Shown: positions 1-42,385 of the stretch, in pieces
How the letters are laid out: every line of letters starts with the position of its first letter
Numbering within the stretch: the stretch's first letter is position 1
DNA from: an uncultured Christensenella sp.
Lineage (GTDB): Bacteria; Bacillota; Clostridia; Christensenellales; UBA1242
Length of the DNA: 42,385 bases
Direction of reading: 5' to 3'
Assembly: GCA_949293905.1 (NCBI GenBank)
Contig: CASFFG010000008.1
Location: 1 to 42,385 of the forward strand
Position numbers and translations under genes: made by a program
The notes under the pieces: model-generated
What the model saw: the letters and a program-made list of their open reading frames with translations, nothing else
What the model was told of the DNA's origin: nothing
Databases searched by the model: none

Positions 1-127
1 ATTTTTTATTTATGTTATTAAAATCATTAAAAATATAATAAAAAATACAAATAAATGCTAATTTCTAGTATTTTTTCATGATATTTTGTAATTTTTTTAT
101 TTTTATCAAATTGATTTTTTATATTTT

Positions 128-496
128 TTATAGATTTAGACTTTCAGTTGTCGTTCCCTCACTACACTCTTGATCATACGATTTAATGCCAACTATACTC
201 GAACCGTAAATATCTTCTTTTGAGAAGGTAGTTAGCACATCTTGAACTGTCATTTTAATTCCATACACTGGACGGGCTCTCTCTTTATCCAATACTCTTA
301 GTTTATGATTTAGCATGTTTAATTTATTTAACTTTTCCGTCCTCTCACCAGTTTGACCTTGTCTTAACTGGGTCATTGCGTAAGTCGATTGAATAGCAAC
401 TCTACTCACTAAAACAACATCATCAGGATTTAAATTGTTTAAATTATCATATGTCAAAAGCCGTCTTTTCCTATTTAGCAAATTTTCTTTGTTCAT
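128..496 (-). CDS. Hypothetical protein, 122 aa
   Basis: I do not recognise this protein. It is 122 residues long, charged, without signal peptide or membrane segment, and has a polar Asn/Leu-rich first third (LNNLNPDD). The start is well supported: an AGGAGCGAG ribosome binding site lies just before the ATG. The 16 nt AGGAGCGAGTTATGAA around the start are identical to those at the start of the unknown gene ending at 8102, although the two proteins share no obvious similarity. The gene ends with TAA. It lies downstream of glnS on the same strand, after a pyrimidine-rich spacer of about 190 bp. Coding status is fairly likely from the length and the strong start site; function is unknown. Confidence 0.6.
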   Translation of the reverse strand: MNKENLLNRKRRLLTYDNLNNLNPDDVVLVSRVAIQSTYAMTQLRQGQTGERTEKLNKLNMLNHKLRVLDKERARPVYGIKMTVQDVLTTFSKEDIYGSSIVGIKSYDQECSEGTTTESLNL

Positions 497-682
497 AACT
501 CGCTCCTAAATAATTAAATATTAAACCCCTTATTTTTCTTATCTTGCCATTCACTTTTATCTTTTCTTTTTTCTTTTCAAGTTTTAATTCAATAGCAAAA
601 TTAAAACTGGGTCTACTCTTATTTTTTCTTTTTTATTTCTTATTTCCAGATTTTAATTTTTGAAAATAAATTAAAATTCGGT

Positions 683-2314
683 TTATTTGCTATCTTTTAA
701 CGACACGGTTTCAATATAAACTCTATCTCCTTTTTTAGAGAGTTTACTATCTTCAATATAATATCCCATGCGAACAAACTGCATGTTTGATTTTTGCTTA
801 AATGCAAACGGTTCAATATATGAAATATTTTCGACGAGTGAATTAGGGTTAATGATTTTATCTAAAATCTCTTCTTCATATACTTCGCCTTCTTTGAGTA
901 GATTTCCATATTTTCTAGTGCGAATTTTCTCTGCATGCTTTCTGCTGAGCCAGTGAATAGTGCCCTTAGGCTTAATTCCCTGCTCTTTTGCGTCGTACAT
1001 AATAGAACAATTTAGGTGGTCAATTGCGCCATTTTTATCTTTTACCACCTCATCACATTTAATAACATACGCGCCCATGAGTCTAACATAACCGTTAGGA
1101 GTTAAGCGGAAAAACTTTTTACTAGGTTCTTCCATAAAATCTTCTCTCTCGATATATAGTTCGTTTGAGAAAATAATTTTATGGGATTTAGATTTCGGTT
1201 TAGTTGGATTATTTGAAATGTTTATCTTTTCCGTTTTGTTCGCGTCATAGTTTGTTATATTTACCTTAATAGGGTCGATTACTGCGACTACACGCATTGC
1301 ATTTTGATTTAATTCTTCCCTAATACATGCTTCTAAAATGTGCGGTTGAACTAAACTATTAGACTTTGACACGCCGATTCTTTTACAAAATTCAACGATT
1401 GCCGTTGGAGTATATCCCTTTCTTCTAAAACCTGCAAGGGTAGGAAGACGCGGGTCGTCCCAACCGTCCACATAACCTTTATTTACTAGACTAATGAAAT
1501 ATCTTTTAGAAATTACTGTACCATCGATATTCAATCTTGCGAACTCAATTTGTCGCGGTTTATTCCAAGTAATTAATCTACAATTATCCACTACCCAATT
1601 ATACAGCGGGCGATGGTCTTCAAATTCAAGACTGCAAAGTGAGTGTGTAATATGTTCGTATGCATCACTTAGAGGGTGGGCAAAATCGTACATAGGGTAA
1701 ATACACCATTTATCCCCCTGTCTAAAATGACGGACGTGTTGAATACGGTAGATGACAGGGTCGCGCATATTAATATTAGGGTGTGACATGTCAATTTTAG
1801 CACGAAGAGTTTTCTCCCCGTCTGCATATTTCCCCGCACGCATCTCTTCAAATAATTTTAAATTTTCTTCTATTGAGCGATTTCTATATGGGCTTTCCTG
1901 TCCTGGTTCGGTCAAAGTCCCACGCATATTACTTACTTCTTCCGCCGTTAAATCGCAGACAAACGCCTTTCCCTGCTTTATTAAATCAATCGCACAGTCA
2001 TATATAAATTCATAGTAATCGCTTGCGTAATATAAATGTTTCCACTTAAATCCTAGCCATTTGATGTCATTCATGAGCGCTTTTACATAGTGCATGCTCT
2101 CTTTACTAGGATTGGTGTCGTCCATTCTAAGATTTGTATAACCCTTGAATTTTTGCGCGGTCAAAAAGTCGATACATATTGCCTTAGCATGTCCAATATG
2201 CGTATATCCGTTTGGCTCGGGCGGGAATCGCGTGATAATTGTCTTTAAATTTTTTTCCTTAATATCTTCTACTATCGCTTGTTCGATGAAATTAGTAGGC
2301 GTTATGTTTTCCAT
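683..2314 (-). CDS. glnS: Glutaminyl-tRNA synthetase (class I)
   Basis: The enzyme charges tRNA-Gln with glutamine in the cytoplasm. The class I signature FPPEPNGYTHIGHAK sits at residues 30-44, with HIGH at 39-42. The KMSKS-loop equivalent is VISKR near residue 260, preceded by the GlnRS-type FARLNIDGT. Anticodon-binding beta-barrel sequence follows (LNCSIMYDAKEQGIKPKGTIHWLS). I chose the ATG at 2314 because AAGGAG lies just upstream and homology begins there; the frame is open further upstream but that part is hydrophobic and atypical. The length of 543 aa is normal for the family. Many Firmicutes lack GlnRS and make Gln-tRNA by amidation, so a GlnRS is informative about the lineage. It follows alaS on the same strand, separated by a terminator-like hairpin. 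Confidence 0.95.
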   Translation of the reverse strand: MENITPTNFIEQAIVEDIKEKNLKTIITRFPPEPNGYTHIGHAKAICIDFLTAQKFKGYTNLRMDDTNPSKESMHYVKALMNDIKWLGFKWKHLYYASDYYEFIYDCAIDLIKQGKAFVCDLTAEEVSNMRGTLTEPGQESPYRNRSIEENLKLFEEMRAGKYADGEKTLRAKIDMSHPNINMRDPVIYRIQHVRHFRQGDKWCIYPMYDFAHPLSDAYEHITHSLCSLEFEDHRPLYNWVVDNCRLITWNKPRQIEFARLNIDGTVISKRYFISLVNKGYVDGWDDPRLPTLAGFRRKGYTPTAIVEFCKRIGVSKSNSLVQPHILEACIREELNQNAMRVVAVIDPIKVNITNYDANKTEKINISNNPTKPKSKSHKIIFSNELYIEREDFMEEPSKKFFRLTPNGYVRLMGAYVIKCDEVVKDKNGAIDHLNCSIMYDAKEQGIKPKGTIHWLSRKHAEKIRTRKYGNLLKEGEVYEEEILDKIINPNSLVENISYIEPFAFKQKSNMQFVRMGYYIEDSKLSKKGDRVYIETVSLKDSK

Positions 2315-2452
2315 TTTCTCTCCTTGGTTTAGAAAAGTTACGATTCTATTTTTATTTGTCGTAATTTTTATAATAGCATTATAATATAACACGGATAAAA
2401 TGTAAAATAATTTAATAAAAAAATTAGATTCTACCACTCTAATTTCAGTAGA

Positions 2453-2519
2453 ATAAAAAATATCGCACAATTTTCTTAAGTGGTACTTAGAGTAATCACT
2501 TCATTTTTGCGATATTTTC
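2453..2519 (-). terminator. Hairpin terminator downstream of alaS
   Basis: Read on the minus strand, AAAATATCGCA and TGCGATATTTT form an 11-bp stem, with a smaller AAGTG/CACTT stem inside, followed by a T-rich run. It lies directly after the alaS stop codon and is a plausible intrinsic terminator between alaS and glnS. Confidence 0.6.
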
Positions 2520-2524
2520 CATAT

Positions 2525-4348
2525 TTATTCTAAAATAGCCTTGATGCGTCTTACACCCGCGCTAGAACTCTCTTCTTTCACGATTTTAAATTTACCTAGT
2601 TCGCTCGCGTTTTTCACATGCGGTCCGGTACAAATTTCTTTCGACACATCGCCGATAGAATATACCGTCACAATATCAGGGTATCTTTCGATAAATTGAT
2701 GCTCCGCCCCTATCTCTACTGCCTTGGTTTTAGGCATCTCTTCGTGAGTGACATCATAGCCTGCTTTTATCCATTCATTCACTATATCTTGCGTTTTTTG
2801 AAGTTCTTCTTCCGTCATTTTGTGGTCACAAGGGAAATCAAAGCGTAATCTCTCCGGTGTAATATTTGACCCCATTTGATGACAATTTTCACCTAAAACC
2901 TTTTTAAGAGCGGCATTTAAAAGATGTGTAGCCGTATGATATTTAGTGGTCTGCTCACCAGTATCACTAAGCCCGCTCTTAAACTCACCCTGTTGCACTG
3001 CTTTTGATTTCTCTTGATGCTCAGCGAATGCTTGCTTAAAACCTTCTTCGTCTACACTATACCCGCGCTCGCCCGCTAGTTCTACCGTCAATTCGATAGG
3101 AAAACCGAATGTATCATACAATCTAAACGCAGACTTTCCATTTATTTCGTCCTTTACAATTTCGCCCGTCTTAGACGCAAACTGTTTATGTCTTTCAATG
3201 CCATTTATTACTTTATCAAACTCTTTAAGCCCAAGTTCAAGCGCCTTATTGAATTTTTCAATCTCCTTTTTTATCTCGTCAAGAATAAAACTCTCTTTCT
3301 CTACTAGGAGTGGATATGCTTCATTATACACTTTTTCAATATAGATTTTTGCCACTTCTAATAAGTTATCCGTCTTTAATCCAATTTTATTTGCGTGTCT
3401 AATTGCTCTACGCATAATTCGTCTTAAAATATATCCCGCTCCAATATTGCTAGGAAGAATCCCATTCTTGTCGCCTATTAGCATAACGGTCGTGCGCATG
3501 TGGTCGGCAATAATTCGCATTGATTTTGTGATACTTTCGTCCGTTCCATATTTTACGCCTATCGCGCGTTCCAAACTTGCGATAACATCTACGAATAAAT
3601 CCGTCATATATCCGTCTGTAATACCATTTAAGAACATAAGCATTCGTTCAAAGCCGAACCCTGTATCAACATTTTTATTTTTCAATGGGATATAGCCATT
3701 TTCAGTCTTTTTGTATTGCATATAGACGTCGTTCCCAATTTCAACATATCGACCACACTTGCAATCTATATCACAATTTGGTGAACACTTCTTATCTGTT
3801 GACGGATAGAACCACTCGTTATCTGGTCCGCATGGAGTTCCGGTTGTACCTTCCAACTCCCACCAGTTATCTTCCTTGCCTTTATAATAGATATTTTCTT
3901 CTCTTATCCCGAGCGCCTTCAAATATCCTGCTGTCTCTTCATCTCGTGGAACGCTCTCGTTTCCTTCAAATACAGTGACACATATTTTATCCTTATCTAA
4001 ACCGAACACCTTTGTTAAAAGTTCAAATGTCCATGCCGTCTTTTCTTTCTTGAAATAATCACCTAAACTCCAATTACCCATCATTTCAAAAAATGTGAAA
4101 TGAGCTGCATCTCCAACAGCATCAATATCTACCGTTCTAACACAGCCTTGTACATTACACAATCTCTTCTTTCCGCTTGGATGCGGAGCACCGAGCAAAT
4201 AAGGCATAAGCGGTTGCATGCCCGCAACATTAAACATAACTCCCGTACTTCCATCCCCAATTAATGAGACTGCTCCTATATTTATATGTCCCTTGCTTTC
4301 ATAAAAATTTAACCATTTTTCGCGCAATTCTTTACTTGTAATCTTCAT
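2525..4348 (-). CDS. alaS: Alanyl-tRNA synthetase, short form without C-Ala domain
   Basis: The enzyme charges tRNA-Ala. The N-terminal catalytic core is intact (WLNFYESKGH, GMQPLMPYLLG, then TFFEMMGNWSLGDYFK). The editing domain is present, with zinc ligands H471 and H475 (HTATH) and C573/H577 (CTGPH). The protein then stops at 607 residues, whereas typical bacterial AlaRS is about 870. The missing part is the C-terminal C-Ala oligomerisation/tRNA-elbow domain. It ends in a normal TAA right after the editing-domain SSSAGVRRIKA motif, followed by a terminator hairpin, so this looks like a natural short form rather than a lesion. An AGGAGA ribosome binding site precedes the ATG. It lies 51 bp downstream of tmk. 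Confidence 0.95.
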   Translation of the reverse strand: MKITSKELREKWLNFYESKGHINIGAVSLIGDGSTGVMFNVAGMQPLMPYLLGAPHPSGKKRLCNVQGCVRTVDIDAVGDAAHFTFFEMMGNWSLGDYFKKEKTAWTFELLTKVFGLDKDKICVTVFEGNESVPRDEETAGYLKALGIREENIYYKGKEDNWWELEGTTGTPCGPDNEWFYPSTDKKCSPNCDIDCKCGRYVEIGNDVYMQYKKTENGYIPLKNKNVDTGFGFERMLMFLNGITDGYMTDLFVDVIASLERAIGVKYGTDESITKSMRIIADHMRTTVMLIGDKNGILPSNIGAGYILRRIMRRAIRHANKIGLKTDNLLEVAKIYIEKVYNEAYPLLVEKESFILDEIKKEIEKFNKALELGLKEFDKVINGIERHKQFASKTGEIVKDEINGKSAFRLYDTFGFPIELTVELAGERGYSVDEEGFKQAFAEHQEKSKAVQQGEFKSGLSDTGEQTTKYHTATHLLNAALKKVLGENCHQMGSNITPERLRFDFPCDHKMTEEELQKTQDIVNEWIKAGYDVTHEEMPKTKAVEIGAEHQFIERYPDIVTVYSIGDVSKEICTGPHVKNASELGKFKIVKEESSSAGVRRIKAILE

Positions 4349-4399
4349 AGTGTCTCCTAAAAACTCACTGATTTTAGCACAAATTAATGAAAATGTAAA

Positions 4400-5059
4400 C
4401 TATAAATCTAAAATTTTAATTATCTCTTCATGTATTTTTTCTATGCCTTTAATCTCACCTATTACATTTACGCAATTTACATGCTCCCAACCGTACCTTT
4501 CGCTAACATATTTTGCACGCTCATACGCTTTAAAAATATGTTCATTATCTTCTTCTAAAATATCCTTTTTCTCACCATTCTTTAATGATTTTCGCTCATG
4601 CATAAGTTTCTGCGAAAATTTTGGTGGCATATCTAAAAATATTGTCACGTCTGGGCGAGGTAGTCCTAATTTTTCGTACTCAAAATCTTCAACCCAATTT
4701 AAGAAATTATCTAATTCGTCAAAATCCTCTATTCGTGTGGATTGGTGTATCATATTGCTTGAAGTATATCGGTCAAACAAGATATAATCATAGTCATCTA
4801 TGTTAAAAGTTCGCATAGTACAAAGCCTATCCACCGCATACAGTGAACTCGCTTGATACCCGTTTAATTCACTATTTTCCCCCAACTCTCCATTTAGATA
4901 CATCTTAACAGCGCCACTTGATTTGCTCTCGTAGTTAGGGAAACTTACAAGTTTTACACTATAGCCTAATTTTAAAAGGTATTCATACAATAGTTTGGTT
5001 TGGGTAGCCTTACCGCTCCCGTCCGTTCCTTCAATATCTATAAGTTTACATTTCTTCAT
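4400..5059 (-). CDS. tmk: Thymidylate kinase
   Basis: The enzyme phosphorylates dTMP to dTDP with ATP for DNA synthesis. The P-loop GTDGSGKATQ is at residues 11-20. The DRY motif (FDRYTSSNMIHQS) is near residue 96, and a Pro-Arg-Pro-Asp segment (GLPRPDVTIFLDMPP) precedes the lid region. The length of 219 aa is normal. The ATG is preceded by no Shine-Dalgarno sequence. Instead a -10 box TATAAT ends exactly 6 nt upstream, so the mRNA probably begins at or next to the start codon. The stop is TAG. alaS follows 51 bp downstream, so the two may be co-transcribed. Confidence 0.95.
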   Translation of the reverse strand: MKKCKLIDIEGTDGSGKATQTKLLYEYLLKLGYSVKLVSFPNYESKSSGAVKMYLNGELGENSELNGYQASSLYAVDRLCTMRTFNIDDYDYILFDRYTSSNMIHQSTRIEDFDELDNFLNWVEDFEYEKLGLPRPDVTIFLDMPPKFSQKLMHERKSLKNGEKKDILEEDNEHIFKAYERAKYVSERYGWEHVNCVNVIGEIKGIEKIHEEIIKILDL

Positions 5060-5065
5060 AACTTT

Positions 5066-5094
5066 ATTATATCATTTTTTGTTTTATTAATCAA
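5066..5094 (-). promoter_or_regulatory. Promoter of tmk, leaderless geometry
   Basis: On the minus strand there is TTGATT, a 17-bp spacer, TATAAT, then 6 nt to the tmk ATG. The hexamers and spacing fit a sigma-A promoter. The predicted transcript start coincides with the start codon. Confidence 0.75.
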
Positions 5095-5262
5095 TCTAAC
5101 GAACATGAAGAATTGATTTTCTCTGTCTAAATTTTTTCATCTTGAAATTTTAGTTCAGCGATAAAGTTTATAATTCATTTTCCCATACGATCGTCTCAAC
5201 TCCTTTTGTTATAAATTAATAATATAATAGGAATATATATTTATAAAAGAATTTTCTTTCAA

Positions 5263-5289
5263 TTGACAAACAATAATAAAATTTATAAA
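5263..5289 (+). promoter_or_regulatory. Probable promoter of the DUF4097 gene
   Basis: TTGACA at 5263 is followed by TATAAA at 5284, giving a short 15-bp spacer. The -10 ends 8 nt before the ATG at 5298 and no Shine-Dalgarno sequence is visible, so this may be another leaderless gene. The short spacer makes the call less sure than for tmk. Confidence 0.45.
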
Positions 5290-5297
5290 ATATTTAC

Positions 5298-6725
5298 ATG
5301 AAGAAATTTTGGAAATATACTTTAATCACGATTTTACTACTCATAGGGTTGTTCTGTGTGGCAATACTATATCTATTTTTCGTGCCTAATTCCAACCTTT
5401 TTGGGATAATGTATATTAGTTTAAATGAAAATGTATATTCTCCTGCATACAGCGTAACTGAAAATAATTTAATTACGATAACTTCTCGTTCTTATCCTGT
5501 TCGATTTGTAACAAGCGCAAACGAATTTTTATCAATTCGAGTATATGCGAATTCGCTAGGATTTGTACTCGAAGACAATAGCAAAGCGGAAATAAAAGAT
5601 GAAATAACCTCAAACGGTTTAAACATAGAGATTAGTGAGCCTCATGGTGCATGCGTATATAACAATTCGTTTATCGAAATTAGAATTCCAGAAGGTTCAA
5701 ATATTGACATATCATTGAAAAATCAAAACGCATCAACCACTTTTAATGTAGCAGATTTGAGCATTAATGATTTATCATACTCGACAACCAACGGCGACTT
5801 TAGCATGCTCTCGGGGACGATTAATGGCGAACTAAACCTAAATCTAAATAGAGCAACCTTTACTTTGTCCGCCGATGTCGTCACAAACGAAAATACTGTC
5901 ACATTAAATTTAACTAGCGGTAGTTTTGTCGCACGAGATAGTGTTTTAGACAATGTTTATATTGATAACAACGACCGTGGAGTGATAATACTAGGGGATT
6001 GTAACTACTTACATTCAAGAAATGACCTTGCCGGCGGACGCATAGAAGCGACCCGTGTAGGTATGATTGAATTAAATAGTAGTGACACAGATGTATATAT
6101 AGACAATCTGGAAGGCGGATCTATCGAACTCACAAAATCCGGCGAAATTTCTATTGATACTGTTTCTGGGGACCCTTATCTAACCACAAGTTCGGGGTCA
6201 ATTTACATTAAAAATTTAGTTTCAAATGCTAATTTAAGTACAACGAGCAACGGCTCTATTACCGTCAACCTTGCACATGCGGATATTACGGCCGAAACGA
6301 CATATGGAGATATTGATATCACTTTCATTTCAGGAGATGGAGATAGCACGGTTAATTTTATAGATGCAACGACTTCAAATGGAAGAATTGATTTATACAA
6401 TGTAGATAGAACTCTCATAAGAATCGCTGACCGCGGAAGAGCATATGTCTACTTCAATGATGTGAACGGAACAAGTGTGATAGATGGTGAGAATGGAGAA
6501 GTCTACATGCAATTTAATTCAAACAATAACCTTACTTTAACTACATCTTCAACATCTGGAAATGTGAATGTATATTACGAAGGAATTCCATATGGCGAGC
6601 CTTATACTGGACGCACAGCAAATACCTTCACAATAAATGCGGGTGGGAATAATTCTATCGATGTATCTACTAATAGCGGAAATCTTCGAGTTAGAGATAA
6701 CACCTTTGCTGAAATGGATAGATAA
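5298..6725 (+). CDS. Membrane-anchored DUF4097-type beta-repeat surface protein
   Basis: The protein starts with a charged tip and one hydrophobic segment (residues about 8-28), which would anchor it in the membrane with the remainder outside. The rest is made of short beta-strand repeats rich in Ser, Thr, Asn and Asp (for example LTTSSGSIYIKN, LSTTSNGSITVN, ATTSNGRIDLYNV), the pattern of DUF4097/adhesin-like right-handed beta-helix proteins. The length is 475 aa, with no LPXTG or second membrane segment. A smaller protein of the same type is at 41367. The exact role is unknown; surface or envelope-stress-related functions are plausible by analogy. It lies divergent from tmk and convergent with nrnA. 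Confidence 0.75.
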   Translation: MKKFWKYTLITILLLIGLFCVAILYLFFVPNSNLFGIMYISLNENVYSPAYSVTENNLITITSRSYPVRFVTSANEFLSIRVYANSLGFVLEDNSKAEIKDEITSNGLNIEISEPHGACVYNNSFIEIRIPEGSNIDISLKNQNASTTFNVADLSINDLSYSTTNGDFSMLSGTINGELNLNLNRATFTLSADVVTNENTVTLNLTSGSFVARDSVLDNVYIDNNDRGVIILGDCNYLHSRNDLAGGRIEATRVGMIELNSSDTDVYIDNLEGGSIELTKSGEISIDTVSGDPYLTTSSGSIYIKNLVSNANLSTTSNGSITVNLAHADITAETTYGDIDITFISGDGDSTVNFIDATTSNGRIDLYNVDRTLIRIADRGRAYVYFNDVNGTSVIDGENGEVYMQFNSNNNLTLTTSSTSGNVNVYYEGIPYGEPYTGRTANTFTINAGGNNSIDVSTNSGNLRVRDNTFAEMDR

Positions 6726-6742
6726 ATCATAAACGTAATTAT

Positions 6743-6797
6743 TAAAAAACCTTATCTATAGAAAGTGAGATTTACTTTTCTTTAGATAAGGATTTTT
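6743..6797. terminator. Bidirectional terminator
   Basis: AAAAACCTTATCTA pairs with TAGATAAGGATTTTTT, with A and T runs on the two flanks. It lies between the convergent DUF4097 gene and the nrnA-like gene and can serve both. Confidence 0.75.
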
Positions 6798-6822
6798 TAT
6801 ATAAATTAACTAATGTTGTGGC

Positions 6823-7824
6823 TTAAAATTTATACTTTTTAAACGGGCTAGTGTTGATATCTTCATTTCTTACCAATTTCCCCAATTCTTTTTTCATAGT
6901 TTCGATAATCTCTTTTAACTTAAGCGAGGTCGGGAGTGCGGCTGCTCCCGCATGTCCACCACCGCCATACCTTTTTGCTATTTCGCTGATATCAAAACCG
7001 GGTTTTGCTCGCATGTTTACATAATAATTGTCGTTACGCGGAACTATAAGACAAGAGATTTGCACTCCTTCCGTTTGATTTAACATATTCACAATACCAT
7101 AATAATTCTCATATGTTGTGTTATATTTTTTCTCGTCGTCTTTTGATATAAACGAGATAATAAGCCTTTTATCACAACAAAATTCGGCATTATTTATGAC
7201 TAAACCACTCATCTTTAAATTAATAACAGTGTGAGTCCCTAAAAAATAATCATAAATTGATTTTACATCTACATGTGAGATACATTCGCTGGCGAGTTTC
7301 ATCGTTTTACCAGTAAAATTTCCAACAGTAAAATTCATAGTATCCATCATTATACCAGTATACAATCGCTCATAGCAGGACGGACTAATTTTTGTTTTGT
7401 AAGTCTTAAATATCTCAAAAATCATCTCACAAGTTGAGCTAGTATTTTCAACCAGATTTTCCATTCCAAAATAATTATTCGTAGCATGATGGTCGATGAC
7501 GAGAGTATATTTTGCTTTCTCGACCAATGCAAAGTACTCGCAAACTCTATCAAGATTCGGGCTATCTAGGACAATAGCAACTTCATACTTTTTTACTTTG
7601 GGATTTAATTCAATGCCCTTTAAAATATCTTTAGATTTCTCAGGGATATCCTTACATGACGCGAATAAATCTATATTTTTTATATTGAATGTTGTATTTA
7701 AAAACTCACGCATAGCATACATGCTACAAAGCGAGTCTGGGTCAGGGTCAACATGACCAATTATACATACACTTTTATACCCTTTTATCTTATCAATCGC
7801 CCTTATTATATCACTCTTTTTCAT
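6823..7824 (-). CDS. nrnA: DHH/DHHA1 phosphoesterase, NrnA-like
   Basis: Members of this family degrade short oligoribonucleotides and dephosphorylate pAp, or hydrolyse cyclic dinucleotides. The metal-binding motifs are visible: GHVDPDPDS at residues 23-31, LDSPN at 86-90, DHH at 111-113 and the DHHA1 glycine motif GGGGHAGAAA near residue 290. The length of 333 aa matches stand-alone NrnA; there are no membrane or PAS/GGDEF domains, so it is not GdpP. A -10 box ends 6 nt before the ATG with no ribosome binding site, another leaderless candidate. The precise substrate cannot be told from sequence alone. Confidence 0.85.
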   Translation of the reverse strand: MKKSDIIRAIDKIKGYKSVCIIGHVDPDPDSLCSMYAMREFLNTTFNIKNIDLFASCKDIPEKSKDILKGIELNPKVKKYEVAIVLDSPNLDRVCEYFALVEKAKYTLVIDHHATNNYFGMENLVENTSSTCEMIFEIFKTYKTKISPSCYERLYTGIMMDTMNFTVGNFTGKTMKLASECISHVDVKSIYDYFLGTHTVINLKMSGLVINNAEFCCDKRLIISFISKDDEKKYNTTYENYYGIVNMLNQTEGVQISCLIVPRNDNYYVNMRAKPGFDISEIAKRYGGGGHAGAAALPTSLKLKEIIETMKKELGKLVRNEDINTSPFKKYKF

Positions 7825-7830
7825 GTGAAT

Positions 7831-7859
7831 ATTTTACCAATATCCTAAAAAAATTGCAA
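7831..7859 (-). promoter_or_regulatory. Promoter of the nrnA-like gene, leaderless geometry
   Basis: On the minus strand there is TTGCAA, a 17-bp spacer, TAAAAT, then 6 nt to the ATG. No Shine-Dalgarno sequence lies between -10 and start. Confidence 0.65.
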
Positions 7860-7918
7860 GAAAACTCATATCCAAAAAAGGCAAAAGAGATTTAATATTC
7901 CACAAAATAAACAAAAAG

Positions 7919-7983
7919 TTATCCACATTTTGTGGATAACTCTGTGGATAACTTGTGGATAACTACATATTTCGTGTGGATAA
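7919..7983. other. Cluster of five consensus DnaA boxes
   Basis: Five perfect copies of the 9-mer TTATCCACA lie within 65 bp. One is on the plus strand (7919-7927) and four are on the minus strand (7931-7939, 7943-7951, 7954-7962, 7975-7983). Both flanks are AT-rich and gene-free. This is denser and closer to consensus than the boxes between dnaA and dnaN. It could be the functional origin, a second part of a split origin, or a DnaA-titrating or regulatory site. Confidence 0.85.
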
Positions 7984-8101
7984 CTCATATTTCGACAAGA
8001 TTTTTAACCTTATTTTGTATGTCAACTAAAAGTTCCATTTAGAAGTGCATTTTGCAAATATTTGACCAGAAAATTTTAATTTTACATTTTAAATATTCTA
8101 T

Positions 8102-8617
8102 TTAGAGTGTTTCACCTTCTCCTGCATTTACACCGTACTCTTTAACCAAATCTCTTAATTTTAATCTTCCTCTAAGTGATTCACCTAAACTCAAAATATC
8201 GGTGTTTTCATCATCTATGTAAATTTTATTTGCAACCTTTCTATAAGTCTCTTTTGTCTCTTTGTCTTCTTCATTTAAATTACTTATAAATAGTTTGCTT
8301 GGATAATAGTAAAAGCCAGGCCCAATACAATCAATATGTCTTCCTAGCGACATCGTTTTATATAAATCATCGGTTGATGAAGTAGTTCTATATGCTATAA
8401 ACTCAGCAACGCTCTCATTTTTGTGATATATGCCGATTGTTAATTTATTAGAAAACTCTTCAATATATTTTACATTTAGATATTCACGGATATCTTTTTC
8501 TCTCGAGACATCTTTTGGAATATCATATTCTGGAAAACTGGCATAAACTCTCAATTTTTCGCCATTAAAATATTCTTTAGATAACGCGTTGATTAATTCA
8601 TTTAGTTTAATTTTCAT
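8102..8617 (-). CDS. Hypothetical protein, 171 aa
   Basis: I do not recognise this protein. It has 171 residues with alternating hydrophobic and charged stretches, suggesting a soluble alpha/beta fold (YVKYIEEFSNKLTIGIYHK, then GPGFYYYPSKLFISNL). No signal peptide, membrane segment or catalytic motif is visible. The start at 8617 is chosen because AGGAGCGAGTT lies directly before the ATG; the frame remains open for 11 codons upstream. The 16-nt start region is identical to that of the unknown gene at 128-496. It lies between the DnaA-box cluster and a CwlD-like amidase that is transcribed the other way. Confidence 0.65.
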   Translation of the reverse strand: MKIKLNELINALSKEYFNGEKLRVYASFPEYDIPKDVSREKDIREYLNVKYIEEFSNKLTIGIYHKNESVAEFIAYRTTSSTDDLYKTMSLGRHIDCIGPGFYYYPSKLFISNLNEEDKETKETYRKVANKIYIDDENTDILSLGESLRGRLKLRDLVKEYGVNAGEGETL

Positions 8618-8833
8618 AACTCGCTCCTTAACTTTGTTAGATTTTATCATATTGTAACTTGATTGTCAATAATAAACTTAAAACATTATCAAATTTACAT
8701 AAGATTTATGCACAAATTTATTAATTTCTCCAAAATGATATGGCTCATAAAAAAAACAAAAAATCGATAGATTTTGGTGTATAAGATTTTTATAATTTGT
8801 CCTATTTTATCCAGATTTTAAATATACTAATCT

Positions 8834-9547
8834 ATGAAGAAATCTCGCATTTTCAGCCGGTTTATCAATAGAAATAAGTTTATAATCATTTTAGTCTGTA
8901 TAATGTTTATCTTATCCTTATGCATGTATCAAATTGTTGCATTCAGCGTTGCTAGTTACAACGGGATAACAATAGTTCTAGACGCCGGCCATGGCGGACG
9001 AGATGGTGGTAGCGTTGGCGCAAATGGGACAATTGAAAAGGAAATTAACCTAAAATATACGCTAGCGCTTAAAGAAAAACTAACTACCGCTGGTTATAGA
9101 GTTGAACTAACGCGAAAGACAGATGATGGATTATACTCACCTACAGCAAGCAATAAAAAACTCAGCGATATGCGCGAGCGATTTAATATTATCCAGCGAA
9201 CAAATCCCAATCTAGTTATCAGTATACATATGAACAGTTTTACTGATTCTAGTGCCAGTGGAGCGGAAGTTTATTATAGAATCAACGATGACGCCAGCAA
9301 ACAAGTTGCAGATTATATCCAATCATCGATAAACACATATTTAGGAGCAAAACGGACAGAGGGTAAAGTAGGCGATTATTATATATTAAATTGTAGTTAT
9401 TATTCGTCTGTTTTAATTGAATGTGGCTATCTTTCTAATCCGAATGAAGAAGCCTTATTAAATACAGACGATTACAGAGAAAAATTTATTAACGCTGTTT
9501 ATAATGGACTTTTGTTATATTTTGGAAATTTTAATACAAATATTTAA
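8834..9547 (+). CDS. cwlD: N-acetylmuramoyl-L-alanine amidase (Amidase_3, CwlD-like)
   Basis: This is a zinc amidase that cuts the bond between N-acetylmuramic acid and L-alanine in peptidoglycan. A hydrophobic segment at about residues 16-38 acts as signal anchor, so the catalytic domain is outside the membrane. The Amidase_3 motifs follow: IVLDAGHGGRDGG (zinc His at 53), TIEKEINL (zinc Glu near 68), VISIHMNSF (second zinc His) and LIECGYLSNPNE (catalytic Glu). There are no SPOR, LysM or SH3 repeats, and at 237 aa the size matches CwlD, which acts in spore cortex maturation in Bacilli and Clostridia. The cwlD symbol is by resemblance only. TATACT ends 5 nt before the ATG with no ribosome binding site, so the mRNA may be leaderless. 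Confidence 0.85.
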   Translation: MKKSRIFSRFINRNKFIIILVCIMFILSLCMYQIVAFSVASYNGITIVLDAGHGGRDGGSVGANGTIEKEINLKYTLALKEKLTTAGYRVELTRKTDDGLYSPTASNKKLSDMRERFNIIQRTNPNLVISIHMNSFTDSSASGAEVYYRINDDASKQVADYIQSSINTYLGAKRTEGKVGDYYILNCSYYSSVLIECGYLSNPNEEALLNTDDYREKFINAVYNGLLLYFGNFNTNI

Positions 9548-9949
9548 AATCTCAATAAAAATGCAACATTTTTTATAAAAAATGATAATTTAAAGCAATG
9601 CTTTTTAATTAAATTAGTTATACTATTTTTATTGGATATTCTCTAGGCACTATTAGTATAACAATAAGATTCTTATATCTAAACACAATATTGATACATT
9701 AAATAATATTTTATTTTTTATATAAAAATTGATTATTGTATAAGTAAATGAAATATAACGCATAGAAATTTAATTTTATAAAATCTATAGTGCATGAGTT
9801 TTGCGTGTACGAACTAATGTAGCGCAATAAAACTGTATTAAAGAATCAATATTTACGGGCGCAAAAATATAACATGGGTTATTAAGCCAATGTTATATTT
9901 TTATCTAATAGATACTGCAGTTCAACGATTTATAAAAAACTGAACTATT
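9548..9949. other. Intergenic region between amidase and parB
   Basis: This 402-bp AT-rich stretch has no credible reading frame. The only clear structure is the hairpin at 9863-9902. No DnaA box or parS site is seen here. Confidence 0.6.
9863..9902. terminator. Bidirectional terminator between amidase and parB
   Basis: A run of 13 bases ending ATATAACAT pairs perfectly with ATGTTATAT and its T run, around a 14-nt loop. A and T tracts at both ends make it usable by the amidase gene from the left and by parB from the right. Confidence 0.75.
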
Positions 9950-10849
9950 TTATCTTCTAAAAACTATGTCATGAATTCTATCTAAATCATCTCTTGAATA
10001 ATAATCTATGTAAATTCTACCCTTATTATCGTTACCTATTACAGTAACTTTAGTACCAAATTTTCGCTGCAGTTCTGCTATGAACTCATTTAATTCTTCA
10101 CTAGGAAGTTTACCAACTTTCTTTTTCTTTTTATTACCAAGAATAGCATTAACTTCTTTCTCTAAATCTCTAACAGTCAACTTATCTTTTGCTACTTTCT
10201 TAGCGAGCATTAATTGTGTTGCATAATCACTAACTGATACCAATATTTTCGCATGACCGAATGAAACCTTACCCTTTTCAACCAATTCAAGTACTTCTGG
10301 ATATAAACTCAATATACGAATTGAGTTGGCAATTGCCGGACGGGATTTGCCAATACGCTCAGCAACTTTCTCTTGTGTTAGACCATATTCGTCCATTAAC
10401 TTTTTTATACCCTTAGCAACTTCTACAGGGTTTAAATCTTCCCTTTGTAAATTTTCTATAATAGCAATCTCTGCCACTTGTTTATTAGAATAGTTTTTTA
10501 CTACAGCATCAATTTCTTTAAGTCCACAAATTTTACAGGCTCTAAATCTTCGTTCACCTGCTATTACCATATAACCGTCGGGCATTTTATTTACAATGAT
10601 AGGTTGAATAAGCCCATGAATTCTAATACTCTCTGCTAGTTCATTTAAACTTTCTTTATCGAAATTCTTTCTAGGTTGATTAGGATTTGGATATACCTTA
10701 TTAATATCAATTTTTTCGATATCTCCGCTTCTCATTTGGTATTCTCCAATATGACTCTCTTCATTTTTTTCAATCTTCTTTTCTTCTTCAACTTCTCTGT
10801 CATAAACTTTTAATAGACTGTCAAGTCCTCTACCTAAACCCATTTTCAT
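9950..10849 (-). CDS. parB: Chromosome partitioning protein ParB (Spo0J)
   Basis: ParB is the CTP-dependent DNA clamp that loads at parS and spreads along the origin region, recruiting ParA and SMC. The N-terminal GLGRGLDSLL motif is at residues 4-13. The CTP/arginine-rich motif GERRFRA is at 98-104. The helix-turn-helix for parS recognition is around 150-175 (TQEKVAERIGKSRPAIANS), and a C-terminal dimerisation segment follows. The ATG at 10849 is chosen because AAGGAG lies just upstream; translating further upstream would run into a parS site. The length of 299 aa is normal. A parS site ends 16 bp upstream of the ATG, which suggests autoregulation. Unlike the usual parAB operon, it is separated from parA by 1.1 kb. 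Confidence 0.95.
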   Translation of the reverse strand: MKMGLGRGLDSLLKVYDREVEEEKKIEKNEESHIGEYQMRSGDIEKIDINKVYPNPNQPRKNFDKESLNELAESIRIHGLIQPIIVNKMPDGYMVIAGERRFRACKICGLKEIDAVVKNYSNKQVAEIAIIENLQREDLNPVEVAKGIKKLMDEYGLTQEKVAERIGKSRPAIANSIRILSLYPEVLELVEKGKVSFGHAKILVSVSDYATQLMLAKKVAKDKLTVRDLEKEVNAILGNKKKKKVGKLPSEELNEFIAELQRKFGTKVTVIGNDNKGRIYIDYYSRDDLDRIHDIVFRR

Positions 10850-10864
10850 ATATTTTCTCCTTTT

Positions 10865-10880
10865 TGTTCCACGTGGAACA
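10865..10880. other. parS site 1
   Basis: This is the perfect 16-bp palindrome TGTTCCACGTGGAACA, the widespread ParB-binding parS consensus. It lies immediately upstream of the parB ribosome binding site. Confidence 0.95.
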
Positions 10881-11164
10881 TTCCACAATGAAATCTATAA
10901 TTATTATATCAAAATCAATTTGCGTGGTCAAATAATTTTTGTATATATTTAAAAATTAAATATATTTTTATCATAATGTATAAAATTAATAATTCTCAAT
11001 GTTTAATATTTGGACACCGATATATTATTTCCAACAAATTAATAAGTTTTCTTTAAACTCCAATACAACAAAACGATAGGATAGATATTAATACATTATC
11101 ATAATTGTAATTAATTATAAATAGACTGAACAAAAGTTATTAATTATATCTTGATTTAATAAAA

Positions 11165-11180
11165 TGTTCCACGTGGAACA
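11165..11180. other. parS site 2
   Basis: A perfect copy of TGTTCCACGTGGAACA in the gene-free region between parA and parB. Confidence 0.95.
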
Positions 11181-11393
11181 ATATATTAATGTTTTTTTTA
11201 CCAGACCGAATAGTCATAGAAAAAATAGACTAAATAATATGTCATATACTTTAATATAAATACATAATTTATTTTTTTGTATTGTTAAAATGTTTTAATT
11301 TATGTAATTCAGACGATTATGTTTGATCTTCCTAATAATCTTAATAACTACAATTAACACTATATTTTAAACTATAGAACTGATATATACCAA

Positions 11394-11409
11394 TGTTCCA
11401 CGTGAAACA
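11394..11409. other. parS site 3 (variant)
   Basis: The sequence is TGTTCCACGTGAAACA. It differs from the other three copies at one position, making the right arm match the B. subtilis-type parS half site. Confidence 0.9.
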
Positions 11410-11835
11410 TTGTCTAATTTATTTTTATAAAATTAGTACTTGTATATTTTTATGCCAATTGCAATTGGTATATTTCTTTATAATGAAATCTTGCCATTAT
11501 TTAAATATTTAGTTTATTGAAGTAATACAAATAATTACACGAATAGAGTATTGATAATATTGTACATATGTATATATTTTTTATAATTTAAATTTATAAT
11601 TTATGCTATTGTGATTTGTATCAAGCAAATGGCCGGTTAAATTACTTAGACAAGTCACTTATTGCCTTATATTAAATAGCATGTAACAATATTAATGATA
11701 TTACGGCAAACAAATTTCCATATACGATTTGATTAATGTATATTTTGCTTTGTTGTAAAAATCTCTATAATAATATCTTGTTATTATACATGGAGAGATA
11801 ATATATTCTTGAAATGTTAATACATTATGATACAA

Positions 11836-11851
11836 TGTTCCACGTGGAACA
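11836..11851. other. parS site 4
   Basis: A perfect copy of TGTTCCACGTGGAACA about 107 bp beyond the end of parA. It is the last of four sites in about 1 kb. Confidence 0.95.
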
Positions 11852-11957
11852 TTTAAAAAGCAAATATAATTCATTAGATATATTTGCTTTTTAATTTGAT
11901 TAAGATTTCTGTTGTGATTATATGTAATAAAATAATTGACTAATCTAAAAATACAAC

Positions 11958-12719
11958 TTATTGCCTTTTTAAAAATTCTTCGCTTAGAGCCTTGTAGGCA
12001 ATTGCCCCTTTACTTTTGCTATCATATAATAAAATAGGTTTTCCGTGACTTGGACTTTCAGCAAGTCTAATATTTCTAGGAATAGAAGTTTCGTATACTT
12101 TTTCACCAAAGTATTTCTTTATCTCTTCAGCCACCTGATTAAACAACAAACTTCGATTATTCTTCATGGTTAGAACAATCCCTTCAATTTCGATCTCGGG
12201 GTTTAAATGCTTTTTTATAAGCCTTATTGTATTCATTAGTTGTCCAACACCGATAAGAGGAAAATACTCACATTGAATAGGTACAATAATACTATCTGTA
12301 GCAGTCAAAGCATTAACTGTGAGCAGTCCAAGAGTAGGAGGACAATCAATAAATATGTAATCATACTTATCTTTTACTACGCTAAGCGCCTCTCTTAAGA
12401 TATTTTCTCTATTTTCAGCGTATACTAAATCAACTTCTGCGCCAGCCAAATCTGCAGTCGAAGGAACTACACTAAGATTCCTAACAACTGTAGGGCAGGT
12501 TGCTTCATCTATTGTTGCCTCACCAAGCAATACTTCATATATAGAATTTTGTCCTTTTTCAATATCCACTCCAACGCTAGTACAAGCATTACCCTGTGGG
12601 TCAATATCTATCATTAAAACTTTATATCCGGCATCAGCAATATAAGATGCTAAGTTAACACACGTTGTAGTTTTTCCAACTCCACCTTTTTGGTTAGTTA
12701 CTGAAATAATTTTTCCCAT
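11958..12719 (-). CDS. parA: Chromosome partitioning ATPase ParA (Soj)
   Basis: ParA is the ATP-dependent partner of ParB; it drives origin segregation and in B. subtilis modulates DnaA. The deviant Walker A motif KGGVGKTT is at residues 11-18, with the signature lysine. Walker A' (MIDIDPQGN) and Walker B (YIFIDCPPTLG) follow, then the ESPSHGKPI segment typical of Soj. The length is 253 aa, without the N-terminal helix-turn-helix of plasmid type Ia ParA. AAGGAG precedes the ATG. parB is downstream on the same strand, but only after a 1.1-kb spacer. Confidence 0.95.
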   Translation of the reverse strand: MGKIISVTNQKGGVGKTTTCVNLASYIADAGYKVLMIDIDPQGNACTSVGVDIEKGQNSIYEVLLGEATIDEATCPTVVRNLSVVPSTADLAGAEVDLVYAENRENILREALSVVKDKYDYIFIDCPPTLGLLTVNALTATDSIIVPIQCEYFPLIGVGQLMNTIRLIKKHLNPEIEIEGIVLTMKNNRSLLFNQVAEEIKKYFGEKVYETSIPRNIRLAESPSHGKPILLYDSKSKGAIAYKALSEEFLKRQ

Positions 12720-12905
12720 ATAGAATTCTCCTTATTTTAATAATAATATAAATCAATTATTTTTGCAATTATTTAAACAAAAATTTTTGAAATTTTTATA
12801 AAATTTGCCATTTTTTACGTATTTTTATCGAAATTTTGTGTGTTTTTAGAAAATTTTTTAAATATTTATAAGCTGTCGCCAACTTTAATTAATTCAACAA
12901 ATTTC

Positions 12906-12935
12906 TTGACTATAACCCATATTTTTTATTATAAT
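12906..12935 (+). promoter_or_regulatory. Promoter of the glycosyltransferase gene
   Basis: TTGACT, an 18-bp spacer and TATAAT lie about 40 bp upstream of the GTG start at 12973. An AGGAGA ribosome binding site lies in between, so this gene has a normal leader. Confidence 0.7.
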
Positions 12936-12972
12936 TGTCACATAAAAATTAATTAAAAATAGGAGAAAATTT

Positions 12973-13905
12973 GTGGGAGTAAAATATTCAATAGTTGTTC
13001 CTGTGTTTAATGAAGGTGATGTCGTTAAAATCTTTTATGAAGCGATCACTCCAATTATGGAAAATTTAAAGGAATCGTACGAAATAATTTATGTAAACGA
13101 TGGTAGCCGTGATAACACCTTAGAATGTTTAACTGATCTAAGTTCAAAAGATTCACGCGTTAAAGTAATTAGTTTTGCGAGAAATTTTGGGCAACAACCT
13201 GCAATTTTTGCAGGCTTTGAGCACTCGTCAGGCGAAGCGGTTATTACAATGGACGTAGATTTACAGGACCCAGTGGAAGTCGTTCCGCAAATGATTGAAA
13301 AATGGAAGGAGGGGTATGAAATCGTCCACGGCAAACGAAGCAGAAGAAAGGGTGAATCCTTCTTTAAGAAATTTACTTCTTCCCTTTACTTAAAGGTTCT
13401 TCAAAAAATAAGTGGTCTACATATTCCGCAAGATGTTGGCGAATTTAAATTATTAGACAGAAAGGTGATAGATGTTATCAACTCTATGCCTGAACACGAT
13501 AAGTATCTCCGTGCCCTTACTTCGTGGGTGGGCTTTAAACAGGCAGAAGTTGAATTTGTTCGACAAGAGAGAGTTGCAGGGAAAACAAAATATTCAGTTA
13601 AGAAGTTAGTTAAACTCGCAGGGAACGGAATTGTCTCGTTTTCCACTTATCCTTTAACTATTTCAACTAAACTTGGATTGGTCCTAGGCGGTTTGAGTCT
13701 TATAGCATTTTTAACTTTCATAGTACTCGCATGTTGTAAAATTTTCTTGCCTTTAACGGCATGGTTGTTCCCGACTATTACGCTACTGTTCTCGATCTCT
13801 TTTGTACTAAATGGATTCCAAAATATTTACTTGCGCCGTACATATGACGAAACTAGAAATCGTCCGCGCTACACAATTTCTCAAAGAATTAATTTTGATA
13901 ACTAA
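12973..13905 (+). CDS. GT2 polyprenyl-phosphate glycosyltransferase, GtrB/DPM1-like
   Basis: This enzyme probably moves a sugar from a nucleotide donor to undecaprenyl phosphate on the inner face of the membrane. The GT2 fold is shown by VVPVFNEGD near residue 8, YVNDGSRDNT near 40 and the DXD-type ITMDVDLQDP near 95. The family-specific RVAGKTKYSVKKL segment is near 200. Two C-terminal membrane segments (about 230-250 and 260-285) match GtrB and related Firmicutes proteins. The start is GTG with AGGAGA upstream. The next gene, 56 bp on, carries a GtrA domain, the usual partner of GtrB, which supports the assignment. The sugar cannot be deduced. Confidence 0.88.
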   Translation: MGVKYSIVVPVFNEGDVVKIFYEAITPIMENLKESYEIIYVNDGSRDNTLECLTDLSSKDSRVKVISFARNFGQQPAIFAGFEHSSGEAVITMDVDLQDPVEVVPQMIEKWKEGYEIVHGKRSRRKGESFFKKFTSSLYLKVLQKISGLHIPQDVGEFKLLDRKVIDVINSMPEHDKYLRALTSWVGFKQAEVEFVRQERVAGKTKYSVKKLVKLAGNGIVSFSTYPLTISTKLGLVLGGLSLIAFLTFIVLACCKIFLPLTAWLFPTITLLFSISFVLNGFQNIYLRRTYDETRNRPRYTISQRINFDN

Positions 13906-13961
13906 CATTTACTTTAACACTCTAAAATTTGAAATACTTTAGAAAAAATTGATATAAAAAT

Positions 13962-16517
13962 ATGACTGAAAGTTTAAAAATCGAAGCAAACAATAACACA
14001 AAACAAATCGTTAAGCAATCAAATAATAAAAAAATTTTATTAAATTGTTTAATTATCTTTTTGGTATCAGTCTTATTAATTATACCAATAATGACATCAA
14101 ACAACCTATATGGCACAGATTTGCAGTACCACCTATCCGTTATATATTCTTTAGACAACGGGTGGCACAATGGTGAATTTCTCAGCAAAATAGTAGGACT
14201 AATCGCACAAGATTATGGTTACGGGACAGGTTTATTTTACTCCACAATCCCCGCTGGCACAGCGGTAATATTTATGAATTTATTCAATTTACCTGTTAAT
14301 GTTGCTCTTGGTTTTGAATTAGTTTTACTATTCTCGCTATCTGGATTTATGACATACGGCTTCGTGTGTTCGTATAGCAAGAATTACAAAATTTCTTTAA
14401 TCCTATCGATATTTTATATATTTTCTCCATATATACTTCATGATTTATATTCTCGGTTTGCTTTTAGCGAATTATTTTTAATGTTGTCCGTTCCTATGAT
14501 TTTCTGGGGACTACATGCGCTTATTAGCCACTCAAACTATAAATTATTTTTTCCTTTATTCACAATTGGTTTTAGCATATCATTTTTGTGTCATTTTACA
14601 CTCACTTTATATGTCGCTATATTCGCTTTCATATATATAATGTTTTATATTAAGGATTTTATAAAATCTTATAAATTCGTAATTTTTATAGTAGCCACTT
14701 TATTGGTTCTATTAATAACGGCAACTTACTATGTGCCTATGATTATGAATTACGGATTGGTTTCTATTGGAGATATGGCAAGGCCTCCTATGGACCTTTA
14801 TAAAGACACACTAACTTCATTTTTTAGTGTATTTGGATTTCAGGCAGGGATTTGCTGGGCTATATTTATAATATCTACAATACTTATCATTAAAAATAGA
14901 AAAGCCCTTACCCGTCAAATAATTTGCGCATATGTAATTTATTTAATTGGATTTATAATGACGACTCCAATATTTCCGTGGTTTATTATGCCAGAACTTG
15001 TCTGCATGATACAATTCCCAATACGCCTTTATTTAATACTCTGCACATTATCTCTTCCTGTAATTTTCTATATCTACAACTCGCTATTTTCAAAGACAGT
15101 ATTAATTAAAGTGGTAGCAATCGTAGTCTCCGCGGTGTTGTTATATTCATTCGGATTAAATATTAACTCAGCCTACTTTGTTACAAATGAATATTACTTA
15201 ATAGCATCTAGTACAACAATGCACTTCCCAACTCTAAGTTTTAATCACGGACTGGGTTATATGAAAAATGGAGATTATCTCCCTATAAATACTGATGAAA
15301 ATTATCTATTTACTCGAGTAAACGACAATGTTGTATTATCTTCGAACGCTGAAATTTTAGAATTTACAAACTACCAAGATTTAAATATGGTAAGATTTAT
15401 AGTAAGCGCGAACGAAAGCGACTCATATGTCGATTTAAAAATACCTTATGATAATATTCAAGACTGTTCCATTTTACGATATTCAACTAATAATGAATCT
15501 AATATAAGTGAATTCGATTACACGATAGAACCTGTTGAATACAATGGTCAACTTATGGTTCGTTTTGTATTTCCTGCTTGTGACTATGAAACTCAAATTA
15601 GTATAGAGTATGTAGAAGGTAGTGCACTAGATAGATACCTTGTTTCGCACCCATTTGAATTCATCGTAAAATCTGGAAACGCGGAATTTTCCAATTTCGT
15701 AAAAACTGCGGTGAACGAATATTCGGTTGAAATAACAACTGACACGGAAACCTCCATAGAGTTGCCCACATTGTATTATAATGGATACAGTATAAATTAT
15801 GTTACAGCAAATGAAACCGTTTCGCTCTCGGCAATTAATGGTGAAAACGGATTTGTTGAAGTAAATGTAAAAGAATCTGGAACTTTAACTCTAACATTTG
15901 AAGGAAATTATATAGACATTGCAAATATAATATCGATTATTGGAACAATATTGTTTGCTATAACCCTTATTGCACTCTTAATAATTCCACGCGAAAAATT
16001 TACTAATATTGCAAATGCGATAACAGGTTATCTAACTAAACATAAGACAATCGCTGAAATTATCCGCTTTTTGATAGTTGGAGGAATAGCAACTCTCATA
16101 GATATGTTCTTCATGGGCGTAACAATGTATGCGATTGAGCCAAACATTTATGATAGTTTCATTAATGTATTTGTCAATACTCCGTCACCGTCCACATTCG
16201 CTACAATAATGGGAACAACTGTCGGTTTTATATGCGGACTAATTGTCAATTATATTCTTTCTATTATCTTTGTATTTAATGAGAAAGGAAAGAGCAAGTC
16301 GGCAAAAGGCTTTATAATCTTTGCACTTCTCAGTCTCATAGGCTTAGGAATTAATATGCTTGGAACATATATTGGCTATGATTTGCTAAATCTTCATCAG
16401 TGGTTAGTGAAAATAATTATGGTATTTGTCGTGCTTGTATATAACTATATCTCAAAGAAATTAGTTTTGTTTAGAGATAAATCTAAAAAAGTTGACTCGA
16501 CGGATAAAACTAGTTAA
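13962..16517 (+). CDS. Large polytopic membrane protein fused to a C-terminal GtrA domain
   Basis: The 851-aa protein has three parts. Residues about 25-420 hold roughly ten or more membrane helices of the YfhO/GT-C-like or 6-pyruvoyl-tetrahydropterin-synthase-related type, with the early DYGYGTGLFYSTIPAGTA motif. Residues about 425-640 are an extracytoplasmic beta-rich domain. Residues about 690-840 form a four-helix GtrA-like domain (EIIRFLIVGGIATLIDMFF, then KKLVLFRDKS at the end). In Gtr systems GtrB loads the lipid, GtrA is thought to flip it, and a GT-C protein transfers the sugar outside; here the last two seem fused. No clear ribosome binding site is seen, and a TATAAA lies very close to the ATG. 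The paralogue downstream lacks the GtrA part. Confidence 0.75.
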   Translation: MTESLKIEANNNTKQIVKQSNNKKILLNCLIIFLVSVLLIIPIMTSNNLYGTDLQYHLSVIYSLDNGWHNGEFLSKIVGLIAQDYGYGTGLFYSTIPAGTAVIFMNLFNLPVNVALGFELVLLFSLSGFMTYGFVCSYSKNYKISLILSIFYIFSPYILHDLYSRFAFSELFLMLSVPMIFWGLHALISHSNYKLFFPLFTIGFSISFLCHFTLTLYVAIFAFIYIMFYIKDFIKSYKFVIFIVATLLVLLITATYYVPMIMNYGLVSIGDMARPPMDLYKDTLTSFFSVFGFQAGICWAIFIISTILIIKNRKALTRQIICAYVIYLIGFIMTTPIFPWFIMPELVCMIQFPIRLYLILCTLSLPVIFYIYNSLFSKTVLIKVVAIVVSAVLLYSFGLNINSAYFVTNEYYLIASSTTMHFPTLSFNHGLGYMKNGDYLPINTDENYLFTRVNDNVVLSSNAEILEFTNYQDLNMVRFIVSANESDSYVDLKIPYDNIQDCSILRYSTNNESNISEFDYTIEPVEYNGQLMVRFVFPACDYETQISIEYVEGSALDRYLVSHPFEFIVKSGNAEFSNFVKTAVNEYSVEITTDTETSIELPTLYYNGYSINYVTANETVSLSAINGENGFVEVNVKESGTLTLTFEGNYIDIANIISIIGTILFAITLIALLIIPREKFTNIANAITGYLTKHKTIAEIIRFLIVGGIATLIDMFFMGVTMYAIEPNIYDSFINVFVNTPSPSTFATIMGTTVGFICGLIVNYILSIIFVFNEKGKSKSAKGFIIFALLSLIGLGINMLGTYIGYDLLNLHQWLVKIIMVFVVLVYNYISKKLVLFRDKSKKVDSTDKTS

Positions 16518-16581
16518 AATTTTGTAAGCGCATTGAGGTAAAATTCTTTCATGCAATAAAGGAAAAAGGGACTAAAGAATA

Positions 16582-18618
16582 ATGACTCTAACAAAAACTA
16601 AAGATTCTAAAAAAGTTTTTTCAATAAAAATAATACAACTTTTTCTTGCTATTGCTTGTATTTTGATACTCTCTGCGCTACTTAGTTTCACTTTTAACGT
16701 ATCGCAATACGCATTTGGTCATGACATACGATATCATTACGAGATAATTAGGGCGCTGTCTACAGCATGGGATTCTGGCAGTGGATTTTCCCGCATACTC
16801 GATTTAGTCGGTCAAGATTATGGATACGGAACTGGCTTATTTTACTCTTTAATTCCCGCGGGAACTGCTGTTGTTTTGATGAATATATTTTCTCTCTCAG
16901 TCGCAGAATCTATAAGTTTCGAAATCTTTTTGCTTTTAGTTGCTAGCGGAATAATAATGTTTTTCTTTATGAAATCTATTACAAAAAATACTCTCATTTC
17001 AACTGTTGTCGCTTGTATTTACATCTCGTCACCATATGTAATAACTGATATATATGTTAGATTTGCTTTTAGTGAAATGTTTTTAATACTCGCCGTTCCT
17101 CTTATAATGTGGGGAATATATGAATTGATAATAAATAAAAATATACGAAAATTTTTTATCCCTTTCGTATTAGGCTATTCTATCGCGATAATGACACACT
17201 TAACCATGACTGTGTTCTTAACTGCAGTTATATTAATATTCATTTTAATATACATAAAGGAGATTTTTAGATATAAATTATATATTCCGCTTATTATTGC
17301 TACCATCTGTGTGCTTTTAATTTCTTCGGTTTATTACGTACCTATGTTGATAAATTACCCAAATATCGGGTTAGATAAAATGAGTTACACAAGTGCGTTT
17401 TTATCTTTTAATGGGTTATGGTCGTTCATACTGGTCTGGTTAATATTTTCTAGTATTTTAAATATATTCACCATTTGGGTATTCGCTAAAAATTTAGCAT
17501 ACAACCGCGGAAATAACAGCAAAAACAAGAAAGTACTATTTGCCTTCTTGCTACTGACATTTCTTATGTCAACCTGTCTTTTCCCTTGGTTTATCTTGCC
17601 TGATTTCGTTGGAATAATTCAATTCTCATGGAGAATGTTTATAGTAAACATGCCTTTGCTTGCTATTTCAATAGGATACTTATTAAAAAACAGTGAGTTC
17701 TTTTCTCATAAATTTTCACTGATTTTTGGCACGGTTATATGTTTAATCGGTTCGCTAAGCATGGCAATTAATTATAACTTTTGCCTTAACGGGAAAGCGT
17801 CAAATACAATAGATAAATACGTATCAAGTCAATTAATTAATGGTAAAAGCGAAAACTTAGGACTAGGCGCGAGTAAAAAGGGAGATTATCTCCCAAACGG
17901 TTGTACCACTGATTATTTATTTAATAGGGCACAAAATATGATTTTAGAAACAGATGTTAAATTAACGGAACTCGCGAATTACCAGTCAATAAATCAACTT
18001 TCATTCATGATAGGAAAAAATAAAGGCGGATATGCAGTACTTGATCTTCCTTATGATTTATTTGAAGACACTGAAATTTATCAAATTTCTAGCGATTATC
18101 ACGAGGAAAAACTAAATGTGGTAAAATCAAACAATAACGGGAATTTACAACTCAGTTTTGAAGAATATTCTAATGAATGTAAAATCACAATAAGTTATAA
18201 AGAAAATAGCAATCTAGACAACTATCTAAAACAAAATCCTTTCGAATTTGTAGTAAAGAGCGGAGATGTTGAGTTTACGAATTTCATAAAGCAATCCGCT
18301 TATGATTATACGGTCGATATAAATGTTACATCTTATTCTTCTATTGAATTGCCTTCATTATATTATAAAGGTTATAAAATAACACTTATCTCTAACGGAG
18401 TAGAAGAGGAAATCTCACATACTCTCGGCGAAAATGGATTTATAGAGATAAGTTTAGAAAATAGCGGAACTTTACATGTTGAATTTGTTGGAGATTATAT
18501 AAAAACTTCTAACTATGTTGCAATAACCGGCGCTGTTCTTAGTATAGTTTTATCTATCGTCTGCTTTGCAATTCCTAAAAAATATACGCTTCTAAATGAA
18601 AATACTGTTTCGCAATAA
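16582..18618 (+). CDS. Large polytopic membrane protein, paralogue of the upstream gene
   Basis: The 678-aa protein repeats the design of the first two parts of its upstream neighbour: a multi-helix YfhO/GT-C-like region (residues about 15-420) and then an extracytoplasmic beta-rich domain, with a last membrane helix near 645-665. Shared motifs include DYGYGTGLFYSLIPAGTAV, VRFAFSEMFLILAVPLIMWG, FPWFILPDFVGIIQF and NPFEFVVKSGDVEFTNF. The GtrA domain is absent. This indicates a tandem duplication with gain or loss of GtrA. It probably acts in the same envelope glycosylation pathway, perhaps adding a different sugar or acting at another site. The gene starts 64 bp after its neighbour, on the same strand. 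Confidence 0.75.
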   Translation: MTLTKTKDSKKVFSIKIIQLFLAIACILILSALLSFTFNVSQYAFGHDIRYHYEIIRALSTAWDSGSGFSRILDLVGQDYGYGTGLFYSLIPAGTAVVLMNIFSLSVAESISFEIFLLLVASGIIMFFFMKSITKNTLISTVVACIYISSPYVITDIYVRFAFSEMFLILAVPLIMWGIYELIINKNIRKFFIPFVLGYSIAIMTHLTMTVFLTAVILIFILIYIKEIFRYKLYIPLIIATICVLLISSVYYVPMLINYPNIGLDKMSYTSAFLSFNGLWSFILVWLIFSSILNIFTIWVFAKNLAYNRGNNSKNKKVLFAFLLLTFLMSTCLFPWFILPDFVGIIQFSWRMFIVNMPLLAISIGYLLKNSEFFSHKFSLIFGTVICLIGSLSMAINYNFCLNGKASNTIDKYVSSQLINGKSENLGLGASKKGDYLPNGCTTDYLFNRAQNMILETDVKLTELANYQSINQLSFMIGKNKGGYAVLDLPYDLFEDTEIYQISSDYHEEKLNVVKSNNNGNLQLSFEEYSNECKITISYKENSNLDNYLKQNPFEFVVKSGDVEFTNFIKQSAYDYTVDINVTSYSSIELPSLYYKGYKITLISNGVEEEISHTLGENGFIEISLENSGTLHVEFVGDYIKTSNYVAITGAVLSIVLSIVCFAIPKKYTLLNENTVSQ

Positions 18619-18796
18619 AAATCACAAGTCAAACCCAAAATCATACTCTATTAAATTTTTGTAGAATTAAATTTCCATCTCTTTCAAATGATTCGTTTAA
18701 AGAGATTAATATAATCTTAAATAAATCATAATTTTGTTTATAATTTAATTCGGTAACTTCATTTTAAAAATGTTTATATAAATTTTTAAGAAATAC

Positions 18797-18825
18797 TTGC
18801 AAATTTTATCGTTTTGTTATATACT
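18797..18825 (+). promoter_or_regulatory. Promoter upstream of structured RNA elements and tRNA-Arg
   Basis: TTGCAA, a 17-bp spacer and TATACT. Transcription would start near 18832, run through both structured elements and tRNA-Arg, and end at the terminator at 19275-19306. That gives a leader of about 365 nt, far longer than a normal pre-tRNA leader. Confidence 0.6.
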
Positions 18826-18965
18826 ACTACATAGTCTAGTACATATGGGCTAGATTTACTAACCCAAATCTTGTAAAAATCAAAAAAGTTTGCGAAAACG
18901 TTGAGCAACTCGTCATAAACCAGTGTTTCACCATATATTCTCGACACGTACACTTAACAAACATT

Positions 18966-19062
18966 TTTCCGCGAGAACTTGTGAGAGCGGAAAGAGGAGC
19001 ACTTGACCAAGAAGCCTATAATTGCGCTATGAAATAAGCAATTTGGCATAAGGTCGCAGTGC
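18966..19062 (+). ncRNA. Structured RNA element, copy 1
   Basis: Two hairpins joined by GAGGA. Hairpin 1 pairs TTTCCGC (18966-18972) with GCGGAAA (18987-18993), with loop sequence GAGAACTTGTGAGA. Hairpin 2 is stacked from four stems: GCACT/AGTGC, GACC/GGTC, GCC/GGC and AATTGC/GCAATT. It has a 1-versus-2 nt asymmetric bulge after the first stem and an A-rich 5-versus-4 nt internal loop after the second. Copy 2 keeps this architecture with different paired bases. No known RNA family is recognised. Confidence 0.65.
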
Positions 19063-19091
19063 ACCGAAACATTCACTCTCAACACAAAATA

Positions 19092-19190
19092 TCTCACGAG
19101 CACTTGTGCGGAGTGAGAAGAGGAGCGACCGAACAAAAAGTCAACATTTGCGTAAACTCCGTTTAGCAAATTGACATAAGTTCGTGTCGC
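19092..19190 (+). ncRNA. Structured RNA element, copy 2
   Basis: Hairpin 1 pairs TCTCAC (19092-19097) with GTGAGA (19113-19118), with loop GAGCACTTGTGCGGA. The linker is AGAGGA. Hairpin 2 stacks GCGAC/GTCGC, GAAC/GTTC, GTCAA/TTGAC and TTTGC/GCAAA, with the same asymmetric bulge and A-rich 5/4 internal loop as copy 1. It ends 5 nt before tRNA-Arg. The conserved single-stranded parts are GAGNACTTGTG in loop 1 and AGGAGC at the linker, while paired bases differ with pairing preserved. Confidence 0.65.
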
Positions 19191-19195
19191 GACGA

Positions 19196-19272
19196 GCGTT
19201 CATAGCTCAGCTGGATAGAGCGTTGGTCTACGGAACCAAAGGTCGGGGGTTCGAATCCCTCTGGACGCACCA
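19196..19272 (+). tRNA. tRNA-Arg (anticodon ACG)
   Basis: A complete cloverleaf. The acceptor stem pairs GCGTTCA with TGGACGC, the anticodon stem TTGGT/ACCAA carries the loop CTACGGA (anticodon ACG), and the T arm has GGTTCGAATCC. CCA is encoded. The ACG anticodon, with A34 edited to inosine, reads CGU, CGC and CGA. A terminator follows at once. Confidence 0.95.
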
Positions 19273-19274
19273 AA

Positions 19275-19306
19275 AAAAAATGCGCTATTAGTATGGCGCA
19301 TTTTTT
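19275..19306 (+). terminator. Terminator of tRNA-Arg
   Basis: AAAAAATGCGC pairs with GCGCATTTTTT around a 10-nt loop and ends in a T run, 3 nt after the encoded CCA. Confidence 0.9.
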
Positions 19307-19361
19307 ATTTTTCCACTTTTATTCTATCTGGATTATTTTTAATATGATAATAGGTTAATTT

Positions 19362-21095
19362 TTATTCGCCCAATGACTTTTTGTATAAAGATTTATAATA
19401 TTCATTGTTCTTAATCAAATCATCATGCCTTCCTTTGCCTACGATATTTCCTTTTTTAATTAGAATTATCGAGTCCGCAAACGTTATAGTCGAAAGCCTA
19501 TGTGCTATTAAAATTATCGTCATTCTTGAAGACAAATCTCTAATTACTTCCATCACTTCATCTTGTGCTGTATTATCTAGCGAACTTGTTGCCTCATCAA
19601 AGATCATTACTTTTACATTTCTACATAGTGCCCTTGCTATACATAATTTTTGTCTTTGTCCACCAGAGAGTTGACACCCGCCTTCCCCAATGACACTATC
19701 CCATTTTTTAGGTAGAGAAAATACATAATCTTTTAGTTTTACTCTCTCGCACAACTGCCAAATTTCTTCATCTGTAATTTGACTATTTATCATTTTAAAA
19801 TTCTCGTGTATTGATAAATTAAATAGGTATGGGAATTGATTTACAATGGCGATATTGTCTCTTATAAACCGCTTACTTAAATTGTCTATTTCATTTTCTC
19901 AAAGCAATATTTCGCCAGAATTTTTATAGTATAGATGCCCAATTAGACTTGTGATTGTACTTTTACCACAACCGCTTTCACCAACAAAGGCAACTGTAGT
20001 TTTAGGCTCTATAGTAAAAGATACATTTTTAAGAACTTCTAAATTAGGTATATAAGAAAAATTGACATTTTTAAACTCTATTTTTCCAGTATAATTTTCC
20101 TCATAACCCTCGCCATATTGGTCAATATTTTCAGGTTTTGGATAAACTATATCGAACAATCTCTCCGCGCATACTTCACATTCCGCAAGTTTGTATCTAA
20201 AATCTCCAAACTCATTTGCAAGAGTAAATGTATGGTCTTTATATAGATAACATGTGTAAAAGACTGTAGATGTCAAACTATAGTTCATCATTAAGAACAT
20301 ACTTACGCCCATAAACAAGAAATCGCTAATGTTAACAATGGCATCAGTTATTTTACAGAGTAACTCGTCAACATAATACTCATGATTGTCTTTTTTTATA
20401 AATTCCTTTTGAGAGTCTCCCACAAGTGCAAGTACATTATTATCACAATTTAAGGTCTTTATGTCTTTAACCGCGCGAATTGTTTCAATAATTTTTGAAT
20501 TAACAACTTCTCTTTGTGCTTTTACCTTGGGTTTTAGTTTAGACAAATAGTGAATTCGTATGGTATATGCTAATGACACTATAACAACTGAGATAAATAC
20601 AAAAAGCCCCAAATACGCATTAAGAAAAAATATATAAATGAGATATGAAAACCTGCGTATTATATTTACTACTTTTTCTGTTAATGATTTAAATCTCTCC
20701 GAAATATGGTCAATATCAGCAGTTAGACGAGTGACAATCGTCCCCGAGCCCATATTATCGAAATAACTCATCTTTATATTTAATGCAGATTCTATTATCT
20801 TTTGTTGTAAGTCAAATCTAACTTTATTCTCTAGATTCTTATAAAAGTAAGTATTTGCATAAGAAAGGAGTTTCGAAATCAAAAGAATTGTAAGATTAAT
20901 TCCCGCATATTTCCATACTGCCCCATAGTTTGCGTCCATCATCGCTGAGATAATATTTGCAACCAGCATTGCACTAAAAAATGAGATTACGGCTTTAATT
21001 AATAATATAAAGACGAAGGCTATGTAGAGTGCAATATGTTTCTTATAAAATTTTAGAATCTGCCTTAACGCTGGAAATCTTTTTACTTTAGCCAT
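19362..21095 (-). pseudogene. ABC exporter (fused TMD-NBD) interrupted by one in-frame TGA
   Basis: The N-terminal half is a type I exporter membrane domain with six predicted helices (residues about 15-300). It is followed by a nucleotide-binding domain with Walker A GESGCGKST, then a TGA codon (near 19900) after GEILL. Past it the same frame continues without any other lesion: Q-loop NQFPYLFNLSIHENF, signature LSGGQRQKL, Walker B VMIFDEATSSLD and H-loop AHRLS, ending at TAA. Read through, it is about 578 aa, a normal length. Either the gene is freshly broken or the TGA is read as an amino acid. At this place homologues usually have Asp or Asn before Gly, so Trp is possible but not clearly expected. 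The start overlaps the upstream kinase gene by 13 bp. Confidence 0.8.
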
Positions 21096-22897
21096 GTGAT
21101 TTCCTCGTCATTCTTTATATATTGTTCGCAAAGTTCATTCAATAGTGGAATATGTTTATTAGAGCATGTTTTATTTATAACGCCTTTAACATCTCTTAAA
21201 AATCTTGCTAAAACTAAAAGTTTGACTTGTCCTTGAATTCTCAAAGGAATTTTACCTTTGTTCATGTATTTTAAATATCCGTTTAAAAACCCTTGACAAA
21301 GTGAAACTTTACTACTTCTAAATCCAGATAGAATGTTATAATAAAAGTTCATTATATCATAACTATACATTAAACTTTCGTTATCTACAAAGACAATCTT
21401 TTTACCATTATAAAGAATGTTTCCAAATTTAACATCTCCGTGAATTAGCGCTATCGGTTCTTTATCAAAACTTTTAATGAGCCTGTTGATGAAGTTTAAA
21501 ATTTCTTGTTTTTTAAAAGATATTAATGTTTTTTCTTCTAAATTATTATAGATAAACTCAACATCATCTTGTAAAGTTGTTTGTAAATCATTTTTATCTA
21601 ATGTTCTAAATTCGTTTGATTTATATGCTTTAAGTTTTATTAATTCTTTTGCAACAATTTTTCCAAGTTTATTCCCCTCATCAAAAGAAAGAGTTGCATG
21701 CTTATCCATTTCTTCAAACTCAATATAATCATAAACAAAATAGAAAGTATCTAGAGATTTAAACCTTCCATAAAACCTCACAGGACTTATTGGAATTTTT
21801 AGATTTTCAAGTACAGCATAACAATTTTGACAATGCTCAAAATGTCTTTTTTTATTTTTTTTCATGAGTTTAAGAAAATATTTATGTTCGCCATCTGTAC
21901 ATTTAAAAGTTAGATTATCTGGTGAATAACTTCCTTTAACTAAAGTTATGTCGAACCCTTTAAGTTCTGGAATATTTTTTAATAATTTAATACCGGAAAG
22001 ATATTTACTAAGACAAATTTTTCCTTTAATTAGATATTTCTTTTGAATGTATTTGATTATATTATCGATTTTTTCAAAGTTCTCTTTTCTAAAACTTTTA
22101 TTTAATGTTTCACATATGTTTAGCAAATAAGTATAATTGCAACATTTTAAAAAACCTTGTGGAATAGAAAAATTAAATAATCCATCTAAATATCCACGCG
22201 CAAATGCAAGATTTTTCTCGTCTTTAAAATCCGAGCGAGCATAACACCATATAAGTGATAAAGAAAGTTCTTTATAATCTGTATGCTCAAAATCAATAAC
22301 CCAAATTTCATTGCCATTCAGCAAAAAATTGCTCGGTTTTATGTCGGTATGACCATACACCATAACACTATTTTTTATAAGGTTATGATTTGTAGATAAA
22401 AAACCTTTAATATAATCAAAAAATTTTATTTGACTTGCAGATAGCAATTTTTGATACTTTTCTAGATTTATTGAGAGTTCATCAAGCGTTAAATTTACTC
22501 TTTTAACTATATTATTATAAGTCTCTTCATTTACAGGTCTATCCGGGAAAATCCTTCGTAATCTTCGATATTTTTCTCCAACTATAAATCCATATTCGTA
22601 AATGAACTTAGGTGCATACTCGTCCAACTTTTCCTTTAACAGAACACCCTTTGTAGTTTCTTCAATTATGTAACTATTTTCTTCATCATAATTTCCGCTT
22701 TCAATGACTTTTGGGTGCGGAATTTCTGCTTGTGTAAGCAACTCATCTAAATCATTTCTAACTTTGAACTTGCCTATCTTTAAGAAATATTCATTTTTCC
22801 CTTTCTTAAAATATTTCTTTATTGAACCAGAATACCCACCTTGTGCATCAATAAAATCTGTCGCGTTTTGTAAAAACTTAATCTTTTGTAACTCCAT
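21083..22897 (-). CDS. Tandem APH/choline-kinase-like phosphotransferase, two kinase domains
   Basis: The 604-aa protein contains two aminoglycoside-phosphotransferase-type kinase domains in a row. The first (about 1-300) has GHTDIKPSNFLL as catalytic loop and VIDFEHT as metal-binding Asp. The second (about 305-604) has HGDVKFGNILYNG and VFVDNES. Both also show an N-terminal ATP-lobe Lys in a YFLKxxK context. No membrane segment is present. Such kinases phosphorylate small molecules such as choline, aminoglycosides, sugars or thiamine; two fused copies are unusual and I know of no named family. The start has GAGG upstream and a TATAAT further up. It overlaps the exporter gene by 13 bp, so the two are translationally coupled. 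The substrate is unknown. Confidence 0.75.
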   Translation of the reverse strand: MELQKIKFLQNATDFIDAQGGYSGSIKKYFKKGKNEYFLKIGKFKVRNDLDELLTQAEIPHPKVIESGNYDEENSYIIEETTKGVLLKEKLDEYAPKFIYEYGFIVGEKYRRLRRIFPDRPVNEETYNNIVKRVNLTLDELSINLEKYQKLLSASQIKFFDYIKGFLSTNHNLIKNSVMVYGHTDIKPSNFLLNGNEIWVIDFEHTDYKELSLSLIWCYARSDFKDEKNLAFARGYLDGLFNFSIPQGFLKCCNYTYLLNICETLNKSFRKENFEKIDNIIKYIQKKYLIKGKICLSKYLSGIKLLKNIPELKGFDITLVKGSYSPDNLTFKCTDGEHKYFLKLMKKNKKRHFEHCQNCYAVLENLKIPISPVRFYGRFKSLDTFYFVYDYIEFEEMDKHATLSFDEGNKLGKIVAKELIKLKAYKSNEFRTLDKNDLQTTLQDDVEFIYNNLEEKTLISFKKQEILNFINRLIKSFDKEPIALIHGDVKFGNILYNGKKIVFVDNESLMYSYDIMNFYYNILSGFRSSKVSLCQGFLNGYLKYMNKGKIPLRIQGQVKLLVLARFLRDVKGVINKTCSNKHIPLLNELCEQYIKNDEEITWLK

Positions 22898-22982
22898 TTT
22901 AACCTCAATGAGATTATATCATATGTTTAGAAGTTTTGATATATATAAATTTAAAACTTAATATAAGTTTTTCTAATACCTG

Positions 22983-23861
22983 TTATTGCTGTCCACATAT
23001 TTCATTGACTACTTTTTTAGCAATGTCATTCGACTCCAAAAAGCATGCATAAATAGTGCGTTTCGTTGGTTTATATCCTTCAATATTTACAATTTTTAAT
23101 TGATTTTGCTTAACATATTCTCTTGGATAAATACCAATACCCGCACCGTTTTTAATCATTTCCAAACACTGATTATCATTCTTACATTCCATAAATTTAT
23201 TAAATGAGTATTTTATCCATGCATTGTCGTTCCTTCCTGATCTTTCCTTCATAATTACATAATACTTGGACAATTCTTCAAATGTCATGCTTTCTGGCAA
23301 CTGAAAATATGCAGGATTGTAAACAAAGACATAATTAAGAGCACAAATCTTTTTAAGTGCAACTTCTTTTACATTAAATTCATCTCCACTTTTCAAGATA
23401 ACAAGGTCAAATTTACCATTTTGTAACGACTCCACAACTTCATTTTCATAAATATATTCACAAAATTCGATATTAGTATTTGTTAAAATTTCTTGTATTC
23501 TTCTAATTTTATTAGTTAAAAACATACTCGCTAATGAACTAGATATTGAGATTTTAAAGTCTTTGACGCCGTCAAACGACTTTTTCCTTAAAGTTTCAAT
23601 TATGGCTTCTTTAAAATACTTGTTTCCAATGCGCGCATGCTCGTACAATACCCTGCCTTCATCGGTCAGTATAACACCGCGAGTGTTACGATTAAAAAGG
23701 GTCACACCCATGCTCCACTCTAAATTCTTCATCGATTGGCTTAGTGCAGATTGAGAAATCCCTAAGGACTTTGATGCCATTGATAAACTACCGTGTTTTG
23801 CAACGCTGATAAAATATTTTATTGCATCATAATTATAATCTAAAATTTTAATATCTTCCAT
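22983..23861 (-). CDS. LysR-family transcriptional regulator
   Basis: The N-terminal winged helix-turn-helix spans residues about 5-62 (AKHGSLSMASKSLGISQSALSQSMKNLE, then NRNTRGVILTDEGRVLYEHA), the LysR hallmark. The effector domain follows (about 85-290). I start at the second Met (23861), which has GGAG upstream, because the first ATG at 23879 lies inside the -10 box. The protein is then 292 aa, a normal length. It is divergent from mnmE, with both promoters in about 100 bp, and lies 85 bp upstream of the kinase gene on the same strand, which makes the kinase-exporter pair a possible target. Confidence 0.88.
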   Translation of the reverse strand: MEDIKILDYNYDAIKYFISVAKHGSLSMASKSLGISQSALSQSMKNLEWSMGVTLFNRNTRGVILTDEGRVLYEHARIGNKYFKEAIIETLRKKSFDGVKDFKISISSSLASMFLTNKIRRIQEILTNTNIEFCEYIYENEVVESLQNGKFDLVILKSGDEFNVKEVALKKICALNYVFVYNPAYFQLPESMTFEELSKYYVIMKERSGRNDNAWIKYSFNKFMECKNDNQCLEMIKNGAGIGIYPREYVKQNQLKIVNIEGYKPTKRTIYACFLESNDIAKKVVNEICGQQ

Positions 23862-23877
23862 TTTAATCTCCAATGAC

Positions 23878-23906
23878 ATTATACTTTAAGCCAATTTAAA
23901 ACACAA
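23878..23906 (-). promoter_or_regulatory. Promoter of the LysR gene
   Basis: On the minus strand there is TTGTGT, a 17-bp spacer and TATAAT. The -10 overlaps the first in-frame ATG, which decides that translation starts at 23861. Confidence 0.65.
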
Positions 23907-23926
23907 GTTTTTTGTTGCCTTATAAG

Positions 23927-23955
23927 TTGAAAAATTTTTATATTTGTGATAAAAT
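23927..23955 (+). promoter_or_regulatory. Promoter of mnmE, leaderless geometry
   Basis: TTGAAA, a 17-bp spacer, TAAAAT, then 6 nt to the mnmE ATG. No Shine-Dalgarno sequence fits between them. Confidence 0.75.
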
Positions 23956-23961
23956 AACATT

Positions 23962-25257
23962 ATGGAAAATACTATTGTAGCACTTGCAACTCCACCTGGG
24001 AATAGTGGGGTTGCAGTTATTAGATTAAGCGGAGAAAATTCGTACGAAATTTTAAAGAAAATAACTCACGAAAAAGGCGAATTTACTCCTAGACATATGT
24101 ACTTAAAAAATGTTTATGCGGGCGAAATTGTAGATAATTCTCTCGTTGTGTTTTTTGCATCTCCAAATAGTTATACAGGTGAAGATGTCGCTGAAATTCA
24201 CTCTCACGGTGGATATTTTTTAGCACAAAAAATTATCGAAGAATGTATTAATTTAGGGGCAGTAATGGCTACTCCTGGTGAGTTTTCTAAACGCGCTTTT
24301 ATTAATGGAAAACTCTCTATTGACCAAGCGGAAGGAATTATGGATTTAATCAATGCTGAGAGCGAAATGCAGGCAAAACTCGGCAGTTCGCTAGTTCAAG
24401 GTGAGTTGTTTAAGATGATTTCAAATTATCAAAACGAACTTACAGACATGCTCGCCGAAATTGAAGCAAAACTCGATTATCCAGAATATGAATATACTGC
24501 GAGTGAGAGTTCAAACATTATAAATAGAATTTCAACACTACTAGATAATCTCAACGGACTTATTGAAGATAGCACTAGCGGACTTATTATTAAAAATGGC
24601 GTACGAGTAGCAATCGTAGGTTCACCAAATGTTGGAAAATCTAGTCTACTTAATGCTCTCACCAAATCTAGTAAGGCGATTGTAACCGATGTTGCAGGAA
24701 CCACACGAGATATTGTGGAAGCAGAATACGAATATAAAGGAATTATTTTCCGCCTATTTGATACCGCGGGCATACATGAGAGCAATGATATTGTTGAAAA
24801 AATCGGCATAGATAGAGCAAAACGCGCGCTTGAAGATAGTGACATTGTCTTACTCGTTAGCGACGAAAAAAATATCTGCAATATTTCCACAAACAAACCA
24901 CATATTCGCGTGTTTAATAAGAGCGATATTTCAAAAAAATCGGGTGATTTTGATATTTTTGTAAGTGCCATAACGGGCGAAAATTTAGATAAATTAAAAG
25001 AAATGATTTTCTCTCGCTCAGTTAAATCTAATATTCGCTCGGACAAATTTTACATTACAAATGTCCGTCATATTGAGTGTATTAAACGCGCTATTGAATC
25101 TTTAAACAAGGCAAAAAACGAGTTTAACTCAACCACATTTGACATAATAAGTGCTGAAATAAAGTCCGCTTGGCTTGCGCTTGGTGAAATCACTGGTGTC
25201 ACAAGTAACGAATCTATTATTGATAAAATTTTCTCTAAATTTTGCTTAGGCAAATAA
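23962..25257 (+). CDS. mnmE: tRNA modification GTPase MnmE
   Basis: MnmE works with MnmG to install the 5-carboxymethylaminomethyl (or aminomethyl) group on U34 of certain tRNAs. The N-terminal folate-binding domain is at about 1-120 (IVALATPPGNSGVAVIRLSG). The central G domain has G1 GSPNVGKSS near 218, G2 with TTRD, G3 DTAG and a G4-like NKSD. The C-terminal Cys motif CLGK ends the protein, as in the family. The length of 431 aa is slightly short but within range. The ATG lies 6 nt after the -10 box. mnmG and rsmG follow on the same strand, the classical order near the origin, although here the block points toward dnaA rather than away from it. Confidence 0.95.
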   Translation: MENTIVALATPPGNSGVAVIRLSGENSYEILKKITHEKGEFTPRHMYLKNVYAGEIVDNSLVVFFASPNSYTGEDVAEIHSHGGYFLAQKIIEECINLGAVMATPGEFSKRAFINGKLSIDQAEGIMDLINAESEMQAKLGSSLVQGELFKMISNYQNELTDMLAEIEAKLDYPEYEYTASESSNIINRISTLLDNLNGLIEDSTSGLIIKNGVRVAIVGSPNVGKSSLLNALTKSSKAIVTDVAGTTRDIVEAEYEYKGIIFRLFDTAGIHESNDIVEKIGIDRAKRALEDSDIVLLVSDEKNICNISTNKPHIRVFNKSDISKKSGDFDIFVSAITGENLDKLKEMIFSRSVKSNIRSDKFYITNVRHIECIKRAIESLNKAKNEFNSTTFDIISAEIKSAWLALGEITGVTSNESIIDKIFSKFCLGK

Positions 25258-25444
25258 TATATATTACTGGAAAGATTTGTCAGGAAACAACGAAGTATAA
25301 GCAAATTCGATATTAATTCAAGCATATGTCCACAATTTATTGTGGTGAATGCACAAGCATTTTAAAAATTTTATGTCAGTATAATTTTTACAACACATAG
25401 TCGTTATTAATTTTTAAAAAAGACTATGCAAAATAGTTTTATTG

Positions 25445-25453
25445 TGCTATAAT
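25445..25453 (+). promoter_or_regulatory. Extended -10 promoter of mnmG
   Basis: TGCTATAAT is an extended -10 element with TG at the right place. It ends 6 nt before the mnmG ATG. The -35 region is weak (TATGCA at 25425), as extended -10 promoters allow. No ribosome binding site is present. Confidence 0.65.
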
Positions 25454-25459
25454 ATTTTG

Positions 25460-27325
25460 ATGAGAAATTTTGTAGCAGATTATGATGCAATAGTTATAGG
25501 TGGCGGACATGCGGGAAGTGAAGCGTGTCTCGCTTTGGCGCGTCTAGGTAAAAAGACTCTTTTAACCACATTAAATCTTGATAGTATCGCCTTTTTGGCA
25601 TGTAATCCGTCAATCGGCGGAACTGCGAAAGGTCAGTTAGCAGGTGAAATTGATGCTTTGGGTGGAGAAATGGGTGTCAATGCGGATAAGTCTATGCTAC
25701 AACTTCGCATGTTAAATATGGGAAAAGGCCCAGCGGTACACTCTCTTCGTGCGCAAGTGGATAAAATCGTATATCATAACGAGATGAAACACACCATTGA
25801 AAGACAAAAAAATCTAGACATTTTGCAGTGCGAAGTTGCGGAAATTTTAGTTGAGAACGGAAAAGTTGTCGGTGTAAAAACTAGCATGGGAGAAGAATTT
25901 TCGTGTCGCGCAGTCGTGGTTGCAACAGGTGTTTATCTCAACGCTAAAATTATTATTGGAGATTTTACCAAATTCACTGGCCCAAATGGTTACGAACCTA
26001 GTACCATGCTCACTAAATCACTCATAGATTTGGGAATAGAAGTTCGTAGATTTAAAACTGGTACGCCTGCTCGTGTAGACGGGAAAACGATCGATTATTC
26101 AAAATTTGAAGTTCAGCCAGGAGACGATTTAATCGGCGGATTTTCTGCAAAAACTAATAAAATAAAAAACAAAAAGGTGTGCTATTTGGGATACACATCT
26201 CCTGCTATGCACGATTTAATTCGTGAAAATATTTCACGCGCCCCGCTGTATTCAGGAAAAATCAATGGAATAGGTCCTAGATATTGCCCTAGCATTGAAG
26301 ATAAAATTATGCGCTTTAGCGATAAGGAACGACATCAACTTTTCTTAGAACCAGAAAGTTCATTGACGGACGAAGTCTATGTTCAAGGCATTTCTTCAAG
26401 TATGCCGTGTGATATTCAGCGAAAGATGTATAGACTTATCCCCGGCTTTGAAAATGTAAAAATTATGCGTTTTGCATACGCTATTGAATACGATTGTATC
26501 AATGCTACTGAATTAAAAAATAATCTTGAATCTAAAAAGATTAGTGGACTATTTTTCGCCGGTCAAATTAATGGCACTAGCGGATACGAAGAAGCGGGCG
26601 CGCAAGGAATTATGGCGGGGATTAACGCCGAACGATACATTGATGGACTTTCTCCTTTTGTACTATCTCGCGATCAAGCGTATATTGGAGTACTTATAGA
26701 CGATTTAACCACAAAAGATATAATTGAGCCATACCGCATGATGACGAGTCGCGCGGAATATAGATTGATTTTGCGTCAGGATAATTGCGATATCCGCCTA
26801 ACCGAACTAGGTCACAAAATAGGACTTGTTGATAAAACTAGATATGCAAAATTTAAAAAGAAATTATCTCAAATTGAGTATGTGAAATCTACTCTCAGCA
26901 CGATGAAAAATCCGCGAGAATTAAGAAATCTTTTTGAAGCAAAAAACGAAAGTTTACCTAAAACTGGACTCACTCTAAAAGAAGTTATAAAGAGAAACAA
27001 TATTAATATTTTTGATGTATCTAGTTATTTTAATTTGTTTAAAGATATTCCTAAAAATGTCCTCGAATATATAAACACTGAAATAAAATATGAGGGTTAC
27101 ATTAAAAATGAACTAGAACTTATTGAAAAACAAAAGAAGACTGAAAACATAAAATTGCCTAATATTGAATACTCAAAAATCTCAGGATTAAGGCTTGAAG
27201 CACGACAAAAATTAGATAAATTTAAACCATCTACTCTCGGTCAGGCAAAAAGAATAGATGGTGTTAGCCCGAGCGATATAAATGTTTTGCTTGTATACTT
27301 GAAATTAAAAGGATATCTAAAATAA
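25460..27325 (+). CDS. mnmG: tRNA uridine 5-carboxymethylaminomethyl synthase MnmG (GidA)
   Basis: This is the FAD-dependent partner of MnmE. The FAD-binding motif GGGHAGSEACLALARLG is near the N-terminus, followed by the family motifs CNPSIGGTAKGQL, TGVYLNAKI and AGQINGTSGYEEAGAQG. The C-terminal helical MnmE-binding domain is complete (GLRLEARQKLDKFKPSTLGQAKRIDGVSPSDI). The ATG at 25460 (protein MRNFVADYD) fits family N-termini, and upstream codons would overlap the -10 box. The length is 621 aa. It is read from its own promoter 200 bp after mnmE. Confidence 0.96.
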   Translation: MRNFVADYDAIVIGGGHAGSEACLALARLGKKTLLTTLNLDSIAFLACNPSIGGTAKGQLAGEIDALGGEMGVNADKSMLQLRMLNMGKGPAVHSLRAQVDKIVYHNEMKHTIERQKNLDILQCEVAEILVENGKVVGVKTSMGEEFSCRAVVVATGVYLNAKIIIGDFTKFTGPNGYEPSTMLTKSLIDLGIEVRRFKTGTPARVDGKTIDYSKFEVQPGDDLIGGFSAKTNKIKNKKVCYLGYTSPAMHDLIRENISRAPLYSGKINGIGPRYCPSIEDKIMRFSDKERHQLFLEPESSLTDEVYVQGISSSMPCDIQRKMYRLIPGFENVKIMRFAYAIEYDCINATELKNNLESKKISGLFFAGQINGTSGYEEAGAQGIMAGINAERYIDGLSPFVLSRDQAYIGVLIDDLTTKDIIEPYRMMTSRAEYRLILRQDNCDIRLTELGHKIGLVDKTRYAKFKKKLSQIEYVKSTLSTMKNPRELRNLFEAKNESLPKTGLTLKEVIKRNNINIFDVSSYFNLFKDIPKNVLEYINTEIKYEGYIKNELELIEKQKKTENIKLPNIEYSKISGLRLEARQKLDKFKPSTLGQAKRIDGVSPSDINVLLVYLKLKGYLK

Positions 27326-27436
27326 AACTCCTTAAATTAATCTTTCAAAAAATAAAATAAAGTTTACAACTTACATTTTAATATTTAGTTTATTTTTTAA
27401 AATTTAAAAACTATAATTTATAAATTTAATTAAACA

Positions 27437-28120
27437 ATGCAAAATTTAGAAAAATATATAAATTTAATAGAAAACCATAATGACAAGTTTGAAAAATATT
27501 ATCAAACTCTTATTTCATACAATGAAAAAGTCAATTTAACTGCAATCACAGAAAAAACTGATGTCTACTTAAAACACTTTTTAGATAGTATCTTACCTAT
27601 CGATGAAATAACTAAAAATGCTAGTGTAGTTGATGTAGGTACTGGTGCGGGTTTCCCAGGCGTTCCAATTAAAATTGTTAGAGATGATATTAACTTGACA
27701 CTAGTTGATAGTTTAAACAAGCGAATAAATTTCCTAAATGATTTAAAATCTATCCTTAATATAAATTATGTTTGCTCACACTCGAGAGCAGAAGATTTTT
27801 CAAAAAAGAATAGAGAATGCTTTGATTATGCTGTTGCGCGAGCGGTTGCTAAATTAAACACTCTTTTAGAATATCTTCTTCCACTAGTAAAGGTTGGCGG
27901 ATATGTCTTAGCATATAAATCAACCAGCGCAAATGAAGAGTTAATTGAAGCGAAGCATGCAATATCCGTCCTTGGTGGAAAATTTATTAAAATTTTAAAT
28001 TTTACTCTTCCTAATAACTTAGGGGAGCGAAATATTATAGTAATAAAGAAAATAAAACAAACATCGCTAACTTATCCGCGCGGACAAAATAAGCCAAAAT
28101 TAAACCCATTGAAAAATTAA
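27437..28120 (+). CDS. rsmG: 16S rRNA (guanine527-N7)-methyltransferase RsmG (GidB)
   Basis: RsmG methylates N7 of G527 in 16S rRNA using S-adenosylmethionine. The family motif NEKVNLTAI is near residue 28, the SAM-binding loop VDVGTGAGFPGVPIKI near 75, and the conserved ARAVAKLNTLLEYLLPLVKVGG segment near 132. The length of 227 aa is normal. TATAAT lies about 20 nt before the ATG, with no strong ribosome binding site. It follows mnmG, the standard neighbour, after 111 bp. Confidence 0.95.
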   Translation: MQNLEKYINLIENHNDKFEKYYQTLISYNEKVNLTAITEKTDVYLKHFLDSILPIDEITKNASVVDVGTGAGFPGVPIKIVRDDINLTLVDSLNKRINFLNDLKSILNINYVCSHSRAEDFSKKNRECFDYAVARAVAKLNTLLEYLLPLVKVGGYVLAYKSTSANEELIEAKHAISVLGGKFIKILNFTLPNNLGERNIIVIKKIKQTSLTYPRGQNKPKLNPLKN

Positions 28121-28539
28121 AAATTTTAAATTTCATTAAAAAATAATTAATTTTAGTTATAATTTTACTAATTTTTAATTATTTTTTATTTTTTTATTAA
28201 TTAATTTTTATATTAAATCATAATTTAATTATAATTTTTTTTGTTTAATTGTTTTAATCGTATAAATTTATCCTGTTTTATCTACACCTATTTTCTTTTA
28301 TATTCTTATAATATATACCTTATATACGCGTACGCGCACGCGTGCGCGAGAGAAAGTATTATTCTCAACTATAAATAAATTTATTATTATATGTTTAAAG
28401 TAAAATTTTTAACAAACCTTTTGTAATGCTTTTATCCATCAAAATATTAATTAAAAAATTTTTATTTGTTAAAAACATTTATAATTATTTTTTAATTTTC
28501 TAATTTTAAATATAAAAATTAAACAAATGGGCGTATTAT
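28121..28539. other. AT-rich intergenic region with an alternating pyrimidine-purine GC tract
   Basis: No gene is seen. The region is almost pure A/T apart from a sharply different segment at 28321-28348. No DnaA box or parS site was found. Confidence 0.6.
28321..28348. repeat. 28-bp perfect alternating pyrimidine-purine tract
   Basis: Every step over 28 bp alternates pyrimidine and purine, moving from TA steps into CG/CA/TG steps (core ACGCGTACGCGCACGCGTG). This is the type of sequence that most readily adopts Z-DNA, and it is also partly palindromic. The GC content contrasts sharply with the flanks. Confidence 0.8.
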
Positions 28540-28568
28540 TTGACAATTTTAAAAATTTTTAATATAAT
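28540..28568 (+). promoter_or_regulatory. Consensus promoter of recF
   Basis: TTGACA, a 17-bp spacer and TATAAT: both hexamers and spacing are a perfect match to the sigma-A consensus. The start codon is about 32 nt after the predicted transcript start. Confidence 0.85.
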
Positions 28569-28606
28569 CTAATAAAATTTTGTTTTTATTTAATCTATTT
28601 CTTATT

Positions 28607-29686
28607 ATGAACATAACGACTCTAACACTTAAAGATTTTAGAAATTATACTGAAGAGACAGTCAAATTTAGTGATGGTCTTAATTTTTTAGTCGGTGCTA
28701 ATGCTCAAGGTAAAACAAATATGCTAGAAAGCATTTATTTAATTAGTGTAGGAAAAAGTCCAAAGAATAGCAAGGACAAGCAAATTATTAAATTTGATAA
28801 ATCTAAATCTTTAATTGACCTAAATTTTACTACACGCGTTGGAAATAAAAACATTAAAATGTATTTAGATAAATCAAATAAGAAATCTATAAAAATAAAT
28901 AATCTAAATATTTTAAAACTCACCGAACTAGTTGGAACACTGTCTGTTGTCTATTTTAGCCCAGACGAATTAAAACTTATAAAAGAAGTCCCCGAAGATA
29001 GAAGAAAATTCTTAGATGTTTCAATAAGTCAATTTGATAAAAATTATTTATACAACTTATTAAAATATGAAAAGATTTTAAAACAGAGAAATGCTATTTT
29101 AAAATCTAATGAAACAAACGAATCTAAACGCGAACAATTAAAATTGTTTACTCCACAATTAGTAGACACCGCAGAAAAGATTATATCAAAGCGACTAGAA
29201 TTTATTGAAAAATTAAATAAAATTGCACCTATTATTCATAAAAACATAACCATAAGTGAAAATTTAAAAATTTCTTATAGTTATATAAAAAAAGAAAATT
29301 TAACTATTCGTGAGGACTTAACCAACTCATTAAATAACTCTATCGAAAAAGAATTGGAGTTGGGTTACACTACTATCGGGCCACATAGAGATGATTTAAT
29401 ATTTTATCTAGACGGATTAGATTGTAAGTTTTACGCAAGCCAAGGCCAACAACGAACGGTCGCGTTGGTAGTAAAATTATCTCTAATGGAAGTTATCAAA
29501 GATGAAATAGGTGAATATCCTGTTTTACTTTTAGATGATGTCTTGAGTGAATTGGACGAAGATAGACAGATGCGTTTGCTAAACATGACAGTTAAATATC
29601 AAACAATTATCACATGTACTCAAATACCAAAAATAAATATTCCTTATAATTTTATAAAGATAAAAAATGGAACAATTGAAAAATAA
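28607..29686 (+). CDS. recF: DNA replication and repair protein RecF
   Basis: RecF is the SMC-like ATPase that helps load RecA at gaps. Walker A GANAQGKTN is at about 30-38, right after the LKDFRNYTE motif. The QGQQRTVALVVKLS signature is near 290 and the Walker B VLLLDDVLSELD near 310. I use the ATG at 28607 because conserved sequence (MNITTLTLKDFRNY) starts there; a frame open upstream is hydrophobic and atypical. The length is 359 aa. No Shine-Dalgarno sequence is visible. It usually follows dnaN, but here it lies on the other side of dnaA and converges with it. Confidence 0.93.
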   Translation: MNITTLTLKDFRNYTEETVKFSDGLNFLVGANAQGKTNMLESIYLISVGKSPKNSKDKQIIKFDKSKSLIDLNFTTRVGNKNIKMYLDKSNKKSIKINNLNILKLTELVGTLSVVYFSPDELKLIKEVPEDRRKFLDVSISQFDKNYLYNLLKYEKILKQRNAILKSNETNESKREQLKLFTPQLVDTAEKIISKRLEFIEKLNKIAPIIHKNITISENLKISYSYIKKENLTIREDLTNSLNNSIEKELELGYTTIGPHRDDLIFYLDGLDCKFYASQGQQRTVALVVKLSLMEVIKDEIGEYPVLLLDDVLSELDEDRQMRLLNMTVKYQTIITCTQIPKINIPYNFIKIKNGTIEK

Positions 29687-29733
29687 TTCAATAAAAATTT
29701 AAAAATCTTATAAAATTAGCAGTAAAAACAAGA

Positions 29734-29759
29734 AAAATTCACCCAAAATGGTGAATTTT
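29734..29759. terminator. Bidirectional terminator between recF and dnaA
   Basis: AAAATTCACC pairs with GGTGAATTTT around a short loop, with A and T runs on the two sides. It sits exactly between the convergent recF and dnaA ends. Confidence 0.85.
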
Positions 29760-29768
29760 TTAAAATTT

Positions 29769-31118
29769 TTAATATTTTAGTAATTGCGACTTTATATCAT
29801 TAACTAGCGTCTTGACATGTGGATTAACTTTAATTTGATTACTTATTTTATCTCTCGCATGCATAATCGTAGTATGATCTCTACCACCGAATATCTCTCC
29901 TATTGCTGTAAGCGGAATATTTAACATATCATTTATTAGATAGATACACATTTGTCTTGGTTCAACAATTTCTTTATTCTTTTTCTTTCCAATTAAGTCT
30001 TCCTTTGTAACTTTGAAGAAATCACAAACTGTATTCATAATTTTTTCTGCATCTAGATTTGTTCGTTCTGTCTCTCCATAGTCTTTAAGTGCTTCATGAG
30101 CATCTTCCATACTCGCATGCGATTTTCCTATCAAACTTGAATAGAAAACTATTTTTGATAATATACCTTCCATTTCACGAACATTAGTGCTCGCCTTTTG
30201 TGCAATAAAGTCGATTACATCTTCATCTACCAAATATCCTTCCTGACTGCACTTCTTTCGAATAATTGCAACCTTTGTTTCATAATCTGGTTCTTGAATA
30301 TCTTGTATAAGTCCGCTAGAAAATCTACTTCTAAGTCGTTCTTCTAACGCGCTCATATCTTTTGGCGAGCGGTCGGACGCAATTATTATTTGTTTATTGT
30401 TTTGATACAAATCGTTGAATGTGTGGAAGAATTCTTCCTGTATACCCATTTTATTACTGATAAATTGAATATCATCTATCATAAGGACATCTACATTGCG
30501 GTACTTGTCTCTAAAATCACCATTTGCTTTATCTTTACCATTGCGGATAGATTCAACATAGTCGTTAGTAAACTTTTCGCAAGTTACATACAACACATTT
30601 AAGTCCGGTCTATGCTCGTTTAGATAATTCCCTACCGCGTGGAGTAAGTGTGTTTTACCAAGTCCTACACCTCCGTATATAAATAGTGGATTAAACTTCT
30701 CGCTCGGGTGTTCAGCCACACTTTGCATAGCCGCACATACCACTTGATTTGATTTTCCTACAACAAAACTATCAAAAGTATATTTCTTATTGAACTTAGA
30801 TTTGATTTGTGTAGTTTCACTCATCATCTTTTCTAGTTCTGCATCTTGGCGACGGATATCTTCTTCATATTCCTTCTGTTCTGTCACTCTAACAAATGTG
30901 TATGGTGTAAACTCTTGACGAACACATTTTGTTATCTTTTCAAATATACCTGGCTGTTTTACCTGATTTTTAGCGGTGACGCTCGGTGCCATAAGGATTA
31001 ATTCGTCGTTGGCATACTGTATAGGCGTCAATGTATTTATCCATAAATCAAATGTTACAGCCGTTACTTCGTTCTCTAATTTGTTTAAAACTAACTTCCA
31101 CTGGTCTAGTAAAAACAT
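29769..31118 (-). CDS. dnaA: Chromosomal replication initiator DnaA
   Basis: DnaA binds DnaA boxes and melts the origin. Domain I is at about 1-80 (WKLVLNKLENEVTAVTFDLWI), followed by a short linker. The AAA+ domain has Walker A GGVGLGKTHL near 149, Walker B DVLMIDDIQF and the sensor region. Domain IV has the DNA-binding signature GGRDHTTIMHARDKI near 413. The length of 449 aa is normal. A GGGAGA ribosome binding site precedes the ATG. The gene points away from dnaN, whereas in most bacteria dnaA and dnaN are co-directional; this suggests a local inversion. Confidence 0.97.
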   Translation of the reverse strand: MFLLDQWKLVLNKLENEVTAVTFDLWINTLTPIQYANDELILMAPSVTAKNQVKQPGIFEKITKCVRQEFTPYTFVRVTEQKEYEEDIRRQDAELEKMMSETTQIKSKFNKKYTFDSFVVGKSNQVVCAAMQSVAEHPSEKFNPLFIYGGVGLGKTHLLHAVGNYLNEHRPDLNVLYVTCEKFTNDYVESIRNGKDKANGDFRDKYRNVDVLMIDDIQFISNKMGIQEEFFHTFNDLYQNNKQIIIASDRSPKDMSALEERLRSRFSSGLIQDIQEPDYETKVAIIRKKCSQEGYLVDEDVIDFIAQKASTNVREMEGILSKIVFYSSLIGKSHASMEDAHEALKDYGETERTNLDAEKIMNTVCDFFKVTKEDLIGKKKNKEIVEPRQMCIYLINDMLNIPLTAIGEIFGGRDHTTIMHARDKISNQIKVNPHVKTLVNDIKSQLLKY

Positions 31119-31141
31119 ACTCTTCTCCCTAATCTGTATTT

Positions 31142-31170
31142 ATTATATATCAAAAAGTGAACTTTGTCAA
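31142..31170 (-). promoter_or_regulatory. Consensus promoter of dnaA
   Basis: On the minus strand there is TTGACA, a 17-bp spacer and TATAAT. It is a full consensus match, just upstream of the dnaA leader and beside the nearest DnaA box at 31195, consistent with DnaA autoregulation. Confidence 0.85.
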
Positions 31171-31194
31171 TCTTAGATATTTGTAAATTTTAAG

Positions 31195-31341
31195 TTATCC
31201 ACTGACATTAGTGAGTTATCAACATAAACATCAACATAGTTATCAACAAAAAATGTGCATAAAAATTGTGTAAATTGGGTCTAATTTCAAACTTTACACC
31301 ACTAGATATTGTAAATATTCAAGTTATCCACTTTTCCACAA
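31195..31341. other. Degenerate DnaA-box cluster between dnaA and dnaN
   Basis: At least five near-consensus 9-mers are seen: TTATCCACT at 31195 and 31324, TTATCAACA at 31216 and 31240, and TTATGCACA (minus strand) at 31254; TTTTCCACA lies beside the last group. Most differ from TTATCCACA at one position. An extremely AT-rich stretch follows (about 31440-31650) that could be the unwinding element. This may be oriC or the dnaA autoregulatory region. Confidence 0.7.
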
Positions 31342-31656
31342 TGCATAATAAAAAAATCACTATCAAAAACCAAGAAAAATTAATAAAATAAACAACGCAC
31401 ACGACACGCGATTTTTATCTATTTCTTAAGTAATTTCTTTGATTTGAAGTAGTTAATTATTTAGTTAATTTTTTGCTATTTTTAAATTAATTTTTTAGTT
31501 ACTATTTTGATAAAAAAACTAGATTTTTTAGTTTAAATTTTGATTGATTAATTAATTTTTTAGTCAAACTTTTTGCTAATTTAATTAAAATTATAATATA
31601 ATTTATTTTATTAATTTCAAAGGTGAAAAATTTGTCGAAAAATTTTTAAAAATTGT
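31342..31656. other. AT-rich candidate unwinding region
   Basis: No gene is present. The stretch from about 31440 to 31650 is built of A/T runs with repeated TTAATTTTTTAG-like motifs. Together with the boxes on its left it has the look of a DNA unwinding element, but this is inference from composition only. Confidence 0.45.
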
Positions 31657-31685
31657 TTGACATATTTTAGACCGTTTGCTAATAT
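31657..31685 (+). promoter_or_regulatory. Promoter of dnaN
   Basis: TTGACA, a 17-bp spacer and TAATAT. The transcript would have a leader of about 50 nt with a good ribosome binding site (GAAGGAGA) before the ATG. Confidence 0.75.
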
Positions 31686-31740
31686 AGTGGTGTATCATGA
31701 TTTTGCGTTCAGGGGGTAGTAAAGTCAGGGAAGGAGAATT

Positions 31741-32844
31741 ATGAAGTTTAGATGTGATGGACTAGAATTAAGCGAGGCAATAGCAGTTGTATCTAAGGCT
31801 ATCGGTAATAGGACAACCTCTCAAATCCTTGAAGGTATAAAGATGGTATGCGAAGATGATAAACTGATTTTGACTGCTACCGACCTTGAGATTAGTATTG
31901 AAAAGACTATTAGAGCGGAAGTTATGAGTTCGGGCGAGACAGTTGTACCGGGAAGACTGTTTGGCGAATATATTAAGAAACTTACTAATGAGTCGATACT
32001 ATGTGAGTTGAGTGAGAAAAACCATCTTAAAATCTCGTATACTGATAGCGAAGGTGTATTGCAGTGTATGGAAATCAGTGAATTTCCTAAACTTAAAGAG
32101 ATTGAAAAAACCAACTATTTCGAGATTTCTAAGGAAAACTTTAAAAAACTTATCAATGACGTTTTCTATGCCGTTGCGCAGGACGATAGTAGACCAATAT
32201 TGAAGGGTATACTATTGGAGACTAGCATGGAAAATAGGTCAATTAGAGCAGTTGCAGTAGATGGTTGTAGGTTAAGTATCGCAAATAAGCCAATTAATAT
32301 ATCTACCGCAGATTTTAAGATTATAGTGCCAGGTAAAAATCTTAATGAAATTGCGCGCATGTTAGATAGCGAAGGGGATATAAAAGTATATATCCATTCG
32401 AATAATATTATGGTGGACTTTGGAGATACTATAATTATTAATAGACTTATTGATGGTCAATTTATTAACTATCGCCAGATAGTTCCAAAAGATTTTTCCA
32501 CAACTATCACTATTAATAAAGAGCAGTTAGAAGACGCTATAGATAGGGCAAGTGTTCTCTCTAAAATAGATAAAAATAATCTCGTAAAATTCGATATTAA
32601 AGAGAAAAATCTTATGCTCACATCGAATAGTGAGATAGGTAACACTAAGGAGAATATTACGGTTGGAGTTAAGGGAAATGACCTTGTAATTTCGTTTAAT
32701 TCTAAGTATTTTAGCGATTGTTTGCGCGTAATAGATAATCCGTATGTTAAGATTAATTTCAATAGTCCTATTATGCCATGCGTGATTACTCCTGTGGACG
32801 GAAATGACTTTGAATTTTTAATTTTACCTGTTAAGGCTAGATAA
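31741..32844 (+). CDS. dnaN: DNA polymerase III beta subunit (sliding clamp)
   Basis: DnaN is the ring-shaped clamp that tethers polymerase III to DNA. All three clamp domains can be followed: KFRCDGLELSEAIAVVSKAIGNRTT at the start, VAQDDSRPILKGILLE with VDGCRLSIANKPI in the middle, and a C-terminal domain ending NDFEFLILPVKAR, which matches the usual YVLMPMR type end. The length of 367 aa is normal. AAGGAG precedes the ATG. It is the first gene of a rightward run. Confidence 0.95.
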   Translation: MKFRCDGLELSEAIAVVSKAIGNRTTSQILEGIKMVCEDDKLILTATDLEISIEKTIRAEVMSSGETVVPGRLFGEYIKKLTNESILCELSEKNHLKISYTDSEGVLQCMEISEFPKLKEIEKTNYFEISKENFKKLINDVFYAVAQDDSRPILKGILLETSMENRSIRAVAVDGCRLSIANKPINISTADFKIIVPGKNLNEIARMLDSEGDIKVYIHSNNIMVDFGDTIIINRLIDGQFINYRQIVPKDFSTTITINKEQLEDAIDRASVLSKIDKNNLVKFDIKEKNLMLTSNSEIGNTKENITVGVKGNDLVISFNSKYFSDCLRVIDNPYVKINFNSPIMPCVITPVDGNDFEFLILPVKAR

Positions 32845-32902
32845 TTAAATATGAATTTTTAAGAGAAAAACATATTGATTGTTTTTCTTAAAAATAGGCA
32901 TC

Positions 32903-32936
32903 AAAATACACTTTTAAAATTTTAGGAGTGTATTTT
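32903..32936 (+). terminator. Terminator of dnaN
   Basis: AAAATACACT pairs with AGTGTATTTT and ends in a T run. A second, AT-rich inverted repeat lies just before it (about 32851-32895). Confidence 0.8.
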
Positions 32937-33029
32937 TTATTTAACAATTCCTATTAAATTGAATTTTTTGATAGATTTATGTCTTTTAAATAGTATTAAA
33001 ATATATACTATCTATAATTAAATGATAAA

Positions 33030-33058
33030 TTGACAAATCATGTGTTTTATACTATAAT
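33030..33058 (+). promoter_or_regulatory. Consensus promoter with leaderless geometry
   Basis: TTGACA, a 17-bp spacer and TATAAT, followed by exactly 6 nt and the ATG at 33065. It is the clearest leaderless promoter in the window, since both hexamers are perfect and no ribosome binding site exists. Confidence 0.85.
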
Positions 33059-33064
33059 TAGTAC

Positions 33065-33724
33065 ATGATAAATGAAAATTATATGTTATACCAATATGTT
33101 TACCCAGGAGTTAGACCAGTTAGTGATAATATTGTTATTACTGATTGTGATGATGACTTTTTGTTAGGAGCAGAAGAAATATTAAAATCATGCGATAGTA
33201 TAAAAAGTGTTGTTATAAAAATTGATGATAATGAAAATAGTATAATTAATAATATTGAAATCAATTTTGACGATGATTTAAAGAAAAAGGTGTTGACTAG
33301 AACATGTTTAACAGCAAAGATAATGAGAGAATTGTTGTTAGAGTTTGATGTTAAAAATACTCGTTTTCACTCGCTAAATGATATAGAAGTTGGATTAAAT
33401 TATTTTAAGAGTTTAGACAAAGAAAATATGATTAAGTTTTATAGAATTGCACCTATGATTGACGATATAGAAGATTTTGTAAAAAAGAATGATAACCAAC
33501 AAGTTGAAATAAATTTTATATTGACGGCTGAAAATATTAATAAGAATTTACAGCGTGCAATAAATGATTTAATCTATTCGCGTTTGCCATTTTTAGTGCG
33601 AGTGTTAACAAATCAAAAAGAACTTGCTTCTTACTATACGCTAAATGGTGAATTTATTGAAGTACCACACGATTATGTAGAAAAAAGTTATTTGTATATA
33701 AAATCTAGTGAAAAGAAAGTTTAG
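33065..33724 (+). CDS. Hypothetical protein, 219 aa
   Basis: I do not recognise this protein. It has 219 residues, is acidic and soluble-looking, and has no signal peptide or membrane helix. An Asp-rich stretch (VITDCDDDFLLG) lies near residue 25, and a long Asn/Asp-rich region follows. It is transcribed from a perfect promoter whose -10 ends 6 nt before the ATG, so expression is likely and the start is well fixed. It is followed at 93 bp by a putative metallopeptidase gene, and the two may form a unit. The function is unknown. Confidence 0.7.
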   Translation: MINENYMLYQYVYPGVRPVSDNIVITDCDDDFLLGAEEILKSCDSIKSVVIKIDDNENSIINNIEINFDDDLKKKVLTRTCLTAKIMRELLLEFDVKNTRFHSLNDIEVGLNYFKSLDKENMIKFYRIAPMIDDIEDFVKKNDNQQVEINFILTAENINKNLQRAINDLIYSRLPFLVRVLTNQKELASYYTLNGEFIEVPHDYVEKSYLYIKSSEKKV

Positions 33725-33816
33725 TAAATTTAAAATATTATTAAGTACTAAACTATGAATTTATAAAAATTAGATTATGTAATAAACTAAAATTTAATTG
33801 ATAAAAAAAGGCAAAA

Positions 33817-35352
33817 ATGAAAAACAACACAAGAAAAATTTTTATAAAACATTTATACAAGGTGTGCAAAGACAAACTTCTTAGAAAGTATGCCTATGAA
33901 TATTTTTTGGATATTACCAAATACTTTGAAAATGTTAGATTTAGTAAACAAGATTTTGAAAGTATTATAATAGATGGTGAAGAAATCAATCAAGATATAG
34001 TTATCGGTTTATTAAGTAATGTTGAAAGTATAACAATAGAGGAAGTTGTAACATATTTATTTGTCAATAATATAAGTAGTATTGAATATTTTAGCGAAGA
34101 CGAAAGTGATGAGCGTTTGGGGCAATATAATCAAATAATAAAAAAGGTACAGATTTCAAGAAAATGTCTTGAATCTTATGAAATTTTAAAACATACCTTA
34201 TACCATGAATTATCCCATGTTTTTACTAAGAAAACATATGTAAATGGAAAAATTATAAATTCTAGTATGGTATCAAGTTCGTTTATTGTTGACGAAAATA
34301 ATTATTATGTTTATGTTAGCAATGACAAAGTCCACAAAGAACTATTAAATAAAATGTTTAAAAGAGAAAAGGACAAAATATTAATAACTAACGTTGATTA
34401 TATAGACAATTTAAAATCTACAGGTGAGTACGAATTATACGAGATATTTAATGAAGAATTGGCTTGTTTAATAGAAGGAAGTTTATTATTTACGAATAAC
34501 TCATTAGATTTAACAAATAACAGTTACAATCAAAAGAGTGAGTTAGTTTCCCCATGCGTATATAGGGAAAATTATTTTGCGGTCGTTTTATTAAAACTAG
34601 TGTTAGAAAATTCAAATGAGAAAAATTTATATTTTAATTCTAATCAAATTTTTAAAAATTTGGAGAGTCTAAAAATTGACGAGAAGATTCTGGACGAACT
34701 AGTCGCAGATTTAACTTTTTTAATTTTGAGACAATTAGATTTAGATACGAAAAACGAAGCACTGTTTAATTCAAGTTATAATTATTTAAAGAACATGGAT
34801 ATTTATTCGCTCGTTAGCATTTGTATAGGCGCGGGCAAAATGACAAACAATATAAATATTTCTAAAAACGATTACACGATAATAACAGAAAGTTTGATTA
34901 TAGAAACTTTTAAGCAGAAGATTCTTAATGATTTAGTAGACGAAAGCAGGGCGAAAGATAAAAACTATTTTTTAGATTTAAATGATAGTTTATTAGCGAT
35001 TGATGGATTTTTAAACTACCCTATATTTAAAAGAAACATAAATGAAAATTTGGAAAGTTTACCTATTAGTGTATGGGCAAAAGATATGCCAAAGTTCCAA
35101 CATTTAGTAAGTTTTAATAGCCTTATAGATTTAATAAATTCCATAGTTGAAAAATATAGGTCAAAAGTGGAAAATATTGACGGGATTATGACTTTTTTAG
35201 CAGAACAAAGAAAACTAGAAAGAGAGTATTTAAGAAAAAATAATAGCAATAATATGCTAGCGAGAATTGGAAAATCGAAATCTAAGAATATCAGGACTAG
35301 AAATATACAATTATACGAAAACGGTGAAGAAAAGGGCACGGAAAATGTATGA
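33817..35352 (+). CDS. Hypothetical protein with HExxH metallopeptidase motif
   Basis: The 511-aa protein is not recognised as a known family. Near residue 130 it has TLYHELSHVFTKK, which contains the zinc-binding HExxH (HELSH). About 80 residues later comes NEELACLIEGS, in which a Glu could be the third zinc ligand, as in gluzincins. There is no signal peptide or membrane segment, so an intracellular enzyme is likely. The stop TGA overlaps the next gene's ATG in the classic ATGA pattern, suggesting coupled translation and a TGA that does stop translation; a TAG follows two codons later. Protease activity is inference from the motif. Confidence 0.7.
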   Translation: MKNNTRKIFIKHLYKVCKDKLLRKYAYEYFLDITKYFENVRFSKQDFESIIIDGEEINQDIVIGLLSNVESITIEEVVTYLFVNNISSIEYFSEDESDERLGQYNQIIKKVQISRKCLESYEILKHTLYHELSHVFTKKTYVNGKIINSSMVSSSFIVDENNYYVYVSNDKVHKELLNKMFKREKDKILITNVDYIDNLKSTGEYELYEIFNEELACLIEGSLLFTNNSLDLTNNSYNQKSELVSPCVYRENYFAVVLLKLVLENSNEKNLYFNSNQIFKNLESLKIDEKILDELVADLTFLILRQLDLDTKNEALFNSSYNYLKNMDIYSLVSICIGAGKMTNNINISKNDYTIITESLIIETFKQKILNDLVDESRAKDKNYFLDLNDSLLAIDGFLNYPIFKRNINENLESLPISVWAKDMPKFQHLVSFNSLIDLINSIVEKYRSKVENIDGIMTFLAEQRKLEREYLRKNNSNNMLARIGKSKSKNIRTRNIQLYENGEEKGTENV

Positions 35353-35555
35353 AAATAGATGAACAGGAAAAGGACATAAAAAACAAAGAAAAATTTTTAG
35401 AAGTGGAGAAAATCTTAAATAAAGAGTTCTCCACTAGTCTCCAAATTGGAAGTTGTCATGACAGGTGGAGAAGGAAAAAAGAATTGCTTAAAAAACTATA
35501 TAATATAGATTGGAAATCTCCCGCCGAACTAAACCCACACATAATTTTTGATTGA
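35349..35555 (+). CDS. Small conserved-looking protein, 68 aa
   Basis: This is a short basic protein, mostly helical, with the compact C-terminal part GSCHDRWRRKKELLKKLYN followed by IDWKSPAELNPHIIFD. The last part has the look of a natural, conserved end, so the TGA after it is probably a true stop. If TGA were sense, the frame would run about 19 residues more and overlap the nitroreductase start. The ATG overlaps the stop of the upstream gene by 4 bp. I do not know its function. Confidence 0.6.
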   Translation: MKIDEQEKDIKNKEKFLEVEKILNKEFSTSLQIGSCHDRWRRKKELLKKLYNIDWKSPAELNPHIIFD

Positions 35556-35599
35556 TTTACTTCATTCTTTTTGATATACAACTTTGTGGAGAAAAGATT

Positions 35600-36214
35600 A
35601 TGGAATTAAGTGAAGCAATTAAAGAAAGACACTCGTGTAGGTCATATCTTCCTACACCAATCAGTGACGAAACAATAAGGAAAATAGTAGAATCTGTCAG
35701 ACTAGCACCTTCAAGCAAGAATGCTCAGCAATGGAAATTTGTTTGTATTAAGACGAGCAAATGCAGTAAAAATATTGCAAATATTTTACAAAACTATTAT
35801 ATCAAAAATAAAGATAATAAAGAAAAAATCGCAGGAGCGAGCAGCGTTTTTGCGACTGGAAAAATTTTAGAGCAATGCCCTGCAATAATTTTAGTTTATG
35901 AAGGTAGCAAGTTTATCAATAGACAAAGGAATGAAGATATTTCCGCTATTTTAGGGATAGGCGGTGCGGTTGAACACATGATGCTCACAGCAACCGATTT
36001 AGGTTTAGGCTGTCTATGGATATGTGATACATATTTTGTTAGAGATGAAATAGCCGATTTTATATTGGAAAATTTTAAAGGCACAAAATATGAAAATTTT
36101 ATTGACAAAGATAATGTTTTAATGTGTGCTATGGCTGTGGGGGAAATGGGAGAGCCTAAACATGAAAAACCACGAAAATCTCTAGACAATATACTATGTA
36201 TTATCGAAAATTAA
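35600..36214 (+). CDS. Nitroreductase-family FMN protein
   Basis: A flavin-dependent oxidoreductase of the nitroreductase fold. The N-terminal FMN-binding motif is IKERHSCRSYLPTPISDETI (residues about 6-25), then VRLAPSSKNAQQWKFV near 36-50. The second FMN motif is in the glycine-rich GIGGAVEHMMLTATDLGLGCLWI region near 120. The length is 204 aa. The start at 35600 is supported by GGAGAAAAG upstream. It is probably NAD(P)H-dependent with a quinone, nitroaromatic or similar substrate; the natural substrate cannot be told. Confidence 0.88.
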   Translation: MELSEAIKERHSCRSYLPTPISDETIRKIVESVRLAPSSKNAQQWKFVCIKTSKCSKNIANILQNYYIKNKDNKEKIAGASSVFATGKILEQCPAIILVYEGSKFINRQRNEDISAILGIGGAVEHMMLTATDLGLGCLWICDTYFVRDEIADFILENFKGTKYENFIDKDNVLMCAMAVGEMGEPKHEKPRKSLDNILCIIEN

Positions 36215-36222
36215 GGTAGAAA

Positions 36223-36861
36223 GTGAGCAAATATTTTAAGGATTACGACGCTATTATAAAGAATGGTTTGAATGATAATTCAAATTTATTTTTGTTGAAA
36301 AATTTTAAAACTATGACACAGAAAGCGGACAATAATTGCGGACCATGTTGTGAGATTATGACTTTAAAATATTTTAAAGACGATAGATTTACTTTTGATG
36401 ATGAAAATAAAGTTTCAAAGATGATGAAAACGCGTCCCTATCCAAAAGGAACAAATTTATCTAATATGGTAAAATTCTTTTTAAACATATCCAATGATGA
36501 ATACAAATATAAAGTTACATCTTCAATAGATTTTAAAAAAGATAAGGACGGGAATTGTTTTTCTAAATTTAAAGATTTTCGCGATTTTGTAATTAAAAAT
36601 ATAAAAGAGAACAAAGTCATAATTGTAGAAAATGTGGACTAAGGCGGACATTATCAAACTATTATAGGTTATGATAAAGTAAATAAAAATTTAGAAGAAG
36701 ATATGCTAATTTTTGCCGACCCGTCCGACTTTAATGATGAGAATAAAGATGGTATAACAGTTTTTCTAGCCGAAAGATTTTTCTATATGTGGTTTGATGA
36801 CCATTGCTTAAGTCCTAAATACAGAAAACAACCATTTCTATTAATAGATAGAGAAAAATAG
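36223..36861 (+). pseudogene. C39-like papain-fold cysteine peptidase, interrupted by TAA
   Basis: The first half has the catalytic-Cys motif KADNNCGPCC near residue 30. A TAA at 36640-36642 follows VENVD. In the same frame the sequence continues GGHYQTIIGYD (catalytic His) and LIFADPSDFND (catalytic Asp) to a TAG at 36861. Everything but the one codon is intact. Peptidase_C39_2 proteins usually have an aromatic residue, often Trp, directly before GGH, so a Trp or Tyr codon was probably lost. The start is GTG at 36223, with AAGG upstream. It lies 8 bp after the nitroreductase. Confidence 0.75.
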
Positions 36862-37016
36862 AAATTTTAATATTAAGAATTTAATATTAATGCATCAAAT
36901 ATTGATGTATGAAATATGCTTTTGTTTAATTAATGATTTTATTAAAATTAAAAGAATTTAAGTGCAAAATATTTTAAGACAGAGCACTATGTACTATAAA
37001 AAAATTAAGGTGTGAG

Positions 37017-37616
37017 ATGAAAGATTTAAGTAAAGAAAAATTGATAGTTATGTTATCTAGTTCAAATCCGTCTAAAGTTAGAAGTCTAAATGAAGCATTA
37101 AAGCAGTTGGGGATAGAAAACTTTAAGATTTTTAATTTTAAAGTAGATAGCGGTGTACCTAACCAACCGATTGGTTTTGAGATACTGCGCGGGTGCGAGA
37201 ATAGGAATTCCGCTCTAAAAAATATAGCGAAGGACGAAAATATAAAGTATGACTATCTAGTGTCAGTCGAAGGGGGATTTTCGCCTGATGAAAATGGACT
37301 ACCATTTGTTGTAACATATGCGCTAATAGAGAATAAATTTGGGCAGAAATCAACAGGAAAATCTTTAGGAATCCGTTTAAATAGAGAAATGTATAAATAT
37401 ATAAGAGAAGGAAATTCGTTAAATTCGCTAATCGAGAACATAGAGAATTCAACAGATAACAAAAAGTTTAAAGGTATAATGGGGTATTTATCTAACGGAA
37501 TTTATAAGAGAGATAGGGTAGACACGGACAGCCTAATTTCGGCATTTATACCACTTTTAAATAGGGATAGATACGATACACTAACCCAAAATATAAGGGA
37601 AAATAAAAAAGTATAA
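37017..37616 (+). CDS. yjjX: Inosine/xanthosine triphosphatase, YjjX (DUF84) family
   Basis: These house-cleaning enzymes hydrolyse ITP and XTP, keeping deaminated purines out of nucleic acids. The N-terminal SSNPSKVRSLNEAL (residues about 14-27) matches the substrate-binding loop. VDSGVPNQPIGFEILRGCENRNSAL (about 43-67) and VSVEGGF (near 83) are the core family signatures. The length is 199 aa, slightly longer than usual. An AAGGTGTGAG ribosome binding site precedes the ATG. A strong terminator follows at 37716. The gene symbol is by family only. Confidence 0.8.
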   Translation: MKDLSKEKLIVMLSSSNPSKVRSLNEALKQLGIENFKIFNFKVDSGVPNQPIGFEILRGCENRNSALKNIAKDENIKYDYLVSVEGGFSPDENGLPFVVTYALIENKFGQKSTGKSLGIRLNREMYKYIREGNSLNSLIENIENSTDNKKFKGIMGYLSNGIYKRDRVDTDSLISAFIPLLNRDRYDTLTQNIRENKKV

Positions 37617-37715
37617 TATATTAAAAAATTTTTGTACATATACATGCGTACGAAAGTGAAGATACAAGAAGGAAAAACTACAATAAAGTTAAATAAACTT
37701 AAATCTAACACATAA

Positions 37716-37747
37716 AAAACACACCACTTATTTTAGTGGTGTGTTTT
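37716..37747 (+). terminator. Terminator of the yjjX-like gene
   Basis: AAAACACACCACT pairs perfectly with AGTGGTGTGTTTT around a 6-nt loop. The flanks are A- and T-rich, so it may also serve the opposing gene. Confidence 0.9.
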
Positions 37748-37783
37748 ACTTAATATTGTACTTTGAAATTCAAGGACTAACAA

Positions 37784-38573
37784 TTAAATACATAGATTTA
37801 TAATCTTTAAAAATTCATCTAAATCTTTTGGTTTAAAAGATACTGTTTTGCCATTCAATTCTGTGTTAGGGTAGTTTGAATATTTTTTAGCAAGTTTGTA
37901 AGTTGTATATTCAATTTCTAAATTGAATTTTTTTTGGCTTATAGATATTAGATTTTTTGTTTTGCTTTACTACAAAATTTTTTAAACAATTTTCTATCTC
38001 ATAAAGCACTCTTTTAGGTGACTTGCAAACATATGAAGTGAGTGAGAGTTCTTTTGTTACAACCGAACTGATATTTTTAAATATTGATTGCGCTTCATTA
38101 ACCGCTTCCTTGTCACCTGAAATAAACTCTACTGGGACATTATATTTTGAAGCATTTAGAACAGCAAGAGTAGTTTCACCAATTCTTTTACCGTTTAACC
38201 TAATTTCACTGACGATATCATCACTTATAGTATGAGCAAAAGGATATTCAATATTTCAACCTGCAACATGATAACCGACCAAAAATACCGAATTAAAGGA
38301 CGAGTCAAGTCCGGTTAAGTTTCTTCCATCATCTCAGCGAATAATTTTACAATTTTCTGGTAGGTCTTTAACTAAAATATTCGTTTCCGTCCAGTGCCCA
38401 TCTTTTACATAAATTTCATCAAACTTATCTTTCATTAAGTTGCAGACAAGGATAACTTCATTTGTCATAATTTCTCGAAAATGATTGTATTCCTTTTTAA
38501 TTTGGTCAACTTCGTTTCAGGTGCAACAACAAGCCGTTCCCTCCATATCGCACGCAATATATAGTTTTGTCAT
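37784..38573 (-). pseudogene. M55 D-aminopeptidase (DppA-like) with three in-frame TGA codons and a frameshift
   Basis: The product would be a zinc D-aminopeptidase. Recognisable parts are the N-terminal IACDMEG metal site, KDGHWTETN, FLVGYHVAG followed by FAHTIS, RLNGKRIGE and VPVEFISGD. Three TGA codons interrupt the frame at 38517-38519, 38334-38336 and 38256-38258. The first falls where M55 proteins commonly have Trp (T-W-x-E-V); the other two are at less conserved places. A run of eight A (37928-37935) then shifts the frame, after which the C-terminus (LEIEYTTYKLAKKY) resumes and ends at TAA. An AAGGAG ribosome binding site remains. It is most simply a pseudogene, but readthrough plus slippage on A8 could restore a product. 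Confidence 0.8.
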
Positions 38574-38779
38574 CTTTCGTTCTCCTTTTTAGATTGTAAT
38601 TACTTATTTAGTTAATAGAAGTATATTATATTTTTACATTTTCCTTACTTTTGTAATTATACCATATTAAAAAACAAAACACACTAAAAATGAAGGAATA
38701 TCTTATTTTAAAATCATTTAGCGTGTTTAATTTTTCATCAGTGCATTTATTTTAATAAAAATTTTAGTGTAATTGCTTT

Positions 38780-39429
38780 TTATAATTTTACGTTTTTAGC
38801 ATTACGGACAAACTCTTTTACAAGGACTTCATTTTTTACTCCGTTTAGTTTGCAGCCTGAGTTTACATCGACACCGCTTGGTCTAGCTACTTTTATAGCC
38901 TCACTTACATTTTTAGGATTTAATCCACCAGCAATAAAAGTCGGTTTATCTAACATTTCAATCAATTTGCGATCAGTATTCCAGTCATGCGTGATACCTG
39001 TACCACCGACTTGATTAGTGGCAAGATTAAAACTATCCAAAAGGTAGAAGTTCGCATATTTTATTGTTTTAATGTTAGAATAAATTTTCCCATCTGTCGA
39101 GATGTGAATTAAGCGAATTAGTTTAATATTTGGTAGTGCTTTAACAATCTTTTCGACTTCATGTTCGGCAATATCTGAGTGCAGTTGAATAACATCGTTC
39201 CCTATAAATTTCGATAAATTAATAATCTCATCGGCGTTTTAAGGTGAGTTACTAAAACGGTTTTAATCTTGCCTTTTGAAAAATCCACAATTTCCTTAGC
39301 AACATATTTGTCAACAAAATCTACACTTTTGTGTTTTTGACCCACCAATATTCCTATAAAATCCGCGCCCGCATCTATACACATTTTCGCGTCAACCACG
39401 CTTTTATTTGCACAAATTTTTACTAACAC
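38780..39429 (-). pseudogene. trpF: Phosphoribosylanthranilate isomerase, frameshifted
   Basis: TrpF catalyses the third step from anthranilate to tryptophan. The N-terminal part KICANKSVVDAKMCIDAGADFIGILV and the C-terminal part LDSFNLATNQVGGTGITHDWN, FIAGGLNPKNV and GVDVNSG are typical. Near 39237-39240 the frame shifts at an AAAA run: one extra A would rejoin VLVTHL to NADEIINLSKF. The start is GTG with AGGAG upstream. No other trp gene lies nearby, so the gene is an orphan and may be decaying. A sequencing error in the A run is also possible. Confidence 0.85.
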
Positions 39430-39541
39430 AATTTCTCCTAAAATTTAATTTTACTTGTATTTTATAATTATACCATATATAGAAATAAACTACACTAAAA
39501 ATAAGTAAATAATTTATTATGAAAGTTTTATACAACGAAAA

Positions 39542-39613
39542 GGAGTGACCGATTATAAACTCACTGGTGCAATTTTATTTCAAAATTGCGGTGAGTAAAA
39601 ATCGAGTCACTCC
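39542..39613 (+). ncRNA. Structured RNA element, copy 3 (hairpin 2 only)
   Basis: A long hairpin with the same plan as hairpin 2 of copies 1 and 2: GGAGTGAC/GTCACTCC, an asymmetric C versus GA bulge, GATT/AATC, an A-rich internal loop, ACTCAC/GTGAGT, then GCAATTTT/AAAATTGC. The AGGAGTGACCGAT start resembles AGGAGCGACCGAA of copy 2. Hairpin 1 is not found. It lies 3 nt from the 3' end of tRNA-Ser, on the opposite strand; read on the minus strand it might act as the tRNA terminator, though no T run follows it directly. Confidence 0.55.
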
Positions 39614-39616
39614 GTA

Positions 39617-39704
39617 TGGCGGAGAGTGGCGGATTCGAACCGCCGAAGGCTTTCACCTTACCGCTTTTCGAGAGCGGCACAATCGACCTCTCTGACAACT
39701 CTCC
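39617..39704 (-). tRNA. tRNA-Ser (anticodon CGA)
   Basis: A class II tRNA with a long variable arm. The acceptor stem pairs GGAGAGT with ACTCTCC, the anticodon stem CCGCT/AGCGG has the loop CTCGAAA (anticodon CGA), and the T arm has GGTTCGAATCC. CCA is encoded. It reads UCG. Confidence 0.95.
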
Positions 39705-39917
39705 ATGTTGCATTTTTACGAATTTGAAAAATTTTTAGTTCGTCTCATGTAATGAAAAATATTAGCATGTACATAATAGCATAAAATTTTAGATTTGTAA
39801 ACAGATTAAATTTAATTTTTTGTTTTGTCAGTAAATTTAAAAGAACTAAATGTTAAGAAAGAAGCAAGTAATTGAAAACAGCGACTATATACCAATGCTT
39901 TAAGTTGTTAAAAATAT

Positions 39918-39946
39918 TTGACTTTGTGCATATATTATGATAATAT
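39918..39946 (+). promoter_or_regulatory. Promoter of the small membrane protein gene
   Basis: TTGACT, a 17-bp spacer and TAATAT, about 20 bp before the ATG at 39967, leaving room for the AAAGGTGCGAG ribosome binding site. Confidence 0.65.
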
Positions 39947-39966
39947 GATAAAAAGAAAGGTGCGAG

Positions 39967-40392
39967 ATGAAGAACCTATTTAAGATTTTATTTAGCCCGC
40001 GTTTCCAATATATGACTATTATGGGAAAGGAGCAAGAAGAAAAAGATAAGAGCGTTAGACTCGGCGTTCAGGGGCTCATCTTAGCAATAGTGGGAATAGT
40101 TGGAACAATCGCGTTTGTCGTAATAGGAAATCTGTGCGCGCAAAGTTTCCAGGCAGCGACCGCTGGCGGTGGAGTTAATAATCTTCCAATTATGTCATTA
40201 TTTGGGGCCATTGTGTTCTATGCTTTTGCTCTTGTGTTCTTCCTTGCCTGTTCACTACCAGGAGTAAGTTTTGCAGTTTACCAAAAGAAATTAAATAACC
40301 GAGCATTTGGAAAAGTAACTTTAATTGTTAATATCATTTTACTACTCGTAACCCTTATTACTAGCATAGTTCTACTTTTCGTAATGCTGTAA
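39967..40392 (+). CDS. Small membrane protein with three hydrophobic segments
   Basis: The 141-aa protein begins with a polar, basic cytoplasmic part and a charged stretch (KEQEEKDKSVR). It then has three hydrophobic segments at about residues 36-56, 76-98 and 115-140, with a Gly-rich loop (AATAGGGVNN) between the first two. The layout resembles DUF4190-type small membrane proteins, but no motif is decisive. The ribosome binding site and promoter are good. It is a single gene, flanked by tRNA-Ser and a merR gene read the other way. The function is unknown. Confidence 0.65.
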   Translation: MKNLFKILFSPRFQYMTIMGKEQEEKDKSVRLGVQGLILAIVGIVGTIAFVVIGNLCAQSFQAATAGGGVNNLPIMSLFGAIVFYAFALVFFLACSLPGVSFAVYQKKLNNRAFGKVTLIVNIILLLVTLITSIVLLFVML

Positions 40393-40488
40393 TTTAAGAA
40401 ATTTTAAAGACAGGAAAAACAAAAGTTGGGTTTAAGATAATTTATCCTTAGACTCTTCTTTTTTCTCTCTTATTTTTTATTTTCAAAT

Positions 40489-41268
40489 TTATTTTCCTAG
40501 ATAAATTTGGATTTGGTAGTTCCATTTCAGTATACCAGTTAAGACAATTATTTCTACTATAAACAAGGGTTCAATGGAGTATTCGGTTTTTGCAATATTT
40601 ATAAGTTTATTTCGAGTTTCTTCACGGTTTGAATCGGTGCAGTTTTCACAAAGATATTTCCCTTCTGGTAATACTTTTAGGTTTTTATCTTCGCCGTATT
40701 TTATACATACGGCAAATAGATTTTTTGTGTCTTTCGTTTCATATATTCCCGCGATATCTTCAAAATTAAACTCATTTTTTCTTTCTTTTCCAACTTGTTC
40801 GTAAAAATGCCTATGGTAGTTGTACAGGTTATCTACGCTCGGTTCACTCAATTTATTTGAAATCAAAATTACGCGTTTTGGTATTGTTTGAATAAATTGA
40901 TTTTCGCCCTTTTCTTGATTTAATTTACTTTCATAAAAAGTCTTTGCGCGTGTGATTTTTGATTTTATTGATTTTAATTCGCTTATTTTATTGTCCGCAG
41001 ACTTTTCTGCTTGCGTTAAAGTTTCAACGATTTTATTGAAGTCGTCTAGATAGATTATCTCTTTTATTTTACTGAGCGTAAGCCCCAACGATTGCAGTGC
41101 TTTTATTGTATTTAGATATACTATGTCTTGGGCGGAATAATATCTATAATTTGTCCATTCGTCCACTTTGCTTGGTTTAATTAGCCCAATGCGGTCGTAA
41201 TGGCGCAAAGTCTCAGCCGTAACTCCAACAATTTTCGCTGTTTTGCTAATAGAAAAATATTCTTTCAT
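40489..41268 (-). CDS. MerR-family transcriptional regulator
   Basis: The N-terminal MerR winged helix is at residues 5-75 (SISKTAKIVGVTAETLRHYDRIGLIKPSKVD, then NYRYYSAQDI). A coiled-coil dimerisation helix follows (about 80-120). The C-terminal half (about 130-259) resembles an effector-binding domain of the GyrI-like/BmrR type, so a small-molecule inducer is likely. The length is 259 aa. It is divergent from the DUF4097 gene at 41367. The shared intergenic region has a promoter with the overlong 19-bp spacer and dyad that MerR proteins recognise, so the DUF4097 gene is the probable target. Confidence 0.88.
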   Translation of the reverse strand: MKEYFSISKTAKIVGVTAETLRHYDRIGLIKPSKVDEWTNYRYYSAQDIVYLNTIKALQSLGLTLSKIKEIIYLDDFNKIVETLTQAEKSADNKISELKSIKSKITRAKTFYESKLNQEKGENQFIQTIPKRVILISNKLSEPSVDNLYNYHRHFYEQVGKERKNEFNFEDIAGIYETKDTKNLFAVCIKYGEDKNLKVLPEGKYLCENCTDSNREETRNKLINIAKTEYSIEPLFIVEIIVLTGILKWNYQIQIYLGK

Positions 41269-41285
41269 AAATTTATTTTTTCCTC

Positions 41286-41316
41286 TTGACTTTTGTGTAA
41301 CACAAAGGTTTATATT
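41286..41316 (+). promoter_or_regulatory. MerR-type promoter with 19-bp spacer and dyad operator
   Basis: TTGACT and TATATT are separated by 19 bp, longer than the optimal 17. Between them lies the inverted repeat CTTTTGTGT-A-ACACAAAGG, with 8 of 9 positions matching. This is the classical design in which a MerR protein twists the DNA to activate transcription. It drives the gene at 41367. Confidence 0.8.
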
Positions 41317-41366
41317 TATAATACTGACAACTATTTATGTTGTCAAATAAATAAAAGGAGAAGAAT

Positions 41367-42053
41367 ATGAAAAAAGCAAAAATTATAATTTGGGTGGTGG
41401 TTTTGGCGGTTTTGCTATTTTTTGCAACGCTATTTGTATTGTCTCTCTGCGGAGTAACAGGAGCGGGACAATTTACAGCGAAAGATTATGTTACCTTAGC
41501 GGAAGATATTGATAAAATAAATATAAATGTGGAAGATAGGGAAGTGGAAGTTACTGTGTCACAAGACGCACAAATTCATATTAATTACTTTGAGAGCGAG
41601 AAGGAGTATTATGATATATCCACTCACGACGGAAAATTAAATGTACGATTTGTGGACGATAAAACTTGGATAGACTATATAGGGTTGAAATCTTCATTTG
41701 AGTATAGAAAAGTAAAGATAGAAATTCCCAATGACCTGATTTCCAACCTAAACATAACAACCACAAATGAGAACATTAAAGTATCTAATTTAAATTTACA
41801 GCAAGACCTAAAACTAAACTCTAACGGCGGAAGCATCGAAATTAATTCTATTTTAGTGGGCGGCACTATCAATCTAACTGCAAAAAATGGTAACATAACC
41901 GGTTCAATTTTGGGCAGTTGGGACGAATATAGTATAGATACCACCATAAAAAAGGGCGAAAGCAACCTACCAAGCGAAAAACAAGACGGTACAAAACATC
42001 TAATAACAAACTGCAATAATGGAGATATAAATATTCAATTTATAACCGAATAA
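41367..42053 (+). CDS. Membrane-anchored DUF4097-type protein, probable MerR target
   Basis: The 228-aa protein has one N-terminal membrane segment (residues about 5-30) and then a beta-rich domain of DUF4097 type (DKININVEDREVEVTV, ISNLNITTTNENIKVSNL, NGGSIEINSILVGGTINLTAKNGNI). It would face outside the cell. It is a shorter relative of the protein at 5298. The AAGGAG ribosome binding site is good and the promoter has MerR-type geometry. Such proteins are often linked with envelope stress regulators; a role here in sensing or resisting envelope-active compounds is inference. Confidence 0.75.
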   Translation: MKKAKIIIWVVVLAVLLFFATLFVLSLCGVTGAGQFTAKDYVTLAEDIDKININVEDREVEVTVSQDAQIHINYFESEKEYYDISTHDGKLNVRFVDDKTWIDYIGLKSSFEYRKVKIEIPNDLISNLNITTTNENIKVSNLNLQQDLKLNSNGGSIEINSILVGGTINLTAKNGNITGSILGSWDEYSIDTTIKKGESNLPSEKQDGTKHLITNCNNGDINIQFITE

Positions 42054-42114
42054 GAAGTATCCGAACCGATTACAAGTCCAAGTTGACACTGGCTATATGC
42101 GGTTGCGAGTAAAG

Positions 42115-42385
42115 TTAAGATAAAGTCTTTTTATAAAAATTTGTATCATCCCAACCTTTACACAAAGTATTTTCATATATCGTGAAATTATTGTTTATTA
42201 AAACCTTATTTGAACCCTTATTTTTAATATCGCACTGTGCAAATATTTCTCTCATCCCAAGTTCTTTTGCTCTTTCACACAATAATTCTACAAACTTTGT
42301 TGCATAACCTTTCCCACGTTCTGACGGTCTTGTTTTATACCAAATGTTCCCGCTATGCCTTTTCCAATAATTGTTAAGTTTTAAT
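42115..42385 (-). CDS. GNAT-family N-acetyltransferase, C-terminal part (runs off the window)
   Basis: Reading from the window edge toward the left gives about 90 residues ending in TAA at 42115. The acetyl-CoA binding motif A is clear (TRPSERGKGYATKFVELLCERAKELG), followed by the usual beta strand and FAQCDIKNKGSNKVLINNNF, where a Glu/Asn-rich motif B is expected. The N-terminal part is outside the window. It converges with the DUF4097 gene. The substrate is unknown. Confidence 0.8.
   Translation of the reverse strand, partial: LKLNNYWKRHSGNIWYKTRPSERGKGYATKFVELLCERAKELGMREIFAQCDIKNKGSNKVLINNNFTIYENTLCKGWDDTNFYKKTLS

What the first reader, a model, noticed from the sequence alone, without database searches (positions are those of the whole stretch)
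18966..19190. Tandem, covarying structured RNA element leading into tRNA-Arg
Two adjacent segments of about 98 nt differ in much of their primary sequence but fold alike: a short hairpin with loop GAGNACTTGTG, an AGAGGA linker, then a long hairpin of stacked stems. Paired bases change on both sides: GCACT/AGTGC becomes GCGAC/GTCGC, GACC/GGTC becomes GAAC/GTTC, and hairpin 1 changes from TTTCCGC/GCGGAAA to TCTCAC/GTGAGA. Bulge and internal-loop sizes are kept. That is compensatory evolution acting on RNA. A promoter lies upstream and a terminator lies after the tRNA, so the elements may be transcribed with the tRNA. I recognise no known RNA family, so this is the best candidate for an undescribed system here.
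Basis: partly seen in the sequence, partly recalled or inferred. Interest (0 to 1): 0.78.

Follow-up and report, generated by a model that had tools for sequence, protein, structure and literature searches.

The report
Guide-carrying mobile RNA-like repeat family
The two look-alike folded segments before this tRNA gene belong to a large, apparently undescribed family of small folded DNA repeats in gut Clostridia; other members have inserted into RNA genes, duplicating part of the target, and often carry a short stretch complementary to their insertion site.

Summary
Two tandem ~125-nt units (18944-19067, 19069-19195) precede tRNA-Arg(ACG); the second ends GACGA flush with the tRNA. They belong to a family ("E"): 25 model matches in this genome, matches in 33 of 34 genus genomes, 56 of 396 sampled in the order, 32 of 391 in the class. 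The fold covaries strongly; Rfam does not match it.
E is not a dedicated tRNA-Arg leader: 3 of 26 full tRNA-Arg genes seen in the genus have it at their 5' end. It behaves as a mobile element. Direct repeats of target sequence flank 35 of 154 copies, against 24 of 1497 permuted pairs. At 9 of 16 repeat-flanked target types E's 5' flank holds an ~11-nt complement of the target across the insertion point, against 2.5% of mismatched pairs. I infer guide-directed insertion through RNA (or ssDNA); no enzyme was found. The window's own copies belong to the flush class, which shows almost no such repeats or complementarity.

The parts
18944..19067 (+). Element copy W1 (tail, hairpin 1, linker, hairpin 2, 3' end ACCGA)
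   Evidence: cmsearch R1 4.1e-29 (R1 was built with this copy), R2 98.1 bits
19069..19195 (+). Element copy W2, 3' end GACGA flush with the tRNA 5' end
   Evidence: cmsearch R1 2.8e-31 (R1 was built with this copy), R2 116.8 bits; tRNA begins at 19196
18964..18995 (+). W1 hairpin 1, loop GAGAACTTGTGAGA
   Evidence: fold
18999..19062 (+). W1 hairpin 2 (stacked stems GCACT/AGTGC, GACC/GGTC, inner stem)
   Evidence: fold; pair counts
19092..19118 (+). W2 hairpin 1, loop GAGCACTTGTGCGGA
   Evidence: fold
19119..19124 (+). W2 linker AGAGGA (AAGGAG/AGAGGAG in most of the family)
   Evidence: family alignment
19125..19190 (+). W2 hairpin 2 (GCGAC/GTCGC, GAAC/GTTC, inner stem)
   Evidence: fold; pair counts
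19191..19195 (+). Conserved 3' terminus GACGA, directly before the tRNA
   Evidence: 136 of 203 copies end GACG+N
19069..19090 (+). 5' tail of W2, shared with other own-genome copies before tRNA or partial tRNA sequence
   Evidence: alignment; pattern search
19196..19272 (+). tRNA-Arg (ACG)
   Evidence: ARAGORN; Rfam RF00005
19275..19306 (+). Intrinsic-terminator-like hairpin after the tRNA
   Evidence: 1 found; 0.8 expected in shuffles of the region

Best explanation
W1 and W2 are copies of a non-autonomous mobile element family, here called E: about 105 nt of conserved fold (hairpin 1, AAGGAG linker, hairpin 2, 3' end GACG+N) plus a 5' tail. SHOWN: the fold is conserved by compensatory change, on this strand in the genus; copies are dispersed; the 3' end often sits on a precise boundary in or beside RNA genes; many copies are flanked by a direct repeat of target sequence, and in the loci read in full an intact gene lies on E's 5' side; at 9 of 16 repeat-flanked target-site types a stretch whose junction point lies about 12-20 nt before hairpin 1 is complementary to the E-strand of the target across the insertion point (4 to about 6 nt on the downstream side, about 7 nt on the upstream side). 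INFERRED: E is transcribed; the stretch is a guide that pairs with the target strand; E's 3' end becomes joined to the downstream target base, by target-primed reverse transcription or a reverse-splicing-like joining; a break tens of nt downstream on the other strand gives the long duplication. The enzyme is unknown. Copies flush with tRNA 5' ends, as in the window, would lie in the pre-tRNA leader, so RNase P would free an E RNA ending in GACGA; whether these are source loci or old insertions is open.
For: Covariation. Strand: G.U 134 against A.C 50. Dispersal. Precise 3' boundary: of 204 copies (202 from the genus, one each in L060 and L061), 52 have a tRNA within -3..+5 nt of the 3' end (30 at the 5' end of a same-strand tRNA, 22 at the 3' end of an opposite-strand tRNA) and none has one within that range of its 5' side; also the tmRNA 5' end (L125), the 16S 5' end (L206), a T-box-like leader (L037, by eye) and a 5S fragment beside an intact 5S (L016). 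Direct repeats of at least 16/22 in 35 of 154 copies against 24 of 1497 permuted pairs; at least 20/22 in 27 against 3. Guide: at least 12/16 in 14 of 26 distinct repeat-flanked insertions against 1 of 576 mismatched pairs; with more genera 15 of 30, against 1, 0 and 1 of 30 in control orientations; one per target type, 9 of 16 reach 11/16 against 2.5% of 240 mismatched pairs. tRNA-Arg loci of three species show the layout by reading (in L172 the inserted piece is below the R2 threshold).
Against: No driver was found. RVT_1 occurs in 8 of 34 genus genomes, not in the own genome nor in several copy-rich ones (G005, G013, G015, G032); Y1 transposase in 7 of 34; TnpB zinc-ribbon in 3 of 34, none over cut-off; in 16 loci around Y1 and RT genes the best R2 match had E 0.48. 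7 of 16 repeat-flanked target types show no guide at the threshold. Flush copies show almost no direct repeat (1 of 30; 1 of 22) or complementarity (1 of 30; 1 of 22), so one mechanism may not explain both classes, and the window's copies are of the flush class. The guide could be a by-product copied from the target. Eight tRNA-Leu cases may go back to few ancestral insertions. Some of the 35 direct repeats belong to tandem arrays or neighbouring copies. G.U excess also fits ssDNA and was not significant in the other-genus set (32 against 23, p 0.28). A hairpin-foot rule for targets was weak.
Confidence: 0.5

Rival explanations
1. E is a MITE-like DNA repeat mobilised in trans by an unseen transposase as (single-stranded) DNA; the hairpins are transposase binding sites, and the target-complementary 5' stretch is copied from the target by a polymerase template switch during integration.
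For: The hairpins and the terminal GACG (CGTC on the other strand) resemble tagged palindromic repeats (PMC3733652, abstract and CGTC section). Small mobile repeats with variable duplications near dyad symmetry are known (YPAL/RU-2, 3-26 bp; PMC2229807, passages). No RT found in 26 of 34 genus genomes.
Against: The 5' stretch has similar limits in 18 insertions, which a random switch would not give. Duplications are long and vary. No terminal inverted repeat was seen by eye. Y1 transposase in 7 of 34 genomes, with no E match below E 0.48 in the 16 Y1 and RT loci examined.
Confidence: 0.3
2. E is a functional leader or processing RNA of tRNA genes, kept by selection for tRNA expression or maturation.
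For: 30 of 204 copies abut the 5' end of an intact same-strand tRNA; strong covariation; some positions recur between species, for example before tRNA-Glu (5 copies) and before a tRNA-Ile-like sequence near tRNA-Ala (L015, L042, L044).
Against: 3 of 26 full tRNA-Arg genes seen in the genus have E at the 5' end. 22 copies face the 3' end of an opposite-strand tRNA, and 149 of the 201 copies classified are at neither kind of tRNA end. Direct repeats show insertion.
Confidence: 0.12
3. E is a degenerate group II (or group I) intron that recognises targets by EBS/IBS-like pairing and is moved in trans by an intron-encoded protein.
For: The guide spans the junction on the strand that receives E, as EBS1 plus delta (or the group I IGS) does (recalled); E's 3' end is the constant junction, as in the first step of reverse splicing (recalled). 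RT open frames of 338-549 aa exist in 8 of 34 genomes.
Against: No Rfam intron model matches the window copies, even at E up to 10. At ~105 nt it is far smaller than such introns (recalled). The target is duplicated, not simply interrupted. RT presence does not visibly follow copy number.
Confidence: 0.08

Closest known systems
YPAL / RU-2 elements of Yersinia (PMC2229807, passages read)
   Same: Small (~168 bp) mobile repeat, internal inverted repeats, no TA termini, duplications of variable size, targets spanning or next to dyad symmetry
   Different: Duplications 3-26 bp there, from about 16 to several tens of nt here; the paper's text does not hold the word tRNA, and the passages read mention no target-complementary stretch; no sequence comparison was made
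CGTC-tagged REPs (PMC3733652, abstract and CGTC section read)
   Same: On the other strand E begins N-CGTC before a hairpin; [quoted passage not shown] palindromes starting CGTC or TGTC are among E's neighbours
   Different: REPs are 20-40 bp with one 8-9 bp stem; E has two hairpins and ~105 nt; the words Clostridi- and Firmicutes do not occur in the paper's text
Mobile group II introns (PMC3898094, listing abstract only; geometry recalled)
   Same: Target recognised by base pairing of the element's RNA
   Different: No ribozyme core recognised, no Rfam match to the window copies, no linked RT, long target duplication
SINEs moved by target-primed reverse transcription (recalled)
   Same: Short structured non-coding element, fixed 3' end, variable duplications, needs a driver in trans
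   Different: Bacterial; carries a target-complementary segment; no driver identified
Dada DNA transposons (PMC8869645, PMC3706591, listing abstracts only)
   Same: Insert into tRNA or other small RNA genes
   Different: DNA transposons of eukaryotes (fish in one of the two papers)

Membership tests
Any Rfam 15 family | Score above a family's gathering threshold | tested here: not met
   Window: only the tRNA matched; at E up to 10 the only match over the elements was snoZ107_R87, 18.7 bits against a threshold of 50, E 0.27. In 40 other loci matches were tRNA, rRNA and tmRNA genes plus one HPnc0260 hit in L044, outside its element
Covarying structured RNA or ssDNA element | Compensatory changes beyond shuffles and slid controls | tested here: met
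Mobile element | Dispersed copies, empty sites, target duplications | tested here: met
   layout at tRNA-Arg read
MITE | Terminal inverted repeats shared with an IS, TA termini, target duplication | tested here: inconclusive
   Duplications present but long and variable; no terminal inverted repeat seen by eye; no IS comparison beyond Y1, RT and TnpB
YPAL / RU-2 | Sequence relation to the Yersinia repeat | not tested
   No reference sequence was fetched
CGTC-tagged REP | 20-40 bp palindrome, 8-9 bp stem, A-T in the first two stem positions | tested here: not met
   E is ~105 nt with two hairpins; the first pair of hairpin 2 is G-C in 71 and A-U in 41 of 124 copies
REP with RAYT | Associated Y1 transposase | tested here: not met
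   Y1 in 7 of 34 genus genomes; no R2 match below E 0.48 in the Y1 and RT loci examined
Group II intron | Conserved domains / Rfam intron models | tested here: not met
   (window copies)
Group II intron | Guide pairing across the insertion site | tested here: met
   as sequence complementarity in 9 of 16 repeat-flanked target types; not in the flush class
Group II intron | Self-splicing or reverse splicing | not testable with these tools
   needs in vitro RNA work
SINE / target-primed retroelement | Fixed 3' end, variable target duplication | tested here: met
   136 of 203 copies end GACG+N
SINE / target-primed retroelement | RT source in the genome | tested here: not met
   RVT_1 in 8 of 34, none in the own genome
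tRNA leader element | Conserved presence before orthologous tRNAs | tested here: not met
   3 of 26 full tRNA-Arg genes seen have E at the 5' end

The most novel reading that the evidence does not exclude
A bacterial, SINE-like retroelement that finds its target by a built-in ~11-nt RNA guide: the guide pairs with one DNA strand across the insertion point, the opposite strand is nicked within the pairing and primes copying from the RNA's fixed 3' end (a natural counterpart of prime editing), and a long duplication rebuilds the essential RNA gene. Flush copies before tRNAs would be source loci whose RNA 3' end is cut by RNase P.
Probability: 0.35. Interest if true: 0.95.

Novelty: new variant of a known kind. 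Interest (0 to 1): 0.8.

Why it matters
A repeat with a covarying fold, found across a bacterial class, that enters single-copy RNA genes while duplicating part of them, and whose 5' end often matches its own target, would be either a new kind of guide-directed insertion or a very informative record of how small bacterial repeats integrate. It makes the old question of how small structured bacterial repeats move directly testable, and could offer a compact programmable insertion RNA.

Tried and rejected
Tried and weak or negative: (1) Hairpin-foot rule: mean pairing probability of the first 5 nt after E was 0.44 at offset 0 against 0.29-0.41 at offsets 20-80 over 92 distinct flanks, so not a general rule. 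(2) Simple complementarity of tail and 3' flank over 155 copies: mean 12.6 against 11.6 +/- 0.2 in 20 permutations, too diffuse to classify copies. (3) First guide test with 'empty sites' found by sequence search: 127 of 155 copies had one, and 18 of 127 scored at least 13/18 against 75 of 2500 null pairs; replaced by the cleaner direct-repeat test. (4) Drivers: Y1 transposase, RT, TnpB. (5) Longer, autonomous versions: 20 regions of other genomes of the order were fetched; 19 were compared by blastn within eight groups and ORFs were listed for eight; repeats were short, or (L233/L234) a long duplicated stretch with an ORF that looks like a serine recombinase by eye. (6) Phage and plasmid records: no blastn match to 18940-19200; one exact pattern in viral contigs: 0. 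(7) The tail of the flush class as a guide: besides copies of E, 8 own-genome hits at up to 3 mismatches against 9 for the reversed-pattern control. (8) A T-box, group II intron or other known RNA identity for the window copies.

Rows dropped before counts: searches used only copies whose 3' end matched GACG, TCCG, ACCG, GACA or GATG (155 of 203; 154); searches also left out copies directly after another E and copies inserted before another E's hairpin 1 (34 to 26). One search left three of 25 pairs out of the A6 and A7 counts. The 204 copies come from the 130 loci given to (two loci, L060 and L061, are from other genera); the relatives' loci were chosen from the best-first lists, and a few listed places (for example G013:C11:93-219, G008:C46:3531-3651) were not fetched.

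Full report
1. The observation. Two tandem units precede tRNA-Arg(ACG) (tRNA 19196-19272). Model boundaries are 18944-19067 and 19069-19195, a little wider than given. Rfam matched only the tRNA at gathering thresholds and gave only sub-threshold matches, none plausible for the elements, at E up to 10.

2. A family. blastn found three further places in the own genome, each in front of tRNA or partial-tRNA sequence. Six copies gave 16 of 29 pairs with changes on both sides and model R1. R1 found 22 own-genome matches at E < 0.01 (26 at E <= 1) and matches in 32 of 99 genomes, own included. A second model, R2, from 58 copies matched 33 of 34 genus genomes, with 25 matches in the own genome and up to 37 in another, 56 of 396 genomes drawn from the order (21 of 142 genera) and 32 of 391 from the class (18 of 223 genera; 23 of the 32 outside the order); the own genome is counted in each. 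In some searches only 8 or 9 candidates per listed genome were scored, so these are lower bounds; the models' E-values are rough. Two named records that carry a copy are 'uncultured Clostridia bacterium' genomes.

3. The fold is real. 25 of 25 pairs change on both sides in the 58 copies and in 125 copies from other loci; 23 of 25 in 31 copies from other genera. That count alone is reached by 2, 30 and 1 of 500 shuffles; paired cells, both-side cells and covariation score by none. The alignments are fitted to the model, which leans towards the structure; slid controls pair at most 53% of cells, against 90-94%. Three pairs in the middle of hairpin 2 are often unpaired, with G.A and A.G combinations, and look like an internal-loop variant. 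Leaving these out, G.U outnumbers A.C 134 to 50 in the two genus sets, which favours this strand as the folded one; in the other-genus set it is 32 to 23 (p 0.28). Conserved unpaired parts are the hairpin 1 loop, the linker (AAAGGAG/AGAGGAG), the internal loop of hairpin 2 and the 3' end GACG+N.

4. Where copies sit. Of 204 copies (202 from the genus), 52 have an ARAGORN tRNA within -3 to +5 nt of their 3' end: 30 at the 5' end of a same-strand tRNA (21 at exactly 0) and 22 at the 3' end of an opposite-strand tRNA; none has one within that range of its 5' side. Others abut tmRNA (L125), the 16S 5' end (L206), a T-box-like leader (L037, by eye), a 5S fragment beside an intact 5S (L016), tRNA fragments, REP-like palindromes and hairpin 1 of other copies (by eye). 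A general rule that targets are hairpin feet was weak when tested.

5. Mobility. At tRNA-Arg(ACG), one search shows a full gene in 26 of 30 fetched loci (L186 counted by eye); 3 (own, L173, L175) have a copy at its 5' end, and 10 of the 30 loci have a model match anywhere. In L172, L177 and L182 the leader and the first 42 nt of the tRNA occur twice, with a reversed E between the partial and the full copy (the one in L172 is below the R2 threshold and was read by eye). Systematically, 35 of 154 copies have a direct repeat of at least 16/22 of their 3' flank upstream, against 24 of 1497 permuted pairs; at 20/22 or more it is 27 against 3. Some of the 35 are tandem arrays or neighbouring copies (for example L033, L094, L099, L111, L140, L152). 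Repeats range from about 16 nt to several tens of nt; the upper end is uncertain, because the extension step tolerates mismatches. In the loci read in full the intact gene lies on E's 5' side; in L025 a protein gene keeps its end.

6. The guide-like segment. In repeat-flanked insertions the original junction (u|D) can be read directly. The 45 nt before hairpin 1 hold a match to the reverse complement of 9 nt of u plus 7 nt of D of at least 12/16 in 14 of 26 distinct insertions, against 1 of 576 mismatched pairs. With more genera added it is 15 of 30; control orientations give 1, 0 and 1. Over the 18 insertions with at least 11/16, positions -4 to +6 agree in 78-100%, positions -8 to -5 and +7 in 39-61%, and those further out in 11-39%; the choice of these 18 inflates the level within -7 to +8. 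Because species share targets (eight tRNA-Leu cases form one type), I also counted one per target type: 9 of 16 types reach 11/16 against 2.5% of 240 mismatched pairs. Seven types do not. L203, from another family, carries a guide at a tRNA-Arg site.

7. Two classes. Copies flush with tRNAs have almost no direct repeats (1 of 30 and 1 of 22, against 38 of 149 elsewhere) and no more complementarity than permuted pairs (1 of 30, 1 of 22). W2 belongs here, and W1 lies in tandem before it; their tail recurs before other own-genome tRNA or partial-tRNA sequences. In this class RNase P would release an RNA ending in GACGA; this is inference from tRNA processing in general.

8. Mechanism. The geometry (guide pairs with the strand that receives E, E's 3' end joined to D, duplication downstream) fits RNA-guided target-primed reverse transcription or a group II-like reverse joining followed by repair. 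It also fits a DNA transposition that copies target sequence, although the similar limits of the segment speak against a random copy. No driver was found: Y1 transposase 7 of 34, RT 8 of 34, TnpB none over cut-off in 34; in the 16 loci around Y1 and RT genes the best R2 match had E 0.48. I hold mobility as very likely (about 0.9), the target-complementary segment as real (about 0.85), and guide-directed RNA-mediated insertion as the best but unproven mechanism (about 0.35-0.5).

9. Known relatives. YPAL/RU-2 (variable duplications of 3-26 bp next to dyad symmetry; PMC2229807, passages) is the closest published behaviour I saw. CGTC-tagged REPs share the terminal tag and the lack of a known transposase (PMC3733652, abstract and one section). 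Ten paper searches (one search failed) showed no description of this family in their listings; subscription papers and preprints are mostly not held there.

Noticed in passing
L033 750-1950, L068 700-1720, L084 420-1300, L140 (relatives): Tandem arrays of E with related units that share hairpin 1 but have other second hairpins (for example TACGGCGAAATACGCC... or AAAAAAATGACCGCCC...TTTTTT), units following each other directly (by eye).
   Followed up: partly
L017 236-467, L018 1426-1666, L020 1411-1659 (own genome): Three copies of a ~230-nt long-stem repeat with an E nested inside it; around E the flanks pair (GCGCA/TGCGC in L017).
   Followed up: partly
L008, L009 (own genome), L046, L051, L068 (relatives): At tRNA-Leu genes a recurrent layout, with variations: the first ~27 nt of the tRNA, a reversed E, a piece antisense to the tRNA anticodon arm, then the full tRNA.
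   Followed up: yes
L037 1340-1700: An E appears to lie inside a T-box-like leader directly 5' of the antiterminator (by eye; Rfam gave no hit above threshold there).
   Followed up: no
L069, L105, L108, L110, L126, L139, L143, L151 (relatives): REP-like palindromes (TGTCATTCTGAGCG..., CGTCATTGCGAG...) directly follow several copies of E.
   Followed up: no
L155, L156, L157 (relatives); G000:C18:8635-8748: Full-length Y1 transposase genes in a few genus genomes; a short remnant in the window's own genome.
   Followed up: partly
window 9950-10888, 23962-25257: ParB and MnmE genes on this contig.
   Followed up: no
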